From NCBI RefSeq assembly GCF_022662575.1, contig NZ_JALBFU010000001.1, positions 995,810-1,059,809 of the forward strand: DNA of 64,000 nucleotides. Reading direction: 5' to 3'. Source of the DNA: Luteimonas aquatica. Lineage in GTDB: Bacteria > Pseudomonadota > Gammaproteobacteria > Xanthomonadales > Xanthomonadaceae. Of the stretch, positions 1 to 64,000 are shown piece after piece. Under the pieces are notes generated by a model that ran no database searches, had not been told where the DNA came from, and saw only the letters and a list, made by a program, of their open reading frames with translations. Both the position numbers and the translations under genes were made by a program. How positions within the stretch are numbered: the stretch's first letter is position 1; each line of letters begins with the position of its first letter.

Positions 1-2
1 CC

Positions 3-1388
3 CGCGCGCCGCTGTGGGGCGTGCCGGAGCGCGCGATGGCGCGCCCCGGCCTGTCCGACCGCATGGCGCCGGGCGAATGGATCGACTTCATGGCCGACGA
101 CCGCGCGGCGATGCGGGTGAAGTTCTTCGGCCCGGCGCCGCCGACCTCGCGCATGTACTGGCGCGGCCCGGTGCTCTGGGATTTCGACGGACGCGCGTGG
201 ACGCGGCCCTCCTGGCCGGCGGCTTTTCCGGCGGTGCAGGCCACGCGCCGCGAACCGGCATGGGACTACGAGATCGAACTCGAGCCGACCGACCGCCGCC
301 AGCTGATCGCGCTCGACCTGCCGCTGTCGTCGCCGGTGGGCACCACGCTGGAGTACGACCACAGCCTGCAGTCGCAGCGCACCCTCAACACGCTCACGCG
401 CTGGCGTCTGCGCTCGGCCGAGCCGCGGGCCTACCAGCCGCAGCTGTCCGCGCACGCGCGCGCCGCGGCGCTGCGGCTGCCCGTCGGCTACAACCCGCGC
501 ACGCTGGCGCTGGCGCGTCAGTGGCGCCAGGCCGCGGGCGACGACGACGCGGCGATCGTGCGCCGGACCCTGGCCTGGATCCAGCGCGACTTCGCCTACA
601 CGCTCGACACGCCCCTGCTCGGGCACGATTCGGTCGACGAATTCCTGTTCGACCACAAGCGCGGCTTCTGCGAACACTTCAGCTCGGCCTTCGTGGTGCT
701 GATGCGCGGCGCCGGCATCCCCGCGCGCGTGGTCACCGGCTACGCCGGCGGCTACCGCAATCCCTACGGCGACTATTGGCTGGTGCGCAATTCCGACGCC
801 CACGCCTGGGCCGAGGTCTGGCTGGCCGGGCGCGGCTGGGTGCGCGTCGATCCCACCGCGGCGGTGGCGCCCGAGCGCATCTACGACACCCTCGCCGACC
901 GCGCGCCGGGCATGCTCGGCGACTTCGCCGGCCTGACCCCGGTCTTCGACCTGGGCGACTGGCTGCGGCGCGGCTGGAACGACTTCGTGCTCGGCTTCAA
1001 CGCCGCGCGCCAGCAGCGCCTGCTGCAGCCGCTGGGCATCGAGCGCCTCGACGACGGTGCGCTGATCGCGCTGTTCGCCGCCGTGGCCGGACTGGCGCTG
1101 GGCTGGATGCTGTGGCTCACCGCCCGCAGCGAACGCGAGCGCGATCCGCTGCTGCGCGCCTGGCATGCCCTGGGCGCGCGCTATGCCCGGCTCGGCCTGG
1201 CCCGCGAGCCGCACGAGCCGGCCGGCGCATGGGCGCTGCGCGTTGCCCGGACGCTGCCGCAACGGCCACAATCGGCGGCACTACCGGCGCTCAGCGCCCG
1301 TTTCGCCGATTGGCGCTACGCTCGGCACGACGCGCATCGACAGGGGTTGCGCGATCTCGTCCGCGACCTGCGTCGGCACCGCCCCTGA
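3..1388 (+). CDS. TgpA-type transglutaminase, C-terminal part (5' end outside window)
   Basis: The frame is open to the window edge, so the N-terminal membrane half (DUF3488-type) is missing. What remains is a periplasmic transglutaminase-like core with a Cys (codon 669-671, in RGFCEHFSSAF), a His (801-803, in SDAHAWAEVW) and an Asp (849-851, in RVDPTAAV), the expected catalytic triad. A hydrophobic segment (about 1065-1125) and a basic cytoplasmic tail follow. This is the architecture of TgpA of Pseudomonas and its xanthomonad relatives, which are usually encoded next to a MoxR ATPase and a DUF58 protein upstream. Substrate unknown; family assignment is firm. Confidence 0.85.
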   Translation, partial: RAPLWGVPERAMARPGLSDRMAPGEWIDFMADDRAAMRVKFFGPAPPTSRMYWRGPVLWDFDGRAWTRPSWPAAFPAVQATRREPAWDYEIELEPTDRRQLIALDLPLSSPVGTTLEYDHSLQSQRTLNTLTRWRLRSAEPRAYQPQLSAHARAAALRLPVGYNPRTLALARQWRQAAGDDDAAIVRRTLAWIQRDFAYTLDTPLLGHDSVDEFLFDHKRGFCEHFSSAFVVLMRGAGIPARVVTGYAGGYRNPYGDYWLVRNSDAHAWAEVWLAGRGWVRVDPTAAVAPERIYDTLADRAPGMLGDFAGLTPVFDLGDWLRRGWNDFVLGFNAARQQRLLQPLGIERLDDGALIALFAAVAGLALGWMLWLTARSERERDPLLRAWHALGARYARLGLAREPHEPAGAWALRVARTLPQRPQSAALPALSARFADWRYARHDAHRQGLRDLVRDLRRHRP

Positions 1389-1425
1389 CCTGCTGTTGTA
1401 AAGGCACTCAACCGGAGACTTCCCG

Positions 1426-1911
1426 ATGCATCTGCGCTCCCTCGCCCTGGCCGGCCTCGCCTGCGCCCTCGCCGCCTGCGCATCCCAGCCCAAGCCGCTG
1501 CAAGGCGACTACACCCCGCTCACCCCGCGCGAGGCCGCCGAGCGCGACAGCGTCGGCGCCACCGTGCGCTGGGGCGGCCGCATCGTGCAGGTGGAGCCGA
1601 AGGAGAACGTCACCTGCTTCGAGATGATCTCCACCCGCCTGGACGTGTACGGACGCCCCTACTGGGCCGAGGACGACACCGGCGGCCGCTTCATCGCCTG
1701 CCGCACCGGCTTCTACGACCCCGCGATCTTCGAGAAGAACCGCGACGTCACCTTCACCGGCCGCGTCGACAGCTACGAGAACCGCCGCATCGGCGGCTAC
1801 AGCTACCGCTTCCCGCACGTGGAAGCGGACGTGGTCTACCTCTGGCCCAAGCGCGAGCGCGTCAACGTGGTGACGCGGCCGGCGCCGTGGCCGTGGTGGG
1901 GATACTGGTGA
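1426..1911 (+). CDS. slp: Slp family outer membrane lipoprotein
   Basis: A 161-aa protein with a lipoprotein signal: a hydrophobic leader ending LAACAS, so Cys19 would be lipidated. The body matches the Slp family (starvation-inducible lipoprotein): GATVRWGGRIVQVEP near residue 45 and a C-terminal part with GRVDSYENRRIGGYSYRFP. It ends in an aromatic tail (PWPWWGYW). A GGAG ribosome site precedes the ATG. It stands 37 bp after the transglutaminase gene and may be read with it. The function of the family is poorly defined (envelope, stationary-phase or acid stress). Confidence 0.85.
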   Translation: MHLRSLALAGLACALAACASQPKPLQGDYTPLTPREAAERDSVGATVRWGGRIVQVEPKENVTCFEMISTRLDVYGRPYWAEDDTGGRFIACRTGFYDPAIFEKNRDVTFTGRVDSYENRRIGGYSYRFPHVEADVVYLWPKRERVNVVTRPAPWPWWGYW

Positions 1912-1917
1912 TCCCGT

Positions 1918-1935
1918 CCCGCCGGCAACGGCGGG
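1918..1935. terminator. hairpin between convergent genes
   Basis: A perfect 7-bp stem (CCCGCCG / CGGCGGG) with a GCAA tetraloop lies between the slp stop and the TetR gene stop. Neither strand has a T-tract, so termination is only suggested by position. Confidence 0.35.
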
Positions 1936-1953
1936 AAAGCCTTGGCGCCGGCC

Positions 1954-2598
1954 TCACGCAGCATCGCCGGCGCGCGACGAACCGCCGCGCGCGCCGCGCT
2001 CGACCATCGCCACGATGATCTCGAACAGCTCTGCCTTGGCCTGCGCGGCCGGAACGTCCGCGGTGGCCGCGGCATAGGACAAGGCCTCGGCCGCGCCGAG
2101 CATCGCCCACAGGCCGGCATCGGCGATCCGTCCCGCGCCGGCGAACGGCGCCAGCACGCGTCGGCATTTCTCCAGGAACAGCGCCTGGTATTCGCGCTTG
2201 GTCGCTTCCAGTTCCGGCGCGCCGGCCAGCGCCGCGACCACGCCGGGAATCTCCCGCCCCTGCTCCAGCACGCAATCGACGTAGGCGGAGGCGATCACCG
2301 CCGCCTTGTCCGGCAGGCCCGGACCGCTCTTGCGCAGCGCGGCATCCATCAACGCGGTCTGCCGCGCGTCGAATTCCTTGTACAGCGCCAGCAGCAGGCC
2401 GGTCGGCGTGCCGAAATGCCCGTAGACCACGGGCTTGGTCACGCCGGCCTGCTCGGCCAGGCGCCCGAGCGTAAGCGCCTGCGTGCCTTCGTCCCGCGCC
2501 AGGCGCCAGGCCACGTTGAGCAGTTGCCGGCGCCGGTCCTCCCGCGACAGGCGCCGGCGCGGCGATGCGGCACCGCCGCCATTTCCGGTGCTTGACAT
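1954..2598 (-). CDS. TetR/AcrR family transcriptional regulator
   Basis: The chosen start (ATG at 2598, MSSTGNGG) gives 214 aa. The longer open frame upstream runs through AT-rich intergenic DNA and is unlikely to be translated. The N-terminal helix-turn-helix is clear: RRRQLLNVAWRLARDEG, then LTLGRLAEQAGVTKPVVYGHFG, the TetR recognition helix. The C-terminal ligand domain is generic. It is divergent from the quinone-reductase gene, with 76 bp between the starts and a palindrome in that gap. It probably represses both itself and the reductase; the inducer is unknown. Confidence 0.85.
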   Translation of the reverse strand: MSSTGNGGGAASPRRRLSREDRRRQLLNVAWRLARDEGTQALTLGRLAEQAGVTKPVVYGHFGTPTGLLLALYKEFDARQTALMDAALRKSGPGLPDKAAVIASAYVDCVLEQGREIPGVVAALAGAPELEATKREYQALFLEKCRRVLAPFAGAGRIADAGLWAMLGAAEALSYAAATADVPAAQAKAELFEIIVAMVERGARGGSSRAGDAA

Positions 2599-2612
2599 GT
2601 TTATATACCAAA

Positions 2613-2623
2613 AGTAACTTACT
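2613..2623. promoter_or_regulatory. candidate TetR operator in divergent promoter region
   Basis: AGTAA-C-TTACT is a perfect inverted repeat with 5-bp arms around one base, in the AT-rich gap (2599-2674) between the TetR gene and the reductase gene. The near-repeat AAAAGTA occurs on both sides of it. Position and symmetry suggest an operator; no binding data are available. Confidence 0.5.
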
Positions 2624-2674
2624 AAAAGTACATAAGCATACCCCGCCCCACGCCACCGCCGCCAGGAACGCCTC

Positions 2675-3277
2675 ATGCACGCGCTAGCCGTCGTCTCCCA
2701 TCCGGACCCCGGGTCCTTCACCCACGCCATCGCCGCCGCCCTGGTCGAAGGCCTGGCCGAATCCGGGCACGGCGCCGAGGTCGCCGACCTGGCGGCCGAA
2801 GGCTTCGACCCGCGCTTCTCCGCCGCCGACCTCGCCGTGCACCGCCGCCAGGCCCCGCCCCCGGCCGATGTCGCCGCCGAGCAGGCGCGGATCGATCGCG
2901 CCGACGCGCTGGTCCTGGTCTACCCGGTCTACTGGTGGTCGATGCCGGGATTGCTCAAGGGCTGGATCGATCGCGTCTTCGCCAATGGCTGGGCCTACGA
3001 CGAACAGCCGGAGGGTCGCCTGGTCAAGCGCCTGCGCCATCTGCCGGTGCACCTGCTCGCGCTCGGCGGCGCCGACCTGCGCACCTATGCCCGCCACGGC
3101 TACTTCGGCGCGATGCGCACCCAGATCGACCACGGCATCTTCGACTATTGCGGCGCGCCGGTGGCGACCACCGAGCTGCTGCCCGGGACCGACGCCCAGG
3201 CGCTCGCGGCGCATCTGGCAACCGCACGCAAGCTCGGCCGCGCGCTTTTCCCGATCGAACGGCAGGCCGCCGCCTGA
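2675..3277 (+). CDS. flavodoxin-fold NAD(P)H:quinone oxidoreductase
   Basis: A 200-aa Flavodoxin_2 family protein (MdaB/KefF/NQO-like). The diagnostic block YPVYWWSMPGLLKGWIDRVF (about residues 88-107) is the FMN/FAD-binding and dimer motif. The N-terminus (ALAVVSHPDPGSFTHAIA) binds the cofactor phosphate. Such enzymes make two-electron reductions of quinones or other electrophiles. The divergent TetR regulator suggests induction by a quinone-like or toxic small molecule. Confidence 0.88.
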   Translation: MHALAVVSHPDPGSFTHAIAAALVEGLAESGHGAEVADLAAEGFDPRFSAADLAVHRRQAPPPADVAAEQARIDRADALVLVYPVYWWSMPGLLKGWIDRVFANGWAYDEQPEGRLVKRLRHLPVHLLALGGADLRTYARHGYFGAMRTQIDHGIFDYCGAPVATTELLPGTDAQALAAHLATARKLGRALFPIERQAAA

Positions 3278-3317
3278 GCCTCCCGCCCTGGCCCGACGCT
3301 CGGTCGATCCCCTCCCG

Positions 3318-3671
3318 TCAGCCCGGCGTGCCGAACCGCCCCAGTGGCGCACCCGCCAGCAGGTGCAGGTGCAACTGGTACACGGTCTGCCCGGCATCGG
3401 GATTGCAGTTCATCACGATCCGGTAGCCCTTCTCCGCCAGCCCCTGCGCCTTGGCGTAGCGCGCCGCGGCCACCGCCAGGCGGCCGACGATCTCCGGGCG
3501 GTCGTCGGGCAGGTCGTTGAGCGTGGCCAGCGTTTCCTTGGGCACGAACAGCACGTGCACCGGCGCCTGCGGCGCGATGTCGCGGAAGGCGATCAGGTGC
3601 TCGTCCTCGTAGACCACCTCGGCCGGGATCTCGCGGCGGATGATCTTGTGGAAGATGGTGTCCTCGCTCAT
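3318..3671 (-). CDS. HIT family purine-nucleoside phosphoramidase-like protein
   Basis: A 117-aa HinT-like protein starting MSEDTIFHKIIRREIPAEVVYEDE. The C-terminal histidine-triad block reads QTVYQLHLHLLAG. The usual motif is H-x-H-x-H, so the first His is Gln here (codon CAG), while the central catalytic His and the last His are kept. Family members hydrolyse adenosine phosphoramidates. It converges with the reductase gene and lies 57 bp downstream of recR on the same strand. Confidence 0.88.
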   Translation of the reverse strand: MSEDTIFHKIIRREIPAEVVYEDEHLIAFRDIAPQAPVHVLFVPKETLATLNDLPDDRPEIVGRLAVAAARYAKAQGLAEKGYRIVMNCNPDAGQTVYQLHLHLLAGAPLGRFGTPG

Positions 3672-3728
3672 GCCACGGCTCCTCGCTTGGGAAAGATGCT
3701 GCTCGGTAAAACGTTCGTCGGACGCCGA

Positions 3729-4328
3729 TTATCGAGGCATCTCGCTGCGCGTGCCGAAGGCGTGCGAGAGCGTGCCGCGATCCACGTATTCCAGTTCTCC
3801 GCCCAGCGGCACGCCGTGGGCGAGCCGGCTCGGGCGCACCTGCTGCTGGCGCGCGAGCTGGGCGAGGTAGTGCGCGGTCGCCTCGCCCTCCACCGTCGGG
3901 TTGGTGGCGATGATCAGCTCCTGCACCTCGCCCTCGGCCAGGCGCGCGGCGAGCTGGTCGAGGCCGAGCTCGCGCGGGCCGATGCCGTCGAGCGGGCTCA
4001 GGCGTCCCTGCAGCACGAAATACAGGCCGCGGTAGCCCGTGGCCTGCTCGATGGCGAGCCGGTCGGCCGGCGATTCCACCACGCACAGCTGGTGCGCGTC
4101 GCGCGCGGGCGCGGCGCAGGTGGCGCACAGTTCGCTTTCGCTGAAGTCGCGGCAGCGCGCGCAATGACCGATGCGCTCCACCGCCTCGGCGAGGGCGTCG
4201 GCCAGGCGCCGGCCGCCCTCGCGCTCGCGCTCGAGCACGTGGTAGGCCATGCGCTGCGCGGTCTTCTGGCCGACGCCCGGCAGCACGCGGAAGGCGTCGA
4301 TCAGGCGCTCGAGAAGGGAGGCGGTCAT
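3729..4328 (-). CDS. recR: recombination mediator protein RecR
   Basis: 199 aa, normal length. In order: helix-hairpin-helix [20 protein letters not shown] (about 13-32), four-Cys zinc finger [16 protein letters not shown] (about 56-71), and Toprim domain starting [14 protein letters not shown]. RecR acts with RecF/RecO to load RecA on gapped DNA. The order dnaX-ybaB-recR (transcribed leftward) is a conserved gammaproteobacterial operon; 67 bp separate it from ybaB. Confidence 0.96.
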
Positions 4329-4395
4329 GGCGTGCTCCGGCCGCCGTCCATGCGGCGGGACGGCGTCGGGATCGGCATCGGGATCGCAATCGGAA

Positions 4396-4716
4396 TCAGA
4401 ACGGCAGCTTCATCCCGGGCGGCATCTGCATGCCGGCGGTGGCGGCCGACATCCGCGACTGCGATTCGGCGTTGACCTTGTTGACCGCGTCGTTGAACGC
4501 GGCGGCGACCAGGTCCTCGGCCATCTCGGGATCGCCCAGCACGCTGGGGTCGATACGCACCTTGCGGCACTCCATGCGTCCGGTGATGGTCACGTTGACC
4601 ATGCCGCCGCCGGCGCTGCCGGTGATTTCGAGGTTGGCGAGGTCTTCCTGCGCGCGCTGCATGTTTTCCTGCATCTTCTGCGCTTGCTGCATGAGCTGGG
4701 CGATGTTTCCACGCAT
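4396..4716 (-). CDS. ybaB: YbaB/EbfC nucleoid-associated protein
   Basis: 106 aa. It starts [20 protein letters not shown], with the N-terminal amphipathic helix typical of the family, and a central [20 protein letters not shown] strand region. EbfC proteins form tweezer-like dimers that bind DNA. It lies between dnaX and recR, 33 bp after the dnaX stop, as in E. coli. Confidence 0.94.
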
Positions 4717-4749
4717 GTCTGCTTGCTCTCCGGATATTGAAGACAGGCC

Positions 4750-6468
<1,719 letters not shown>

Positions 6469-6622
6469 CCGGCCGGGACGGCCGGTCCTTGCGGAAGGAC
6501 CCGTATATTGCCACGCGGCGGTCGCAGGGGCCGCGCCGGGACCGGCTCGCTTGTCCCAACCGCCCGCCGCGGCTAGAATCTGCGCCCCGAATCAGGCCCG
6601 CGCGCCGACGTCGGACAAAGCC

Positions 6623-6715
6623 GGAGAGGTGTCCGAGTGGTTGAAGGAGCACGCCTGGAAAGTGTGTAAGCGTCTAAACCGCGCTTCGGGGGTTCGAATC
6701 CCCCTCTCTCCGCCA
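6623..6715 (+). tRNA. tRNA-Ser (anticodon GGA)
   Basis: A 93-nt cloverleaf: acceptor GGAGAGG pairing with TCTCTCC, D arm GTCCGAGTGGTTGAAGG, anticodon loop CTGGAAA, a long class II variable arm, T arm GGGGGTTCGAATCCCCC. Discriminator G and an encoded CCA close the gene. Confidence 0.97.
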
Positions 6716-6807
6716 GTTTCATCCCCGTTCGTTCCATCCCAGTTCCACGCATCCCTCGCGACCCGCGCCGCCGGTACGGGCCATCGCCGAGGGAACGATC
6801 GCTTCTA

Positions 6808-6917
6808 TGGTGGCCCCGTCGGCCCCTCGCGATGCTAGGTCGAAAATCCCGCCAGGGCCGGAAGGCAGCAACGGTATCGATTGACGCAGGCGCCGAGGTC
6901 AGTTGGCGGGGCCATCG
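6808..6917 (+). ncRNA. ffs: signal recognition particle RNA (4.5S)
   Basis: Contains the universally conserved domain IV hairpin GCCAGGGCCGGAAGGCAGCA with its GGAA tetraloop (6851-6870) and the matching asymmetric loop downstream. The ends pair: 5' TGGCCCCG (6811-6818) with 3' CGGGGCCA (6907-6914). The length of about 110 nt fits a gammaproteobacterial 4.5S RNA that binds Ffh. Exact ends are approximate. Confidence 0.92.
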
Positions 6918-7071
6918 CCTTTCCGGGCCTCGTCCAGGCGCCGCACGAGCGACCTGGCCGCGTGACGCCGTCGCGCGGGCGCACCCTGGTGGGAATAGCG
7001 GTGGAAGTCCGCCGCCCGGGCCTTGCCACGATGCGCGGCGGCGGCGGGATGGCGACCGGGCGTCGCGGCGA

Positions 7072-7497
7072 TCAGGTTGCCGGCGGCGGATGCAGCCAGT
7101 CGGCATCGCCGTCGACGTAGCGCTCGTGCTTCCAGATCGGCACCCGCGCCTTCACCTCGTCGATGACGAAGCGGCAGGCCGCGAAGGCGGCGTCGCGGTG
7201 CGCGGCCGAGACGCCGACCCACACCGCCAGCTCGCCGATCGCCAGCTCGCCGATGCGATGCACGCAGCGCGCCTCGGCGATGGCGAACTTCGCCATCGCC
7301 TCGTCCAGCACGCGCTCGCCCTCGCTGCGCGCCAGCGCGGCATAGGCCTCGTAGTGCAGGCCGCGCACGGCGCGGCCCGCGTTGTGGTCGCGCACCCAGC
7401 CCTCGAAGCTCGCGTAGGCGCCGGCCTGCTCGCACGCCAGCTCGGCGCGCAGCGCCGCGATCTCGATGGGAGCCTCGGCCAGTCGGAAGCGCGTCAT
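7072..7497 (-). CDS. moaE: molybdopterin synthase large subunit MoaE
   Basis: 141 aa from the ATG at 7497, which has GGAGGA upstream, overlapping the end of moaD. Family signatures: AYASFEGWVRDHNAGRAVRGLHYEAY and CVHRIGELAIGELAVWVGVSAAHRDAAFAACRFVIDEVKARVPIWKHE, ending at the usual KHERYVDGDADWL. It forms the heterotetramer with MoaD that converts cPMP to molybdopterin. Last gene of moaC-moaD-moaE, one base after moaD. Confidence 0.96.
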   Translation of the reverse strand: MTRFRLAEAPIEIAALRAELACEQAGAYASFEGWVRDHNAGRAVRGLHYEAYAALARSEGERVLDEAMAKFAIAEARCVHRIGELAIGELAVWVGVSAAHRDAAFAACRFVIDEVKARVPIWKHERYVDGDADWLHPPPAT

Positions 7498-7498
7498 G

Positions 7499-7741
7499 TC
7501 ATCCTCCCGACACCGGCGGGATGAAGGCGATCTCGCTGCCTTCGCGCAGGCCGTCCTCCCAGCGCGCGAAGGCGCCGTCCACCGCCACGCGCAGGCGCCC
7601 GGCCGGAAGCGCGAAGCCGTGGCGCATCTGCAGCGACGCGTACAGGGCGCGCAGGTCCGCGGCATCCATGTCGAGTGTTTCGCTCGGCACGCCGGCGGCA
7701 TCGCGCAGGCTGGCGAAATACAGCACCGTCACCCGCGTCAT
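7499..7741 (-). CDS. moaD: molybdopterin synthase sulfur-carrier subunit MoaD
   Basis: 80 aa, beta-grasp (ubiquitin-like) protein ending in the required Gly-Gly (PPVSGG), which is adenylated and thiocarboxylated by a MoeB-type enzyme. Its ATG overlaps the moaC stop (ATGA) and its own stop lies one base before the moaE start, so the three are translationally coupled. No moeB or moeA is visible here. Confidence 0.95.
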
Positions 7742-8238
7742 CGCGCCGCTCCGGCGGCGCCGAAATCGCGCTTGCCGCCGCGCTTGCCCAGCAGCTTCGC
7801 CGGTCCGAGCACGATGGCGTGCGAGAGCGCCTTGCACATGTCGTAGACGGTCAGCGCCGCGACGGTGGCGCCGGTCAGCGCTTCCATCTCCACGCCGGTG
7901 CGGTGCGTGGTCTTCACCGCGCAGACGATCTCCAGTTCGCGCTCGCCGCGCCAGTCGATGCCGATGCGGATGCCGTCGATCGGCAGCGGATGGCAGAACG
8001 GGATCAGCTCGTGGGTGCGCTTGACCGCCAGCGTGCCGGCGACGATCGCCGTTTCGACGATGCCGCCCTTGGCGCTCTTCAGCCCGCTCCTGCGCAGCTG
8101 CGCGGCCACGTCCTGCGGAAAGCGCACGCGACAGGCGGCGACCGCCTCGCGCGCGGTGACGGCCTTGGCGGACACGTCGACCATCGCGGGGCGGCCCCGG
8201 GGGTCGAGATGGGTCAATGTTTTCGCGGAACGAGGCAT
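7738..8238 (-). CDS. moaC: cyclic pyranopterin monophosphate synthase MoaC
   Basis: 166 aa from the ATG at 8238; the longer open frame extends into the gap upstream. Signatures: [27 protein letters not shown], then [33 protein letters not shown] and [22 protein letters not shown]. It converts the MoaA product to cPMP. The Lys-rich C-terminus and active-site residues look intact. It follows moaA after 188 bp. Confidence 0.96.
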
Positions 8239-8390
8239 GGGCGCATTGTGGCGCGATGGGCATCGCGTTGCACGCCGAATTTGGGGCGTAACACGCGGTT
8301 TGGCTGGCCTGTCGTTGCAGCTGCCATCCATGGCGCGACGTTGTCGGCTGACGGGTCGTCCTGCCCGGCCATCCGTGGCCGGGCGTTCGC

Positions 8391-8424
8391 CAAGCCTGCG
8401 CGGCATGCCGCGCAAGCGGGCTTG
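8391..8424 (-). terminator. strong hairpin just after moaA
   Basis: Outer arms CAAGCC (8391-8396) and GGCTTG (8419-8424) enclose a perfect 18-bp palindrome at 8397-8414. It begins three bases past the moaA stop on that strand. There is no T-tract, so it may attenuate or protect the mRNA rather than fully terminate. The rest of the moaA-moaC gap (8239-8390) holds another GC-rich hairpin (8364-8385) and no gene. Confidence 0.45.
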
Positions 8425-8426
8425 GC

Positions 8427-9449
8427 TCACCCACCGATCAGGAACATCTCGACGTGCTTGCGCGGCGCCCCCGCGCGGCCGCGCAGTTCGCTGTAGCGGT
8501 CCGCGCGGCCGCGCCACAGCTCGCCCAGGCGTTCGGCGAAGGCCGTCTCGCCCTGCGCCAGCAACGGCCGCAGCGGGGTGCCGTCGGCCGCGAACAGGCA
8601 GGTGAACAGCTGGCCGTCGGCCGACACCCGGGCACGGTGGCAATCGCCGCAGAACGGATCGCTCACCGAACTGACGAAGCCGACCTCGCCGGCGCCGTCG
8701 GCGAAGGCGTAGCGCGTGGCGACTTCGCCGCGATAGTTGGCCTCCAGCGCCCGCAGCGGCCAGCGCGCGTGGATGCGGTCGCGCAGTTCGGCCGAGGGCA
8801 CCACGCGGGCGCGGTCCCAGCCGTTGCAGGTCCCGACGTCCATGAATTCGATGAAGCGCACGATGTGCCCGGTGCCGCGGAAGCGTTCGAGCAGAACCGG
8901 CGCCTGGTCTTCGTTGACGCCGCGCTGCACCACGCAGTTGAACTTCATCCGCTCGAAACCGGCCGCCTCGGCCGCGGCAACGCCCTCGAGCACGTCCTCC
9001 ACGCGGCCTCGCCCGCCGGACAGTTCGCGAAACAGCGCGGGATCGAGCGCGTCCAGGCTCACGGTGATCCTGCGCAGGCCGGCCGCGCGCAGGGCCCGCG
9101 CGTGGCGCGCGAGCAGCGTGCCGTTGGTGGTCAGCGCCAGGTCCTCGATGCCCGGGATCGTCGCCAGCCGCGCGATCAGCGCCGGCAGGTCCTTGCGCAG
9201 CAGCGGCTCGCCGCCGGTGATGCGCAGCTTCTGCATGCCCAGGCGGGCGAAGCCGCGCACCAGCGTCTCGATCTCGTCGAAGGACAGGCGCGCCGCGGCG
9301 TCCAGGCCGTAATCCTCCGGCACGCGGTCGGCCGGCATGCAGTAGCCGCAGCGGAAGTTGCAGGCCTCGATCACCGACAGGCGCAGGTCCTGGAGCGGAC
9401 GTCCCAGGCGGTCCAGCGGCACGGCCCTCGGCTGCAGCGCGGCGTTCAT
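8427..9449 (-). CDS. moaA: GTP 3',8-cyclase MoaA (radical SAM)
   Basis: 340 aa from the ATG at 9449, overlapping the stop of the upstream MBL gene (ATGA). Radical-SAM cluster CNFRCGYC, the GGEPLL SAM motif, and the second C-terminal 4Fe-4S site [20 protein letters not shown] are all present, and the chain ends in Gly-Gly as MoaA requires. It catalyses the first step of molybdenum cofactor synthesis from GTP. Its reading follows kdkA and the MBL gene with overlaps, an unusual neighbourhood for moaA. Confidence 0.96.
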
Positions 9450-10204
9450 GCCGGTTGGACCCGCTCCGCGGTCGGTTCGTTCAACGCCAGCACCTCGCCC
9501 GGATAGGCCACGCGGTGGCCGCGCGCGGCCAGGGCCTGGCCGTCGGCCACGCCGGCGTAGTGGTACAGCACGCAGCGCGCCAGCAGCGCCGGCGGGTACT
9601 CGCGCTGCAGATCGTCGATGCCGCTGTGCGAGGGATTGCCGTGCAGCGCGCAGTCGTGCGCGATCAGTTCGTCGGCGTCGGCGTATCGGGCCAGCATTTC
9701 GGGGATCGGGCGGGTATCGCCGCTCCACACCAGGCTACCGCGCAAGCGTAGGCCATAGGCGGTCTCCGGCCAATGGTGACGCACCGGGAACACCTCCAGG
9801 CGCACGCCGGCGTGCCAGAAGGCCTCGCCCACCGGAATCAGCTGGAACGCGTCCCAGAAATTGGCGCCGCCCTCGGCCAGCACGTTCGGGTAGTCGCCCA
9901 CGCGCCGGTGCAGCAGCGGCACCACGGCGGCCGGCACGTACAGGCGGGTCTTGCCGCGGCGCGCGGGGTCGAAGTAGTCGGCCACGAACAGCCGCTCGAA
10001 GCCGGCGACGTGGTCCAGGTGCACGTGGGTCACGAACAGCGCCCGCGGCGCCTGCCCGTAATGGGCCTGGTAGGCGGTCAGGCCTTCCGCGCCGCAGTCC
10101 ACGGTCAGCCAGGGCGCGCCGTCGCGCTCGATGGTCGCCATCGGCGATCCCAGCTCGACTGCCGAGGCGTTGCCCACGCCGTGGAAGCGCAGCGACCAGG
10201 CCAT
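9446..10204 (-). CDS. MBL-fold metallohydrolase (RNase Z-like)
   Basis: 252 aa. The metal-binding motif THVHLDH (about residue 59) with further ligands in [20 protein letters not shown] and IAHDCAL gives a beta-lactamase fold hydrolase of the RNase Z/ComA-like group. No signal peptide. Start and stop overlap kdkA and moaA by 1 and 4 bases, so the three genes form one translationally coupled unit. Substrate unknown. Confidence 0.82.
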
Positions 10205-10947
10205 CAGAAGCCCTTCGCCCAGCGGGCGTCGTAGGCCGCGCGCAGCCGCGCGAAATCGGCGCGCACCTGTTCGGCGTCGCGCGCGCCGCGCTGTTTCAGC
10301 AGCGAACGCTCCAGCCGCGCCAGGTTGCGCGAACGCCAGCCGGTGGCCGGGATGTGCATGGTGCTGCGGTCGAAGTCGATCACCCAGCCCTTGCCGCTCT
10401 CGTCGAAGAGGATGTTGTGCGCGTTGAGGTCGGCATGGTCGAGCCCCTCGCGGTGGAAGCGCGCGATCAGCTCGCCCGCGGCCTGCCACGGCCCCTGGCC
10501 CTGGACGGCGAGCTCGGCCAGCGAGCGCACGCCCACCAGCCGTTCGAGCAGGATCGAGGCGCGATAGGTCATGCCCTCGCGCACGTAGCAGGCGGCGATC
10601 GGCTGCGGCACCGGCAGGCGGCGCTTGAGCAGTTCGCGCAGCAGCCGGAACTCGGCGAAGCCGCGCGTGCGGTCGGCGCCGCGCCACAGATAGCGGTCGC
10701 GGCTGAACTTCGCCGCCCAGCCGCCGCGCAGGTAGTGGCGCAGCACGCAGGGGCCGTGGCTGGCGTCGATGAACCAGGCGCCGCCGCGCCCGCCCTCCTG
10801 CACCGGCCGGGCGCGCTCGCCCCATCCGGCGGGGTCGAACCAGCGCGGGTCGACTTGCCGCAATTGCGTGGCGTCGAACAGAATCGCCCCGTAACCGCGA
10901 CCGGCACGGAACGGCGTCAAGCTTTCGGTGGCGTCGAATACAGCCAT
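10204..10947 (-). CDS. kdkA: 3-deoxy-D-manno-octulosonic acid kinase
   Basis: 247 aa, LPS-kinase (WaaP/Kdk) superfamily. Visible kinase features: [24 protein letters not shown], the catalytic loop [11 protein letters not shown] (about 170-180) and the metal-binding IDFDRS. KdkA phosphorylates Kdo in the inner core of lipopolysaccharide, on the cytoplasmic side. The divergent heptosyltransferase-like gene 14 bp away supports a core-LPS role. Confidence 0.92.
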
Positions 10948-10961
10948 TCAGCGAGTCTAAC

Positions 10962-12032
10962 GTGTCCCAGCTCGAGGCCCCACCCCGCTCCGTGTGCCTG
11001 CTGCGTCTCTCGGCGCTGGGCGACGTCACCCACGTGCTGCCGCTGGTGCGGACGCTGCGCCGCGCCTGGCCGGAGCTGGCCCTGGCCTGGGTGATCGGCA
11101 AGGGCGAGTTCAAGCTGCTGGAGGGCCTGGACGGCGTGGATTTCGTGGTCTACGACAAGAAGACCGGCCTGGGCGGCATGCGCGCGCTGCGCCAGGAGCT
11201 GCGCGCAAACGCCGGCCGCTTCGACGCGCTGCTGCAGATGCAGGTCGCCGCGCGCGCCAACCTGCTGTCGGCCTTCATCCCCGCCGCGCGCCGCATCGGC
11301 TACGACAGGTCGCGCTCGAAGGATCTCCACGGGCTGTTCGTCAACGAGCGCATCCCCGACCGTCCCGGCATCCACGTGCTGGACGCCATCGGCAGCTTCT
11401 GCGAGCCGCTGGGCCTGCGCCAGACGGAGGTCGCCTGGGACCTGCCGGTCCCCGAGGACGCCCACGCCTGGGCCCGCGCGCAGTGGCCCGATCGCGACAG
11501 CGACGGCCTGCGCACCCTGCTGATCTCGCCCTGCTCCAGCCACGCCCTGCGCAACTGGCGCAGCGAGCGCTACGCCGCCGTGGCCGACCACGCGGCCGGG
11601 CGCGGCTGGCGGGTGGTGCTGTGCGGCGGCCGCAGCGAACTGGAGCGCCGCACCGCCGACGCCATCCTCGCGGCGATGCGCCACCCCGCGCTGGATCTGG
11701 TCGGCAAGGACACGCTGAAGCAGCTGCCCGCGCTGCTGGCGCGCGCCGACCTGGTGATGACGCCCGACTCCGGGCCGATGCACATCGCCAACGCCATGGG
11801 CGCCAAGGTGCTGGGCCTGCACGCGGCCAGCAATCCGGCGCGCAGCGGCCCCTATTCCGACCGCCGCTACTGCGTGGACCGCTACGACGACGCCGCGCGC
11901 AAGTATCTCGGCAAGCCGGCGGCCGAACTGCGCTGGGGCACCAAGATCGAACACGAGGGCGTCATGGACTTGGCGACGGTGGAGGACGGCATCGCCGCCT
12001 TCGAGCGCCGGTGCGCGGACCTGGGACATTGA
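10962..12032 (+). CDS. glycosyltransferase family 9 (heptosyltransferase-like)
   Basis: 356 aa. The N-terminus has CLLRLSALGDVTHVLPLVRTLR and the C-terminus LVMTPDSGPMHIANAMGAKVLGLHAASNPARSGPYS, both hallmarks of ADP-heptose:LPS heptosyltransferases. The start used is GTG; it has no clear ribosome-binding site and lies 14 bp from the divergent kdkA ATG. The role is probably addition of heptose to the Kdo made phosphorylatable by KdkA. Which heptosyltransferase (I or other) cannot be decided from sequence alone. Confidence 0.88.
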   Translation: MSQLEAPPRSVCLLRLSALGDVTHVLPLVRTLRRAWPELALAWVIGKGEFKLLEGLDGVDFVVYDKKTGLGGMRALRQELRANAGRFDALLQMQVAARANLLSAFIPAARRIGYDRSRSKDLHGLFVNERIPDRPGIHVLDAIGSFCEPLGLRQTEVAWDLPVPEDAHAWARAQWPDRDSDGLRTLLISPCSSHALRNWRSERYAAVADHAAGRGWRVVLCGGRSELERRTADAILAAMRHPALDLVGKDTLKQLPALLARADLVMTPDSGPMHIANAMGAKVLGLHAASNPARSGPYSDRRYCVDRYDDAARKYLGKPAAELRWGTKIEHEGVMDLATVEDGIAAFERRCADLGH

Positions 12033-12619
12033 CGGCCGATCGTGAACCGCCCGCCGGCGCGATCACGCTGCGCGCGATCGATCCAGCGCGCGACGCCGCC
12101 GCGTTGCGCGCGTTCGACGCCTCCTACGTCACCGATCGCGTCTACGTCGCCGATACCGGCGCGCTGTCCCTGGGCCTGGCCGAATCGCGGCTGCAGGCGC
12201 CGTTCCACAAGCGATACCCCTTCGACGACATCGCCGAGGACGTGCGCGCGGCCGATCTGGCGCAGGCCGCGCTCGACGCGCGGGCGCGCATCGTCGGCTT
12301 CGTGCTCGCCGAGGAGCGGGGCTGGAACGCCAGCCTGCAGATCACAGGGCTGTTCGTGGCGCCCGGCTGGCGCGGCCGCGGACTCGGCGGCCGCCTGCTG
12401 CGGCGGGCGACGGACCATGCCGCGGCGCGCGGCATCCCGCGCCTGCGCCTGGAAACGCAGAACACCAACTTCGCGGCGGTGAACTTCTACCGCAAGGCCG
12501 GCTTCAGGCTCTGCGGCATCGATCTCTCGCTGTACGACCCGGCGCACTACGGGCCGGAATTCGCCCTGCACTTCGACCGCGAAACGCCGGCTCAGGGCGC
12601 CGCGCCGCCCGCCCTGTAG
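12029..12619 (+). CDS. GNAT family N-acetyltransferase
   Basis: The frame has no ATG near its beginning. A TTG at 12029 overlaps the GT9 stop (TTGA) with GGGA before it and gives 196 aa. GNAT motif A is LQITGLFVAPGWRGRGLGGRLLRRATDHA (the acetyl-CoA pyrophosphate loop), followed by LETQNTNFAAVNFYRKAGF. The acceptor is unknown. Translational coupling to the heptosyltransferase suggests envelope or sugar modification, as inference only. Its last 28 bases overlap the convergent DUF6165 gene. Confidence 0.85.
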   Translation: MTADREPPAGAITLRAIDPARDAAALRAFDASYVTDRVYVADTGALSLGLAESRLQAPFHKRYPFDDIAEDVRAADLAQAALDARARIVGFVLAEERGWNASLQITGLFVAPGWRGRGLGGRLLRRATDHAAARGIPRLRLETQNTNFAAVNFYRKAGFRLCGIDLSLYDPAHYGPEFALHFDRETPAQGAAPPAL

Positions 12620-13002
12620 TCCTGGTAGGACTTCTCCTCGACGTAGGCCGAGCCCAGCGCCAGGTTGATGTCCTTCTTGATGCGCGCGCGCTCGTCGTTC
12701 TCGAAGTAGACGCTGCGCGCCAGGCGCACGAATTCCGCGTCGAAGGCCTGCGCCTTCTCCTTGATGCGGATATCGTCCTCGATCACCCACAGGCGCTCGT
12801 TGACGGCCTTCAGCTCCGCGCGCAGGCGGGCGATGTCGGTGGCCGCCGCCGGGTGCGCCATCCAGGTGTTCTCCAGGGCCGTCAGCTCGTTGCGCACGTT
12901 CGCCAGCTTGGCCGGGTCGGACATGCGCTCGGACTTGATCTGCAGGATGGCGATCTTGTCGAGCAGTTCGCCGAAGGAGACGGGGACGAGGATTTCGGAC
13001 AT
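12592..13002 (-). CDS. DUF6165 family protein
   Basis: 136 aa from the ATG at 13002 (MSEILVPVSFGELLDKIAILQIKSERM). The body is helical and charged, with long coiled-coil-like stretches (NVRNELTALENTW, ARLRAELKAVNERLWVIEDDIRIKEKA). Proteins of this family tend to occur beside LPS or glycan glycosyltransferase genes, as here, but no function is established. The 3' end overlaps the GNAT gene by 28 bp on the other strand. Confidence 0.8.
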   Translation of the reverse strand: MSEILVPVSFGELLDKIAILQIKSERMSDPAKLANVRNELTALENTWMAHPAAATDIARLRAELKAVNERLWVIEDDIRIKEKAQAFDAEFVRLARSVYFENDERARIKKDINLALGSAYVEEKSYQDYRAGGAAP

Positions 13003-13226
13003 GGCGTGCGTTCTGGTGAAAGGTGGGAAAGTCCGCACAAGCATGCGCGGGCCTTGCGGGGGACCCGCATGCCGCCAGTTTACGCCCCCCGCCTTGTCGG
13101 GTCTGGCCCCGGTCCGTATCATGGCACCCCCACCGCATCCCGCCTTCGGCCGGGCGGCCGTTTCCCCGGCGCCCCGGGCGCACGCGGACGGCGGTGGGGT
13201 TCCGGGCACGGAACGCCACGCAATTC

Positions 13227-13317
<91 letters not shown>

Positions 13318-13327
13318 CTTGCGCAAG

Positions 13328-13348
13328 ACGCCCCGCCGGGGCGTTTTT
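13328..13348 (+). terminator. Rho-independent terminator after tRNA-Ser
   Basis: Stem ACGCCCC / GGGGCGT with a GCC loop followed directly by TTTTT; it starts 11 bp after the tRNA CCA end. Confidence 0.85.
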
Positions 13349-13457
13349 CGTTTCCGCCCCCCGCCGCGCGGTTGCCAGCCCGCGCCACCGCCTGCACACT
13401 GCGATCCGACGAACGCCGCCCTCCCGAACGACCGCAACCGCCGCGCATGATCGACTC

Positions 13458-14162
13458 ATGATCGAGTTTGGACACCTCACCCATGTCGGCCTCCGGCGCG
13501 AGTTGAACGAGGACACCTACTACGGCGACAGCGAGCTGGGGCTCTGGCTGGTCGCCGACGGCATGGGCGGGCACGAATACGGCGAGGTCGCCAGCGCGCT
13601 GGCGCGCGAGGTGATCGTGCGCGAGATCCGCCACGGCAAGCCGCTGGCGCTGGCGATCCGCATCGCCGACGAGGAGATCATCGGCGCCTCGCGCCGGCGC
13701 AGCGACGCACTGCCGATGGGCACCACCGTGGTGGCCGCGCGGGTGTCCGGCACCCGCTTCGAAGTGGCCTGGGTCGGCGACAGCCGCGTCTACCTGTGGC
13801 GCGCCGGCAAGCTGGCGCAGCTGTCGCAGGACCACAGCTACGTGCAGGAACTGATCTCGCAGGGCAGCATCAGCGTCGACCAGGCGCGCACCCACCCGCA
13901 GCGCAACGTGGTGACCCAGGCGCTGGGCGTGACCGATCCGCAGTCGCTCAACGTGGAGACCATGTCGGGCGAGTTCACCGCCGGCATGCAGCTGCTGCTG
14001 TGCAGCGACGGACTGACCGAGGAGGTCGACGACACCGGCATCTCGCGCGTGCTCGCGCACACCGAGTGCAGCGCGCAGGAATGCGTGGACGGGCTGGTGG
14101 CCGCTGCGCTGGACCGCGGCGGCTCGGACAACGTCACCGTGGTGCTGGTGCGCAAGCTCTAG
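13458..14162 (+). CDS. PP2C-type Ser/Thr protein phosphatase
   Basis: 234 aa. All PP2C metal and catalytic motifs are visible in order: RRELNEDTYY, VADGMGGHEYGE, MGTTVVAA, AWVGDSRVYL, LLCSDGLTEEV and GGSDNVTVVLV. The closest described type is bacterial Stp1/PrpC, which counters Hanks-type kinases; no kinase gene is adjacent. Cytoplasmic, with no membrane segment. It converges on dnaQ (24 bp between stops). Confidence 0.93.
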   Translation: MIEFGHLTHVGLRRELNEDTYYGDSELGLWLVADGMGGHEYGEVASALAREVIVREIRHGKPLALAIRIADEEIIGASRRRSDALPMGTTVVAARVSGTRFEVAWVGDSRVYLWRAGKLAQLSQDHSYVQELISQGSISVDQARTHPQRNVVTQALGVTDPQSLNVETMSGEFTAGMQLLLCSDGLTEEVDDTGISRVLAHTECSAQECVDGLVAAALDRGGSDNVTVVLVRKL

Positions 14163-14186
14163 CGCGGCGCCCGCCGCGCAGCCGGC

Positions 14187-14891
14187 TCAGGCCGCGTCCC
14201 ACAGGCACTGGCCGCCGGTCTTCTTGCGGATCGCCTCCAGCCGCGCCGCGTGCGCGGCCAGCTCCTCTTCCGACACCCGCACGCGCGGCCGCGGGCCGAG
14301 CGTCGCGTCCGCCAGGACGACGGCGGCGCCGCGCGGCTGCTCGGCCTCGAAGCCGGCGAAGCCTATCTCGCTCTGCCCGGCGGTCAGCGCCAGGTACACC
14401 TCCGCCAGCAGTTGCGCGTCGAGCAGCGCGCCGTGCAGTTGGCGATGCGCGTTGTCCACGCCCAGCCGCTTGCACAGCGCGTCGAGCGAGTTGCGCTGGC
14501 CCGGGTAGCGCTGGCGCGCCAGTTCCAGCGAGTCGAGCACGCTCGCGCGCTCGCGCATGCGCTTGTAGCCGTCGCCCAGCAGCGACAGCTCGTAGTCGAG
14601 GAAGCCGATGTCGAAGGCGGCGTTGTGGATCACCAGCTCGGCGCCGTCGATGAACTCCAGGAAGGCCTCGGCGATGTCGGCGAACAGCGGCTTGTCGGCG
14701 AGGAACTCCAGGGTCAGCCCGGTGACCTCCTGCGCGCCCGGCTCGAACTCGCGCAGCGGGTTGATGTAGTGGTGGAAGGTGCGGCCGGTCGGCCGGCGCT
14801 CGATCAGCTCGATGCAGCCGATCTCGACGACGCGGTTGTTCTTCTTCCACTCCAGGCCGGTGGTCTCGGTGTCGAGCACGATCTGGCGCAT
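14187..14891 (-). CDS. dnaQ: DNA polymerase III epsilon subunit (3'-5' exonuclease)
   Basis: 234 aa from the ATG at 14891. Exo I motif IVLDTETTGLEWKKNNRVVEIGCIEL, Exo II HNAAFDIGFLDYEL, and Exo III with LHGALLDAQLLAEVYLAL give the DEDDh proofreading active site. The C-terminal part binds the alpha subunit. Its start overlaps the rnhA stop by one base (TGATG), and the rnhA-dnaQ pair is conserved, though divergent in E. coli and collinear here. Confidence 0.95.
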   Translation of the reverse strand: MRQIVLDTETTGLEWKKNNRVVEIGCIELIERRPTGRTFHHYINPLREFEPGAQEVTGLTLEFLADKPLFADIAEAFLEFIDGAELVIHNAAFDIGFLDYELSLLGDGYKRMRERASVLDSLELARQRYPGQRNSLDALCKRLGVDNAHRQLHGALLDAQLLAEVYLALTAGQSEIGFAGFEAEQPRGAAVVLADATLGPRPRVRVSEEELAAHAARLEAIRKKTGGQCLWDAA

Positions 14892-15340
14892 CAGGCGTGA
14901 ACTCCTTCCTTCCATTTGACGGCTTGCGCGCGCGCCAGGGCGTCGACGCGCTCGTTGTCCGGGTCGCCGGAATGGCCCTTCACCCAGTGCCATTCGATGC
15001 GATGCCGCTGCGTGGCCGCGTGCAGGCGCTCCCAGAGGTCGCGGTTCTTGACGGGGTCGCCGCCCGCCGTCTTCCAGCCGCGGCGCAACCAGCTCGGCAT
15101 CCATTCCGTGATGCCCTGGCGCACGTACTGGGAATCGGTGGTCAGGTCGACGATGCAGGGCTCGGTCAGCGTTTCCAGGCCCACGATGGCGGCCATCAGC
15201 TCCATGCGGTTGTTGGTGGTCATCGCCTCGCCGCCCGACAGCTCGCGCTCGCGCTGGCCGTAGCGCAGCAGCGCCGCCCAGCCGCCCGGGCCGGGGTTGC
15301 CGAGGCAGGCCCCGTCGGTGTGGATTTCGATCCGCTTCAT
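14891..15340 (-). CDS. rnhA: ribonuclease HI
   Basis: 149 aa. The N-terminus [20 protein letters not shown] carries the first catalytic Asp. [10 protein letters not shown] supplies the Glu, TDSQYV the second Asp, and DNERVDALA the last Asp; the [11 protein letters not shown] handle is present. It degrades RNA in RNA-DNA hybrids. Four bases separate it from the upstream methyltransferase gene. Confidence 0.97.
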
Positions 15341-15344
15341 CCGC

Positions 15345-16061
15345 TCAGGCGTCCGACAGTTCGCGCCGCGCCGGCGGCGCGGCCCGGTAGGCGGCGGGAA
15401 TGCCCTGCGACCGCGGCAGGCGCAGCGGCAGGCGGCGGCGCAGGGGCGTCAGCGGCAACGTGCGCTTGTCCGCGCGCACGGCGTAGGCCGCGCGCAGGCC
15501 CGGGCCGTCCTGGGGGTGCTCGGACACCAGCAGCTTCCAGCTCGGGCCGATCCCCTGCGAGACCGGCTCCGGGGCCAGGCCGATGCGGCGCAGGCGGCGG
15601 CGCCAGCCCAGCGGCTCGGAGGCGCGCAGCCCGGCGCCGCGCCAGCGCCAGCGATAGGGCGCCAGCGGGTTGAGGGCGAACAGCCACAGCCGGCCGCCCG
15701 GCACCAGCACCCGGGCGCACTCGGCCAGCAGGGCGTCCCCGGAGGCGTCCGGGCGCGCGACGTGCTGGACCACGACCACGCCGATCGATTCGTTGGCCAG
15801 CGGCAGCGGCAGGCCGCAGCGGATGTCGCCGGTGTAGGCGGCGTCCGCGCCGGCCCCGGGCCGGACCGCCAGCTTCAGGCCGCGGCCGACGATGTCCAGG
15901 GGCTGCACCTCGGGGGCCAGCCACAGCCAGGGCAGCGCCGGGCGTTCGGCCAGGGCGCGCTCGATGGTGGCGTGTTCGCTTTCCAGCAGGGTCTGTCCGG
16001 GGAGGGTCCCGAACCAGTTGTCGGTGCCGTCGGGTTGACCGGGGGGAGAAGTTGGGGGCAT
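15345..16061 (-). CDS. SAM-dependent methyltransferase-like protein (YafS position)
   Basis: 238 aa from the ATG at 16061. A weak class I methyltransferase fold: [19 protein letters not shown] and [25 protein letters not shown] match the motif IV / post-IV region of UbiE/YafS-like proteins. The glycine-rich SAM loop (DIVGRGLKL) is degenerate. It sits between gloB and rnhA exactly like E. coli yafS. Substrate unknown. Confidence 0.75.
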
Positions 16062-16148
16062 GGTCGCAATTCTATGCGAGTCCGTCCGCGGATCCCTCCG
16101 CGGGCGCCCGCACACTCCTGTGCGGACCGTCCACCCTAGGCGCAGCAC

Positions 16149-16925
16149 ATGCAGTTGCAGGCTTTGCCGGCGTTCGCCGACAACTACATCTGGACCCTGC
16201 GCGGCGGCGACGGGCGCGCCGTGATCGTCGATCCCGGCGATGCCGGACCGGTCGAGGCGGCCGCCGCCCAGGGGCTCGAGCCGGCCGGCATCCTGCTCAC
16301 CCACCACCACGACGATCACATCGGCGGGGTCCTGGAGCTGCGCCGCCGCTGGCCCGACCTGCCGGTGCTGGCCCCGGCCGAGGACCGCATCCCGCTCACC
16401 GCCCGCCGGGTCGCCGACGGCGAGCGGGTGCGGCTGCTGGACTGGGAATTCGCCGTCATCGCCGTCCCCGGCCATACCCTGAGCCACGTCGCCTACCACT
16501 GCGCCGACGCCGGCGGCCAGGGTCTGCTGTTCAGCGGGGACACCCTCTTCAGCCTGGGTTGCGGGCGGCTGTTCGAAGGTACGCCCGCGCAGATGCTGGC
16601 CTCGCTCGACCGCCTGGCCTCCCTCCCCGGGGAGACCCGCCTCTGCTGCGGCCACGAGTACACGCTGTCCAACGCCGCCTTCGCGCGCGTGGTCGAACCC
16701 GACAACCCGGCGCTGCTGCGCCGTATCGAGCAGGTCCAAGCCATGCGCGCCGCCGGACAACCCAGCCTGCCCAGCACGATCGCGACCGAGCGCGAGACCA
16801 ATCCGTTCCTGCGTGTCGACGCGCCCGGGGTGCGCGGCGCCGTCGAGCGCCAGGCCGGCGCCGCCGGCGACCGGGTCGAGACCTTCGCCGCCCTGCGGCG
16901 CTGGAAGGACGGATTCCGCGCATGA
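16149..16925 (+). CDS. gloB: hydroxyacylglutathione hydrolase (glyoxalase II)
   Basis: 258 aa. Metal site THHHDDHIGG (about 51-60), further ligands in VPGHTLSHVAY, FSGDTLFSLGCGRLFEG and CCGHEYTLSNAAFA. The substrate-binding C-terminus is TERETNPFLR. It hydrolyses S-lactoylglutathione in methylglyoxal detoxification. It diverges from the methyltransferase gene (87 bp) and overlaps mltD (ATGA). Confidence 0.96.
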   Translation: MQLQALPAFADNYIWTLRGGDGRAVIVDPGDAGPVEAAAAQGLEPAGILLTHHHDDHIGGVLELRRRWPDLPVLAPAEDRIPLTARRVADGERVRLLDWEFAVIAVPGHTLSHVAYHCADAGGQGLLFSGDTLFSLGCGRLFEGTPAQMLASLDRLASLPGETRLCCGHEYTLSNAAFARVVEPDNPALLRRIEQVQAMRAAGQPSLPSTIATERETNPFLRVDAPGVRGAVERQAGAAGDRVETFAALRRWKDGFRA

Positions 16926-18226
16926 GCGGCCGCCTGGGCCGCCTCGCGGCGGGCGTGCTGCTGGCTTGCGCCTGCGCCGGCGTGCAGGCGCAGGCTGCCC
17001 CCGAGGCCGCCGCGACGGGCGGGACCGCTTCCCTGCCCGCGCCCCAGTCCGCCTCCGCGGTGCCGGCCACCCGCAACGGCCGCGAGATCTACGCCCGCTT
17101 CCGCGAGGGCCTGGCCGACCCCAGCTGCGGACCGGACATCAGCGAGCGCTGGCAGCGCCATTTCGCCAACGCGCCCAAGCAGCTCGCGGCCAGCGACAGC
17201 GACGCCCTGGCCCTGTTCGGCTACGTGGTCGACGCGCTGCGCGAGGCGCACCTGCCGACCGAGTACGCCCTGATCCCCTTCGTCGAGAGCGGCTACAAGC
17301 CCGGCGCGCGCAGCGGCGCGGGCCCGGCGGGGCTGTGGCAGTTCATCGCGCTCACCGCGCGCAACCACAACGTGCCCATCCGCCCCGGCTACGACGGGCG
17401 CCTGTCCCCCGCCGAATCCACCCGCGCGGCGGTGCGCTACCTGAAGACCCTGCACGGCATGTTCGCCGGCGACTGGCGGCTGGCGGTGATGGCCTACAAC
17501 GCCGGCGAGTACCGGCTGCTCGGCGCGCTCAAGCGCAGCGGGCAGGAAGCGCGCAACGCGCAGCCGGACAAGCTGGTCGGCCTGTCGCCGATTACCCAGG
17601 GCTACGTGCGCAAGCTGCATGCGCTCTCGTGCGTGCTCGACCGCGCCGACGACAGGGAAAGCTGGATGCAGGCGCTGGATCGTCCGGTCACCCTGCTGGC
17701 GCCGACTCCCGTGCCCAGCGGAATCGCCAGCCTCGACGCCTGGGCGTCCGTGCTGGGCGCCGATGCCGGCCTGCTCAAGCGCCTCAACCCCGCCTTCCCG
17801 GACGGCCGCATCGCCCAGGCCAACCGCGAAGTGCGCCTGCTGGCGCCGATGCCGAACGCGGCCGCGACGGGCACCCCGGTCGCGACGCCCGCATCCGCCG
17901 CATCCGCGCCCGCCCAGACCTTCCTCGCGACGGCTCCGGCCACGCCGGCCCCCGCGCCGGCCGAGGACACGCGCGTCACCACGCTGGCCGATGCCGAAGA
18001 CGCGATCGAAATCGCACCGACCGGCGCCCCGGCCGCTGCGCCGGCATCCACCCCGCCACGCACCCATACGGTCGCGCGTGGTGATTCCATCTGGCGCATC
18101 GCCGAGCGCTACGGCCTCAGCCGTGCCGATCTGCTCTCGCGCAACCAGCTCACCGCCGCCAGCAAGCTGCATCCGGGCATGGTGCTGAAGATCGACGAGA
18201 CGCCCTCCGGCATCAGCGCCAGATAG
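16922..18226 (+). CDS. mltD: membrane-bound lytic murein transglycosylase D-like
   Basis: 434 aa. A signal sequence ([11 protein letters not shown]) is followed by an SLT lysozyme-like domain: [28 protein letters not shown] with the catalytic Glu, then [14 protein letters not shown]. An Ala/Pro-rich linker (about 320-380) leads to one C-terminal LysM repeat ([29 protein letters not shown]). It cleaves peptidoglycan glycan strands. Start overlaps gloB (ATGA), the E. coli gloB-mltD neighbourhood. Only one LysM is seen; E. coli MltD has two. Confidence 0.92.
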
Positions 18227-18333
18227 GCGCTGCCGAATCCGGGCGCTTCGCCCGCCGAAGGCCCCGCTCCCGGGGACGCAGGGCGCGGCCGGCATGGCAA
18301 ACTAGAGCGCTGACTCAACTCCAAGAGAACGTC

Positions 18334-19128
18334 ATGGGTTTCCTGCAAGGCAAGCGCGCACTCATCACCGGCATCGCCAGCGAACGCTCGATCGCCTCCG
18401 GCATCGCCGAGGCCATGCACCGCGAGGGCGCCGAGCTGGCCTTCACCTACCTCAACGACAAGCTCAAGCCGCGCGTGGAAAAGGCCGCGGCCGAGTACGG
18501 CAGCCGGATCGTGCTGCCGATGGACGTGGCCGACGACGCGCAGATCGACGCCTGCTTCGCCGAGCTGGGCAAGCACTGGGACGGCGTGGACATCGTCGTG
18601 CACGCCATCGCCTTCGCGCCGCGCGAGGCCGTGGCCGGCCAGTACCTGGACGGCGCGACCCGCGAGAACTTCGCCATGGCCCACGACATCTCCGCCTACT
18701 CGCTGACGGCGCTGGCGCGCGCCGCGCGCCCGCTGATGCAGGGCCGCAACGGCGCCCTGCTCACGCTCAGCTACCTGGGCGCCGAGCGCGCGCTGCAGGG
18801 CTACAACCTGATGGGCGTGGCCAAGGCCAGCCTGGAGGCCAGCGTGCGCTACCTGGCGCTCAACCTCGGCCCGGAAGGCATCCGCGTCAACGCCATCTCC
18901 GCCGGCCCGATCAAGACCCTGGCCGCCGCGGGAATCGCCGGCTTCCGCAAGATCCTCGGCCACGTCGAGCAGAACGCGCCGATGCGCCGCACCGTGACCA
19001 TCGAGGACGTCGGCAACGTCGCCGCCTTCCTGTGCTCGGACCTGGCCTCGGGCGTCACCGGCGAGGTCACCTACGTCGATGCCGGCTACAACATCCTCGG
19101 CATGACCGGCATCGAGGGCGGGGACTGA
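18334..19128 (+). CDS. fabI: enoyl-[acyl-carrier-protein] reductase (NADH)
   Basis: 264 aa SDR enzyme. N-terminal [20 protein letters not shown] is the FabI form of the nucleotide site. [22 protein letters not shown] contains the two conserved Tyr residues and catalytic Lys. [15 protein letters not shown] precedes the substrate loop. It performs the last reduction of fatty-acid elongation and is the target of triclosan in other bacteria. A fine ribosome site (CCAAGAGAA) precedes the ATG. Confidence 0.96.
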
Positions 19129-19142
19129 CCCGCCGCCGCGCC

Positions 19143-19529
19143 ATGAGCGAGACCGCGTCCGGCAACGAATACCTGGTCCTTTCCCGCGGACAGTGGGACA
19201 GGAGCGCCGCGCCGGCGCAGATCCAGCAGGCCATCGACGCCTTCTACGTCTGGATCGAAGGCCACATCGAGGGCGGCCGGATGCGTACCGGCCAGCGGCT
19301 CGGCCGGGACGCCCGGCTGGTGTCCAGGCAAGGCATCAGCGACGGCCCCTTCAGCGAAGCCAAGGAAGTGGTCGGCGGCTACTGGTTCATCCTCGCCGAC
19401 AGCCTCGAGGACGCCGCGGCCCTCGCCGCCGGCAACCCCTGCCTGGCCTACGGCCTGTGCTACGAGATACGCGCGCTCGATCCGGAGAAGGCCAGCGCCT
19501 TCGTCCGCACCGCCGAAACGCCGGACTGA
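19143..19529 (+). CDS. YCII-related (dimeric alpha/beta-barrel) protein
   Basis: 128 aa from the ATG at 19143, 14 bp after fabI and probably cotranscribed. The pattern ISDGPFSEAKEVVGGYWFILADSLEDAAALAAGNPCL is the typical YCII/DGPF domain (DGPF-x-E-x-KE-x-x-GGY). Members are small proteins often linked to ECF sigma factors or stress enzymes; no defined reaction here. Confidence 0.85.
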   Translation: MSETASGNEYLVLSRGQWDRSAAPAQIQQAIDAFYVWIEGHIEGGRMRTGQRLGRDARLVSRQGISDGPFSEAKEVVGGYWFILADSLEDAAALAAGNPCLAYGLCYEIRALDPEKASAFVRTAETPD

Positions 19530-19583
19530 CGCGTCCTGCGGCGACGGCCCGCCGCTTCGCCGCAAGGCACATGCGAAACGAAG

Positions 19584-19607
19584 AAGGCCCGGCTTGCGCC
19601 GGGCCTT
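19584..19607. terminator. bidirectional hairpin between YCII gene and ppiD
   Basis: A perfect 9-bp stem (AAGGCCCGG / CCGGGCCTT) with a 6-nt loop lies between two convergent genes. Its A/T-flanked ends suit both directions, but T-tracts are short. Confidence 0.6.
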
Positions 19608-19644
19608 CCCGCTGTCGCGTTCGTCCGGCCCGAGGCCGCCCGGC

Positions 19645-21624
19645 TCAGAGCCGCTCCTCGGCGACCGTGACCTGCATGCGCTTGCGCAGCGCCTCCACCA
19701 GCGTGTTGGCGTCCTCGCCGCCGACCAGCTGCGCGAACTGCTGCGACATCGCCATGCGCTGCGGCTCGCTGGCCTCCTTCGGATCGCCCGGCGTGACCTT
19801 GCTGACGGCGAAGACCACGATGCTGCCGTCCGGCAGCGCCACCTTGCCCGGCGAAACCTTGCCCGCCGCCGGCACCGGCGCCTCGAAGTAGGCGCGGGTC
19901 GCGTCCGCATCCGGGACCGGCGCCCCGCGCGGCACGCCGGGAACGTCCTGCGCGGCCAGCTTTTGCTCGGCGGCCACGGCCGCCAGCGTCTGGCCGGCAT
20001 TCACCTTGGCGATCATCGCCTCGGCCTGCGCCTCGGCCGCCTTGCGCCTGCGGTCGGCGCGGATCGCGGCGACCACCTTGTCCTTCACCTGCGCCAGCGT
20101 CTGCGCGCGCTCGGGCGCATGCTGCACCACGCGCAGGAAGACGTTGTGGTTGGGCGCGATCTCGATCGGATCGCTGACCGTGCCGTCCTGGATCAGCGTC
20201 TCGGAGAACGCCGCGCGCAGCACCGCCGGATTGGCGGCGACGCCGGTCGCCTGGCCGCGCCCGAACGGGCCCAGCTTCTGCACCGGCAGGTTGACCGCGG
20301 CCGCGGCCGGGGCCAGTGCCGTGGGGTTCTTCAGCACCTGGTCGTAGAACTTGGCGGTGAACTCGTTGAAGCTGCGCTCGCGCTCGCTCTCGGCGAACTC
20401 CTTCTCCAGCTGCGGGCGCGCCTCCTCGAAGGGCGTCTGCTTGCCGGTCTTTACCTCGCGCAGCTGGATGATGTGCCAACCGAACTCGCTCTTCACCGGC
20501 TGGCTGATCTCGCCCGCCTTCATCGCGAACAGCGCGGCCTCGAACGGCGCCACCATGGTGCCCTTCTCCACCCAGCCCAGGTCGCCGCCGTTGGGCTTGG
20601 AACCGGCGTCGTCGGAATTGGCGCGCGCCAGCGCCGCGAAATCGGCGCCCGGCTGCCGCGCCTGGGCGTCGAGCTTCTTCACCTTGTCCTCCGCCGCCTT
20701 CTGCGCCTTGGCGTCGGCGTCAGCCGCCACCTGCACCAGGATGTGCGAGGCCAGGCGCTGTTCGGGTTCCACGAAGCGCGCCTGCTCGGCGTCGTAGCGC
20801 TTGCGCAGGTCGTCGTCGCTCGGCGTCGCGTTCACCGCGAGCTTGCCGCCGTCGACGTCGACGTATTCGATGGTCACCGTCTCCTGCGCGCGGAACTCGG
20901 CCTGGTGCGCCTGGTACCACTTCTGCGCCTCGGCGTCGGACACCGGCGCGGTGTCCTCGGCCGGCAGCGGCACCACGGTGAACGCCACGTCGCGCTTCTG
21001 GCCGAGCAGCTTCAGCAGCCGCTCGGTTTCGGTGCCGGTGACGAACGCCGACTGCGCCAGCTGCGTGGGCAGCAGCGACTGCTGCAGCGAGTCGCGCATG
21101 CGCTGCTCGAAGGCGCGCGGCGTCAGCGGCGGCTGCTGCGCGGTCAGCGCCAGCTGGTAGCGCTGCGCGTCGAACTTGCCGTCGACCTGGAAGGCCGGGA
21201 TCGCCTGGATCGCATCGCGCACCTGCGCGTCGCCGATGGCCACGCCGGCGCGGCCGGCCGCGATCGACAGCACCTTCTCGTCGATCAGGCGATCGAGGGT
21301 CTTGCGCTTGTTGTCGACGCTCTCGAACTCGCGCGGGTCGAACTGCTCGCCCATCGCCTGGCGCTGCTGCTGGCGCGCCTGCTCGAAGGCGTTGCGGAAG
21401 TCGTCGACGTCGACCTCCTCGCTGTGCCACAGCAGGGCGCGCACCGGCCACCACGACGGCGCGGACGGCCACCAAGTCGGCGGCGCCTCGATCTTGGCCG
21501 CGTAGGTCACGTTGCGCTGGAACAGGTACTGCTCCATGCCGAAGAAGGCGAACGGCACGGTCAGCAGGCCGAGGATCACGGTGGCGATCCAGCCGGAGGT
21601 CTTGTCGCGGAGTTTCTGCAGCAT
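19645..21624 (-). CDS. ppiD: periplasmic folding chaperone PpiD (parvulin-like)
   Basis: 659 aa. N-terminal inner-membrane anchor [20 protein letters not shown] (about 10-29), then a SurA-like chaperone region. The parvulin PPIase domain runs from LASHILVQV to [43 protein letters not shown] (about 290-400), followed by a long C-terminal region. It assists folding of exported proteins at the Sec translocon. In relatives it follows hupB and tRNAs directly; here a 7.2-kb island separates them. Confidence 0.93.
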
Positions 21625-21755
21625 CGGAGCGCGCGGGCATCAGGGCGGACCGCGCAGTTTACCTATATTCAGCCGAAAAACCCCGTCCGGGCCGGCCGGG
21701 CGCGGGCCCGCCTGCGGCGAAGGATTCCCGGACGGCGGCCGGCGCCGGCGACCCG

Positions 21756-21788
21756 AAAAAGCGAAAGCCCCGCATTTCTGCGGGGCTT
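21756..21788 (-). terminator. terminator, presumably of the tRNA-Val/tRNA-Asp unit before island insertion
   Basis: A 10-bp perfect stem (AAGCCCCGCA / TGCGGGGCTT) with loop TTTC. On the minus strand it is followed by TTCGC and a TTTTT run. It sits 10 bp outside the left att copy, where the 3' end of the tRNA-Asp gene would lie without the island, so it probably ended that transcript. Confidence 0.75.
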
Positions 21789-21798
21789 CCGGGAACTC

Positions 21799-21816
21799 TG
21801 GCGGAGTGGACGGGAC
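21799..21816. repeat. att site, distal copy
   Basis: Identical over 18 bp to the 3' end of tRNA-Asp at 29001-29018; flanking bases differ on both sides. It is the expected product of integration at a tRNA 3' end. Confidence 0.92.
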
Positions 21817-21825
21817 ACAACTGCC

Positions 21826-21900
21826 AGTGTCCAGATCCCGCGCCGCTCCTAGCCTTTCACGCCTGGGCACCCGCAAAAAGTGCCCAACTGAGTGTCCAAG
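21826..21900. promoter_or_regulatory. integrase arm-type sites, left end
   Basis: AGTGTCCAGA at 21826 and an exact AGTGTCCAAG at 21891-21900, with a variant AGTGCCCAAC at about 21879. The same decamer occurs twice at the right end by the integrase start. Spaced, same-orientation copies inside both ends of the element are typical of arm-type integrase binding sites; the role is inferred. Confidence 0.6.
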
Positions 21901-22725
21901 TCTACCCCGCCCGCCCGTTTCGCGCGCGCCGCTCTCGTTTTCCTGTTGGAGACCCCTATGGATTGCTTGGGAATTGAGCAACCCGAAGGGGCTACGCCCC
22001 TTCCCACCCCGCCAGTTGCATGGCAGTAACGGCTTCCACAAGGCAACAGCTCTGGCCTTTGCCTCGGTCTCTGCTCTTAACCGCCGACCGACCGAGGCAA
22101 AGTCTCGCCCTGGCCGCTGATAAAGCGGCCTGGACGACCTTTGCCGGGTCGGTCTACCCCGCAGGGCGGAGGACCATCGTCGGCACGGTGATGCCTTGCT
22201 CTACACCGCTAGGCGAGTTCACGCGAGCAATCGCGCCAGGGCCAGGGTCTCGCCACCGGCTTGTGCCGGCGTCTCTCCCGTGGGCTTTGCCCCGTGGCCA
22301 GACCGTCGCCTGGCGCTTTCCTCTCTTGCCCTTCGCACGCCATAGCCGAACGAGACGGGGCACACGATCCCAGGCCAGCACATACCCCATGCCTGGAAGC
22401 CTCCGCGACGCACAAAGCCATGCTGCCGGTTGCGGGCATTCTCTCCCGCCGTTTAAAGCCGCCTTCCGCTTCCCTGCGGTCAGCCCCGGATTGTCACCGG
22501 GCGCGAGCTAATCGGACCACCGTGCGGCCGCCGGTGTCCTAGATCGGTTGCGAGGGAGTTGCGGGCTTCAGGATCGGCGCTAGATTGTTGCTTGGGGCCG
22601 ATGCCTGGGTGTGTAGCCGTGATCTACCACTCGCAGCCGTTGCTAGATACAACGCGCTGCCGCTTCAAAGACAGTAAGGCCGCCGCCGGATCTGTCAAAC
22701 GCCCCCGCATGCGGGGGCGTTGTTT
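21901..22725. other. hairpin-rich island segment without a convincing gene
   Basis: About 0.8 kb. Open frames here have no good ribosome sites and odd compositions (for example a Pro/Arg/Ser-rich one at 22020-22511). The DNA instead shows strong inverted repeats: GAAGGGGC/GCCCCTTC (21985-22003, 3-nt loop), a 13-bp pair at 22057-22069 and 22090-22102, GGCCGCT/AGCGGCC (22112-22130), and CCGGC-TTGT-GCCGG near 22256-22269. A plus-strand terminator ends the block at 22727. It could encode a structured RNA read on the plus strand, or be a decayed region. Confidence 0.4.
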
Positions 22726-22727
22726 TT
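22698..22727 (+). terminator. Rho-independent terminator (plus strand) inside island
   Basis: Stem AACGCCCCCGC / GCGGGGGCGTT around a palindromic centre (22698-22721), then G and TTTTT. On the minus strand no T-tract follows, so it serves a plus-strand transcript, yet no clear plus-strand gene lies upstream. It also overlaps the end of the 22726-23178 membrane gene region. Confidence 0.75.
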
Positions 22728-23178
22728 AAGGTGATGCAGCGCGCGTGATGCGGCCCGAATGGGCTCCTATGCCACTAACCATAGAGAACAAAATGGCCAC
22801 CGCGAGTGCGACTCCGCCACCTACAACAGCCTCTGTCGGAGCGTCATGTAGCTGTATGGGATCAGTAGCAGTCATACGAAAGAGCAGCCAAAGGCCGGCG
22901 CCTAGTGGAACTGAGATAGCACATAGCGTAGCGATAGATAGTCGCCCGAGCCTGCGAAGTAAGAGCGCCACGGGCAGGCCAACAATTACTACGCCTATGT
23001 ATGCGTAGATGAGTGCGACAATAGCGACTAAGGGGAACATGATTAAAGCATCTGTGAAAGAAACATAAATGGGCGGCTTGAGGAGTGATGCCAATGGAGC
23101 AGCCACAAAAGGGGCTATAAGTGGCCCAACTAGCGCACCTAGCCAAAGTGGGCGTTTGTGAGACTTGGGGTATGTCAT
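22726..23178 (-). CDS. multi-pass membrane protein, candidate immunity protein
   Basis: 150 aa, not matched to a named family. It has four or so hydrophobic segments (about residues 11-33, 43-75, 81-101, 117-139) and a basic N-terminus (MTYPKSHKRPLW), hence an inner-membrane protein. It begins 12 bp after the stop of the RHS-tip gene with a GAGGTGG ribosome site, and is less GC-rich than the chromosome. A small membrane protein directly behind a polymorphic-toxin tip gene is the usual position of an immunity gene; that role is inference. Confidence 0.65.
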   Translation of the reverse strand: MTYPKSHKRPLWLGALVGPLIAPFVAAPLASLLKPPIYVSFTDALIMFPLVAIVALIYAYIGVVIVGLPVALLLRRLGRLSIATLCAISVPLGAGLWLLFRMTATDPIQLHDAPTEAVVGGGVALAVAILFSMVSGIGAHSGRITRAASP

Positions 23179-23190
23179 TGCAGAGCCACC

Positions 23191-23853
23191 TCAGGGGCGT
23201 GGGCAGCTTGGAAATGGGCACCAGTTATAGATTGCATCCCCGGACCACCCCATATACTTATCCCATGTCGCGCCTCCAAAAACATTTGGATCTGCGCCAT
23301 ATCGCGTAAACACATCCCGATGGAATTGCCCGATATCTCTTACACGATCGAGCATAACTGGATTTAGCGGCGTAGCGCCGGCATTGTTCAATGCTGCGGC
23401 GTGAGCCCGCGCGAGTGCAACACGAATAGCATCCATTTTTTTATACATATCGTCGTATGCTGCGGGGCATGACTTCTCGCTTGTATTTTCCAGCAATGAA
23501 TTTGCCAATCTTGTGTTCGTTACCCCAGACATGAACCCTTGATTAGCAGCAACCTCTCCGGCGCGACATGCATATTTATCTCCGCCGCTACAGGCCGCTT
23601 GGTAATACAAGCTATAGTTCCCAGTGTTCGCGTAACCCTGTTCAGCGGGCGTAACCCAGCAGCCTCGCTGATCGCATGCCAAGCCAAGCCTATCCGTGAA
23701 GCTCACCGGATTGTTGTTCACATAGGCGTAGGTATTCGTTCCTCCGGCGAGGCCAATCGGATCTGATTGAACATATCGCGCAATGGCTGTGCCGCTGAGC
23801 GCGAGAAGTGACAGGGCTAACAGCCCATTTGCCATAGGCTTGAATTCGCTCAT
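23191..23853 (-). CDS. exported orphan RHS-core tip protein, candidate toxin
   Basis: 220 aa. A hydrophobic leader ([22 protein letters not shown] alternatives at 23853 and 23835) runs straight into the end of an RHS repeat core: [20 protein letters not shown], then [13 protein letters not shown] (residues 26-58). After this conserved hinge come about 160 variable residues with seven Cys in total (60, 65, 88, 96, 129, 212, 217), ending [10 protein letters not shown]. In full RHS proteins the hinge precedes a C-terminal toxin; here the large RHS shell is absent and a signal peptide replaces it. The C-terminal domain is not one I recognise. Confidence 0.75.
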
Positions 23854-23910
23854 CGGTTAGCCCCCTTGTTGTGCCTTGGTGCGTCGAACGGTTTGTAAGT
23901 ATTTTGCATC

Positions 23911-24900
23911 CTAAGCTTGAGAGGGCATCGCCCAACCCAACGCTTCGGCCTTGCTGAACCAAAGATCGTTGTTGTGCCGTAGAGTTTCGTAGTCTTGCCG
24001 CTGGGCGGCGGGGATCGCCGCCGGGGATCGATACTTGGTGATGTAACGCTGCTCCAGCATCCGGAAATAGGCGTTGCCCTTCTGGAGCATCGCAAAGGTA
24101 TCTTTCGGATTGGCTTGGAGCAGAAGATCGGCAACTGCTATGCGACGGTTCTGCTGGCCCTGCTGTCCATAGAATTCCAAGAGCGTGCCAGCCATCACCC
24201 CAACCGCATCCCGCCTACTGAGTGGACGCAGGTAGATGCCGTTCTTCATTGCCAATGGCGTGATGCCATATTCCCGTTGATAGCTGCTGTCGAGCTTGAA
24301 GCCGCCACTGGTCGCTTCCACATTGACCCACTTGTTGTCGAACGGGTTGTGGAACTTGGCCAGCACATGCGTAGGGGCGGTTGCCAGAGTGATGTTCAAC
24401 CCTAATTTTTGGCCCAAGATGACCACGAGCATGGGCATCGAGACGCAATTGCCCTTGCGGGTTCGCAGATAGGTGGCAATGAGCTTGTTGCGAATGTTCT
24501 TACCGAAGGGATCGTCCAGGTCGTAGCTGAAAGGACGATAATCGTTCCAAGACCCCGGCTGGTATATGGAGGCCAACAGCAGTTCCATCTTGACCGCATC
24601 GTTTGCGCCAGCGGGGAAGCGGGCCTTGATGCGGGCCGTCAACGTGTCTAGTTGCCCGAGTGTGGCCGTCATGTCGATCTTGGGATCGATCATACGGTCA
24701 ACCGTCAGCTTGGCCTGGGCGAGATCAAGTTCGGCTTCCGGCTTTGCCAGGATTGCTCGCACTGGCGCAAGCGGGTCGGATTGGGGTGGCGCGGCCCAAG
24801 CAGCCCCAGTCGCGCTGAGTAAGAGCGCGAAGGTCCATGCCGTCAGCAGTCCGTCGATGGTTCGCCGTCCCCACATATCCTTAGCTCTCCCCCTGAACAA
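23911..24900 (-). CDS. exported transglutaminase-like (SirB1-type) protein
   Basis: 329 aa from the ATG at 24900 (a second ATG at 24876 gives a shorter leader). Signal peptide LLTAWTFALLLSATGAAWA. The transglutaminase/cysteine-protease core has Cys152 in TRKGNCVSMPMLVVILGQKL, His178 in APTHVLAKF and an acidic partner Glu195 in VNVEAT. The RKGNC-x-S-x-P block is like SirB1-family proteins. A helical C-terminal part follows. It stands 57 bp before the RHS-tip gene on the same strand. A protein-processing or cross-linking role in the periplasm is possible; substrate unknown. Confidence 0.78.
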   Translation of the reverse strand: MFRGRAKDMWGRRTIDGLLTAWTFALLLSATGAAWAAPPQSDPLAPVRAILAKPEAELDLAQAKLTVDRMIDPKIDMTATLGQLDTLTARIKARFPAGANDAVKMELLLASIYQPGSWNDYRPFSYDLDDPFGKNIRNKLIATYLRTRKGNCVSMPMLVVILGQKLGLNITLATAPTHVLAKFHNPFDNKWVNVEATSGGFKLDSSYQREYGITPLAMKNGIYLRPLSRRDAVGVMAGTLLEFYGQQGQQNRRIAVADLLLQANPKDTFAMLQKGNAYFRMLEQRYITKYRSPAAIPAAQRQDYETLRHNNDLWFSKAEALGWAMPSQA

Positions 24901-24941
24901 CGATACGCCCGTTCAATGCTGGCAGCAATTGGAATACCAGG

Positions 24942-25265
24942 CTACCGCTTGTTAGCCTTTTCAATGGCCGAAAGTATCTTGTCCTGCGCCTCTGAGGACA
25001 GCCTGGAGAAGCCGAGTATTGCGGCCGCGAGCCGCTCATCTGCCGTGAGCAGGTAGGCCAGCGGCACTCCGAGTTCGTGCGCCATGCGCTCGGCCGTTTC
25101 GATATCGGGCAGGTGCCGGCCCTTCTCGTAGCGGTTGATACGCGCCGAGGACACTTCCTCCGGCAGGCCCATCTTCACCCCCAAGCTGTATTGCGACAGG
25201 CCAAGCGCCTTCCTCGCCTCTTTCAGACGAATAGGAAGTATCGCGGCGGTGCGAAGCTTGGGCAT
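24942..25265 (-). CDS. XRE family transcriptional repressor
   Basis: 107 aa. HTH_3 domain: LKEARKALGLSQYSLGVKMGLP...SSARINRYEKGRHLPDIETAERMAHELGVPLAYLL (about 13-74), with a short helical C-terminus for dimerisation. It is the first gene of a leftward run with the transglutaminase-like, RHS-tip and membrane genes (41 bp to the next). A perfect palindrome 52 bp before its start is its likely operator, so it should repress itself and the divergent gene. Confidence 0.88.
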   Translation of the reverse strand: MPKLRTAAILPIRLKEARKALGLSQYSLGVKMGLPEEVSSARINRYEKGRHLPDIETAERMAHELGVPLAYLLTADERLAAAILGFSRLSSEAQDKILSAIEKANKR

Positions 25266-25316
25266 GCGGGAAGGGAAGATTTTCCCCTTCAGGATGCCTT
25301 CAGCGTTCCCAATACG

Positions 25317-25337
25317 ATACTTCGTTGAACGAAGTAT
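25317..25337. promoter_or_regulatory. candidate operator of the island XRE repressor
   Basis: ATACTTCGTT-G-AACGAAGTAT is a perfect inverted repeat with 10-bp arms, centred between the XRE gene and the divergent small membrane-protein gene. A second, shorter symmetry (GGGAA-GATT-TTCCC, 25273-25286) lies next to the XRE start. The arrangement fits bidirectional repression. Confidence 0.7.
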
Positions 25338-25378
25338 TTATCACATTGAACAACAAATTCCTAGCTGAGGGGGATCCG

Positions 25379-25651
25379 ATGGGCATGACTTGGGACGAAG
25401 AGCAGCAGCTTCAAAAGAAACTGCGCGGTGGCTGGATCGCGGCAGGAATAGGCAGTGCCTTTGCCGTGATCCGCTTCCTGTTCCCGATCACAGTGCTTGC
25501 GGCAGCCATCGGGGTCGGTAAGGGGATCGGAGCGATGACCTGGCCCGGCTATGCCGGCAAGGGCTGGAAGCTCATCGGGGCCTCGATCCTTGGCCCTATC
25601 GCGGTCTGGATTGGCCTCTTCGTGCTCTACGGGCTTGTGCTCCGAGATTAA
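25379..25651 (+). CDS. small two-TM membrane protein of unknown function
   Basis: 90 aa from the ATG at 25379, which has GCTGAGGGGG upstream; an in-frame TTG at 25325 lies within the operator and is unlikely. An N-terminal charged helix (MTWDEEQQLQKKLRGG) precedes two hydrophobic segments (WIAAGIGSAFAVIRFLFPITVLAAAIG and LIGASILGPIAVWIGLFVLYGLVL). No family recognised. It is divergent from the XRE run and overlaps the convergent recombinase gene by 4 bp. Confidence 0.6.
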   Translation: MGMTWDEEQQLQKKLRGGWIAAGIGSAFAVIRFLFPITVLAAAIGVGKGIGAMTWPGYAGKGWKLIGASILGPIAVWIGLFVLYGLVLRD

Positions 25652-26898
25652 CCCTGCGGGGACTTGGGGGCTTTGGGAATGGTCGGTGGTTTGTAATCCC
25701 ATGGCCGCGGCGGCTTGGCCTTGCGCTGGGCCGCTGCCATCGCCGACAAAGCGACCGTTACTGGGATGCTGGATCGCTTGCTCTGGTTCGGCAAGGTCTT
25801 GACCATGCGGACAGGGGCAGTCCCCTTTGCCGCTTCAAGCCGGACCGCACCGGAACTGCTGTTCCGATCGCCGTAATAGGACTGCGCCCGGTCCGTGCGA
25901 TGGCCAAGCCACATCGCCGCCGTGGCCCGATCCATCTTGGCCTTGGCGTCGCTGGCGCGGGCGTGACGATACGCATAGGGCGACAGCCCTGGCTGAGCTT
26001 CGCGCAGGGCACGCCGCACCGCCAACAGATCCGCATCGGTCAACTGGATACGAGTGCGGCCGGCTTTCGCCTCTTCGTGCAGTAGACCGATCGCAAGGGC
26101 GGACAGTCCAAACCGCTCCGCCGAAATCACCAGCATCCGCCGGGGCTGCCCTCGCACTCCATCCACCTTGGCCCCCTTGACCTCTAGGCCCAGCGCATCG
26201 CCGCGCGCGGTCAACCGCACACCGTTCTTCAACTCTTGTGGCCGCACCCCGAAGCAAGCGAACAATAAAGAGGCGACCTCAACCCGCGCCGCACGGCGGC
26301 GTTGCTGCGACAGCAGGAACAACAATTGATCGGGCGTGGGGGCAGTGCGGCTGGCGGCGCGTTTGCTTTTCCCGGCCTTTCTCTCCAATCCTGCGGCGCG
26401 TAGCGCCGCCGCCTTGGCGCCCCATGTCGGGCGATCCGGTTGAAGAAACAGAACATCGAAGACTGTGGCCCGTTGGAGCGCTCGGCCGGTCAGGTCGGCC
26501 ATACGGGCGTAGTCCTTGGCCTTGCGGGCGGCTTCCGATTGCCGCCGCAGTCCGCGGATGGCCTCGGCTTCGCAGTAGCGCCAGGCCGATCGCAGGAAAT
26601 TGAAATGCTGGAAGGTGGTGGCCTTGTCGGCGGGCGTCTTGCCTTCGGCCAGCATATCGGCATAGGCGCGACGATATCGGGCGATGGTGGGCGCGCTGGG
26701 ATTACGCTGACCTGCCTCCGCCAAGATCGCCTTGACGCGCCGGTCTGCCATGATGCCCGGATCATCGCCCGTGCGCTTGGCCTCGGCGATCACTTGGTCG
26801 GCGGCAGCGTTGATGGCGTCGGCATGGTGACGACGCAGCCAGACCGGCAGCCGGAGGCTGTCGGTCGCTGCTTCGTCGATGGTCTGCCTTGTCTTCAT
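25648..26898 (-). CDS. second tyrosine recombinase-like protein
   Basis: 416 aa. The catalytic domain of phage integrases is recognisable: Arg219 in LLFACFGVRPQEL, Lys candidates in LEVKGAKVDG, box II SPYAYRHARAS (Arg311, with Tyr308 where His is usual), then WLGHRTDRAQSYYGDR with His333 and Tyr341/342. N-terminal helical SAM-like region about 70-160, and a basic Pro-rich tail. It is separate from the tRNA-proximal integrase. It could help excision, act on another site, or be a domesticated DNA-binding protein. Confidence 0.75.
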   Translation of the reverse strand: MKTRQTIDEAATDSLRLPVWLRRHHADAINAAADQVIAEAKRTGDDPGIMADRRVKAILAEAGQRNPSAPTIARYRRAYADMLAEGKTPADKATTFQHFNFLRSAWRYCEAEAIRGLRRQSEAARKAKDYARMADLTGRALQRATVFDVLFLQPDRPTWGAKAAALRAAGLERKAGKSKRAASRTAPTPDQLLFLLSQQRRRAARVEVASLLFACFGVRPQELKNGVRLTARGDALGLEVKGAKVDGVRGQPRRMLVISAERFGLSALAIGLLHEEAKAGRTRIQLTDADLLAVRRALREAQPGLSPYAYRHARASDAKAKMDRATAAMWLGHRTDRAQSYYGDRNSSSGAVRLEAAKGTAPVRMVKTLPNQSKRSSIPVTVALSAMAAAQRKAKPPRPWDYKPPTIPKAPKSPQG

Positions 26899-27265
26899 CC
26901 GCTCGCCTGTTCACCGTTCTATTCGCGCTGGCTCTCGCCATCGCTCATGCTCGCGTTGCTCCCGCAACACTCGCGCGGCCTACGCTTGCGCTTCGGCCGT
27001 CGTCTTCTCGCTCCCGCTCGCCCCTACGCTTCGCTCCGGGGACAGACGACCCTCTTCCCGCCTTGGCTACTTCCCCGGCCAGCGGGGAAATATCCAATCT
27101 GGTCAGAGGGCATATTGTTGGTCAGTTCCTGACCAACAATATTTGAGAGCAACACCCTTCTACATTCACCTTGGCAGAAAACCGGCGACGCGCAAGCCCG
27201 CTCCCTTTTGGTCTCCGGAGACCTGCGCCCTTGCGCGTCTCCGGAGTTCTGCTATTCGATGGATC
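26899..27265. other. intergenic control region with nested inverted repeats
   Basis: 367 bp between the divergent second recombinase and a small RHH-like gene; no gene seen. The left half is pyrimidine-rich. The right half has TTCCCCG/CGGGGAA (27071-27089), the long repeat at 27112-27142, an IR pair GACGCGCAAG (27187-27196) / CTTGCGCGTC (27230-27239), and within it the palindrome GGTCTCCGGAGACC (27210-27223) whose core GTCTCCGGAG recurs at 27237-27246. It is probably an operator cluster or a recombination or nicking site. Confidence 0.5.
27112..27142. promoter_or_regulatory. long perfect inverted repeat, candidate operator
   Basis: ATATTGTTGGTCAG and its exact reverse complement flank a 3-nt centre (TTC), giving 14-bp arms. 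A further half-site TGGTCAG lies 8-14 bp to the left (about 27100). No T-tract follows on either strand, so an operator is likelier than a terminator. It is 124 bp before the small RHH-like gene. Confidence 0.6.
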
Positions 27266-27475
27266 ATGACCACAGCGACGAAACAGGCGCGCTACCGTGC
27301 TCGCAAGCTGGAAGAGTGCGAACGCCTCGATTTGTTTCTGGCGAAGCCAGCAGCACGCGAGCTGCGCCGACAGGCTAAGGCCGAAGGACGCCGTGCCGGC
27401 ATCCTTGCCGCCGATCTTCTCGCGGCGGCATTACTGAAGTCGCCCCAGCCGTGGCCCGCGTCGTCGGAAGATTAA
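27266..27475 (+). CDS. small basic protein, ribbon-helix-helix-like
   Basis: 69 aa from the ATG at 27266. After a basic N-terminus (TKQARYRARKLEECE), the pattern LDLFLAKPAARELRRQAKAEG followed by a hydrophobic helix AADLLAAALL resembles a ribbon-helix-helix fold, as in CopG/MetJ-type repressors. It ends 4 bp inside the convergent integrase gene. It may be the DNA-binding protein for the inverted repeats upstream. Not recognised as a named family. Confidence 0.5.
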   Translation: MTTATKQARYRARKLEECERLDLFLAKPAARELRRQAKAEGRRAGILAADLLAAALLKSPQPWPASSED

Positions 27476-28920
27476 ACCAGCAGTTTCCGCAGTGCCGGCA
27501 AGTCCAGGCCGAACGACAGCGCCGGGTGGCACAACTTGGCGAGCGATGGCGGCCGCAAATCCACACCATAGGCATCATGGTGATCGTCAGTCTCGCCTTG
27601 CTCGTGGCCGCAATACTCTCGGCGATACTCCTCCCGCACGCCGCCCAGCTTCATCGTGGTGATGGCAGTATCCCGGAAACTATGCATACCCACCTTGCCA
27701 TGACCGCGCGCCTTGATCTTCAGCCGTTGCAGGTAGCGGCTAAACGCGCTCTGTGCGGAGTTGCCCGGCCCATTCTCGGCCAGGAATTCCAGTTCCGGGA
27801 ACAGTTTTGTTTCTCCCGCCTCGCATAGCCGCTCTACACGCTCCCACAAGCCCAGCGCGATCAAATCAGGATGGACCGGTGTAATGCGCTCGCTGGCATC
27901 CGTCTTCAGGCTCTTGTGGTCGCCCAAAAAATTGAAATCGAACACCGGCACCGCCACGTTACCGAGATAGTTGTAGCAGTCCTCAATTTCCAGGTGCGCC
28001 AGCTCGTTGGCGCGTGCGCCGGTATACAAAGCCAAGAGCGGCAACCATCGGGCCGCCTCGGTGCGCAGGCGGGCGTAGGCCTCCGGGTTGAAAATCTTCC
28101 CGACCTGCGCTGCGCTGAACGCCTGCCAGCCATGGGACTTGGCGCGACGCCTGCGCTCCTTCTTGGGCACCTGCGCATGGCCGCGTGCCGGATTGTCGTC
28201 TTTCGGGAAATAGTTCGATGCCATCGCCCAATCGAAGAACAACGCCAGCACCAAGAACTGGTTTTCGATGTAGCGCGGGGCGGGTTGCTTTCCGCGCTTG
28301 GTGGTGCTGGCCTTACAGGCGATGAAATATTCGGCGAAATCAGTGCGCGTGGCGTCGCTCACAAGGAACGGGCCGCCGCTGCGAGCGCGCTTCCAAGCAG
28401 CGAACGCCTCGACCTTGCTCCGCTTGGACTTGCTGCCCTTGCGCTTGCCGGGGCTGTCCATGGGCAGGGTCAGCGCCCACATGCGGATGGCTTCGTCCAT
28501 GTCCAGTGGTTTGCAGGCCGGCGGCCGTGCGGCCATCTCCGCGCGTATGGCGGACGGGACCCGTCCGATAGCTTCGATGGCCTCTAAAGCACGGGCATGA
28601 TCCTCGGGGCCGTCGGCTTCCAACTCGCCGGTAGCCAGGTTCACCTTGTATTTGATTGCGCCCTGCTGGCGGATGCCCTCCAGCAGCTCGTCCGCCAGCT
28701 TCTTGTCCGCCATCCCGTGCCGCCCCCGCAGCGCCTCGAAAGCCGCAGCATAGCCGGCGGCCCAACTGGTCGCGATGGCGAGCGCCTGGCGCGGACAGCG
28801 CGCCCTCGTGGCGCGCTTGACGATGGCGCGTCCGACCTGGGGCCGCAGGTCCAGGGGCACGCGCAGGCGGAAGTAAAACAAACCTGAGGGTTCGCGAACG
28901 AGGTAGTGCGCAACTCGCAT
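27472..28920 (-). CDS. int: tyrosine site-specific integrase of the island
   Basis: 482 aa from the ATG at 28920 (MRVAHYLVREPSGLFYFRLRVP). A TTG further up would lie inside the arm-type repeats. The N-terminus resembles the DUF6538 arm-binding region. Catalytic residues: Arg303 (LYTGARANELAHL), Lys339 region, His413 and Arg416 (MHSFRDT), His439 (CGHEQ) and Tyr451 (HDAYG), so it looks active. It lies 80 bp from the att site in tRNA-Asp, the classic position for an integrase using a tRNA 3' end. Confidence 0.9.
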   Translation of the reverse strand: MRVAHYLVREPSGLFYFRLRVPLDLRPQVGRAIVKRATRARCPRQALAIATSWAAGYAAAFEALRGRHGMADKKLADELLEGIRQQGAIKYKVNLATGELEADGPEDHARALEAIEAIGRVPSAIRAEMAARPPACKPLDMDEAIRMWALTLPMDSPGKRKGSKSKRSKVEAFAAWKRARSGGPFLVSDATRTDFAEYFIACKASTTKRGKQPAPRYIENQFLVLALFFDWAMASNYFPKDDNPARGHAQVPKKERRRRAKSHGWQAFSAAQVGKIFNPEAYARLRTEAARWLPLLALYTGARANELAHLEIEDCYNYLGNVAVPVFDFNFLGDHKSLKTDASERITPVHPDLIALGLWERVERLCEAGETKLFPELEFLAENGPGNSAQSAFSRYLQRLKIKARGHGKVGMHSFRDTAITTMKLGGVREEYRREYCGHEQGETDDHHDAYGVDLRPPSLAKLCHPALSFGLDLPALRKLLV

Positions 28921-28923
28921 GGA

Positions 28924-28945
28924 AGTGTCCAAGCGAGTGTCCAAG
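28924..28945. promoter_or_regulatory. integrase arm-type sites, right end
   Basis: Two exact copies of AGTGTCCAAG (28924-28933 and 28936-28945), 12 bp apart, directly upstream of the integrase start. Shared with sites at 21826 and 21891. Binding here would also place the integrase over its own promoter. Confidence 0.65.
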
Positions 28946-29000
28946 CGCTGAAAAAACGAAACGCCCGCAAACCATTGATTTGCAGGCGCTTCTTGACTAG

Positions 29001-29077
29001 TGGCGGAGTGGACGGGACTCGAACCCGCGACCTCCGGCGTGACAGGCCAGCATTCTAACCGACTGAACTACCACTCC
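29001..29077 (-). tRNA. tRNA-Asp (anticodon GTC), island integration site
   Basis: 77 nt: acceptor GGAGTGG / CCACTCC, D arm TAGTTCAGTCGGTTAGAATG, anticodon loop CTGTCAC (GTC), T arm CGCGGGTTCGAGTCCCG, discriminator G, CCA encoded. The gene is intact; its last 18 nt form the right att copy. Confidence 0.97.
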
Positions 29078-29134
29078 GCGTTTCAGAAATTGTACAACAA
29101 ACCAAACGGGCTCTCGTAGAGGGACCTGCATTAC

Positions 29135-29209
29135 TGGTGGGTGCTGAGGGTTTCGAACCCCCGACCCTCTCCGTGTAAAGGAGACGCTCTACCGCTGAGC
29201 TAAGCACCC
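29135..29209 (-). tRNA. tRNA-Val (anticodon TAC)
   Basis: 75 nt: acceptor GGGTGCT / AGCACCC, anticodon stem-loop TCTCCTTTACACGGAGA (TAC), T arm with GGTTCGAAACC, discriminator A and encoded CCA. It lies between hupB and tRNA-Asp on the same strand. Confidence 0.97.
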
Positions 29210-29271
29210 GATCCGAACAGCCCCTGGGACTGCCGGCCCGCGCCGCCCGAAGGCCGACGCTAGCGGGCCGA

Positions 29272-29544
29272 TTAGTTTACGGCATCCTTGAGCGCCTTGC
29301 CAGCCTTGAAGCCGGGGTTCTTGGCGGCGGCGATCTGGATCGTCTCTCCGGTCTGCGGGTTGCGGCCGGTGCGCGCGGCGCGGCTGCGCACGTCGAAGGT
29401 GCCGAAACCGGTCAGGGCGACGGTGCCGCCGGCCTTGAGCGCGCTGGTGATGCCGTCGAGGACGGCGTCGACCGCCTTGCCCGCGTCGGCCTTGGACAGG
29501 CCTGCATTGTCGGCGACGTGGGCGACGAGATCGTTCTTATTCAT
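29272..29544 (-). CDS. hupB: DNA-binding protein HU-beta
   Basis: 90 aa from the ATG at 29544; the longer open frame enters the promoter region. [32 protein letters not shown] is the HU dimer core, followed by [22 protein letters not shown], the beta-arm with the RNPxTG tip. It bends and compacts DNA. The lon-hupB order is conserved; a strong terminator between them implies hupB has its own promoter (29545-29718). Confidence 0.96.
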
Positions 29545-29718
29545 TGAGGATGAACTCCATTGACGGAAAGTAGGCAGGACGATCGTCCTGCGGGCAGTAG
29601 TGACCGGATTCCCCTGTGCGACTGGCGCGGGCTGTTCCTGTCGGCGATGCGAGTGACGTGCGACGGATCGCACGTTTCGCGATGGCGCCGTTATACCAGC
29701 GGCCCCACGGGCAATCAA

Positions 29719-29756
29719 CAAAAAAACGCCTGAAATCCAAGGATTTCAGGCGTTTT
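29719..29756 (-). terminator. Rho-independent terminator after lon
   Basis: A perfect 14-bp stem (AACGCCTGAAATCC / GGATTTCAGGCGTT, 29725-29754) with a 2-base centre, followed on the minus strand by TTTTT. It separates lon from hupB. Confidence 0.9.
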
Positions 29757-29773
29757 GCATCGAGGGTGAAATG

Positions 29774-32239
<2,466 letters not shown>

Positions 32240-32290
32240 GGGGGCTCCGGATGGGACAACGGGCGGCCGGGGCCGGCCGCCATGGCCGTG

Positions 32291-32319
32291 TTATGGGGCC
32301 CGGGCCGGGGCGATGCAAG
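32291..32319 (-). promoter_or_regulatory. heat-shock (sigma-32) promoter of lon
   Basis: On the minus strand CTTGCAT (32319-32313), 14 bp, then CCCCATAA (32298-32291). The sigma-32 consensus is CTTGAAA, 13-15 bp, CCCCATNT, so most positions match. It lies about 54 bp before the lon ATG. The rest of the 412-bp clpX-lon gap (32240-32651) contains hairpin-forming GC-rich DNA such as GCATCGACCGCC/GGCGGTCGATGC (32566-32592) and no gene. Confidence 0.65.
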
Positions 32320-32651
32320 CGTGAAAATCCCCCTTCCGCGCCCGGATGCCCGGCGCGTCCCCGGATCAATGAGTTACATGCGATTCCACCGTTCGGCCGA
32401 TTGATGGCGCAGTGGCCGTCCCGGGACGGGGGCAGCCGACCGCGGACGATCCGCAGCCCCCGGCTTGGCGTCACGCCGTGTCGAGCGAGGCTGAACGCCG
32501 GCTGGAAGTCCGGCGGCGCTCGCGCGGCCCGCTCCAGGGATCGGCAAGGCGGACGCCCGCAAACGCATCGACCGCCGGATGGCGGTCGATGCGGTCGTTC
32601 CTGGCCTGGTCCGCGCGGCGGCGGCGCCGCGCAATGCATGCGGGCGCTTAC

Positions 32652-33941
32652 TTACTCGGCCGAAGCCACCTTCGGCTGGACCGGCGCGTTCTCGTAGATC
32701 AGGTACGGGTCGGACTTGTGCTCGATCACCGACTCGTCGACGACCACCTTGCTGACGTTCTCCAGCGACGGCAGGTCGTACATCGTGTCCAGCAGCACCG
32801 ATTCGACGATGGTGCGCAGGCCGCGCGCGCCGGTCTTGCGCTTGAGCGCCTTGCGCGCGATCGCGGCCAGCGCGTCGGGGCGGAACTCCAGCTCCACGCC
32901 TTCCATCTCGAACAGCTTGCGGAACTGCTTGGTGATGGCGTTCTTCGGCTCGGCGAGGATCTTCATCAGCGCGGCCTCGTCCAGCTCCTCGAGCGTGGCG
33001 ACCACCGGCAGGCGGCCGACGAACTCGGGGATCAGGCCGAACTTGATCAGGTCCTCCGGCTCGACGTCGGCCAGCACCTTGCCCACGTCGGTCTTGCGTT
33101 CCACGCTCTTGAGCTTGGCGCCAAAGCCAATGCCGCCGGCCTCGGTGCTGCGCTGCTGGATGATCTTGTCCAGCCCGGCGAACGCGCCGCCGACGATGAA
33201 CAGGATGTTGCGCGTGTCCACCTGCAGGAATTCCTGCTGCGGATGCTTGCGCCCGCCCTGCGGCGGCACGCTGGCGATGGTGCCCTCGATCAACTTCAGC
33301 AGCGCCTGCTGCACGCCTTCGCCGGACACGTCGCGGGTGATCGACGGGTTCTCGCTCTTGCGCGAGATCTTGTCGATCTCGTCGATGTAGACGATGCCCG
33401 CCTGCGCCTTCTCGACGTCGTAGTCGCACTTCTGCAGCAGCTTCTGGATGATGTTCTCGACGTCCTCGCCCACGTAGCCGGCTTCGGTCAGCGTGGTGGC
33501 GTCGGCCATCGTGAAGGGCACGTTGAGCAGGCGCGCCAGGGTCTCGGCGAGCAGGGTCTTGCCCGAGCCGGTCGGGCCGACCAGCAGGATGTTCGACTTG
33601 GCCAGCTCGACGTCGTCGTTCTTCTGCCGGCTCTCGATGCGCTTGTAGTGGTTGTACACCGCCACCGCGAGCGTGCGCTTGGCGCGCTGCTGGCCGATCA
33701 CGTACTGGTCCAGGACCTCGAGGATCTCCTTCGGCTTGGGCAGGCTGCTGCGCGCCGACTGGGCCTTTTCCTCGAGCTCCTCGCGAATGATGTCGTTGCA
33801 CAGCTCGACGCATTCGTCGCAGATGAACACGCTCGGGCCCGCGATCAGCTTGCGGACCTCGTGCTGGCTTTTCCCGCAGAACGAGCAGTACAGAATCTTG
33901 TTGCTGTCGCCGCCGGAACGGCCGGGTCTGTCTTCGCTCAT
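32652..33941 (-). CDS. clpX: ATP-dependent Clp protease ATP-binding subunit ClpX
   Basis: 429 aa. N-terminal C4 zinc-binding domain [18 protein letters not shown]...ICDEC (about 19-46). AAA+ core: Walker [12 protein letters not shown], Walker [10 protein letters not shown], pore GYVGED, IGF-type loop LIGFGAKLK region (GIGFGAKLK), sensor [10 protein letters not shown]. It unfolds substrates for ClpP. It follows clpP by 143 bp. Confidence 0.97.
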
Positions 33942-34084
33942 GCTTTACGCCAATCTGTCATACGGGTTACGGCCCGAGAATACCACGCTGCGACGCGCGG
34001 ATGCGGGGCCGGGAATGTACGGAAAGGCCGCGGCAAGCGACTGATTCGCATCGGTTTTCGCCGATTCGCGGCCGCGGCCCGCCG

Positions 34085-34705
34085 TCATGCGGGCTGGATG
34101 CTCTCTTCCGGGCGACGTTCCAGGACCTCGTCGATCAGGCCGTATTCCTTGGCGGCCTCGGCGCTGAGGAAGCGGTCGCGCTCCATGTCGCGCTCGATCT
34201 GCTCGATCGGCTGGCCGGTGTGGCGGGCGTACAGCCCGTTCAGGCGGCCGCGCAGGTAGAGGATCTCGCGCGCCTGGATCTCGATGTCGGTCGCCTGGCC
34301 CTGGGCGCCGCCCGAGGGCTGGTGGATCATCACCCGCGAGTTGGGCAGCGCGTAGCGCTTGCCCTTGGCGCCGGCCATCAGCAGCATCGAGCCCGCGCTG
34401 GCGGCCTGGCCGACGCAGATGGTGCTCACGTCGGGCTTGATGAACTGCATGGTGTCGTAGATCGCCAGGCCGGCGGTGACCACGCCGCCGGGCGAGTTGA
34501 TGTACAGGCTGATGTCCTTTTCCGGGTTCTCGGCTTCCAGGAACAGCATCTGCGCCACGATCACGTTGGCGACGTGGTCGTCGATGCCGCCGACCAGGAA
34601 GATCACCCGCTCCTTGAGCAGGCGCGAGTAGATGTCGTAGGCGCGCTCGCCGCGGCTGGTCTGCTCGACCACCATCGGCACGAGGTTCAGGGCTTTGGTT
34701 TCCAT
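34085..34705 (-). CDS. clpP: ATP-dependent Clp protease proteolytic subunit
   Basis: 206 aa. Catalytic Ser in [21 protein letters not shown], His in [15 protein letters not shown], Asp in [21 protein letters not shown]. The short N-terminal propeptide ([15 protein letters not shown]) is typical. It forms the tetradecameric barrel with ClpX/ClpA. Second gene of tig-clpP-clpX-lon. Confidence 0.97.
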
Positions 34706-34732
34706 GGGGGAAAACTACTCCGCTTCTTATTG

Positions 34733-34755
34733 AAAAGCCCGCGCCGGAGGCGCGG
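34733..34755 (-). terminator. terminator-like hairpin between tig and clpP
   Basis: Stem CCGCGCC / GGCGCGG with a 3-nt loop, then on the minus strand GCTTTTCA. The short T-run suggests partial readthrough from tig into clpP. Confidence 0.5.
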
Positions 34756-34803
34756 ACTCTCGCGAGGGATTCGCGTGCCCTGTGCGCTGGCGAGCGGCTC
34801 GCC

Positions 34804-36105
34804 TCACGCCTGCAGGGCTTCCTGGAACGTCAGGGGCTGCTCGGTGTGCTGGGCGCGCTCGGCGATCCAGTCGATCACCTGCTCTTCCATCACCCGGTTC
34901 TGCAGTCCGTTCATCAACTGGGGATCGTTGCGGTACAACTCAATGACCTGGTCCGGCTCCTCGTAGGTGGAGGCGATCAGGCGCATCGTCTCGTTCAGAC
35001 GCTTGGGGTCCAGGCGCAGCTGGTTGCGGCGGGCGATCTCGCCGACCAGCAGGCCGACCAGGACGCGCTTGCGGGCGGCGTCCAGGTACGGCGCGTGGGC
35101 GTTCTCGGGCAGCTCGACCTGCTGGCCGCGGCGGCGGGCCTGCTCGACATCCTGCTGCAGCATGCCGCGCGCCTCGTTCTCCACCAGCGTCGGCGGCATT
35201 TCCAGCTGGGCGTAGGCGGCCACCAGCTGCTCGCCGACCTCGCGGCGCAGGCGATTCATCAGTGCGCCCTTGAGCTCGCGCTCCAGGTTGCTGCGGATAT
35301 CGCTGCGGAACTGCTCGATCTCGCCGCTCTTCACGCCGAAGCTCTTGATGAATTCCGCGTCGACCTCGGGCAGCACGGCCTCGGACACCTGCTCGGCCTT
35401 CAGGTAGACCTGAGCGGTCTTGCCGGCCAGCTGCGGCACGCGCCAGTCGGCCGGGAAGCTGACGTCCACGGTCTTCTCCTCGCCCGCCTTCAGGCCGGCC
35501 AGGGCGTTCTCGACCTCCGGATACATGCCGCCGGAGCCGATCACGGTGACGCCGTTCTCCACGCCCTCGGCCGGCAGGCGCTCCTCGCCCACCTGCGACC
35601 AGGTCTCCACGTCGACCGCGTCGCCCGGCTGCGCGGCGCGGGTGACCGCGCTCCAGCTGCGGCGCTGCAGGCGCAGGTTCTCGATCATGCGGTCGATGTC
35701 GGCCTCGGTGACCTCGGCGGTGTTGCGGATCACCTGCAGCTTGGACACGTCGATCTCGCCGAAATCGGGCACCACCTCGAAGGTGGCCACGTAGGCCAGT
35801 TCCTTCTCGTCGGCCTCGGCGCTCGGCTCGATGCGCGGGCTGCCGGCCAGGCGCAGCTCGTTGCTGCGCACGGCCTCGTCGAAGCCCTCGCGCAGCAGGC
35901 CGTCCAGGACCTCGGCGCGGACCTGCTGGCCGAAGCGCTGCTCGATCACCTTCTGCGGCACCTTGCCCGGGCGGAAGCCCTTGATGCGCGCGGTGCGCGC
36001 CATTTCCCGCAAGCGGCCGCCGACCTGGGAATCCAGGCGCTCCGTGGGCACGCGGAAGGTGATGCGGCGTTCGAGGTTGCCTGTATTTTCGACCGAGACC
36101 TGCAT
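34804..36105 (-). CDS. tig: trigger factor, ribosome-associated chaperone
   Basis: 433 aa from the ATG at 36105; the much longer open frame upstream crosses tRNA-Leu and is not coding. N-terminal ribosome-binding signature [19 protein letters not shown] (near residue 45; the canonical GFRxGKxP), a FKBP-like PPIase domain around [16 protein letters not shown] to FPADW, and a C-terminal helical chaperone region ([20 protein letters not shown]). First gene of the Clp-Lon cluster. Confidence 0.96.
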
Positions 36106-36422
36106 TTGAACTCCTGGCGGTCGCCGGCCGAGTCGGTGCCTGCGACGGGATGGACACTGGAAATGTACGGCACGCTCCCGCGGACGCCCGCGCACGGGCA
36201 TCGACGGGACGGGCCAATCGAACTGGCTATTTTGGCGGAAGACCGGGCTTGGCGCCACTTGTCCCCGGATGGGCGGGGCCGCAAATCCCGGCCGTCCCCG
36301 CGGCGTGCGGATCGCCACCATGTCCCGGGAACCCCGTGTGAGGGGATGCCGCGTCGGCGCCGGGGCTCCTGGCACCCCGTCCGCCTGCACGGCCAGGCGA
36401 ACCCGGAGGATCAGGCGGATGC

Positions 36423-36507
<85 letters not shown>

Positions 36508-36595
36508 AGGATTGTCCCGGCGATCGGCCGGCGCGCGCATTCTAGGCCGGGCGCGCTACTTTGTCCGAATCCCCGCCCGCCGCCGCCGTCCCGAC

Positions 36596-37309
36596 ATGAG
36601 CCGCCCCGCAACCCCCGGCAACGACTGGTCCGGCCGTTTCCGCATCGGAACGGGCTTTGCGCTCTACCAGGGGCCGGGCGGCGACAACACCCCGCACCGG
36701 CACGCGGCCTTCCAGGTCGCCATCGCGCTGCGGGGACGGCTCGAACTGGACGATGGCACCCGCCGGCATCGCGGCACGGCATTCGTGATCCCGCCGCATC
36801 TTCGCCACCGGCAGCTGCCGGTGGCGCAATTGCGCTGCATCTACGTCGAGCCGCACTGCCGTCTTGCCGACGCGCTGCGCGCCTGCTGCGGCCCCGGCAT
36901 CACCGCAGCGCCGGCGCTGCGCGCGCTCGACGAACGACGCCTGGACCGGTTTGGCGCGCAGGACTCGGGCGCGCTCGATGCGCGCCTGCGGCAGGCGATG
37001 GCGCTGCTGGCGGACCTCGCCCCGGCGCCCTCGCTACCGCAGATCGCGCGATCGGTGGGCCTGTCCCCGCCGCGGCTGCGGGCCCTCGCCCATGCCCAGC
37101 TGGGCATGCCGTTGGCGCGCTGGCGCCTGTGGCAGCGCTTGCGGCGCGCGGCCGCGGCACTGGCCGAAGGCCGGTCGCTGGCGGATGCGGCGCACGCCGC
37201 CGGCTTCGCCGACCAGGCGCATTTCGGCCGTCAGATGCGCGAGATGTTCGGCGTCGCGCCCGGCGCCGTGCTGCCGCTGCTGCGCGCGCAGGGTCTGGCG
37301 GCGACATAG
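36596..37309 (+). CDS. AraC family transcriptional regulator
   Basis: 237 aa from the ATG at 36596. An N-terminal cupin-like sensor (YQGPGGDNTPHRHAAFQVAIALRGRLELDDG...HRGTAFVIPPHLRHR) is followed by two C-terminal HTH motifs: LPQIARSVGLSPPRLRALAHAQLGMPLARWRLWQRL and SLADAAHAAGFADQAHFGRQMREMFGVAPGAVL. The ligand is unknown. Its 3' end overlaps the convergent methyltransferase gene by 79 bp. Confidence 0.88.
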   Translation: MSRPATPGNDWSGRFRIGTGFALYQGPGGDNTPHRHAAFQVAIALRGRLELDDGTRRHRGTAFVIPPHLRHRQLPVAQLRCIYVEPHCRLADALRACCGPGITAAPALRALDERRLDRFGAQDSGALDARLRQAMALLADLAPAPSLPQIARSVGLSPPRLRALAHAQLGMPLARWRLWQRLRRAAAALAEGRSLADAAHAAGFADQAHFGRQMREMFGVAPGAVLPLLRAQGLAAT

Positions 37310-37944
37310 ATCGAGATCGAGCCGGTCGGAGTCGGAACCAGGTCCGCTTCCCGCACGCCGACGAATCCGGCTTCTTCGATCAGCCGCGGCAACAGGCCGT
37401 CGGCGTTGGGTTGCGTGTCCGGCTTGCCGTCGGCCATCTGCACTAGGCGAAAGGCCAGGCGCATCAGGCGCGTGCGCTGCAGTCCGTAGTCGGCGATCAC
37501 CAGGCGCCCGCCGGGACGCAGCAGCGCGTGCATCGAGGCCAGCATGGCGCGCTTCATCGGCACCGGGCATTGGTGCAGCACCAGGCTGGAGACCACCTTG
37601 TCGGCGCTGGCGGCGCCCATCAGGTCGGCCAGCGCATCGCCCATCGCAAGCCGCCACTCCAGGGTCACGCCTGCCCGCAGCGCCTTGTCCCGGGCGATCG
37701 CCAGGGCCGCCGCGTCCGGATCGACGCCGACGATCCGCGCCCGCGGCTGCGCGCGCGCCAGCAGCAAGGCCAGGCTGCCGGTACCGCAGCCCACATCGAC
37801 GATGGTGTCCCCGGCCGCCGCCGCGAGGTGGGCGGCGGTCAGCGCGCGCCAGCGCCGCTCACGGGTGAGCAGCGCGACGATCCCGTCGTAGAAGCGCACA
37901 GGCCCGAGGCGCCCCAGCGCGGGCGTGTAGTGTTCCTGGGGCAT
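37231..37944 (-). CDS. class I SAM-dependent methyltransferase
   Basis: 237 aa. SAM-binding motif TIVDVGCGTGSLALLLARAQP (about 47-67), acidic loop VGVDPDAAALAIARD, and LRPGGRLVIADYG as motif VI. This is the UbiE/arsenite-methyltransferase-like general group; substrate unknown. The last about 25 residues lie inside the overlap with the AraC gene and look like low-complexity extension beyond the usual end near ISIYVAARP. Confidence 0.85.
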   Translation of the reverse strand: MPQEHYTPALGRLGPVRFYDGIVALLTRERRWRALTAAHLAAAAGDTIVDVGCGTGSLALLLARAQPRARIVGVDPDAAALAIARDKALRAGVTLEWRLAMGDALADLMGAASADKVVSSLVLHQCPVPMKRAMLASMHALLRPGGRLVIADYGLQRTRLMRLAFRLVQMADGKPDTQPNADGLLPRLIEEAGFVGVREADLVPTPTGSISIYVAARPCARSSGSTAPGATPNISRI

Positions 37945-38120
37945 GCGAGGGCTCCGATGCGGATGGCGGTCCAGTCTCGTCCGCTATGCCCGGGCCGTCT
38001 TGAAGGAAACGCTTGCCGGCGCGATGCCGGCCGGTCCGCCGCGCGGCCCGTTCGGCCACGCGGCGGATGTTCACGTCGGGCCCCGGCGCAGCGCGCGCGA
38101 TGCCCGGATGTTGCGCCGGC

Positions 38121-38885
38121 TCAGTTGCGCGACTGCAGCTTCGAGAGCAGGCGCAGGAACTCGATGTACAGCCACACCAGGGTGACCATCAGGCCGAACG
38201 CGCCGTACCACTCCATGTACTTCGGCGCGCCACGCTCCACGCCGGTCTCGATGAAGTCGAAGTCCAGCACCAGGTTCAGCGCCGCGATCACCACCACGAA
38301 CAGGCTGAAGCCGATGCCGATCACGCCCGAATCGTGGATGTAGGGGATGTTGATGTTGAACATGCGCAGCACGATCGTCGCCAGGTAGATCAGCGCGATG
38401 CCGCCGGTGGCCGCGACCACGCCGAGCTTGAAGTTCTCGGTGGCCTTGATCAGGCCGGAGCGGTAGGCGAACAGCAGGGCGAACAGCGTGCCGAAGGTGA
38501 GCATCACCGCCTGCATCACGATGCCCTGGTAGAGGTGGTTGTAGACCGCCGAGATCGCGCCCAGGAACAGGCCCTCGGTCAGCGCGTACAGCGGCGCGGT
38601 CACCGGCGACCATTCCTTCTTGAACACCGTCACCAGCGCCAGCACGAAGCCGCCGATGGCGCCGCCCCAGACGTAGGCCATGCCGTTGCTGACGCCGCCG
38701 GCCTCGCCGAACTCGATCTGGTTCCAGGCGAAGGCGCCGGTGATCAGGCTCAGCAACAGCAGCAGCCCGGTCTTGTTGACCGTGCCGCCGAGGGTCATCG
38801 CCGCGCCGTCGCGCGACACCACGCTGCCGCTGGCCAGGTCGAGGAAGGTGGATTCTTTGAGTGCCGGGTTGCCGCTGCGCATCAT
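38121..38885 (-). CDS. Bax inhibitor-1 / YccA family membrane protein
   Basis: 254 aa from the ATG at 38885 (MMRSGNPALKESTFLD). Seven hydrophobic segments are visible from LLLLLSLITGAFAWNQ to MVTLVWLYIEFLRLL, with the C-terminal LVLDFDFIETG motif that carries acidic pore residues in BI-1 proteins. In E. coli the relative YccA is an FtsH substrate and modulator; other members are pH-sensitive Ca2+ leak channels. Inner-membrane location expected. Confidence 0.9.
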   Translation of the reverse strand: MMRSGNPALKESTFLDLASGSVVSRDGAAMTLGGTVNKTGLLLLLSLITGAFAWNQIEFGEAGGVSNGMAYVWGGAIGGFVLALVTVFKKEWSPVTAPLYALTEGLFLGAISAVYNHLYQGIVMQAVMLTFGTLFALLFAYRSGLIKATENFKLGVVAATGGIALIYLATIVLRMFNINIPYIHDSGVIGIGFSLFVVVIAALNLVLDFDFIETGVERGAPKYMEWYGAFGLMVTLVWLYIEFLRLLSKLQSRN

Positions 38886-39056
38886 GGCTGTCGCCCCCTG
38901 AGTGGCGGTACGGATGAAGAGAACATGAGGATACCGGCATTCGGGCGCCCGCGCGCGTTGACAGGGCCAGGAGCGGACCGGAGAATAGCCGCCCTTCGCT
39001 GCGTCCCGGTCCTGGGGCCGGGCGCTCGGGGATCCGCAACCTTCCGCTCGATCCGG

Positions 39057-39133
39057 CGGGGTATAGCGCAGTCTGGTAGCGCGCCTGCTTTGGGAGCAGG
39101 ATGTCGGGGGTTCGAATCCCTCTACCCCGACCA
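39057..39133 (+). tRNA. tRNA-Pro (anticodon TGG)
   Basis: 77 nt: acceptor CGGGGTA / TACCCCG, anticodon stem-loop CCTGCTTTGGGAGCAGG (TGG), T arm GGGGGTTCGAATCCCTC, discriminator A, CCA encoded. First of four tRNAs on this strand. Confidence 0.97.
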
Positions 39134-39195
39134 TCCCGGCCAAGGCGAGAACGTTCGGCTGCCGCCGGTGCGCGCGACCGCTATCATGGACGCAC

Positions 39196-39272
39196 GCGCC
39201 CGTAGCTCAACCGGATAGAGCACCGGCCTTCTAAGCCGGTGGTTGTGGGTTCGAGTCCCGCCGGGCGCGCCA
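39196..39272 (+). tRNA. tRNA-Arg (anticodon TCT)
   Basis: 77 nt: acceptor GCGCCCG / CGGGCGC, anticodon stem-loop CCGGCCTTCTAAGCCGG (TCT), T arm GTGGGTTCGAGTCCCGC, discriminator G, CCA encoded. It reads AGA codons, rare in such a GC-rich genome. Confidence 0.97.
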
Positions 39273-39311
39273 GGCGCGGATGTTGCAGGTTCCAGTAGTG
39301 GATGTTCCAGT

Positions 39312-39389
<78 letters not shown>

Positions 39390-39413
39390 ATTTGTTGTAG
39401 AATTCCAGTTTCA

Positions 39414-39489
39414 GGGCCGTTAGCTCAGTTGGTAGAGCAGTTGACTCTTAATCAATAGGTCCAAGGTTCGAATCCTTGACGGCCCACCA
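39414..39489 (+). tRNA. tRNA-Lys (anticodon CTT)
   Basis: 76 nt: acceptor GGGCCGT / ACGGCCC, anticodon stem-loop GTTGACTCTTAATCAAT (CTT), T arm CAAGGTTCGAATCCTTG, discriminator A, CCA encoded. Last tRNA of the cluster. Confidence 0.96.
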
Positions 39490-39495
39490 AACAAG

Positions 39496-39527
39496 AAGGG
39501 CTTGGCAGCGATGCCAAGCCCTTTTTC
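39496..39527 (+). terminator. Rho-independent terminator of the tRNA cluster
   Basis: A perfect 12-bp stem (AAGGGCTTGGCA / TGCCAAGCCCTT, loop GCGA) followed by TTTTTC, 6 bp after tRNA-Lys. Confidence 0.9.
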
Positions 39528-39557
39528 TTTGCCGTCCCGCCGCATCCGCGGCGCGAC

Positions 39558-40883
39558 TCAAGCGATCTGCGCCGCCGCTGCCGCGCGCCGCCGCCCCGGC
39601 CACAGCATGAACAGCACGGTGACGCCGAGCAGCGCCCAGCAGTAGTGCGCCTTGCCGATCAGCGCCAGCGGCGACAGCCCGGCCAGCGAGGCGGCGAGCA
39701 GGATCTGCGCCCCGTAGGGCAGCAGGCTCTGCACGCTGCACACGAAGATGTCGAGCAGGCTGGCCGCGCGCGCCGGCGGCACGCCGTGGCGCTGCGCGAT
39801 GTCGCGGGCGACGTTGCCGCTGATCAGGATGGCGACGGTGTTGTTGGCGGTGAACACGTCGGTCAGCGAGGCCAGCGCCGCCAGGCTCCATTCGCCGCTG
39901 CGCAGTCCGGTGCTGCCGCGCGCCAGGCGCGAAATCTGCGCCGCCAGCCACGCCAGGCCGCCGCCGGCCTTGATCAGCGCGCCAAGCCCGCCGATCAGCA
40001 GGGCGAGCAGGGTGATCTCGACCACGCTCTCGAAGCCGGCGTAGATGTCGCCGGCGAACTGGATCGGGCCGTAGCCCTCGGACGCGAAGATCGCGCCCAT
40101 GCCTGCCGCGACCACCAGGCCGATGCCCAGCACCACCAGCACGTCGAGTCCGGCGATCGCCAGGCCGAGCACCAGCACGTAGGGCAGGATCAGCCAGGCC
40201 GAGGCGTGCTCGCCGGATTCCACCGGCGAGGCCTCGCCGGCGAAGCCCAGGATGCCGAGCGTGAGCAGCGCCGCCGGCAGGGCGATCTTGAGATTCTCGC
40301 GGAATTTCTCGCGCACGCTGCAGCCCTGGGTGCGCGCGGCGGCGATGGCGGTGTCGGAGATCAGCGAGAGGTTGTCGCCGAAGGTGGCGCCGCCCAGCAC
40401 TGCGCCGATCACCAGCGCCCGATCGAGGCCGGAGGCGTCGGCCACGCCGAGCGCGATCGGCGCCACTGCGGCGATGGTGCCCATCGAGGAACCGACCGCC
40501 AGCGACAGGAAGCCGGCCATCAGGAAGAGTCCCGGCAGGATCAGCGCCGGGGGCAGCGCGCCCACGCCCAGCGCCACCACCGCGTCCACCGCGCCGATCT
40601 GCTTGGTCACCGTGGCGAAGGCGCCGGCGAGCAGGAAGATCAGGCACATCAGGATGATGTTCGGATCGCCGATCCCCTCCAGCAGCTTGTCCATGGCCGG
40701 CACGCCGCGGCGGCGGGCGATCCACAATGCCAGCGCCAGCGCCGGCAGGATCGCCACCGGGGCGTGCAGCTGATAGAAGCCCATGGTGTCGCCGCGGCTG
40801 GTGAACCACAGGCCGGCACCGAAGAACACGGCCAGGAACAGCAGCAGCGGGGTCAGCGCCAGCGCGCTCGGGCGATGCTTCAT
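39558..40883 (-). CDS. NhaC-type Na+/H+ antiporter
   Basis: 441 aa from the ATG at 40883. About eleven hydrophobic segments; the duplicated NhaC signature is visible: SSMGTIAAVAPIALGVAD with GGATFGDNLSLISDTAIAAA (about 155-185), and later SLTDVFTANNTVAILISGNVA. Such proteins exchange Na+ for H+ (some carry other cations or amino acids). A 14-bp palindrome lies 4 bp before the start. It converges with the tRNA cluster terminator. Confidence 0.88.
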   Translation of the reverse strand: MKHRPSALALTPLLLFLAVFFGAGLWFTSRGDTMGFYQLHAPVAILPALALALWIARRRGVPAMDKLLEGIGDPNIILMCLIFLLAGAFATVTKQIGAVDAVVALGVGALPPALILPGLFLMAGFLSLAVGSSMGTIAAVAPIALGVADASGLDRALVIGAVLGGATFGDNLSLISDTAIAAARTQGCSVREKFRENLKIALPAALLTLGILGFAGEASPVESGEHASAWLILPYVLVLGLAIAGLDVLVVLGIGLVVAAGMGAIFASEGYGPIQFAGDIYAGFESVVEITLLALLIGGLGALIKAGGGLAWLAAQISRLARGSTGLRSGEWSLAALASLTDVFTANNTVAILISGNVARDIAQRHGVPPARAASLLDIFVCSVQSLLPYGAQILLAASLAGLSPLALIGKAHYCWALLGVTVLFMLWPGRRRAAAAAQIA

Positions 40884-40886
40884 CGC

Positions 40887-40900
40887 TTTATCCGGATAAA
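40887..40900. promoter_or_regulatory. 14-bp palindrome at the antiporter start, possible operator
   Basis: TTTATCCGGATAAA is a perfect palindrome 4-17 bp upstream of the NhaC ATG, in otherwise GC-rich DNA. No regulator gene is adjacent. The rest of the 344-bp gap (40884-41227) up to the effector gene holds no convincing gene. Confidence 0.4.
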
Positions 40901-41227
40901 AAGATTCAACGATTGTGCGCCGCAGCAATCGCGCTGTCCAGCGCACCGCCGGAACGATCGCCTCGCGGGGATGGAACGCGCCTGGGCCGGGGTGCGTGAA
41001 TGGCTTCCGGCAATCTCCGAGCTAGCTGCGACAGACGGGTCGAACCGCCGGGCCGGCAGGTGGCGCAGGCGGCACGAAATCCACAAGAAAGGCTGGCAGG
41101 GCCAAGCCGGCATCCCGGAAGGCAGCCTTGGCCTGAAGTCAGGCGCCGCCGTGCCACTGTGGAAAGCACAAGGACCGTCAATGCATCCCGATCGCGGACC
41201 GGCGCAGGCCGGCCGGCGACGCCTGCC

Positions 41228-43618
41228 CTACTTCACCGCCACCGCCGCGTTCTGGGCCTGGGTTTCCGCAGTGCGCCTGGTCTGTTCGTCCTGCGACTGC
41301 CGCTCGGTTTCCGCGCTCAGCTGCCGCTGACTCTGCTCCAGCGGCACCGTGGCCGCCTGCTCGCGATTCACGTGGGCGCGGATGGTGTCGTGTTCGTTGC
41401 CCGGATTGCGCTGCACCGCGATCAGGTTCTTGCCGTCCTGGCCGAGCACCACCTCGTCGATCCGCGACATGCCGTTCTGCCTGGCGCCGAGCGCCAGTTG
41501 CGCGGCGGCGCGTTCTGCATCCTCATGATTGGCGTAGCCGCCGGATTGGGCGCCAAGCGCGCCGATCCGCTGCCTGGCCTGATCGAGCAGCGGATCCGCG
41601 GCCTGCGCCTTGGCCGGATTGGCGGCCAGCCAGTTGGCCGCCGCGTCGAGCCCCTGGACCGCGCCGTCGTTCCCGGCGTTCGCGATGCCCCCTTTCGCGC
41701 CTTGCAGCTTGGCGATCAGGTCCTGGTCCGACCCGATCGATTTCCCGTCGAAGGTCAGTGCGCCGGTCAGGGTGCGCATCACCGCTTCCGCGCCCTCGTT
41801 GTTGCCGCCGTTGCCGACGGCGGCCTTGAGCATGCCGAACAGGCGCTCGCCCTCGATGCCGTGCCGGTTCACGCCCGGCAGGGCATAGTTCGACCAGGCT
41901 TGATCGCGCAGCAGGTCGGGCGCGTCCTTGGCCAGTTCCTGGATCTGCTCCGGCCGCAGGCCGACACGCAGCATGCCGTCGATCGCCAGGCGGTCGGCGC
42001 CCAGCAGTCCCTGCTTGACCTTCGGATCGGTGACGCCGGCGGCTTCCAGCAGCTTCCCCGCTTCGCGGCGCAGTTCCGCCTCGTCGAGCTTGTCGCCGAA
42101 ATACTGCCCGCCGAGCGAAACGGCCGCGCCGCCGGCCGCGACCAGCTCCCCGGCCGGCGCTGTCGCCGGGAACGTTGCCATGGCGCTTCCCACGCTGTTG
42201 GCCACGTCGCCGGCGGCGGCCACCAGGTAGCCCGCGTTGCCGCCGTCGATCCCCTTGCGGAAATTGATGCCGGCCGAAGCGCCGGCCGCGACCGCCCCCA
42301 GGGCCGGCGTCAGCCGGGTCAGGAATTCGGCCGATTTCACCGCGCCCTGCCCGGCCATGCCCGCATTGGCGAGCCCCTTGGTCGCGCCGGCCACGATTTC
42401 GAGCCCGCCCTTGCTGCCGCCGGCGAGTTCCTTGACCTTCTCGAAATAGTCGTCGGAGCCGAGGCCCTTCTGGATGCCCGCCTGGACCTTGTAGGCGCCG
42501 AACACGATGCCGGCCGCGGCCATGCCGCGGTCCATCGCGCTCGCCTCGGCGGTGCCGAGCACCTTGTCGAACTTCGCGCCGAGCTTGCCGAGCTTGTCGA
42601 AATCCCCGGCCGAGCCGGCCTGGTAGTTCTCCCAGGCCGACTGCACTTTCTTCCCCGCGCCATAGGCCTTGTAGGCCGTCAGGTACGGCTCCATCAGCTC
42701 CTTGAATTCGGCCTCCGCCTTGCCGCTGTCGGGCGCGTTCTTGGCCAGCAGCTGCCCGGCCGCGCTGACCGCCGCCGGCCCGGTAATGTCCTCGTCGATC
42801 TTGTCGAAGCCCTGGAACGCCCTGGCGATCGGCGAATTCGGATCCTTGCGGATCTCGGTCAGCATCTCGACCGCGGCCACGCCCTGCCCGTTGTTGGCCA
42901 GCGACTTCATCGAGTCGTACAGCTGCTGGCGCGCCTCGGGGTCGCGGACCGCCGCGTCGAACAGTTCGCTGCGGTTGTCCTTCAGGTGCCGCGCGAGCTT
43001 CTCCCCGGTCTCGGCGCTGCGCTTGTAGTCCTCGACGTTGGCCGGATCCTTGCGGAAGGCCTCGACGTATTTCTCCTGCTGGTCCTTGTCGAGCGCCGGG
43101 AAGAACGCCTGGGCGCCCTTCATCAGCCGCTCGCTGCGCTGCTCCGCCGCGGCATTGGCCTTGTCGAAATCCTTCTGCACGTCCTGCAGCCCGGCCTTGG
43201 CGCCGTCCGACTCCGGCGTCCGGCCCATGGACTGGATGTTCAGGTCCTCGCCGAGCGACTTCCACTTCGGGTCCTTGAGCGCGAGGTCGCGCACGACCGC
43301 ATCGGTGAAGGGGGCCGGTCCTTCCCACGGATGCTCCATCGCCGCGCCGAGCGCCTTGAGGACGACGCTGCGCTGCTTGTCGCTGTACATCACGCCGTAC
43401 TCGCCGGCGGGGGTCTTGTTGAACGGATCGGCGACGCCCTCGAGCTTGCCGTCGGCATAGGCGCGCTGCACCAGCTGCGCCAGGTACTCCGGCTCGTTGG
43501 TGTGCACTTCCATCAGCTTGAGCAGGCCGTTGATCGGCTGGGCGCGCAGGAAGTCCTGGTAGTCCTGATCGGCGCGGGCGCGGTCGGGGGAAATCGCGGT
43601 CGAGGCGGCGTCGGCCAT
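41228..43618 (-). CDS. large XVIPCD-type candidate type IV secretion effector
   Basis: 796 aa. The C-terminal about 100 residues (from 676) resemble the XVIPCD docking domain of Xanthomonadales T4SS bactericidal effectors: PLLDQARQRIGALGAQSG, AERAAAQLALGARQNGMSRIDEVVLG, KNLIAVQRNPGNEHDTIRAHV and a Gln/Ser-rich end VPLEQSQRQLSAETERQSQ. The N-terminal 650 residues are helical and Ala/Gly-rich, with a hydrophobic, glycine-zipper-like stretch (about 400-485), and show no known toxin motif. There is no signal peptide. Neither neighbour looks like an immunity lipoprotein. Confidence 0.72.
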   Translation of the reverse strand: MADAASTAISPDRARADQDYQDFLRAQPINGLLKLMEVHTNEPEYLAQLVQRAYADGKLEGVADPFNKTPAGEYGVMYSDKQRSVVLKALGAAMEHPWEGPAPFTDAVVRDLALKDPKWKSLGEDLNIQSMGRTPESDGAKAGLQDVQKDFDKANAAAEQRSERLMKGAQAFFPALDKDQQEKYVEAFRKDPANVEDYKRSAETGEKLARHLKDNRSELFDAAVRDPEARQQLYDSMKSLANNGQGVAAVEMLTEIRKDPNSPIARAFQGFDKIDEDITGPAAVSAAGQLLAKNAPDSGKAEAEFKELMEPYLTAYKAYGAGKKVQSAWENYQAGSAGDFDKLGKLGAKFDKVLGTAEASAMDRGMAAAGIVFGAYKVQAGIQKGLGSDDYFEKVKELAGGSKGGLEIVAGATKGLANAGMAGQGAVKSAEFLTRLTPALGAVAAGASAGINFRKGIDGGNAGYLVAAAGDVANSVGSAMATFPATAPAGELVAAGGAAVSLGGQYFGDKLDEAELRREAGKLLEAAGVTDPKVKQGLLGADRLAIDGMLRVGLRPEQIQELAKDAPDLLRDQAWSNYALPGVNRHGIEGERLFGMLKAAVGNGGNNEGAEAVMRTLTGALTFDGKSIGSDQDLIAKLQGAKGGIANAGNDGAVQGLDAAANWLAANPAKAQAADPLLDQARQRIGALGAQSGGYANHEDAERAAAQLALGARQNGMSRIDEVVLGQDGKNLIAVQRNPGNEHDTIRAHVNREQAATVPLEQSQRQLSAETERQSQDEQTRRTAETQAQNAAVAVK

Positions 43619-43764
43619 GGCGGTTCAGTCCTTTGATCGACTCGGGGGAATGGACTCGGGCGACGGAAGGCATCCTTGCCTTGTCCGTGCGTGATGCCCG
43701 TGTTATATCAAACCTGCCGCGCCGTCGGAAGTGACTGTCGCTTCCGGGACGCGGCAGTCCGCAT

Positions 43765-44772
43765 TCAGATTCTGCTGGCGATCGCCTTGGCGAAGCTCAT
43801 CGTGTTGCCCGTGCCGCCGAGGTCCGGCGTCAGCGAATCCTTGGCCTCGAGCGTGGCGACGATCGCCTCGCGCAGGCGCGTGGCCTTCTCGGGCAGGCCG
43901 AGATGATCGAGCATCTGCGCCGCGCCGAGCAGCAGCGCGCAGGGATTGGCGATGCCCTTGCCGGCGATGTCCGGCGCCGAGCCGTGCACGGCCTCGAAGA
44001 TCGCCGCGTCGGTGCCGATGTTGGCGCCCGGCGCCAGGCCCAGGCCGCCGACCAGGCCGGCGCACAGGTCGGAGATGATGTCGCCGAACAGGTTGGTGGT
44101 GACGATGATGTCGAACTGCTCCGGCCGCATTACCAGCTGCATGCAGGTGTTGTCGACGATCATCTCGTTGCACTGGATTTCCGGGTACTGCGCCGCCACC
44201 TCGCGCGCCACCTTCAGGAACAGGCCCGAGGTCGACTTGAGGATGTTGGCCTTGTGCACCACCGTGACCTTCTTGCGGCCGGTCTTGCGCGCCAGGTCGA
44301 AGGCGTAGCGCACGATGCGCTCGGATCCCTTGCGGGTGATCTTCTGGGTGAGCGTGGCGGTGGCGCCGTCCTCGCTGACGCTCTGGCCCTCGCCGATGTA
44401 GGCGCCCTCGGTATTCTCGCGCACCGTGATCAGGTCCACGCCGCTGGGGAAGCGCGACTTGGTGTTGGGGAACGACTTGGCGGGGCGCACGTTGGCGTAC
44501 AGGTCGAAGCGCTTGCGCAGCTCGACGTTGATCGAGCTGAAGCCCTCGCCGACCGGAGTGGTCAACGGGCTCTTCAGGGCGACGCGGTTCTTGCGGATCG
44601 AATCCATGGTCGCCTGCGGCAGCAGCTCGCCATGCTTCTCGAGCGCGACCAGGCCGGCGTCGGCGTCTTCGTACTGCAGGCCGAGGTCCATCGCGTCGAG
44701 CACGTGCAGGGTGGCGTCCATGATCTCCGGGCCGATGCCGTCGCCGCGGATGACCGTAATCGTCTGGGTCAT
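43765..44772 (-). CDS. isocitrate dehydrogenase (NAD-type), IMDH/IDH family
   Basis: 335 aa from the ATG at 44772 (a second ATG at 44787 adds five residues). ITVIRGDGIGPEIMDATLHVLDAM at the N-terminus. Substrate motif KSPLTTPVGEGFSSINVELRKRFDLYANVRP has the Ser/Asn/Arg pattern of isocitrate enzymes rather than isopropylmalate. TVRENTEGAYIGE and NLFGDIISDLCAGLVGGLGLAPGANIG complete the fold, with GTGNT for NAD contact. It runs the TCA cycle. Homologues in Xanthomonas are NAD-dependent; cofactor use is inferred. Confidence 0.9.
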   Translation of the reverse strand: MTQTITVIRGDGIGPEIMDATLHVLDAMDLGLQYEDADAGLVALEKHGELLPQATMDSIRKNRVALKSPLTTPVGEGFSSINVELRKRFDLYANVRPAKSFPNTKSRFPSGVDLITVRENTEGAYIGEGQSVSEDGATATLTQKITRKGSERIVRYAFDLARKTGRKKVTVVHKANILKSTSGLFLKVAREVAAQYPEIQCNEMIVDNTCMQLVMRPEQFDIIVTTNLFGDIISDLCAGLVGGLGLAPGANIGTDAAIFEAVHGSAPDIAGKGIANPCALLLGAAQMLDHLGLPEKATRLREAIVATLEAKDSLTPDLGGTGNTMSFAKAIASRI

Positions 44773-44890
44773 TGGTGTGGGGTCCATGCTGAAGCGCGCC
44801 CCGCGGCTGCGCGGGGCGCGAAAGTCGAAAAATCAGCTGGATATTATGCCGCAAGCGCGCCCGGCTTGCAGGCGCGCGCCGCCCGCCCGC

Positions 44891-45295
44891 TCAGCCGTGG
44901 TCGTGCGCGGCGGGCGTGCCGGCTTCGCCCTGTTCCAGCTGGTCCAGGAAATCCACGGCCCGGCGCAGGTGCGGGATGACGATGCTGCCGCCCACCACCA
45001 GCCCGACCGAGAAGGTCTCGAACATCTCCTCGCGGTCGACGCCGGCCTCGCGGCATTGCGCGACGTGGTAGCTGATGCAGTCGTCGCAGCGCAGCACCAG
45101 CGAGGCGACCAGGCCGAGCAGCTCCTTGGTTTTCACGTCCAGCGCTCCGGCCTGGTAGGTCTGGGTGTCCAGGGCGAAGAAGCGGCGCACCACCTGGTTG
45201 GGTTCGGCCAGGATGCGCTCGTTCATGCGCTTGCGGAATTCCGTGAACGCGCGAACCCGATCGCTGTCGCCCTCCCCCTCGCCGCCAGCGCTCAT
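44891..45295 (-). CDS. AhpD-like carboxymuconolactone decarboxylase family protein
   Basis: 134 aa from the ATG at 45295. The redox CxxC-x6-H type motif is LRCDDCISYHVAQCREAGV, within the CMD fold (DVKTKELLGLVASLVLR, FETFSVGLVVGGSIVIPHLRR). AhpD-like members act as thiol peroxidase partners. Its start overlaps the stop of the glutaredoxin gene (ATGA), which supports a thiol-redox role. Confidence 0.87.
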   Translation of the reverse strand: MSAGGEGEGDSDRVRAFTEFRKRMNERILAEPNQVVRRFFALDTQTYQAGALDVKTKELLGLVASLVLRCDDCISYHVAQCREAGVDREEMFETFSVGLVVGGSIVIPHLRRAVDFLDQLEQGEAGTPAAHDHG

Positions 45296-45570
45296 GCGCC
45301 CTCCCCGGCCAGCAGGGCCTCGAGCTTCCCGGCCCGGTGCAGGGCCATCATGTCGTCGTAGCCGCCGACGTGGGTGGCGCCGATGAAGATCTGCGGCACG
45401 CTGGTGCGCCGGGTCAGCGCCATCATCTTCTCGCGCTCGGCGGGATCGAGGTCGATGCGCACCTCGTTCCATGCCAGGCCGCGGCCCTTGAGGAAGTTCT
45501 TGGCCGCCACGCAATAGGCGCAGGCGGCGCCGGTGTAGAGGGTGATCTCGGGAGGATTGCGGCCGTTCAA
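45292..45570 (-). CDS. grxC: glutaredoxin 3 (GrxC-like)
   Basis: 92 aa. The start is TTG at 45570 with an AGGAG ribosome site 6 bp before it; no ATG suits. ITLYTGAACAYCVAAKNFLKGRGL has the active site CAYC (CPYC in E. coli Grx3). TSVPQIFIGATHVGGYDDMMALHRAGKL carries the cis-Pro and GSH-binding GG-D motif. It reduces disulfides with glutathione. Confidence 0.92.
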   Translation of the reverse strand: MNGRNPPEITLYTGAACAYCVAAKNFLKGRGLAWNEVRIDLDPAEREKMMALTRRTSVPQIFIGATHVGGYDDMMALHRAGKLEALLAGEGA

Positions 45571-45794
45571 GACGGTCTCCTGAACTAAGAAGGCGGGGTG
45601 TGGTCTATCTGGGGGCCCGGCGGAGGCTCGCCAGGGACACGGCTGCAACACTGCCGGCCGCGCGCGGAGCCAATGACGAGCGGCGGCCATTATGAAAGGT
45701 CCGCGCCCGCGCCTCCAATCCGCCTTAACCCGATGTTCACGCCTCCGCCCCGCCCGCCCCTCATGCTGACCGCCTGACGACCGAAGACCGCCCG

Positions 45795-47450
45795 ATGCGT
45801 TCGCTCCTGATGCGCCCCTTGCTGTTCGCCGCCGCCCTGACCCTGCTCGTGGCCAGCCTGTGCGCCCCCGCGCAGGAAAACCGGCTGCCGGACATCGGCT
45901 CGTCGGCCGGCACCGTGCTCGGCCCTGCCGAGCAGAAGGAATACGGGCAGATGATGCTGGCGCAGCTGCGCCACTACGACTACATCCTCGAGGACCCGCT
46001 GATCGACGACTGGCTGCGCACGCTCGGCACCCGCCTGGGCGCGGCCAGCGACAACCCCAAGCAGGACTTCACCTTCTTCATGATGAAGGACCGGCAGATC
46101 AACGCCTTCGCCACCCTGGGCGGCTACGTCGGCGTCAACGCCGGCCTGGTGCTGGCCGCCGACGAGGAGGATGAGGTGGCGGGCGTGCTCGGCCACGAGA
46201 TCGCCCACGTCACCCAGCAGCACGTGCTGCGCAGCGTCGAGCGGGCCAAGCGCGACAGCGTGCCGATCCTGCTGGCGATGCTGGGCGCGATCGCGATCTC
46301 GCAGACCGGCGGCAACTCCTCCGGCGACGCGGCCATGGCCGCGATGGCCAGCGCCCAGGGCATCGCCGCGCAGCGCCAGATCAACTACACCCGCTCCAAC
46401 GAGTCCGAGGCCGACCGCATCGGCATCCAGACGCTGGCGCGCAGCGGCTACGACCCGCGCGCGATGGCGCAGATGTTCGAGACCATGCAGGCGCTCTCGC
46501 GCGTGAACCGCGGCGGCGAGAAGGAGCGCGCGCCCGACTATCTCCTGACCCACCCGGTCACCACGCTGCGCATCGCCGAGGCCAAGGAACGCGCCGAGCG
46601 CCTGATCAACAGCGGGCGCAACGTGCGCGCCAAGACCTCGACCCCGGACGCGGTGCGGGTCGAGCAGGTGCCCGTGCCCGAGGGACCGGTCAGTTCCGCG
46701 CCGATCCACGGCAATCCGCTGCTGCCCAGCGCCCTGAATCTCGCCATCGACGGCCTCTACCGCAACGACGGGACCACCTACGGCTGGGCGCGCGAGCGCC
46801 TGCGCGTGCTCAGCGCCGACACCCCATCCGCGGCGGTGCAGGAATACGAGCGCATGGCGCGCAGCGCCAAGCTCAGCGACGCCCAGCGCTACGGCCTGGC
46901 GCTGGCGCGCACGCTCACCGGCAGCAGCGGCGCGGCGATCGGCGACCTGGAAACGCTGCTGGGCGAATATCCCGGCGACCTCTGGCTCTCGCTGGCCCTG
47001 GCCCAGGCCGAGGCCCGCTCGGGCAAGCAGGCCGCCGCCGACGCCCGTTTCAAGGCGCTGCTCGCGCGCATGCCCAACAACCGCGCGGTCGCCCTGGCCT
47101 ATGCCGCCGTGCTCGGCGAGCGCAACGACAAGGCCGCGGGTCAGCAGGCGCAGGCGATCCTGCGGCCGCTGCTGGGCTCGGCCAGCGACGACCCGCTGTT
47201 CCAGACCACCTTCGCCCGCGCCAACGAGATCGCCGGCGACGGCGTGCGCGCCGGCGAGGCCTACGCCGAGGCCGCCTATCTCAACGGCCGTGCCGAGCAG
47301 GCCCTGGTGCAGCTCAACAACCTGAAGAAGCGCGACGACCTGGACTACTACGCCCGCGCCCGCATCGATGCGCGCATCGCGGCGATCACGCCGACGGTGC
47401 TGGAACTGCGCCGGCAGGGCGTGAGAGACCAGGACCTGCGGCCGCAGTAG
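45795..47450 (+). CDS. bepA: M48 family periplasmic metalloprotease with TPR (BepA-like)
   Basis: 551 aa. Signal peptide FAAALTLLVASLCAPAQ, then a peptidase M48 domain with zinc motif GHEIAHVTQQH (about 133-143) and a third ligand Glu in NESEADRIGIQTL. A helical TPR region makes up the C-terminal half (about 300-540). BepA degrades or assists misassembled LptD/outer-membrane proteins. The length and layout match BepA (YfgC). Confidence 0.92.
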   Translation: MRSLLMRPLLFAAALTLLVASLCAPAQENRLPDIGSSAGTVLGPAEQKEYGQMMLAQLRHYDYILEDPLIDDWLRTLGTRLGAASDNPKQDFTFFMMKDRQINAFATLGGYVGVNAGLVLAADEEDEVAGVLGHEIAHVTQQHVLRSVERAKRDSVPILLAMLGAIAISQTGGNSSGDAAMAAMASAQGIAAQRQINYTRSNESEADRIGIQTLARSGYDPRAMAQMFETMQALSRVNRGGEKERAPDYLLTHPVTTLRIAEAKERAERLINSGRNVRAKTSTPDAVRVEQVPVPEGPVSSAPIHGNPLLPSALNLAIDGLYRNDGTTYGWARERLRVLSADTPSAAVQEYERMARSAKLSDAQRYGLALARTLTGSSGAAIGDLETLLGEYPGDLWLSLALAQAEARSGKQAAADARFKALLARMPNNRAVALAYAAVLGERNDKAAGQQAQAILRPLLGSASDDPLFQTTFARANEIAGDGVRAGEAYAEAAYLNGRAEQALVQLNNLKKRDDLDYYARARIDARIAAITPTVLELRRQGVRDQDLRPQ

Positions 47451-47483
47451 TCGCCGCTCCAACGCGCCGAACAACGCACCGCT

Positions 47484-47903
47484 TCACTCCTTGAGCAGCG
47501 CGCGCAGCTGTTCGTTGGTGTAGAAGCGCGTGCTGATGATCTCCCTGGTGTTGCCGGGCGCGAAATCCTCGTCGAAGACGAGAACGGGACCATACACGGT
47601 GCCGACCAGCTCCCCGAAACCCGACAGGCTGCAAAGGATCGTGAGCCTGTACCCGTGCCCGACGTAGAACGTCGTGCCGCCGTCCGAGGGCAGCGCCGCA
47701 CCCTCGTCGAACCGGGCGAACGTCGGCTTGCGGCCGGCGGCGACATCCTGGAAATCGCGCGCCGCCTCGCTGATCGTGCGCCGCTGCGACGGCGACAGGC
47801 CGGACAGGTCGACGCCCGCGAACGGATCGTCCGCCGTTCGCGGCACAGGCGCGGCCGGAGGCTGGGTAGCGGAGGGCCGGCACGATCCCGTCATCAGGAC
47901 CAC
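47484..47903 (-). CDS. hypothetical lipoprotein-like protein, start uncertain
   Basis: 139 aa with a GTG start at 47903. The residues read upstream in this frame (RRRFAVFVAVVLMTGSC) would make a good lipoprotein signal ending at Cys, but no start codon is available for them. A conserved-looking body follows: AGVDLSGLSPSQRRTISEAARDFQDV and GTTFYVGHGYRLTILCSLSGFGELVGTVYGPVLVFDEDF. No family recognised. It follows another lipoprotein gene on the same strand by 31 bp. Confidence 0.5.
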   Translation of the reverse strand: MVLMTGSCRPSATQPPAAPVPRTADDPFAGVDLSGLSPSQRRTISEAARDFQDVAAGRKPTFARFDEGAALPSDGGTTFYVGHGYRLTILCSLSGFGELVGTVYGPVLVFDEDFAPGNTREIISTRFYTNEQLRALLKE

Positions 47904-47934
47904 CGCGACGAAAACGGCGAAACGGCGCCTGCCG

Positions 47935-48279
47935 TCACTCCTTCCTCCGCAGTTCGACCCCGTCCACCACCATCGTCCAGCCCTGCGCGCCCTGCCTGGG
48001 CGGCTGGCTCACCTTGAATCGCGTGGTCATCGGTCCGAGGCCGACCACGAAATCGTCGCCCTCGAAGGTTTTGAGCGGCGCGTTCAGGGATTTGCTCATC
48101 CCCGGCCGCTCGCGCTTGTAGCTGACCATGCCGCCGGCATCGATGGCCAGGGTCATCTCCTCGGCGCCGCGCAGGCCGGTCCAGATGCCGACATAGTCCT
48201 GGCGCTCGGCCGGCAGCGGCTTGGCGCAGGCCGCCAGCGCCAGCAGGCAGGCGGCAAAAAACGGCAGAAAACGTTTCAT
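47935..48279 (-). CDS. small hypothetical lipoprotein
   Basis: 114 aa. A clear lipoprotein signal MKRFLPFFAACLLALAACAK (lipobox LAAC, Cys18). The mature part (GIWTGLRGAEEMTLAIDAGGMVSYKRER) resembles small periplasmic beta-strand domains but no named family. It is divergent from phoB, 129 bp away, with the Pho box between; whether it is phosphate-regulated is untested. Confidence 0.7.
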   Translation of the reverse strand: MKRFLPFFAACLLALAACAKPLPAERQDYVGIWTGLRGAEEMTLAIDAGGMVSYKRERPGMSKSLNAPLKTFEGDDFVVGLGPMTTRFKVSQPPRQGAQGWTMVVDGVELRRKE

Positions 48280-48354
48280 CGGCCCCTCCTTCGTTCCCCA
48301 GCCCGCAGTCTAGCCGGGGATGACCGCGAACACGCCGGAAAGGGTGTAATGTGA

Positions 48355-48372
48355 GCGTCATAAAACTGTCGT
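48355..48372 (+). promoter_or_regulatory. Pho box upstream of phoB
   Basis: GCGTCAT-AAAA-CTGTCGT matches the PhoB site consensus CTGTCAT-AWAW-CTGTCAY in 11 of the 14 defined half-site bases (mismatches at positions 1, 2 of the first and 6 of the second), with a correct A-rich 4-bp spacer. It ends 36 bp before the phoB ATG. It points to autoregulation of phoBR, as in E. coli. Confidence 0.72.
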
Positions 48373-48408
48373 CTAATCCCGACGTCCAGGACTTCACCCT
48401 TGCAAAGC

Positions 48409-49098
48409 ATGCAAAAACGCATCCTGATCGTCGACGATGAGCCCGCTATCCGCGACATGGTCGCCTTCGCCCTGCGCAAGGGCGAATACGAACCCGCGCA
48501 TGCCGGCGATGCCCGCGAGGCGCAGGCGTCGATCGCCGACCGCGTCCCCGACCTGATCCTGCTCGACTGGATGCTGCCCGGCACCAGCGGCATCGAGCTG
48601 GCCCGGCGCTGGCGCCGCGAGGCGCTGACCCGCGAGGTGCCGATCATCATGCTCACCGCGCGCGGCGAGGAGAACGACCGCGTCGGCGGCCTCGAGGCCG
48701 GCGTCGACGACTACGTGGTCAAGCCCTTCTCCTCGCGGGAACTGCTGGCGCGCATCCGCGCCGTGATGCGCCGCTCGCGCGAGGACGACGAGGACGGCAG
48801 CGTCAGCGTCGGCCAGTTGCGCATCGACGGCAGCGCGCACCGCGTCTACGCCAGCGACCAGCCGGTGGCGATCGGCCCCACCGAGTATCGCCTGCTGCAC
48901 TTCTTCATGACCCACCCCGAACGCGTCTACACGCGCTCGCAGCTGCTCGACCACGTCTGGGGCGGAAGCGTCTACGTCGAGGAGCGTACCGTCGACGTGC
49001 ACATCCGCCGCCTGCGCAAGACGCTCGAGCCGACCGGCCTGGAGGGCATGGTGCAGACGGTGCGCGGCGCGGGCTACCGCTTCTCCGCCGCGATGTGA
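48409..49098 (+). CDS. phoB: phosphate regulon response regulator PhoB
   Basis: 229 aa from the ATG at 48409 (MQKRILIVDDEPAIRDMVAFALRKGEYEP); an in-frame TTG nine bases earlier is less likely. Receiver domain: acidic DDE, phospho-Asp in ILLDWMLPG (about residue 54), Thr and Lys in MLTARGEENDR and DDYVVKPFS. OmpR-type winged helix at the C-terminus (GPTEYRLLHFFMTHPERVYTRSQLLDHVWG). It is followed by phoR. Confidence 0.95.
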   Translation: MQKRILIVDDEPAIRDMVAFALRKGEYEPAHAGDAREAQASIADRVPDLILLDWMLPGTSGIELARRWRREALTREVPIIMLTARGEENDRVGGLEAGVDDYVVKPFSSRELLARIRAVMRRSREDDEDGSVSVGQLRIDGSAHRVYASDQPVAIGPTEYRLLHFFMTHPERVYTRSQLLDHVWGGSVYVEERTVDVHIRRLRKTLEPTGLEGMVQTVRGAGYRFSAAM

Positions 49099-49184
49099 GC
49101 CGCATCGGGCCGGCGATCCCCGCTTCGCCGCCCCGGCATGCCTCGCGAGCGCTTTTGCCCTTGCCTTCGATGAGGATCAAAATG

Positions 49185-49206
49185 CGTTCCGGCCCGCGCC
49201 GGAACG
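49185..49206. repeat. REP-like hairpin between phoB and phoR
   Basis: CGTTCCGGC / GCCGGAACG, a perfect 9-bp stem with a 4-nt loop, in the 169-bp phoB-phoR gap. A related but imperfect CGTTCCGGCGCAAGCCGGGAG occurs near 60780 between creB and rlmJ. This looks like an extragenic palindromic element common in Xanthomonadaceae. Confidence 0.55.
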
Positions 49207-49267
49207 ACGGCCACACGCTCCGCGTCTTCCCGCAATCCCGACTCCGCCCCACCGACTCCGGCCCTTC

Positions 49268-50602
49268 ATGCCCCCCCACGCCCGCACCGCCTGGATCAAA
49301 ACGCTCGGCCAGCTGGCGCTGATCCTGGTCGCGGCGCTGGTGCTGGGCCTGCTGGTCGGACACCCGTGGCCGGTGCTCACCCTCGCCGCGCTCGGCGTGG
49401 TCGCCTGGCATTACTGGAAGCTGCGCGAGGTGCTGGTGCGGCTGACCTCGCGGCAATGGCTGGCGCCGCCGGCCGCCGGCAACGGCGTGTGGAGCGAGCT
49501 GCACCGCCTGCTCTACCGCAGCCAGGACGAGACCCGTTCGCGCAAGCAGCGCCTGGTCGAGATGCTGCGCGCCTACAGCGCCGCCGCCGCCGCCCTGCCC
49601 GACGCGGTGGTGGTGCTGGAGCGCAACAACCAGCGCGTGCGCTGGTTCAACGACGCCGCCACCAGCCTGCTCGGCCTGAACTACCCGGACGACATCGACG
49701 CGCCGCTGGGCGAGCGCCTGCAGCCGCTGTCGGTCGCGCACTGGCTCGCCGCCGGACGCAACGCCGAGCCCATGCTCGACGCGGCCTCGCCCGCCGACCC
49801 GTCGGTGCGCCTGAGCCTGCGCCTGATCCCCTATTCCGACGAACTGTGGCTGCTGGTGGCGCGCGACGTCAGCAAGCTGATGCGCCTGGAGCAGATGCGC
49901 CGCGACTTCGTCGCCAACGTCTCGCACGAGCTGCGCACCCCGCTGACCGTGGTGCACGGCTACCTGGACATGCTCGATCCGGCCGACCAGCCGGAATGGG
50001 CGCCGATGCTCGGCGAGATGCAGCGCCAGTCGCAGCGCATGACCCAGCTGGTCGAGGACCTGCTCACCCTCTCGCGCCTGGAGGCGCAGGACAGCCTGGC
50101 CGACGAATCGGTGGCGATGACGCCGATGCTGGCCACGCTCAAGCGCGAGGCCGAGGCGCTGAGCCAGCGCCGCCACGAGATCGACGTCGAGGACGAGGCG
50201 CAGGTCGACCTGTGGGGCTCGATCAAGGAACTGCACAGCGCCTTCTCCAACCTCGTCGCCAACGCGGTGCGCTACACCCCGGCCGGCGGCCGCATCGGCA
50301 TCCGCTTCTCGCGCGCCGAGGACGGCGGCGCCGTGCTTTCCGTGCAGGACACCGGCTACGGCATCCCCGCCGCGCACCTGCCGCGCATCACCGAACGCTT
50401 CTACCGCGTCTCCACCAGCCGCTCGCGCGAACTGGGCGGCACCGGCCTCGGCCTTTCGATCGTCAAGCACGTGCTGCAGCTGCACCAGGCCCGGCTCGAG
50501 ATCGAGAGCGAAGTCGGCCGCGGCAGCGTGTTCTCCTGCCATTTCGGCCCCGAGCGCGTTCGCGCGCGCGACCTGATCCATCCATTTCCGGCCCCGACAT
50601 GA
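49268..50602 (+). CDS. phoR: phosphate regulon sensor histidine kinase PhoR
   Basis: 444 aa. Two N-terminal hydrophobic segments (about 14-32 and 37-47), a PAS-like region (LPDAVVVLERNNQRVRWFNDAATSLLGL), H-box DFVANVSHELRTPLTVVHGYLDML with the phospho-His, N-box HSAFSNLVANAVRYTPAGGRIGI, and G-boxes VQDTGYGIP and GGTGLGLSIVKH. Its stop overlaps ppk1 (ATGA), so PhoR and polyphosphate kinase are translationally coupled. Confidence 0.95.
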   Translation: MPPHARTAWIKTLGQLALILVAALVLGLLVGHPWPVLTLAALGVVAWHYWKLREVLVRLTSRQWLAPPAAGNGVWSELHRLLYRSQDETRSRKQRLVEMLRAYSAAAAALPDAVVVLERNNQRVRWFNDAATSLLGLNYPDDIDAPLGERLQPLSVAHWLAAGRNAEPMLDAASPADPSVRLSLRLIPYSDELWLLVARDVSKLMRLEQMRRDFVANVSHELRTPLTVVHGYLDMLDPADQPEWAPMLGEMQRQSQRMTQLVEDLLTLSRLEAQDSLADESVAMTPMLATLKREAEALSQRRHEIDVEDEAQVDLWGSIKELHSAFSNLVANAVRYTPAGGRIGIRFSRAEDGGAVLSVQDTGYGIPAAHLPRITERFYRVSTSRSRELGGTGLGLSIVKHVLQLHQARLEIESEVGRGSVFSCHFGPERVRARDLIHPFPAPT

Positions 50603-52710
50603 ATCCTCCCGCCGTCGCCAACCTCGAAACCCCGGCCCCGGACAGCAACGCGCAGCCCGACGCCCTGCGCGACACCGCGCTGTATTTCAACCGGGAACTG
50701 TCGCAGCTGGACTTCAACTTCCGCGTGCTGGCCCAGGCGCAGGACGAGTCGGTGCCGCTGCTCGAGCGCCTGCGCTACCTGTGCATCTCCTGCACCAACC
50801 TGGACGAGTTCTTCGAGATCCGCGCCGCCACCGTGCGCCACGCGCAGGACTTCGGCGTGACGCTGCCCGCCGACGGCATCGCCCCGGCGACCCTGCTCAA
50901 GCGCATCCACGACCGCGCCGCGGAGCTGGTGGAGGCGCAGTACCGCTGCTGGAACCACGAACTGCGGCCGGCGCTGAAGGAGGCAGGCATCCGCGTGCTC
51001 GAGCGCGAGGCCTGGAACGCCAAGCAGACCCGCTGGCTGCGCGCCTACTTCCGCGACGAGATCCTGCCGGTGCTCTCCCCGCTCGGGCTCGATCCCGCGC
51101 ATCCGTTCCCGAAGATCCTCAACAAGTCGCTCAACATCGTGGTCGTGCTCAAGGGCAAGGACGCGTTCGGGCGCACCGGCAACCTCGCCATCGTGCGCGC
51201 GCCGCGCTCGCTGCCGCGCATCATCCAGCTGCCGCAGAAGATTTCCGGCGGCGAGTACGATTTCGTGTTCCTGTCCTCGGTGCTGTCGGAGTTCGTGGAC
51301 GAACTGTTTCCGGGCATGGAGGTCAAGGGCGCCTACCAGTTCCGCGTCACCCGCAACTCCGAGCTGATCGTCGACGAGGACGAGGTCGAGAACCTCGCCC
51401 TGGCGCTGCGCGACGAGCTGGTCGGCCGCGGCTACCTGCGCGCGATGCGCCTGGAGATCGCCGCGCAGTGCCCCAAGCCGATCGTGCAGACGCTGCTGCG
51501 CAACTTCGACCTCACCGACAACGCCGTCTACCGCATCAACGGCGCAGTCAACCTCAACCGCATCGTGCAGATCTACGACCAGGTCGAGCGGCCGGACCTG
51601 AAGTTCCCGCCGTTCCAGTCGCGCCTGCTCGCCGACAGCGACGCCATGTTCGAGCGCGTGGCCGAGGGCGACGTGCTGCTGCACCATCCCTTCGACAGCT
51701 TCGCGGCGGTGGTGGAGCTGATCAAGCAGGCCGCCGAGGACCCGAACGTCCTGGCGATCAAGCAGACGCTCTACCGCACCGGCAAGGACTCGGCCATCGT
51801 CGAGCAGCTGGTGCAGGCCGCGCGCAACGGCAAGGACGTCACCGCGGTGGTGGAGCTGCGCGCGCGCTTCGACGAGGAGGCCAACCTCGCCTTCGCCGAC
51901 CGCCTGCAGGAGGCGGGCGTGCAGGTGGTGTACGGCGTGGTCGGCTACAAGACCCACGCCAAGATGCTGCTGATCGTGCGCCGCGAGGGCCGCAAGCTGC
52001 GCCGCTACGTGCACCTGGGCACAGGCAACTATCACGCCGGCACCGCGCGCGTGTATACCGATCTGGGGCTGATCACCGCCGACCCCGACATCGGCAACGA
52101 CGTGCACCTGATCTTCCAGCAGCTGTCCGGCCTGGCGCCGGCGATCAAGCTCAAGCGCCTGCTGCAGTCGCCCTTCACCCTGCACACCGGCGTGCTCGCG
52201 CGCATCGGGCGCGAGACCAGGCACGCCAAGGCGGGCAAGCCCGCGCGTATCATCGCCAAGATGAACGCCCTCAACGAGCCCGAGGTGGTGCGCGCGCTGT
52301 ACGCGGCCTCGCAGGCCGGCGTGCGCATCGACCTGATCGTGCGCGGCGCCTGCACCCTGCGGCCCGGCGTGCCCGGCGTGTCGGAGAACATCCGCGTGCG
52401 CTCCATCGTCGGACGCTTCCTCGAGCACAGCCGCGTGTACTGGTTCGCCAACGACGGCGACCCCGACCTGTTCTGCACCAGCGCCGACTGGCTGGAGCGC
52501 AACCTGCTGCGGCGCGTGGAGACCGGCTTCCCGATCCTCGACCCCGTGCTCGCCGAACGCGTGCAGGACGAGGCGCTGGACAACTACCTGGCCGACAACC
52601 TCAACGCCTGGGAACTGCAGAGCGACGGCGAATACCGCAAGCTGCAGCCGGAGGACGGCGAGATGCCGCATTCCGCGCAGGCGGCCCTGCTGGCTAAAAT
52701 CTGCGGATGA
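50599..52710 (+). CDS. ppk1: polyphosphate kinase 1
   Basis: 703 aa from the ATG at 50599; the longer open frame is phoR shadow. Signatures: RELSQLDFNFRVLAQAQDESVPLLERLRYLCISCTNLDEFFEIRAA at the N-terminus, YVHLGTGNYHAGTARVYTDLGLITAD and GYKTHAKMLLIVRRE with the phospho-His of the active site. It makes inorganic polyphosphate from ATP. Directly coupled to phoR and followed by ppx. Confidence 0.96.
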   Translation: MNPPAVANLETPAPDSNAQPDALRDTALYFNRELSQLDFNFRVLAQAQDESVPLLERLRYLCISCTNLDEFFEIRAATVRHAQDFGVTLPADGIAPATLLKRIHDRAAELVEAQYRCWNHELRPALKEAGIRVLEREAWNAKQTRWLRAYFRDEILPVLSPLGLDPAHPFPKILNKSLNIVVVLKGKDAFGRTGNLAIVRAPRSLPRIIQLPQKISGGEYDFVFLSSVLSEFVDELFPGMEVKGAYQFRVTRNSELIVDEDEVENLALALRDELVGRGYLRAMRLEIAAQCPKPIVQTLLRNFDLTDNAVYRINGAVNLNRIVQIYDQVERPDLKFPPFQSRLLADSDAMFERVAEGDVLLHHPFDSFAAVVELIKQAAEDPNVLAIKQTLYRTGKDSAIVEQLVQAARNGKDVTAVVELRARFDEEANLAFADRLQEAGVQVVYGVVGYKTHAKMLLIVRREGRKLRRYVHLGTGNYHAGTARVYTDLGLITADPDIGNDVHLIFQQLSGLAPAIKLKRLLQSPFTLHTGVLARIGRETRHAKAGKPARIIAKMNALNEPEVVRALYAASQAGVRIDLIVRGACTLRPGVPGVSENIRVRSIVGRFLEHSRVYWFANDGDPDLFCTSADWLERNLLRRVETGFPILDPVLAERVQDEALDNYLADNLNAWELQSDGEYRKLQPEDGEMPHSAQAALLAKICG

Positions 52711-52807
52711 CCGACGCGATGCGAATCCAGAGGCGGGCAACGGGAGACGACGGCCGCGCCGCCGCTCCCCTGCCGCTCCCCGCCGCTCACCCCTTGCTCT
52801 GCGCCCC

Positions 52808-54340
52808 ATGAGTCCCGCCCTCGTCCGCGCCGCCGCGGCGCCGCTGCAGGACGGCGAACTGCTGGCCGCCATCGACCTCGGGTCCAACAGCTTCCACATG
52901 GTGGTGGCGCGCTACATGCTCGGCCAGCTGCGCACCATCGACCGCATCCGCGAGACCGTGCGCCTGGCCGAAGGCCTGGACGGCAAGGGCGGCCTGCGCA
53001 CGGACGTGCGCCAGCGCGCGCTGGAGTGCCTGGCGCGCTTCGGCCAGCGCATCCGCGACATCCCGCCCGAGCGCGTGCGCGCGGTGGCCACCAATACCGT
53101 GCGCGCGCTGTCGGCGCCGCAGGCTTTCCTGGTGCCGGCGGAAACCGCGCTCGGCCACGCCATCGAAGTGGTCTCCGGCCGCGAGGAGGCGCGCCTGGTC
53201 TATCTCGGCGTCGCCCACGCCCAGCCGCCCAAGGCCGGCCAGCTGCGCCTGGTGATCGACATCGGCGGCGGCTCGACCGAATGCATCATCGGCAGCGGCT
53301 TCGACGCGATCGAGCGCGAAAGCCTGCAGGTGGGCTGCGTGGCCAGCACGCGCCGCTTCTTCCCCAACGGCAAGCTCTCGCGCAAGCGCTGGAAGGAGGC
53401 GCTGACCGAGGTCGGCGCGGAATTCCAGCAGTTCGCCGGCATCTACCGCTCGCTGGGATGGAACGAGGTGCTCGGCTCCTCCGGCACCAACAAGGCCATC
53501 GGCGAGATCTGCGCGGCGATGAAGCTCACCAAGGGCGCGGTCACCGCCGAGGCCCTGCCGGCGGTGCGCGACCGCCTGCTGCAGGCCGACAGCATCGATG
53601 CCATCGCCCTGCCCGGCCTGTCCGACGACCGCCGCCCGATCATCGCCGGCGGCGTGCTGGTGCTGGAGGCCGCCTTCGAGGCGCTCGGCATCCAGCGCAT
53701 GGCGGTGAGCAAGGCGGCGCTGCGCGAGGGCGTGCTGCACGACATGGTCGGCCGCGCCGGCGACGACGATCCGCGCGACACTTCGATCGCCGCGCTCATG
53801 CAGCGCTACGCCATCGACGCCAAGCAGGCGTCGCTGGTGGAGGCGACCGCGCTGCACCTGTTCGACCAGGTCGCCGAGACCTGGGAGCTCAACGCCGACG
53901 ACCGCCTCATGCTGGGATGGGCCGCGCGCGTGCACGAGCTCGGCCTGGCGATCGCGCACAGCCAGTACCACGTGCACGGCGCCTACGTGCTGGAGCACTC
54001 GGACATCGCGGGTTTCTCACGCCAGGAACAGCAGTTCCTGGCCGCCCTGGTGCGCGCGCATCGCCGCAAGATCTCCAAGTCCAACTTCAACGCCCTGCCC
54101 GACCGCCTGCTGGCGGCGGCGCGGCGCAACGCCGCGCTGCTGCGCGTGGCCGTGCTGCTGCATCGCGCCCACGAGACCGAGGCGATCTCCCAGCTCGACG
54201 CCGCCGCCGAGGGTCCGGCCCTGGCCATCGCGCTGTCCAAGCGCTGGCTGGAGGCGCGCCCGCTGCTGCGCGCCGACCTCGCCGGCGAGCCGGACGACCT
54301 CGAGGCGCTCGGCATCGTCCTGGCGATCGAGCAGATCTGA
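52808..54340 (+). CDS. ppx: exopolyphosphatase / Ppx-GppA phosphatase
   Basis: 510 aa. N-terminal actin-like ATPase fold: LLAAIDLGSNSFHMVVARYMLGQLRTIDRIRETVRLAEGL, then LVIDIGGGSTECIIG and GSSGTNKAI. The C-terminal half has the HD-like helical region (MLGWAARVHELGLAIAHSQYHVHGAYVLEHSDI). It removes terminal phosphate from polyphosphate or pppGpp. The pair ppk1-ppx sets polyphosphate levels. Confidence 0.94.
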   Translation: MSPALVRAAAAPLQDGELLAAIDLGSNSFHMVVARYMLGQLRTIDRIRETVRLAEGLDGKGGLRTDVRQRALECLARFGQRIRDIPPERVRAVATNTVRALSAPQAFLVPAETALGHAIEVVSGREEARLVYLGVAHAQPPKAGQLRLVIDIGGGSTECIIGSGFDAIERESLQVGCVASTRRFFPNGKLSRKRWKEALTEVGAEFQQFAGIYRSLGWNEVLGSSGTNKAIGEICAAMKLTKGAVTAEALPAVRDRLLQADSIDAIALPGLSDDRRPIIAGGVLVLEAAFEALGIQRMAVSKAALREGVLHDMVGRAGDDDPRDTSIAALMQRYAIDAKQASLVEATALHLFDQVAETWELNADDRLMLGWAARVHELGLAIAHSQYHVHGAYVLEHSDIAGFSRQEQQFLAALVRAHRRKISKSNFNALPDRLLAAARRNAALLRVAVLLHRAHETEAISQLDAAAEGPALAIALSKRWLEARPLLRADLAGEPDDLEALGIVLAIEQI

Positions 54341-54448
54341 GCCGCTTGCGCGCCTGAACCACCCGGCGGCCGCGCGGCCGCCTGCTTGAAGCCCCCGGCC
54401 ATCGCCCATAGCTCATCGGGAACGACCCGACGCGACGGAGCGATCTGC

Positions 54449-55180
54449 ATGAAGACCCAGGGCTTTCTGGACCAGTTGCTGAAGACCGCGCAGGACAGCC
54501 TCGGCGGCGGCGGGCTCGACGGCCTGCTCGGCAACAAGGCCCCGGCCCCGCGGCCGTCGCAGGCGCCGCAGCAGGAGAAGCGCGGCATCCTCGGCACCGA
54601 TTTCCTGAACGCCGATTTCGGCAAGGGCGCCCTGGCCGGCGGCGCGCTCGGCCTGCTGCTGGGCAACAAGAAGGTGCGCAAGAAGGCCGGCAAGCTGGCC
54701 CTGTACGGCGGCGTCGCCGCGGTCGGCGTGCTGGCCTACAAGGCCTACGGCGACTATCGCCGGCAACAGGGACAGGCGGGCGTCGAACCGCAGACGGTCG
54801 ACCGCCTGCCGCCGCCGCAGGCCGAGCAGCACAGCCAGGCCATCCTCAAGGCCCTGGTCGCCGCCGCCAAGGCCGACGGCCACATCGACGCCCGCGAGCG
54901 CGAGGTGATCGAAGGCGAGTTCACCCGCATCGACAACGATCCGCAGCTGCGCCAGTGGCTGCATGCCGAACTGGAGAAGCCGCTCGATCCGGCGGAAGTG
55001 GCCAGCGCCGCCGCCACCCCGGAGATCGCCTCGGAGATGTACCTGGCCAGCCTGCTCGCCGCCGACGAGCAGAGCTACATGGAGCGCGCCTATCTCGACG
55101 AGCTCGCGCGCCAGCTCAAGATCGACGACGCGCTGAAGGCGCGACTCGAACAGCAGCTGCAGCAGGCCGGGGAAAGCTGA
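54449..55180 (+). CDS. DUF533 / TerB-like domain protein (YebE-like)
   Basis: 243 aa from the ATG at 54449. A glycine-rich N-terminal half with a hydrophobic segment (KGALAGGALGLLLG...LALYGGVAAVGVLAYKAYGDYRRQ) is followed by a helical TerB-type domain: ILKALVAAAKADGHIDAREREVIEGEFTRI and EMYLASLLAADEQSYMERAYLDELARQL. Membrane-associated, function unknown. E. coli YebE is envelope-stress related (CpxR). Confidence 0.85.
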   Translation: MKTQGFLDQLLKTAQDSLGGGGLDGLLGNKAPAPRPSQAPQQEKRGILGTDFLNADFGKGALAGGALGLLLGNKKVRKKAGKLALYGGVAAVGVLAYKAYGDYRRQQGQAGVEPQTVDRLPPPQAEQHSQAILKALVAAAKADGHIDAREREVIEGEFTRIDNDPQLRQWLHAELEKPLDPAEVASAAATPEIASEMYLASLLAADEQSYMERAYLDELARQLKIDDALKARLEQQLQQAGES

Positions 55181-55317
55181 TCCAAGGCACGGCGCGCGAG
55201 CGCCACGCGCCTTCCGCGGGCGATGACGGCTGTCTCGATCCCGTCATGAAACCGCCATCTTGACGTCACCGGCATCCGGGAGGATGCCGGCATCCGAACA
55301 CAGCCCGGACGCCGCGT

Positions 55318-56469
55318 ATGCATTACGCGATCGTGACCGAAACCTGGCCGCCAGAAGTCAACGGTGTCGCGTTGACGGTGCATTCGTTGGCGCAGGGGCT
55401 GCGCTCGCGCGGGCATGAGGTCTCCCTGGTGCGCCCGCGCCAGCACGGCGCGCAACAGGCCTCGGCCGGCGAAACCCTGGTGCGCGGCGCGGGCCTGCCG
55501 CGCTATCCCGGCCTGAAGTTCGGCTTTCCCGCCGGCGGCCGCCTGTCGCGGCTCTGGCATGGGCACCGCCCCGACGCGATCTACGTCGCCACCGAGGGGC
55601 CGCTCGGCTGGTCGGCGTTGCGCGCCGCGCGCAGGCTCGGCATCCCCGTCGCCACCGGCTTCCACACCCGCTTCGACAGCTACATGCGCGATTACGGCGC
55701 CGCCTTCCTGGAAGGCGTGGCGCTGCGCTGGATGCGCCATTTCCACAACGGCGCCGACACCACGCTGGTCCCCACGCGCGAGCTGCAGGCGTTCCTGCAA
55801 GGCAGCGGCTTCCACGACGTGACGCTGCTGCCGCGCGCGGTGGACACGGCGCTGTTCGACCCGGCCAGGCGCGATGCCGCGCTGCGCGCCGAATGGGGCA
55901 TCGACGAGGACGCAGTGGCGGCGATCTACGTGGGCCGCATCGCCGCCGAGAAGAACCTGGCGCTGGCCGTGCGCGCCTTCCGCGCGCTGCAGGCGCAGCA
56001 GCCGCGGGCGCGCTTCGTCTGGATCGGCGACGGCCCGGCGCGCGAACGGCTGCAGCAGGAGCATCCGGACTTCATCTTTCGCGGCGTGCAGCGCGACGAG
56101 GCGCTGGCGCGGCATTTCGCCGGCGGCGACCTGTTCCTGTTCCCCAGCCATTCGGAAACCTTCGGCAACGTGACGCTGGAGGCGATGGCCAGCGGCGTGC
56201 CGACGGTGGCCTTCGACTACGGCGCCGCGCGCGAGTACCTGCGCGATGGCGTGCACGGCGCCGCCATCGCCAACGGCGACGACGCCGGCTTCGTCGAGGC
56301 CGCCTGCCGCATCGGCGGCGACCGCGCGCTGCGCGCCGCGATGGGCGCGGCCGCGCGCGACGCGGTGGCGAGCCTGCGGCCGGAACAGGTGGCGGCGGAA
56401 TTCGACGCCATCCTGGAAAGACTCGCGCACACACGAGGAGGCGCCAATGCAGGTGCTGTCGCCGCGTAG
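55318..56469 (+). CDS. GT4-type glycosyltransferase
   Basis: 383 aa. N-terminal acceptor part: YAIVTETWPPEVNGVALTVHSLAQGLRSRGHEVSLVRPRQ. C-terminal donor motif: IYVGRIAAEKNLALAVRAF, then FLFPSHSETFGNVTLEAMASGVPTVAFDYGAAREYL with the E-x7-E. It resembles enzymes that glycosylate diacylglycerol or inositol phosphate lipids; the substrate is unknown. It overlaps the PAP2 phosphatase gene by 23 bp. Confidence 0.88.
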   Translation: MHYAIVTETWPPEVNGVALTVHSLAQGLRSRGHEVSLVRPRQHGAQQASAGETLVRGAGLPRYPGLKFGFPAGGRLSRLWHGHRPDAIYVATEGPLGWSALRAARRLGIPVATGFHTRFDSYMRDYGAAFLEGVALRWMRHFHNGADTTLVPTRELQAFLQGSGFHDVTLLPRAVDTALFDPARRDAALRAEWGIDEDAVAAIYVGRIAAEKNLALAVRAFRALQAQQPRARFVWIGDGPARERLQQEHPDFIFRGVQRDEALARHFAGGDLFLFPSHSETFGNVTLEAMASGVPTVAFDYGAAREYLRDGVHGAAIANGDDAGFVEAACRIGGDRALRAAMGAAARDAVASLRPEQVAAEFDAILERLAHTRGGANAGAVAA

Positions 56470-56998
56470 CCGCATGCTCGCCCGCGAATCGGGCTGGTGC
56501 CTGCGCGCCAACCGCTACGGGGCGCGCGACGGCGTGCGCCGCTTCTTCGCCGCCGTCAGCCGCCTGGGCGACGGCGCGTTCTGGTACGCGCTGATGGCGC
56601 TGCTGGTGGTGTGCGACGGCCTGGACGGCCTGTTCGCCTCCGCGCACATGGCCTGCACCGGCGTGGTGGCCCTGCTGCTGTACAAGGGCCTCAAGCGCTG
56701 GACGCGGCGGCCGCGGCCGTTCAAGTCGGACGTGCGCATCCGCGCCTGGGTGGCGCCGCTGGACGAGTTCAGCTTCCCGTCCGGCCATACGCTGCACGCC
56801 GTCGCCTTCACCCTGGTGGCGATCGCGCACTATCCCGCGCTGGCCTGGCTGCTGCTGCCGTTCGCGGCCAGCGTGGCGCTCTCGCGCGTCGTGCTCGGCC
56901 TGCACTACCCCAGCGACGTGCTGGCCGCCACCGCGATCGGGAGCGGGCTGGCCGGCTTCTCCCTGTGGCTGGTGCCCAACGCGAGCCTGATGGCCTGA
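56447..56998 (+). CDS. PAP2-family membrane phosphatase
   Basis: 183 aa from the ATG at 56447 with GAGGAGG upstream inside the glycosyltransferase gene. Phosphatase motifs in order: KRWTRRPRPF, FPSGHTLHA, and SRVVLGLHYPSDVLA. Four or five membrane helices. It dephosphorylates lipid phosphates (phosphatidate or undecaprenyl-PP type). Coupled to the GT4 gene, so the two may act on one glycolipid. Confidence 0.9.
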   Translation: MQVLSPRSRMLARESGWCLRANRYGARDGVRRFFAAVSRLGDGAFWYALMALLVVCDGLDGLFASAHMACTGVVALLLYKGLKRWTRRPRPFKSDVRIRAWVAPLDEFSFPSGHTLHAVAFTLVAIAHYPALAWLLLPFAASVALSRVVLGLHYPSDVLAATAIGSGLAGFSLWLVPNASLMA

Positions 56999-57002
56999 TG
57001 CG

Positions 57003-57033
57003 GCGACGCCCGGCCGGAACGGCCGGGCGTCGC
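57003..57033. terminator. strong hairpin between convergent genes
   Basis: A perfect 13-bp stem (GCGACGCCCGGCC / GGCCGGGCGTCGC) with a GGAAC loop between the PAP2 gene and creD stops. No T-tract; it probably acts on both strands. Confidence 0.5.
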
Positions 57034-57058
57034 GTCGATCGGCGCAGGCACGGTCCGC

Positions 57059-58429
57059 TCACGCCGCGGGCGACGTGGCCCGGTACCAGTCGACCCGGCG
57101 GGTGATCACCATGATCGCGGCGAGGATCACGAACAGCAGTCCCGCGCCCATCACCAGCGCGTTGTCCTCGGAGACGAGCAGGCCGTAGAGGACCGCATAG
57201 AGCGCGGCCAGCATCGCCGCGAAACCGATGCCGCGGCCGACGCTGCGCAGCACCGTGCACAGATAGAAGCCGATCAGGCCGATGCAGGCCGCGCTCGCGC
57301 TCAGGTACGCCCAGGCGAAGTCGATGTGTTCCGACAGGCTGACCAGCAGCAGGAAGAAGATCGCCAGCGCCAGCCCCACCAGCCCGTACTGGATCGGGTG
57401 GATGCGCAGCTGCTTGATCAGCTCGAACATGAAGAATCCGACGAAGGTGAGCGCGACGAACAGCAGGCCGTACTTGCTGGCCCGGTCGGCCTGGGAATAG
57501 ACATTGACCGGCTCCACGAGCGAGACGCCGATCAGGTCCAGGCTGCCGGACGCTCCGGAGCCGAGCGCGGCGACACCGTCGGAGTCGATGCGGTTGCCGC
57601 GCAGGTACTGCGCCTGGGCGTTGCTCGCCAGCGAGGACACCTCCCAGTCGGCCTGGAATCCCGCGGCATCGATCTTGCGGCTGCGCGGCAGGAAGGCGCC
57701 GTTGAACTGCGGGTGCGGCCAGGCCGAGTCGAGCTTGATGGCGTTGCGGTCGCCCAGCGGCGCGAACGCGAACGCCTCGCTGCCGGTCAGCTCCGCCTGC
57801 AGCTTCGACGAGAACGCCACCCGCGTCCCCGCGGCGGGCGCCGCCAGCCGCACGTGCAGGCCCGGGCGGTCGCCCGCGCCGAGGCCGCGTTCGAGCTGGA
57901 CTTCCTTGCCGTCGATCCGCAGCTTCGGCACGCCGCGCAGGCCGCGCACGTCGGCGATCCCGTAGGCCAGCCAGGGGCGGCCGATCTTGCGCGGCAGATC
58001 GGGATTGGCGTCGCGCGGGATGAGCGCATCGAAACGCGCGTCCATCGTGCCGTCCAGCGTGAACATCCGTACCTCGTGCAGGCCGAGGCGGCGCGTGTAG
58101 GGCGCCATGCGCCCGGACAGCGCCAGCGACTTCGGGAAGAAGATCCACTGCCCGCTCTCGCCGTCGCGCTTGACCTTGCGCACCACCTTGCCGGCCTGGT
58201 TGGTCTCCTCCACCTCGATCGTTTCGGTGTAGGGCACCACCAGGACCGGCCCGGCCACGCCCTGGGCGCCGGCCTCGCTGCGCGCGATGGTCCCCACCGC
58301 CTCCTCGCGGTAGGCCTGCCGTTCGGAAATGGTGCCGCGGATCATGCTCAGTGGGATCAGGATCAGCAGCGTCAGCACGAAGACGATGAAGACCTTGAAG
58401 ATCGATGAGAACCTGGTGGCCAGTTGCAC
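57059..58429 (-). CDS. creD: inner-membrane protein CreD
   Basis: 456 aa from the GTG at 58429, which has GGAGGA five bases before it. N-terminal membrane segment (IFKVFIVFVLTLLILIPLSMI), a large periplasmic part (RGTISERQAYREEAVGTIARSEAGAQGVAGPVLVVPY) and a C-terminal bundle of about six helices. CreD is the main effector of the CreBC regulon; its action is not well defined (envelope, beta-lactam tolerance). It follows creC, and a perfect cre-tag lies upstream. Confidence 0.93.
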   Translation of the reverse strand: MQLATRFSSIFKVFIVFVLTLLILIPLSMIRGTISERQAYREEAVGTIARSEAGAQGVAGPVLVVPYTETIEVEETNQAGKVVRKVKRDGESGQWIFFPKSLALSGRMAPYTRRLGLHEVRMFTLDGTMDARFDALIPRDANPDLPRKIGRPWLAYGIADVRGLRGVPKLRIDGKEVQLERGLGAGDRPGLHVRLAAPAAGTRVAFSSKLQAELTGSEAFAFAPLGDRNAIKLDSAWPHPQFNGAFLPRSRKIDAAGFQADWEVSSLASNAQAQYLRGNRIDSDGVAALGSGASGSLDLIGVSLVEPVNVYSQADRASKYGLLFVALTFVGFFMFELIKQLRIHPIQYGLVGLALAIFFLLLVSLSEHIDFAWAYLSASAACIGLIGFYLCTVLRSVGRGIGFAAMLAALYAVLYGLLVSEDNALVMGAGLLFVILAAIMVITRRVDWYRATSPAA

Positions 58430-58495
58430 GGAAATCCTCCTTTGTCGTGTCGGGGAGAGGATTCCAGGCCCGCGCGGGGCGGCGATGGCGGCATG

Positions 58496-58511
58496 GTGAA
58501 GCGGAAGTGAA
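58496..58511 (-). promoter_or_regulatory. cre-tag (CreB binding site) before creD
   Basis: On the minus strand TTCAC-TTCCGC-TTCAC (58511-58496) equals the cre/blr-tag consensus TTCAC-N6-TTCAC. It lies between the creC stop and the creD GTG, 67 bp upstream of the start, so creD should be a CreB target with its own promoter. Confidence 0.88.
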
Positions 58512-58512
58512 G

Positions 58513-60000
58513 TCAGCCCCGCGGAAGTTCGGAACGCGCAAGCTCCGAACGCGGCAGCTCCAGGCTCGCCTGCGCGCCGCCGCCGGCGCGGTTGGCCAGC
58601 ACCGCGTGCCCGCCGTGCAGGTCGGCCACCTGGGCGACGAAGCACAGGCCCAGCCCGCTGCTGCGGCTGCCGCCGTCGGGGCGCGGCAGGGAATAGAAGC
58701 GCTCGAAGACGCGGCCGATGGCGTAGTCCGGAACGCCCGGGCCGCGGTCGCTCACGGCGATGCGCACGGATGCGCCCTCGATGCGCGCGTCCACCTCGAC
58801 GCGGCTGCCGCGCGGGGCGAAATCGATGGCGTTGTCGAACAGGTTCACCAGCGCCTGGCGCAGCAGGAAGCGGTCGCCGCGCACGGTCGCCGACGCGGCG
58901 GCCGGCAGCGCGATGTCGACGCCGGCGTGCACGGCGCGGTGCGCGACCTGCGCCGCCGCGTCCGCCAGCAGCGCATCCAGCGCGATCGTCTCCGGCTCCT
59001 CGATGCGCTGGCGATGCTCCACCGCCGCCAGCGCCAGCAGCTTGTCGATGGTCTGCGCCATCCGCTCGCCCTGCGCGCGGATCGCGGCGACGAAGCGCGC
59101 GCGGTCGGCCTCGGGCAGCGGCGGCTGTCCCGGCTGCGGCTCCAGCAGTTCGGCCGAGCCGCGGATCGCCGAGAGCGGGCTCTTCAGCTCGTGCGTCAGC
59201 GCATGCACGTACTGCTCGACGTACTGCTTGCCCTCCAGGCGCGCGCGCATGGTTTCCAGGGCGCGGCCCAGGTCGGCGAATTCGCCGGCCGGCACTTCGA
59301 AGCCGCGATCGGGCAGCTGCGCGCGCTCGCCGGCGGTGACCGCGTTCGCGTAGCGGCGCAATCCGCCGAGCTGGCGCGACAGCCACCAGGCGGCCAGCAG
59401 GCCCACCAGCAGCGCCGTTCCCAGCAGCACCAGCCCCCAGCGCAGCACCACCTGCTGGCTGCGGGCGATGAACGGCGCCAGCACCTGGTTGGGCTTGGCC
59501 ACGCTGAGCACGCCGACGATGCGGCCGTCGACGTCGCGGATCGGCGCGGCCACGTACATGACGCTGGTGCTGTCGTCGTCGGGGTCCAGGCGCGTGGAGC
59601 GCGCGCCGTACTTGCCGCGCAGGGTGAGATAGACGTCGTTCCAGCGCGAATAGTCCTTGCCGACGTCGCGTCCGGACGAATCGAACACCACCGTGCCGCG
59701 CGCGTCGGTGATGTAGACGCGATAGCTCACGCGCCCCTTCTTGAAGCCCCAGATGTCGGCGCCGACCTGGCGCCGCGCCAGCGCGCGCATGCGCTGGGCG
59801 AAACGCCCGTCGCCGATGGTGCCGGCGACGAAGTCGTCGCGGACCAGCTCGGCCAGGAGGTTGGCGGTATCCGCCAGCGTGTCCTCCACCGCCTGCCGCA
59901 CCCCCGGCTTGACCTGCTGCACGAACACGTTCGCCAGCAGCCAGCCGGCCAGCGCGACGATGAGGAAATAGCCCAGCAGGATGCGCAGGCCGATCTTCAT
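58513..60000 (-). CDS. creC: two-component sensor histidine kinase CreC
   Basis: 495 aa from the ATG at 60000. Transmembrane helix LGYFLIVALAGWLLANVF, periplasmic sensor domain to about residue 185 (GKDYSRWNDVYLTLRGKYGARSTR), second helix VLRWGLVLLGTALLVGLLAAWWL, HAMP, then H-box HALTHELKSPLSAIRGSAELL, N-box LVNLFDNAIDFAPRG and G-box SDRGPGVPDYAIGRVFERFYS. Senses an unknown envelope or metabolic signal; phosphorylates CreB. Confidence 0.94.
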   Translation of the reverse strand: MKIGLRILLGYFLIVALAGWLLANVFVQQVKPGVRQAVEDTLADTANLLAELVRDDFVAGTIGDGRFAQRMRALARRQVGADIWGFKKGRVSYRVYITDARGTVVFDSSGRDVGKDYSRWNDVYLTLRGKYGARSTRLDPDDDSTSVMYVAAPIRDVDGRIVGVLSVAKPNQVLAPFIARSQQVVLRWGLVLLGTALLVGLLAAWWLSRQLGGLRRYANAVTAGERAQLPDRGFEVPAGEFADLGRALETMRARLEGKQYVEQYVHALTHELKSPLSAIRGSAELLEPQPGQPPLPEADRARFVAAIRAQGERMAQTIDKLLALAAVEHRQRIEEPETIALDALLADAAAQVAHRAVHAGVDIALPAAASATVRGDRFLLRQALVNLFDNAIDFAPRGSRVEVDARIEGASVRIAVSDRGPGVPDYAIGRVFERFYSLPRPDGGSRSSGLGLCFVAQVADLHGGHAVLANRAGGGAQASLELPRSELARSELPRG

Positions 60001-60010
60001 GGATCGATCC

Positions 60011-60697
60011 TCATTGCGCCGCCCCGGCGGTCTCCAGCGAATAGCCCAGGCTGCGGTGGGTGCGGATCGGATCGGCATCCGGCGCGACCGCGCGCAGCTT
60101 GCCGCGCAGCGTCTTGACGTGGGTGTCGACGGTGCGGTCGCCGCTCTCCAGGGCGTCGCCCCAGACGCGGTCCATCAGCTGGGCGCGCGACAGCACCGCC
60201 CCCGGGCGCGCCAGCAGCGCGGCCAGCAGGCCGTACTCGTAGCGGGTCAGCTCCAGCGCCTGCCCGCGGTAGCGGATGCGCTTGCCCTCACCGTCGTGCT
60301 CGAAATCACCGTGCCGTTGCGGCGCCGCGGCGCCGGCGGCGAGCCGCCGCAGCACCACGCGCACCCGCGCCACCAGCTCGCGCGGCGAGAACGGCTTGAC
60401 CACGTAGTCGTCGGCGCCGAGCTCCAGCCCCAGCACGCGATCCATCTCGGCATCGCGCGCGGTGAGGAAGATCACCGGCAGGTCGCGCTCGCGGCGCAGT
60501 TCCCGGCACAGCGCGAAGCCGCCGATGTCGGGCAGGCCGACATCGAGGATGGCCAGGTCGAAGGCCTGCGCCTGCGCCGCCCGCAGCGCTTCGTGCCCCG
60601 CCAGGCAATGGGTCGCCGCGAAGCCCTCCGCGCGCAGCGCGTACAGCACGGTATCGGCGATGGCGCTTTCGTCTTCGACGAGGAGAATATGGGGCAT
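60011..60697 (-). CDS. creB: response regulator CreB
   Basis: 228 aa from the ATG at 60697 (MPHILLVEDESAIADTVLYALRAEGF). Phospho-Asp in AILDVGLPDIGG (residue about 51), ARDAEMDR and GADDYVVKPFSPREL, then an OmpR-type winged helix (LELTRYEYGLLAALLARPGAVLSRAQLMDRVWG). It binds TTCAC-type cre-tags, one of which is in front of creD. Ten bp separate it from creC. Confidence 0.93.
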   Translation of the reverse strand: MPHILLVEDESAIADTVLYALRAEGFAATHCLAGHEALRAAQAQAFDLAILDVGLPDIGGFALCRELRRERDLPVIFLTARDAEMDRVLGLELGADDYVVKPFSPRELVARVRVVLRRLAAGAAAPQRHGDFEHDGEGKRIRYRGQALELTRYEYGLLAALLARPGAVLSRAQLMDRVWGDALESGDRTVDTHVKTLRGKLRAVAPDADPIRTHRSLGYSLETAGAAQ

Positions 60698-60900
60698 GGC
60701 GGACCAGGCTGAGGGGACGATGGTCGCGGCCGCGATCGATCGGGAGCGCGGGCCGGAAGCCCGAAAATCCCACTTCCCGTCGTTCCGGCGCAAGCCGGGA
60801 GCATTCTGATGCTTCGCGCCCCTTCGGGCAAAATCCGCCCGGCGACCGGGATCGCGACGAAAACCGGTACGCTTTGCGCTCACGCCCCTCTCCGTCCCCC

Positions 60901-61764
60901 ATGAACTACCGCCACGCCTTCCATGCCGGCAACCACGCCGACGTGCTCAAGCACGTGGCGCTGCTGGCGATCCTCGACGCATTGCAGGAGAAGGAGGCCG
61001 GCTGCTTCGTGCTCGACACGCATGCGGGCCGCGGCCGCTACGCGCTGACCGGGGACGAAAGCCGCAAGACCGGCGAATCCGGCCTCGGCATCGCGCGCCT
61101 GGCCGCCGGCGGAGCGATGCCGCCCGCGGTGGCGCGCTATCTGCAGGCGGTGGCCGCGCACAACCCGCCCGGCGCCTGGGACGTGTACCCCGGCTCGCCG
61201 CTGCTGGCCGCCGACGCGCTGCGCGCGCAGGACCGCCTGGCCGCCTGCGAGCTCGAACCCGGCGAGGCGGCGGCGCTGAAGGCGCTGTTCGCCGCCGACC
61301 CGCGCGTGGCCGTGCACGCGCGCGACGGCTACGATGCGATCAAGGCGCTGCTGCCGCCGCGCGCGGGGGCCGTCCGCTACGCGCGCGGGCTGGTGCTGAT
61401 CGATCCGCCCTACGAGGCGCAGGACGCGGAGTACCCGCAGGTATTGCAGGCGCTGCAGGAGATCCTGGCGCGCTGGCCGCAGGCGGTGTGCGCCGTGTGG
61501 TACCCGATCAAGCGGCGCCGCAGCCTGCTGCCGTTCCTGCGCAAGGCCGCCGCCCTGCCCGCCCGGTCGGCCCTGGTGGCGGAGCTGCTGGTGCGTCGCG
61601 ACGACTCGCCGCTGCGCTTGAACGGCAGCGGCATGCTGCTGCTCAATCCGCCGTGGAAGCTCGAGGAGCGCCTGGCCCCCGCGTTGCCGGCACTGCAGCG
61701 GACGCTGGAAGAGGACCCGAACGCAGGCGCCTGGCGGCTGGAATTCCTGCGCGCGCCCGGCTAG
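60901..61764 (+). CDS. rlmJ: 23S rRNA (adenine(2030)-N6)-methyltransferase RlmJ
   Basis: 287 aa. MNYRHAFHAGNHADVLKHVALLAIL is the characteristic RlmJ start. The SAM region is FVLDTHAGRGRYAL, and the adenine-N6 catalytic motif DPPYE (about 172-176). C-terminal WYPIKRRRSLLPFLRK. It modifies naked 23S rRNA at A2030. Divergent from creB. Confidence 0.95.
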   Translation: MNYRHAFHAGNHADVLKHVALLAILDALQEKEAGCFVLDTHAGRGRYALTGDESRKTGESGLGIARLAAGGAMPPAVARYLQAVAAHNPPGAWDVYPGSPLLAADALRAQDRLAACELEPGEAAALKALFAADPRVAVHARDGYDAIKALLPPRAGAVRYARGLVLIDPPYEAQDAEYPQVLQALQEILARWPQAVCAVWYPIKRRRSLLPFLRKAAALPARSALVAELLVRRDDSPLRLNGSGMLLLNPPWKLEERLAPALPALQRTLEEDPNAGAWRLEFLRAPG

Positions 61765-61828
61765 CCGGGGCCGTCCCGGCGGCGAAGCCGGTATGCCAGA
61801 ATGGCGCTCCCGCAAGAAGCCCGATCCC

Positions 61829-62761
<933 letters not shown>

Positions 62762-62792
62762 GGTCCGCCGCGGCGCCCGGTCGCGGGGCGTC

Positions 62793-63800
62793 TCAGTAGC
62801 AGTCCCAGTGGTAGGCCACGCGGCTGAAATCGGCGCGCGCGAGGTCGTCCGGGTCGATGAAGAAGTTCGCCACCCCCGAGTCGCCCCACATCATGGCGTC
62901 GTCGCTGTCGAGCTGCAGCAGCAGCACGTGCCGGTCGCCGGGCGAACGCGGATCGCTCTGCGTGAATTCCGGGTAGCCGCCGAGCTTGCTGCCGAAGCGC
63001 TCCAGCGAATCGCCCACCGCCTCGTACAGCGCATCGCGCTCGACCTGCGGGTGCCTGGCCGCATAGTCCTCGATCAGCGTGTCGATCTCGGCACCGAGCA
63101 CGCCGGCGAGGCCGGCATCGTTGCGGCCGATGGTTTCGCTCTCCGGTCTGCCCTCGATGCGGCGCGGCTTGCCCGGATCGAAAGGCAGCGAATCGTTGGC
63201 TTCCAGCGCCGCCGCCGGCGGCGCGATTGCGGCGCGCGCCGACGGCTGCGGCCAGTAGACGACCCGGAAGTTCCGCTGCCGCGACAGCCCGCGCATCCCG
63301 TCCTTGCCCAGCGCGTCGATCTCGGCGCCGTACAGATCGTCGTGCGGAGTGAGGAAGAACTGCAGCAAACCCTGCCGCGGGTAGCCGTCCAGGCGCAGCC
63401 TGGCGAAATCCAGCTGCGCCAGCAGCACCATCGGCCGGCCTGCGGCATCCACGGGGTACGGACGCTCCGCGCTCCAGTAGGCGCGACCGCCGAGCTTGCT
63501 CGCCAGCGGATCGTCGTCCTGCGCAGCCAGCGGCGCGAAGGCCAGCCGCAGCACCGGACGGCGCGTGGCCTCCAGTGCCGGCAGCATCGGCGCCAGCAGC
63601 TCGCGCGCATGCCGCCTGGCCGCTTCGGCATCGGCGGCGGTGCGTCCGTCCGCCTTTTGTCCGGCTGCGGGCGCCGACGCGTCGGCCAGGGCTTTTCGGG
63701 CGGACAGATGCCGCAAACCGACATAGCCCAGCGCCACCAGCGCCGCGAGCACCGCCACCACGATCGCCGTCGACAGCAGGACCGCCGTTCCCGTCTTCAT
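62793..63800 (-). CDS. membrane-anchored DUF1963 (YwqG-like) protein
   Basis: 335 aa. One N-terminal membrane anchor (LLSTAIVVAVLAALVALGYVGL) and an Ala-rich linker, then a YwqG-type domain: SKLGGRAYWSAERPYPVDAAGRPMVLLAQLDFARL, LLQFFLTPHDDLYG, GSKLGGYPEFTQSDPRS, HVLLLQLDSDDAMMWGDSGVANFFI. Most YwqG proteins are soluble, so the anchor is unusual. Function unknown. Confidence 0.75.
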   Translation of the reverse strand: MKTGTAVLLSTAIVVAVLAALVALGYVGLRHLSARKALADASAPAAGQKADGRTAADAEAARRHARELLAPMLPALEATRRPVLRLAFAPLAAQDDDPLASKLGGRAYWSAERPYPVDAAGRPMVLLAQLDFARLRLDGYPRQGLLQFFLTPHDDLYGAEIDALGKDGMRGLSRQRNFRVVYWPQPSARAAIAPPAAALEANDSLPFDPGKPRRIEGRPESETIGRNDAGLAGVLGAEIDTLIEDYAARHPQVERDALYEAVGDSLERFGSKLGGYPEFTQSDPRSPGDRHVLLLQLDSDDAMMWGDSGVANFFIDPDDLARADFSRVAYHWDCY

Positions 63801-63961
63801 CGCGCCTGTTCCTTTGCCCTCCCGGGCCGGGCATCTTCCCCGCCCGCAGGGAGGCGGCGCAAGCCGGCCCGGCCGTGCGGGGCGGCGGCCCGGCTGCCGC
63901 CTTCCCGCGCGTTAGCGGCATGTAAAATCGGGCTTCACTCCGGCCGTGGCACCATCCGGCC

Positions 63962-64000
63962 ATGGCAGCACGCAACCGTCTTCCGCCCTGGCACGAGGAA
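63962..64000 (+). CDS. start of a further gene, cut by window end
   Basis: Only 13 codons are visible (MAARNRLPPWHEE), in an open plus-strand frame after an AT-richer stretch containing TGTAAAAT (63921-63928). Too little to identify. Confidence 0.4.
   Translation, partial: MAARNRLPPWHEE

Follow-up and report, generated by a model that had tools for sequence, protein, structure and literature searches.

A putative Sec-exported toxin with an Rhs hinge and a transglutaminase-like partner gene in Luteimonas aquatica

The stretch of Luteimonas aquatica DNA analysed here (64,000 nucleotides, hereafter the window) carries a short minus-strand ORF whose product is predicted to be an exported toxin, together with the neighbouring genes and sites listed in Table 1. 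The ORF is exact at its boundaries, and the plus strand over the same span contains several stops. The predicted signal peptide has a hydrophobic core of 11 residues, with A-I-A preceding residue 26. TIGR03696 (Rhs_assc_core) matches residues 23-58 against model positions 41-76 of 76, scoring 44.4 bits (cut-off 32.5), and the portion fused to the signal peptide is the final 33-residue stretch of that core. No YD-repeat shell is present: a protein of 220 aa is too short to hold one, and the last 36 of the 76 core-model positions alone are matched. The part of the protein behind the hinge contains seven cysteines and has no match in Pfam (E ≤ 1), PADLOC (E ≤ 1) or NCBIfam, the Rhs core models aside. 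These observations agree with the initial annotation, which had described the ORF as a signal peptide fused directly to an RHS hinge and a nameless C-terminal domain; the profile search of that domain which it proposed returned no named toxin family from the three libraries. The transglutaminase-like gene upstream and the membrane-protein gene downstream were absent from that annotation.

Table 1. Genes, protein parts and putative attachment sites of the toxin locus, in window coordinates.
Feature	Position	Strand	Remarks
Far attachment site (putative)	21799..21816	.	18-nt exact copy of the tRNA-Asp 3' end
Putative cognate immunity protein, 150 aa	22726..23178	-	5 hydrophobic segments; begins 12 bases past the toxin stop
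Putative exported toxin, 220 aa	23191..23853	-	signal peptide + Rhs hinge + variable C-terminal domain
C-terminal domain, putative toxin	23194..23679	-	residues 59-220 (162 residues)
Rhs hinge	23680..23778	-	residues 26-58; end of TIGR03696
Signal peptide	23779..23853	-	residues 1-25, ends A-I-A; hydropathy and -3/-1 residues
Secreted transglutaminase-like protein	23911..24900	-	PF13369 (Transglut_core2); signal-like N terminus
HTH_3 (XRE-type) regulator	24942..25265	-	
Integrase-like protein beside tRNA-Asp	27472..28944	-	PF20172 above cut-off
Near attachment site (putative)	29001..29018	.	18-nt 3' end of tRNA-Asp; tRNA-Asp at 29001-29077, minus strand

The GC content between 22,500 and 25,500 is 51-59%, against 66-74% on the left flank and 59-69% on the right flank, where the contrast is weaker. 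The integrase-like protein beside the tRNA gene matches PF00589 below the cut-off (E 1.2e-4, 22.3 bits, cut-off 27.1), and the 7.2 kb from 21799 to 29018 is putatively a small integrative island at tRNA-Asp that carries the toxin module. Control of the island or of the operon is a possible role for the HTH_3 regulator. A 416-aa ORF at 25648-26898 has no Pfam match; by eye it looks recombinase-like.

The joining of a signal peptide to an Rhs hinge is recurrent. Among 150 relatives, a protein search found numerous matches to the hinge, a few of them beginning within the signal peptide, and three more direct joins were read among these matches (L113, L115 and L117); a signal-peptide-plus-hinge profile was built from these three and the window ORF. 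Searched against 395 genomes of the host's own family, Xanthomonadaceae, the profile found at least 36 places where the match reached model position 15 or less, all in frames of no more than 414 codons except one of 1132 codons in G278. Thirty-six loci of 4.6-10 kb were taken, comprising the 35 non-window places (34 loci, L178 holding two) and two loci from the protein search of the 150 relatives (L187 and L188). L185, which is the G278 frame, and L188, which is without a signal peptide, were excluded from the fusion class, and the fusion ORFs among the matches listed number 36 with the window's included, four of them being the profile seeds. A start-codon rule wanting 16-45 residues ahead of the hinge then defined a set of 39 proteins, made up of the window's own, 33 from 32 of these loci, and five from loci reached by way of the enzyme gene described below; L182 and L186 fail the rule and lie outside the set. 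Because the rule demands those 16-45 residues, it selects in part for a leader; it does not select for the residues at the junction. With the junction placed by pattern, position -1 is Ala in 39/39 proteins and position -3 is Ala in 32, Val in five and Ser in two, in keeping with the "self-exported tip" of the initial annotation. Over their first ten residues, 37 of the proteins carry a net positive charge and the other two are neutral.

L160, which has a TTG start only, was left out of the alignment and scans. In the remaining 38 proteins Asp31, Pro32, Tyr42, Tyr44, Pro49, Asp54 and Gly57 are invariant, and TIGR03696 is matched at E ≤ 0.01 by every one. The C-terminal ends of the 39 proteins form 17 clusters (BLASTP, 1e-4) and the proteins are therefore a polymorphic set, having the constant N-terminal part and exchangeable C-terminal domains by which polymorphic toxins are recognised. 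The 38 scanned members match four Pfam families at E ≤ 0.01; weak matches to Peptidase_M91 and Zn_peptidase_2 occur in one member each, and HExxH-like motifs are seen by eye in several of the C-terminal clusters. Many other short hinge ORFs in these genomes are unlike the fusion class in that they have no signal peptide and keep remnants of the Rhs core.

The gene upstream of the toxin in the window begins at a TTG (24900) or an ATG (24876), and the predicted enzyme carries a Cys152-His178-Glu195 triad. An in-frame TAG, well past the triad, ends the gene 18 codons ahead of the frame's next stop, which is about where members of the class usually end, and 57 bases separate the enzyme gene from the toxin gene; given this stop and this gap, the window's gene is possibly in decay, unless the stop at the shortened end (23854-23913) is a sequencing error. 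Among the matches listed, an enzyme homologue lies directly upstream on the same strand for 30 of the 36 fusion ORFs, or 26 of 32 when the seeds are removed, the 30 including five loci with a split or partial enzyme frame (L158, L162, L176, L180 and L184). The second fusion ORF of L178 sits after the first, behind the same enzyme, and five others lack an enzyme gene immediately upstream (L165, L171, L172, L181 and L182), the gene being located about 2 kb downstream of the fusion in L165 and nearby on the opposite strand in L182.

The association also holds when approached from the enzyme. A profile of the enzyme gave at least 41 matches, in 31/395 genomes of the family, and a fusion ORF was located directly downstream in 25 of the 30 enzyme loci examined (L198 by eye), 20 of which had already been counted from the fusion side and five of which were new. 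The other five comprise L201 and L212, where a fusion ORF is found elsewhere nearby, an outlier of 36% identity (L215) and two fragments (L216 and L217). A stop/start overlap of 1 or 4 bases joins enzyme and fusion in 26 of the 32 measurable pairs (out of 39), the window being among the other six. Among the 55 short-hinge loci L063-L117 the enzyme occurs in three, each of which has a signal peptide; the N termini of the other 52 were partly inspected, and the association there is suggestive. Length allowed 34 of the 41 distinct enzyme frames to be aligned, and in these the triad is kept throughout (Cys in 34, His in 34, Glu in 32 and Asp in two). A search of solved-structure profiles with the enzyme family returned mostly TPR proteins and weak matches to peptide:N-glycanase. 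A split-Rhs origin, with the enzyme once the N-terminal domain of an Rhs protein, was considered and rejected, as none of seven full-length Rhs ORFs matches the enzyme profile.

Outside the host's family, the enzyme was found in four of 328 genomes of the order searched. It is followed by a full fusion in G580 and by a signal peptide with the hinge tail only in G142; in G618 and at both copies in G574 it is followed by neither a fusion nor a hinge tail. At the level of the taxonomic class (243 genomes), G725 and G762 hold close homologues of the enzyme, each followed by a fusion, and six weaker matches have no fusion after them. The G142 locus (L228) shows, downstream of the enzyme, a signal peptide, the last hinge residues and, further on, an HEAGH motif, which would be a minimal form of the tag. 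The enzymes of G618 and G574 (L230, L231 and L234) are close homologues without an adjoining downstream hinge protein, and possibly have a different use.

A frame of at least 70 aa begins between -42 and +13 bases from the toxin stop in 37 of the 39 cases. These third genes are mechanically called ORFs, some of which are not genes. Homology between them is seen in 38 of the 68 pairs drawn from the same C-terminal cluster versus none of 673 pairs drawn from different clusters, leaving 30 of the 68 same-cluster pairs with non-homologous third genes; the pairs are not independent, because some loci are close relatives. The third gene thus appears to vary with the C-terminal type, as it does in toxin-immunity pairs. 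The window protein is alone in its cluster in this count, its relatives in L037 and L057 having related neighbours, and its 150-aa neighbour is homologous to the gene behind the L037 relative. By eye, about 31 of the 39 third genes encode a lipobox, a signal peptide or membrane segments, and no envelope signal is evident in those of L154, L165, L171, L172, L198 and L203; a transposase-like frame occupies the position in L176, and the third gene of L181 is ambiguous. With about 8/39 lacking an evident envelope signal, some toxins of the class may act outside the envelope.

Relatives of the window's C-terminal domain occur, with matches of varying quality, in 12 of the 395 genomes of the family, the host's own included. 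The domain forms the C terminus of full-length Rhs frames in G293 (1744 codons) and G207 (1717 codons), and is found in short frames in G389, G232, G157 and G400, as fragments in G237, G178 and G231, and as weak matches in G426 and G032; none was found in plasmids, phages or viral contigs. The relatives in L037 and L038 share 67% identity with it in the best segment. At 2101-5585 of L037, an Rhs ORF is followed by a displaced tip that has an Rhs-core remnant, no signal peptide and the same toxin domain. Cys88 and Cys96 are jointly present in six of eight aligned relatives and jointly absent in two, as expected if the pair forms a disulfide. An ORF that by eye encodes a lipoprotein or membrane protein directly follows the domain in 10 of 11 loci, no following gene having passed in the eleventh (L058). 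One lipoprotein family occupies this position in L053, L054, L055, L056, L059 and L060 (15/15 pairs match), the domain copies of L059 and L060 being broken or partial, and a multi-segment or membrane protein is found in the window, L037, L057 and L038. The L037 follower matches those of the window (31-35% identity) and of L057 (36% over 84 residues), and the L038 follower matches none of the others compared.

The domain also has a distant relative in a different kind of effector. The N-terminal domain of P0006, an XVIPCD protein encoded in the host's own genome (contig C5, L006:538-1887), is similar to the window domain at a BLASTP E value of 8e-6 in a single comparison, and hhalign of the C-terminal family against the P0006 side, which comprised only two sequences, gave E 2e-6 and a probability of 89.5. 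The statement of the initial annotation that the domain matches no nameable toxin family stands for the libraries searched, and must be qualified by its presence at the end of two full-length Rhs frames and by this distant resemblance to an X-T4SS effector. A VirB10-type gene is present in the host genome. A homologue of P0006 is found in L061, where it is preceded, at 980-2745, by a tandem pair of near-alike lipoprotein-like ORFs that looks like a duplicated immunity gene. The cysteine pair, the membrane-protein or lipoprotein neighbours and the X-T4SS likeness point weakly to an action of the window toxin in the envelope. A structure predicted for the domain from three sequences (window, L037 and L038) had a mean pLDDT of 40 and thus offered no confident fold, and a search of solved-structure profiles with the C-terminal family gave nothing of weight (two matches, best E 0.64).

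The accepted picture of an Rhs toxin is a giant cocoon, which stores a toxin and delivers it through large machines. The fusion class is derived from Rhs and is without the shell. It shares with Rhs toxins and orphan Rhs tips the TIGR03696 hinge, a variable C-terminal domain and an adjoining immunity-like gene, and the window's own C-terminal domain is one that also ends full-length Rhs proteins. It differs in having no YD-repeat shell, in possessing its own signal peptide and a conserved transglutaminase-like partner, and in its relation to the type VI secretion system: VipB, the sole T6SS component sought, is absent from the host's own genome (52 contigs, 99.98% complete) and is present in 8 of the 30 module genomes, these being 28 of the 31 enzyme-positive genomes of the family with G142 and G580 added. 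GspD is present in all 30, which is only permissive for a type II route because the comparison covered module-bearing genomes alone. Sec export is the one delivery step with support from the sequence.

Among other known systems, one that the class appears to resemble in its working is MafB/MafI of Neisseria, in which a signal peptide and a constant N-terminal part precede a variable C-terminal toxin and an immunity gene, with mafA, a constant gene for an exported protein, often upstream of mafB (PMC4287609). The present class has a counterpart to each of these elements, with an immunity-like gene matched to the toxin; it differs in that its constant part is an Rhs hinge and its upstream gene is transglutaminase-like and not a MafA lipoprotein. 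The DUF1020 domain (PF06255) was not found, the window protein matching no Pfam family at E ≤ 1 and the four families matched by the 38 members not including it, and we read the module as one that works like Neisseria MafB yet is not MafB. Rhs toxins with an inactive N-terminal transglutaminase have also been described; there the domain stands ahead of the Rhs array within a single protein, and residues of its triad are missing (PMC3482391). Both cases link a transglutaminase-like domain to Rhs toxins in exported proteins, but the enzyme here is a separate gene whose triad is kept in 34/34. X-T4SS effectors carry an XVIPCD, an example being Smlt3024 with its immunity protein Smlt3025 (PMC6759196). 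The likeness to this group is weak, consisting of the distant similarity of the window domain to the N-terminal domains of P0006 and its L061 homologue; the comparison rests on those two proteins (PF20410 is present in P0006), and the window protein has no match to the XVIPCD (PF20410). A shell-less, Sec-exported Rhs set with a transglutaminase-like partner looks like a new form of bacterial toxin system. Among the best-ranked titles and abstract openings from full-text searches of an open-access library, none describes the three-gene module, subscription papers and preprints being outside the scope of that search.

The window ORF thus probably encodes the toxin in a small operon of the polymorphic toxin kind from which the Rhs cocoon has been lost, the toxin being exported by Sec and MafB-like in its working. 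The sequences strongly support the anatomy of the class: the fusion exists and recurs, the genes keep their order, stop and start codons overlap in most copies, the triad is intact, and the third gene co-varies with the C-terminal domain; the toxic function of its members, their delivery route and the reaction of the enzyme are what we infer from it. In order of transcription, the operon would encode a Sec-exported transglutaminase-like enzyme, then the exported toxin, then an immunity protein matched to that toxin. The mature toxin would begin with the hinge of ~33 residues, followed by the exchangeable C-terminal toxin; having crossed the inner membrane by Sec, it might leave the cell via a type II system, in vesicles or on cell contact. 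The enzyme and the hinge being the sole constant parts of the module, the enzyme would act on the hinge, by cleaving, deamidating or cross-linking it, and so to mature or tether the toxin. The window toxin would act in the envelope of a neighbour, with the five-segment membrane protein shielding the producer.

Other readings account for part of this evidence. The initial annotation had also suggested a cassette waiting to recombine, in which case the ORF would be a displaced Rhs tip held in reserve and recombined through its hinge onto a full-length rhs gene, its signal peptide being incidental. The kept hinge sequence, the full-length Rhs frames of G293 and G207 with the same C-terminal domain and the displaced tip of L037 behind its larger Rhs ORF are all in its favour. 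The tips of L037, L038 and other loci, however, keep core remnants and have no signal peptide, unlike the class, and a reserve cassette leaves the conservation of the upstream enzyme, the stop/start overlap and the signal peptidase sites unexplained; it explains less than an exported toxin does, and we regard it as rather unlikely. We consider it very improbable that the ORF is the decaying remnant of a full-length rhs gene in which an internal deletion joined the signal peptide to the tip. Such a deletion could create the fusion, as signal-like N-terminal segments are seen by eye in 7/7 full-length Rhs proteins, and the premature stop in the window's enzyme gene would fit a locus in decay; yet the reading frame of the fusion is open, such fusions are found in different genera and families and bear various C-terminal ends, and the class is tied to an enzyme that no full-length Rhs ORF of the seven carries. 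The initial annotation had held that a full-length Rhs gene with the same C terminus would mark the ORF as a truncated pseudogene: such genes do exist, and the pseudogene half of the proposition is not borne out.

The enzyme-like features of some C-terminal clusters, namely the HExxH-like motifs and the weak peptidase matches, would also suit secreted enzymes serving nutrition or envelope upkeep, with the third gene encoding an inhibitor or chaperone and not immunity to a weapon. Conflict is a better fit to C-terminal ends that are exchanged after an unvarying leader and paired with a corresponding third gene, to the patchy distribution of the enzyme within the family, and to a window domain that is common to Rhs proteins and distantly related to an XVIPCD protein, and the nutritional or upkeep role is unlikely.

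Within the preferred reading of an exported polymorphic toxin, the enzyme may, as a tentative proposal more doubtful than the reading itself, be a dedicated replacement of the Rhs cocoon, recognising the hinge and covalently processing or tethering every toxin of the class through a tag of 33 residues. If this is true, the module would be a portable format (enzyme, tag, any toxin and its matching immunity) that needs Sec export only, and the Rhs hinge would be a free-standing recognition tag, beyond its role as the lid of a shell. The recurrence of a shell-less class in itself raises the question of what the hinge does in the absence of the shell, and offers for this purpose a test protein of 220 residues instead of one of 1,600. 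The class also provides 17 clusters of candidate toxins, most with an adjoining candidate immunity gene, and the window's cluster is one shared with full-length Rhs proteins and perhaps also with a T4SS effector. At 3235-5179 of L178, two signal-peptide-plus-hinge proteins of different C-terminal types are arranged in tandem behind one enzyme gene, each with its own third gene.
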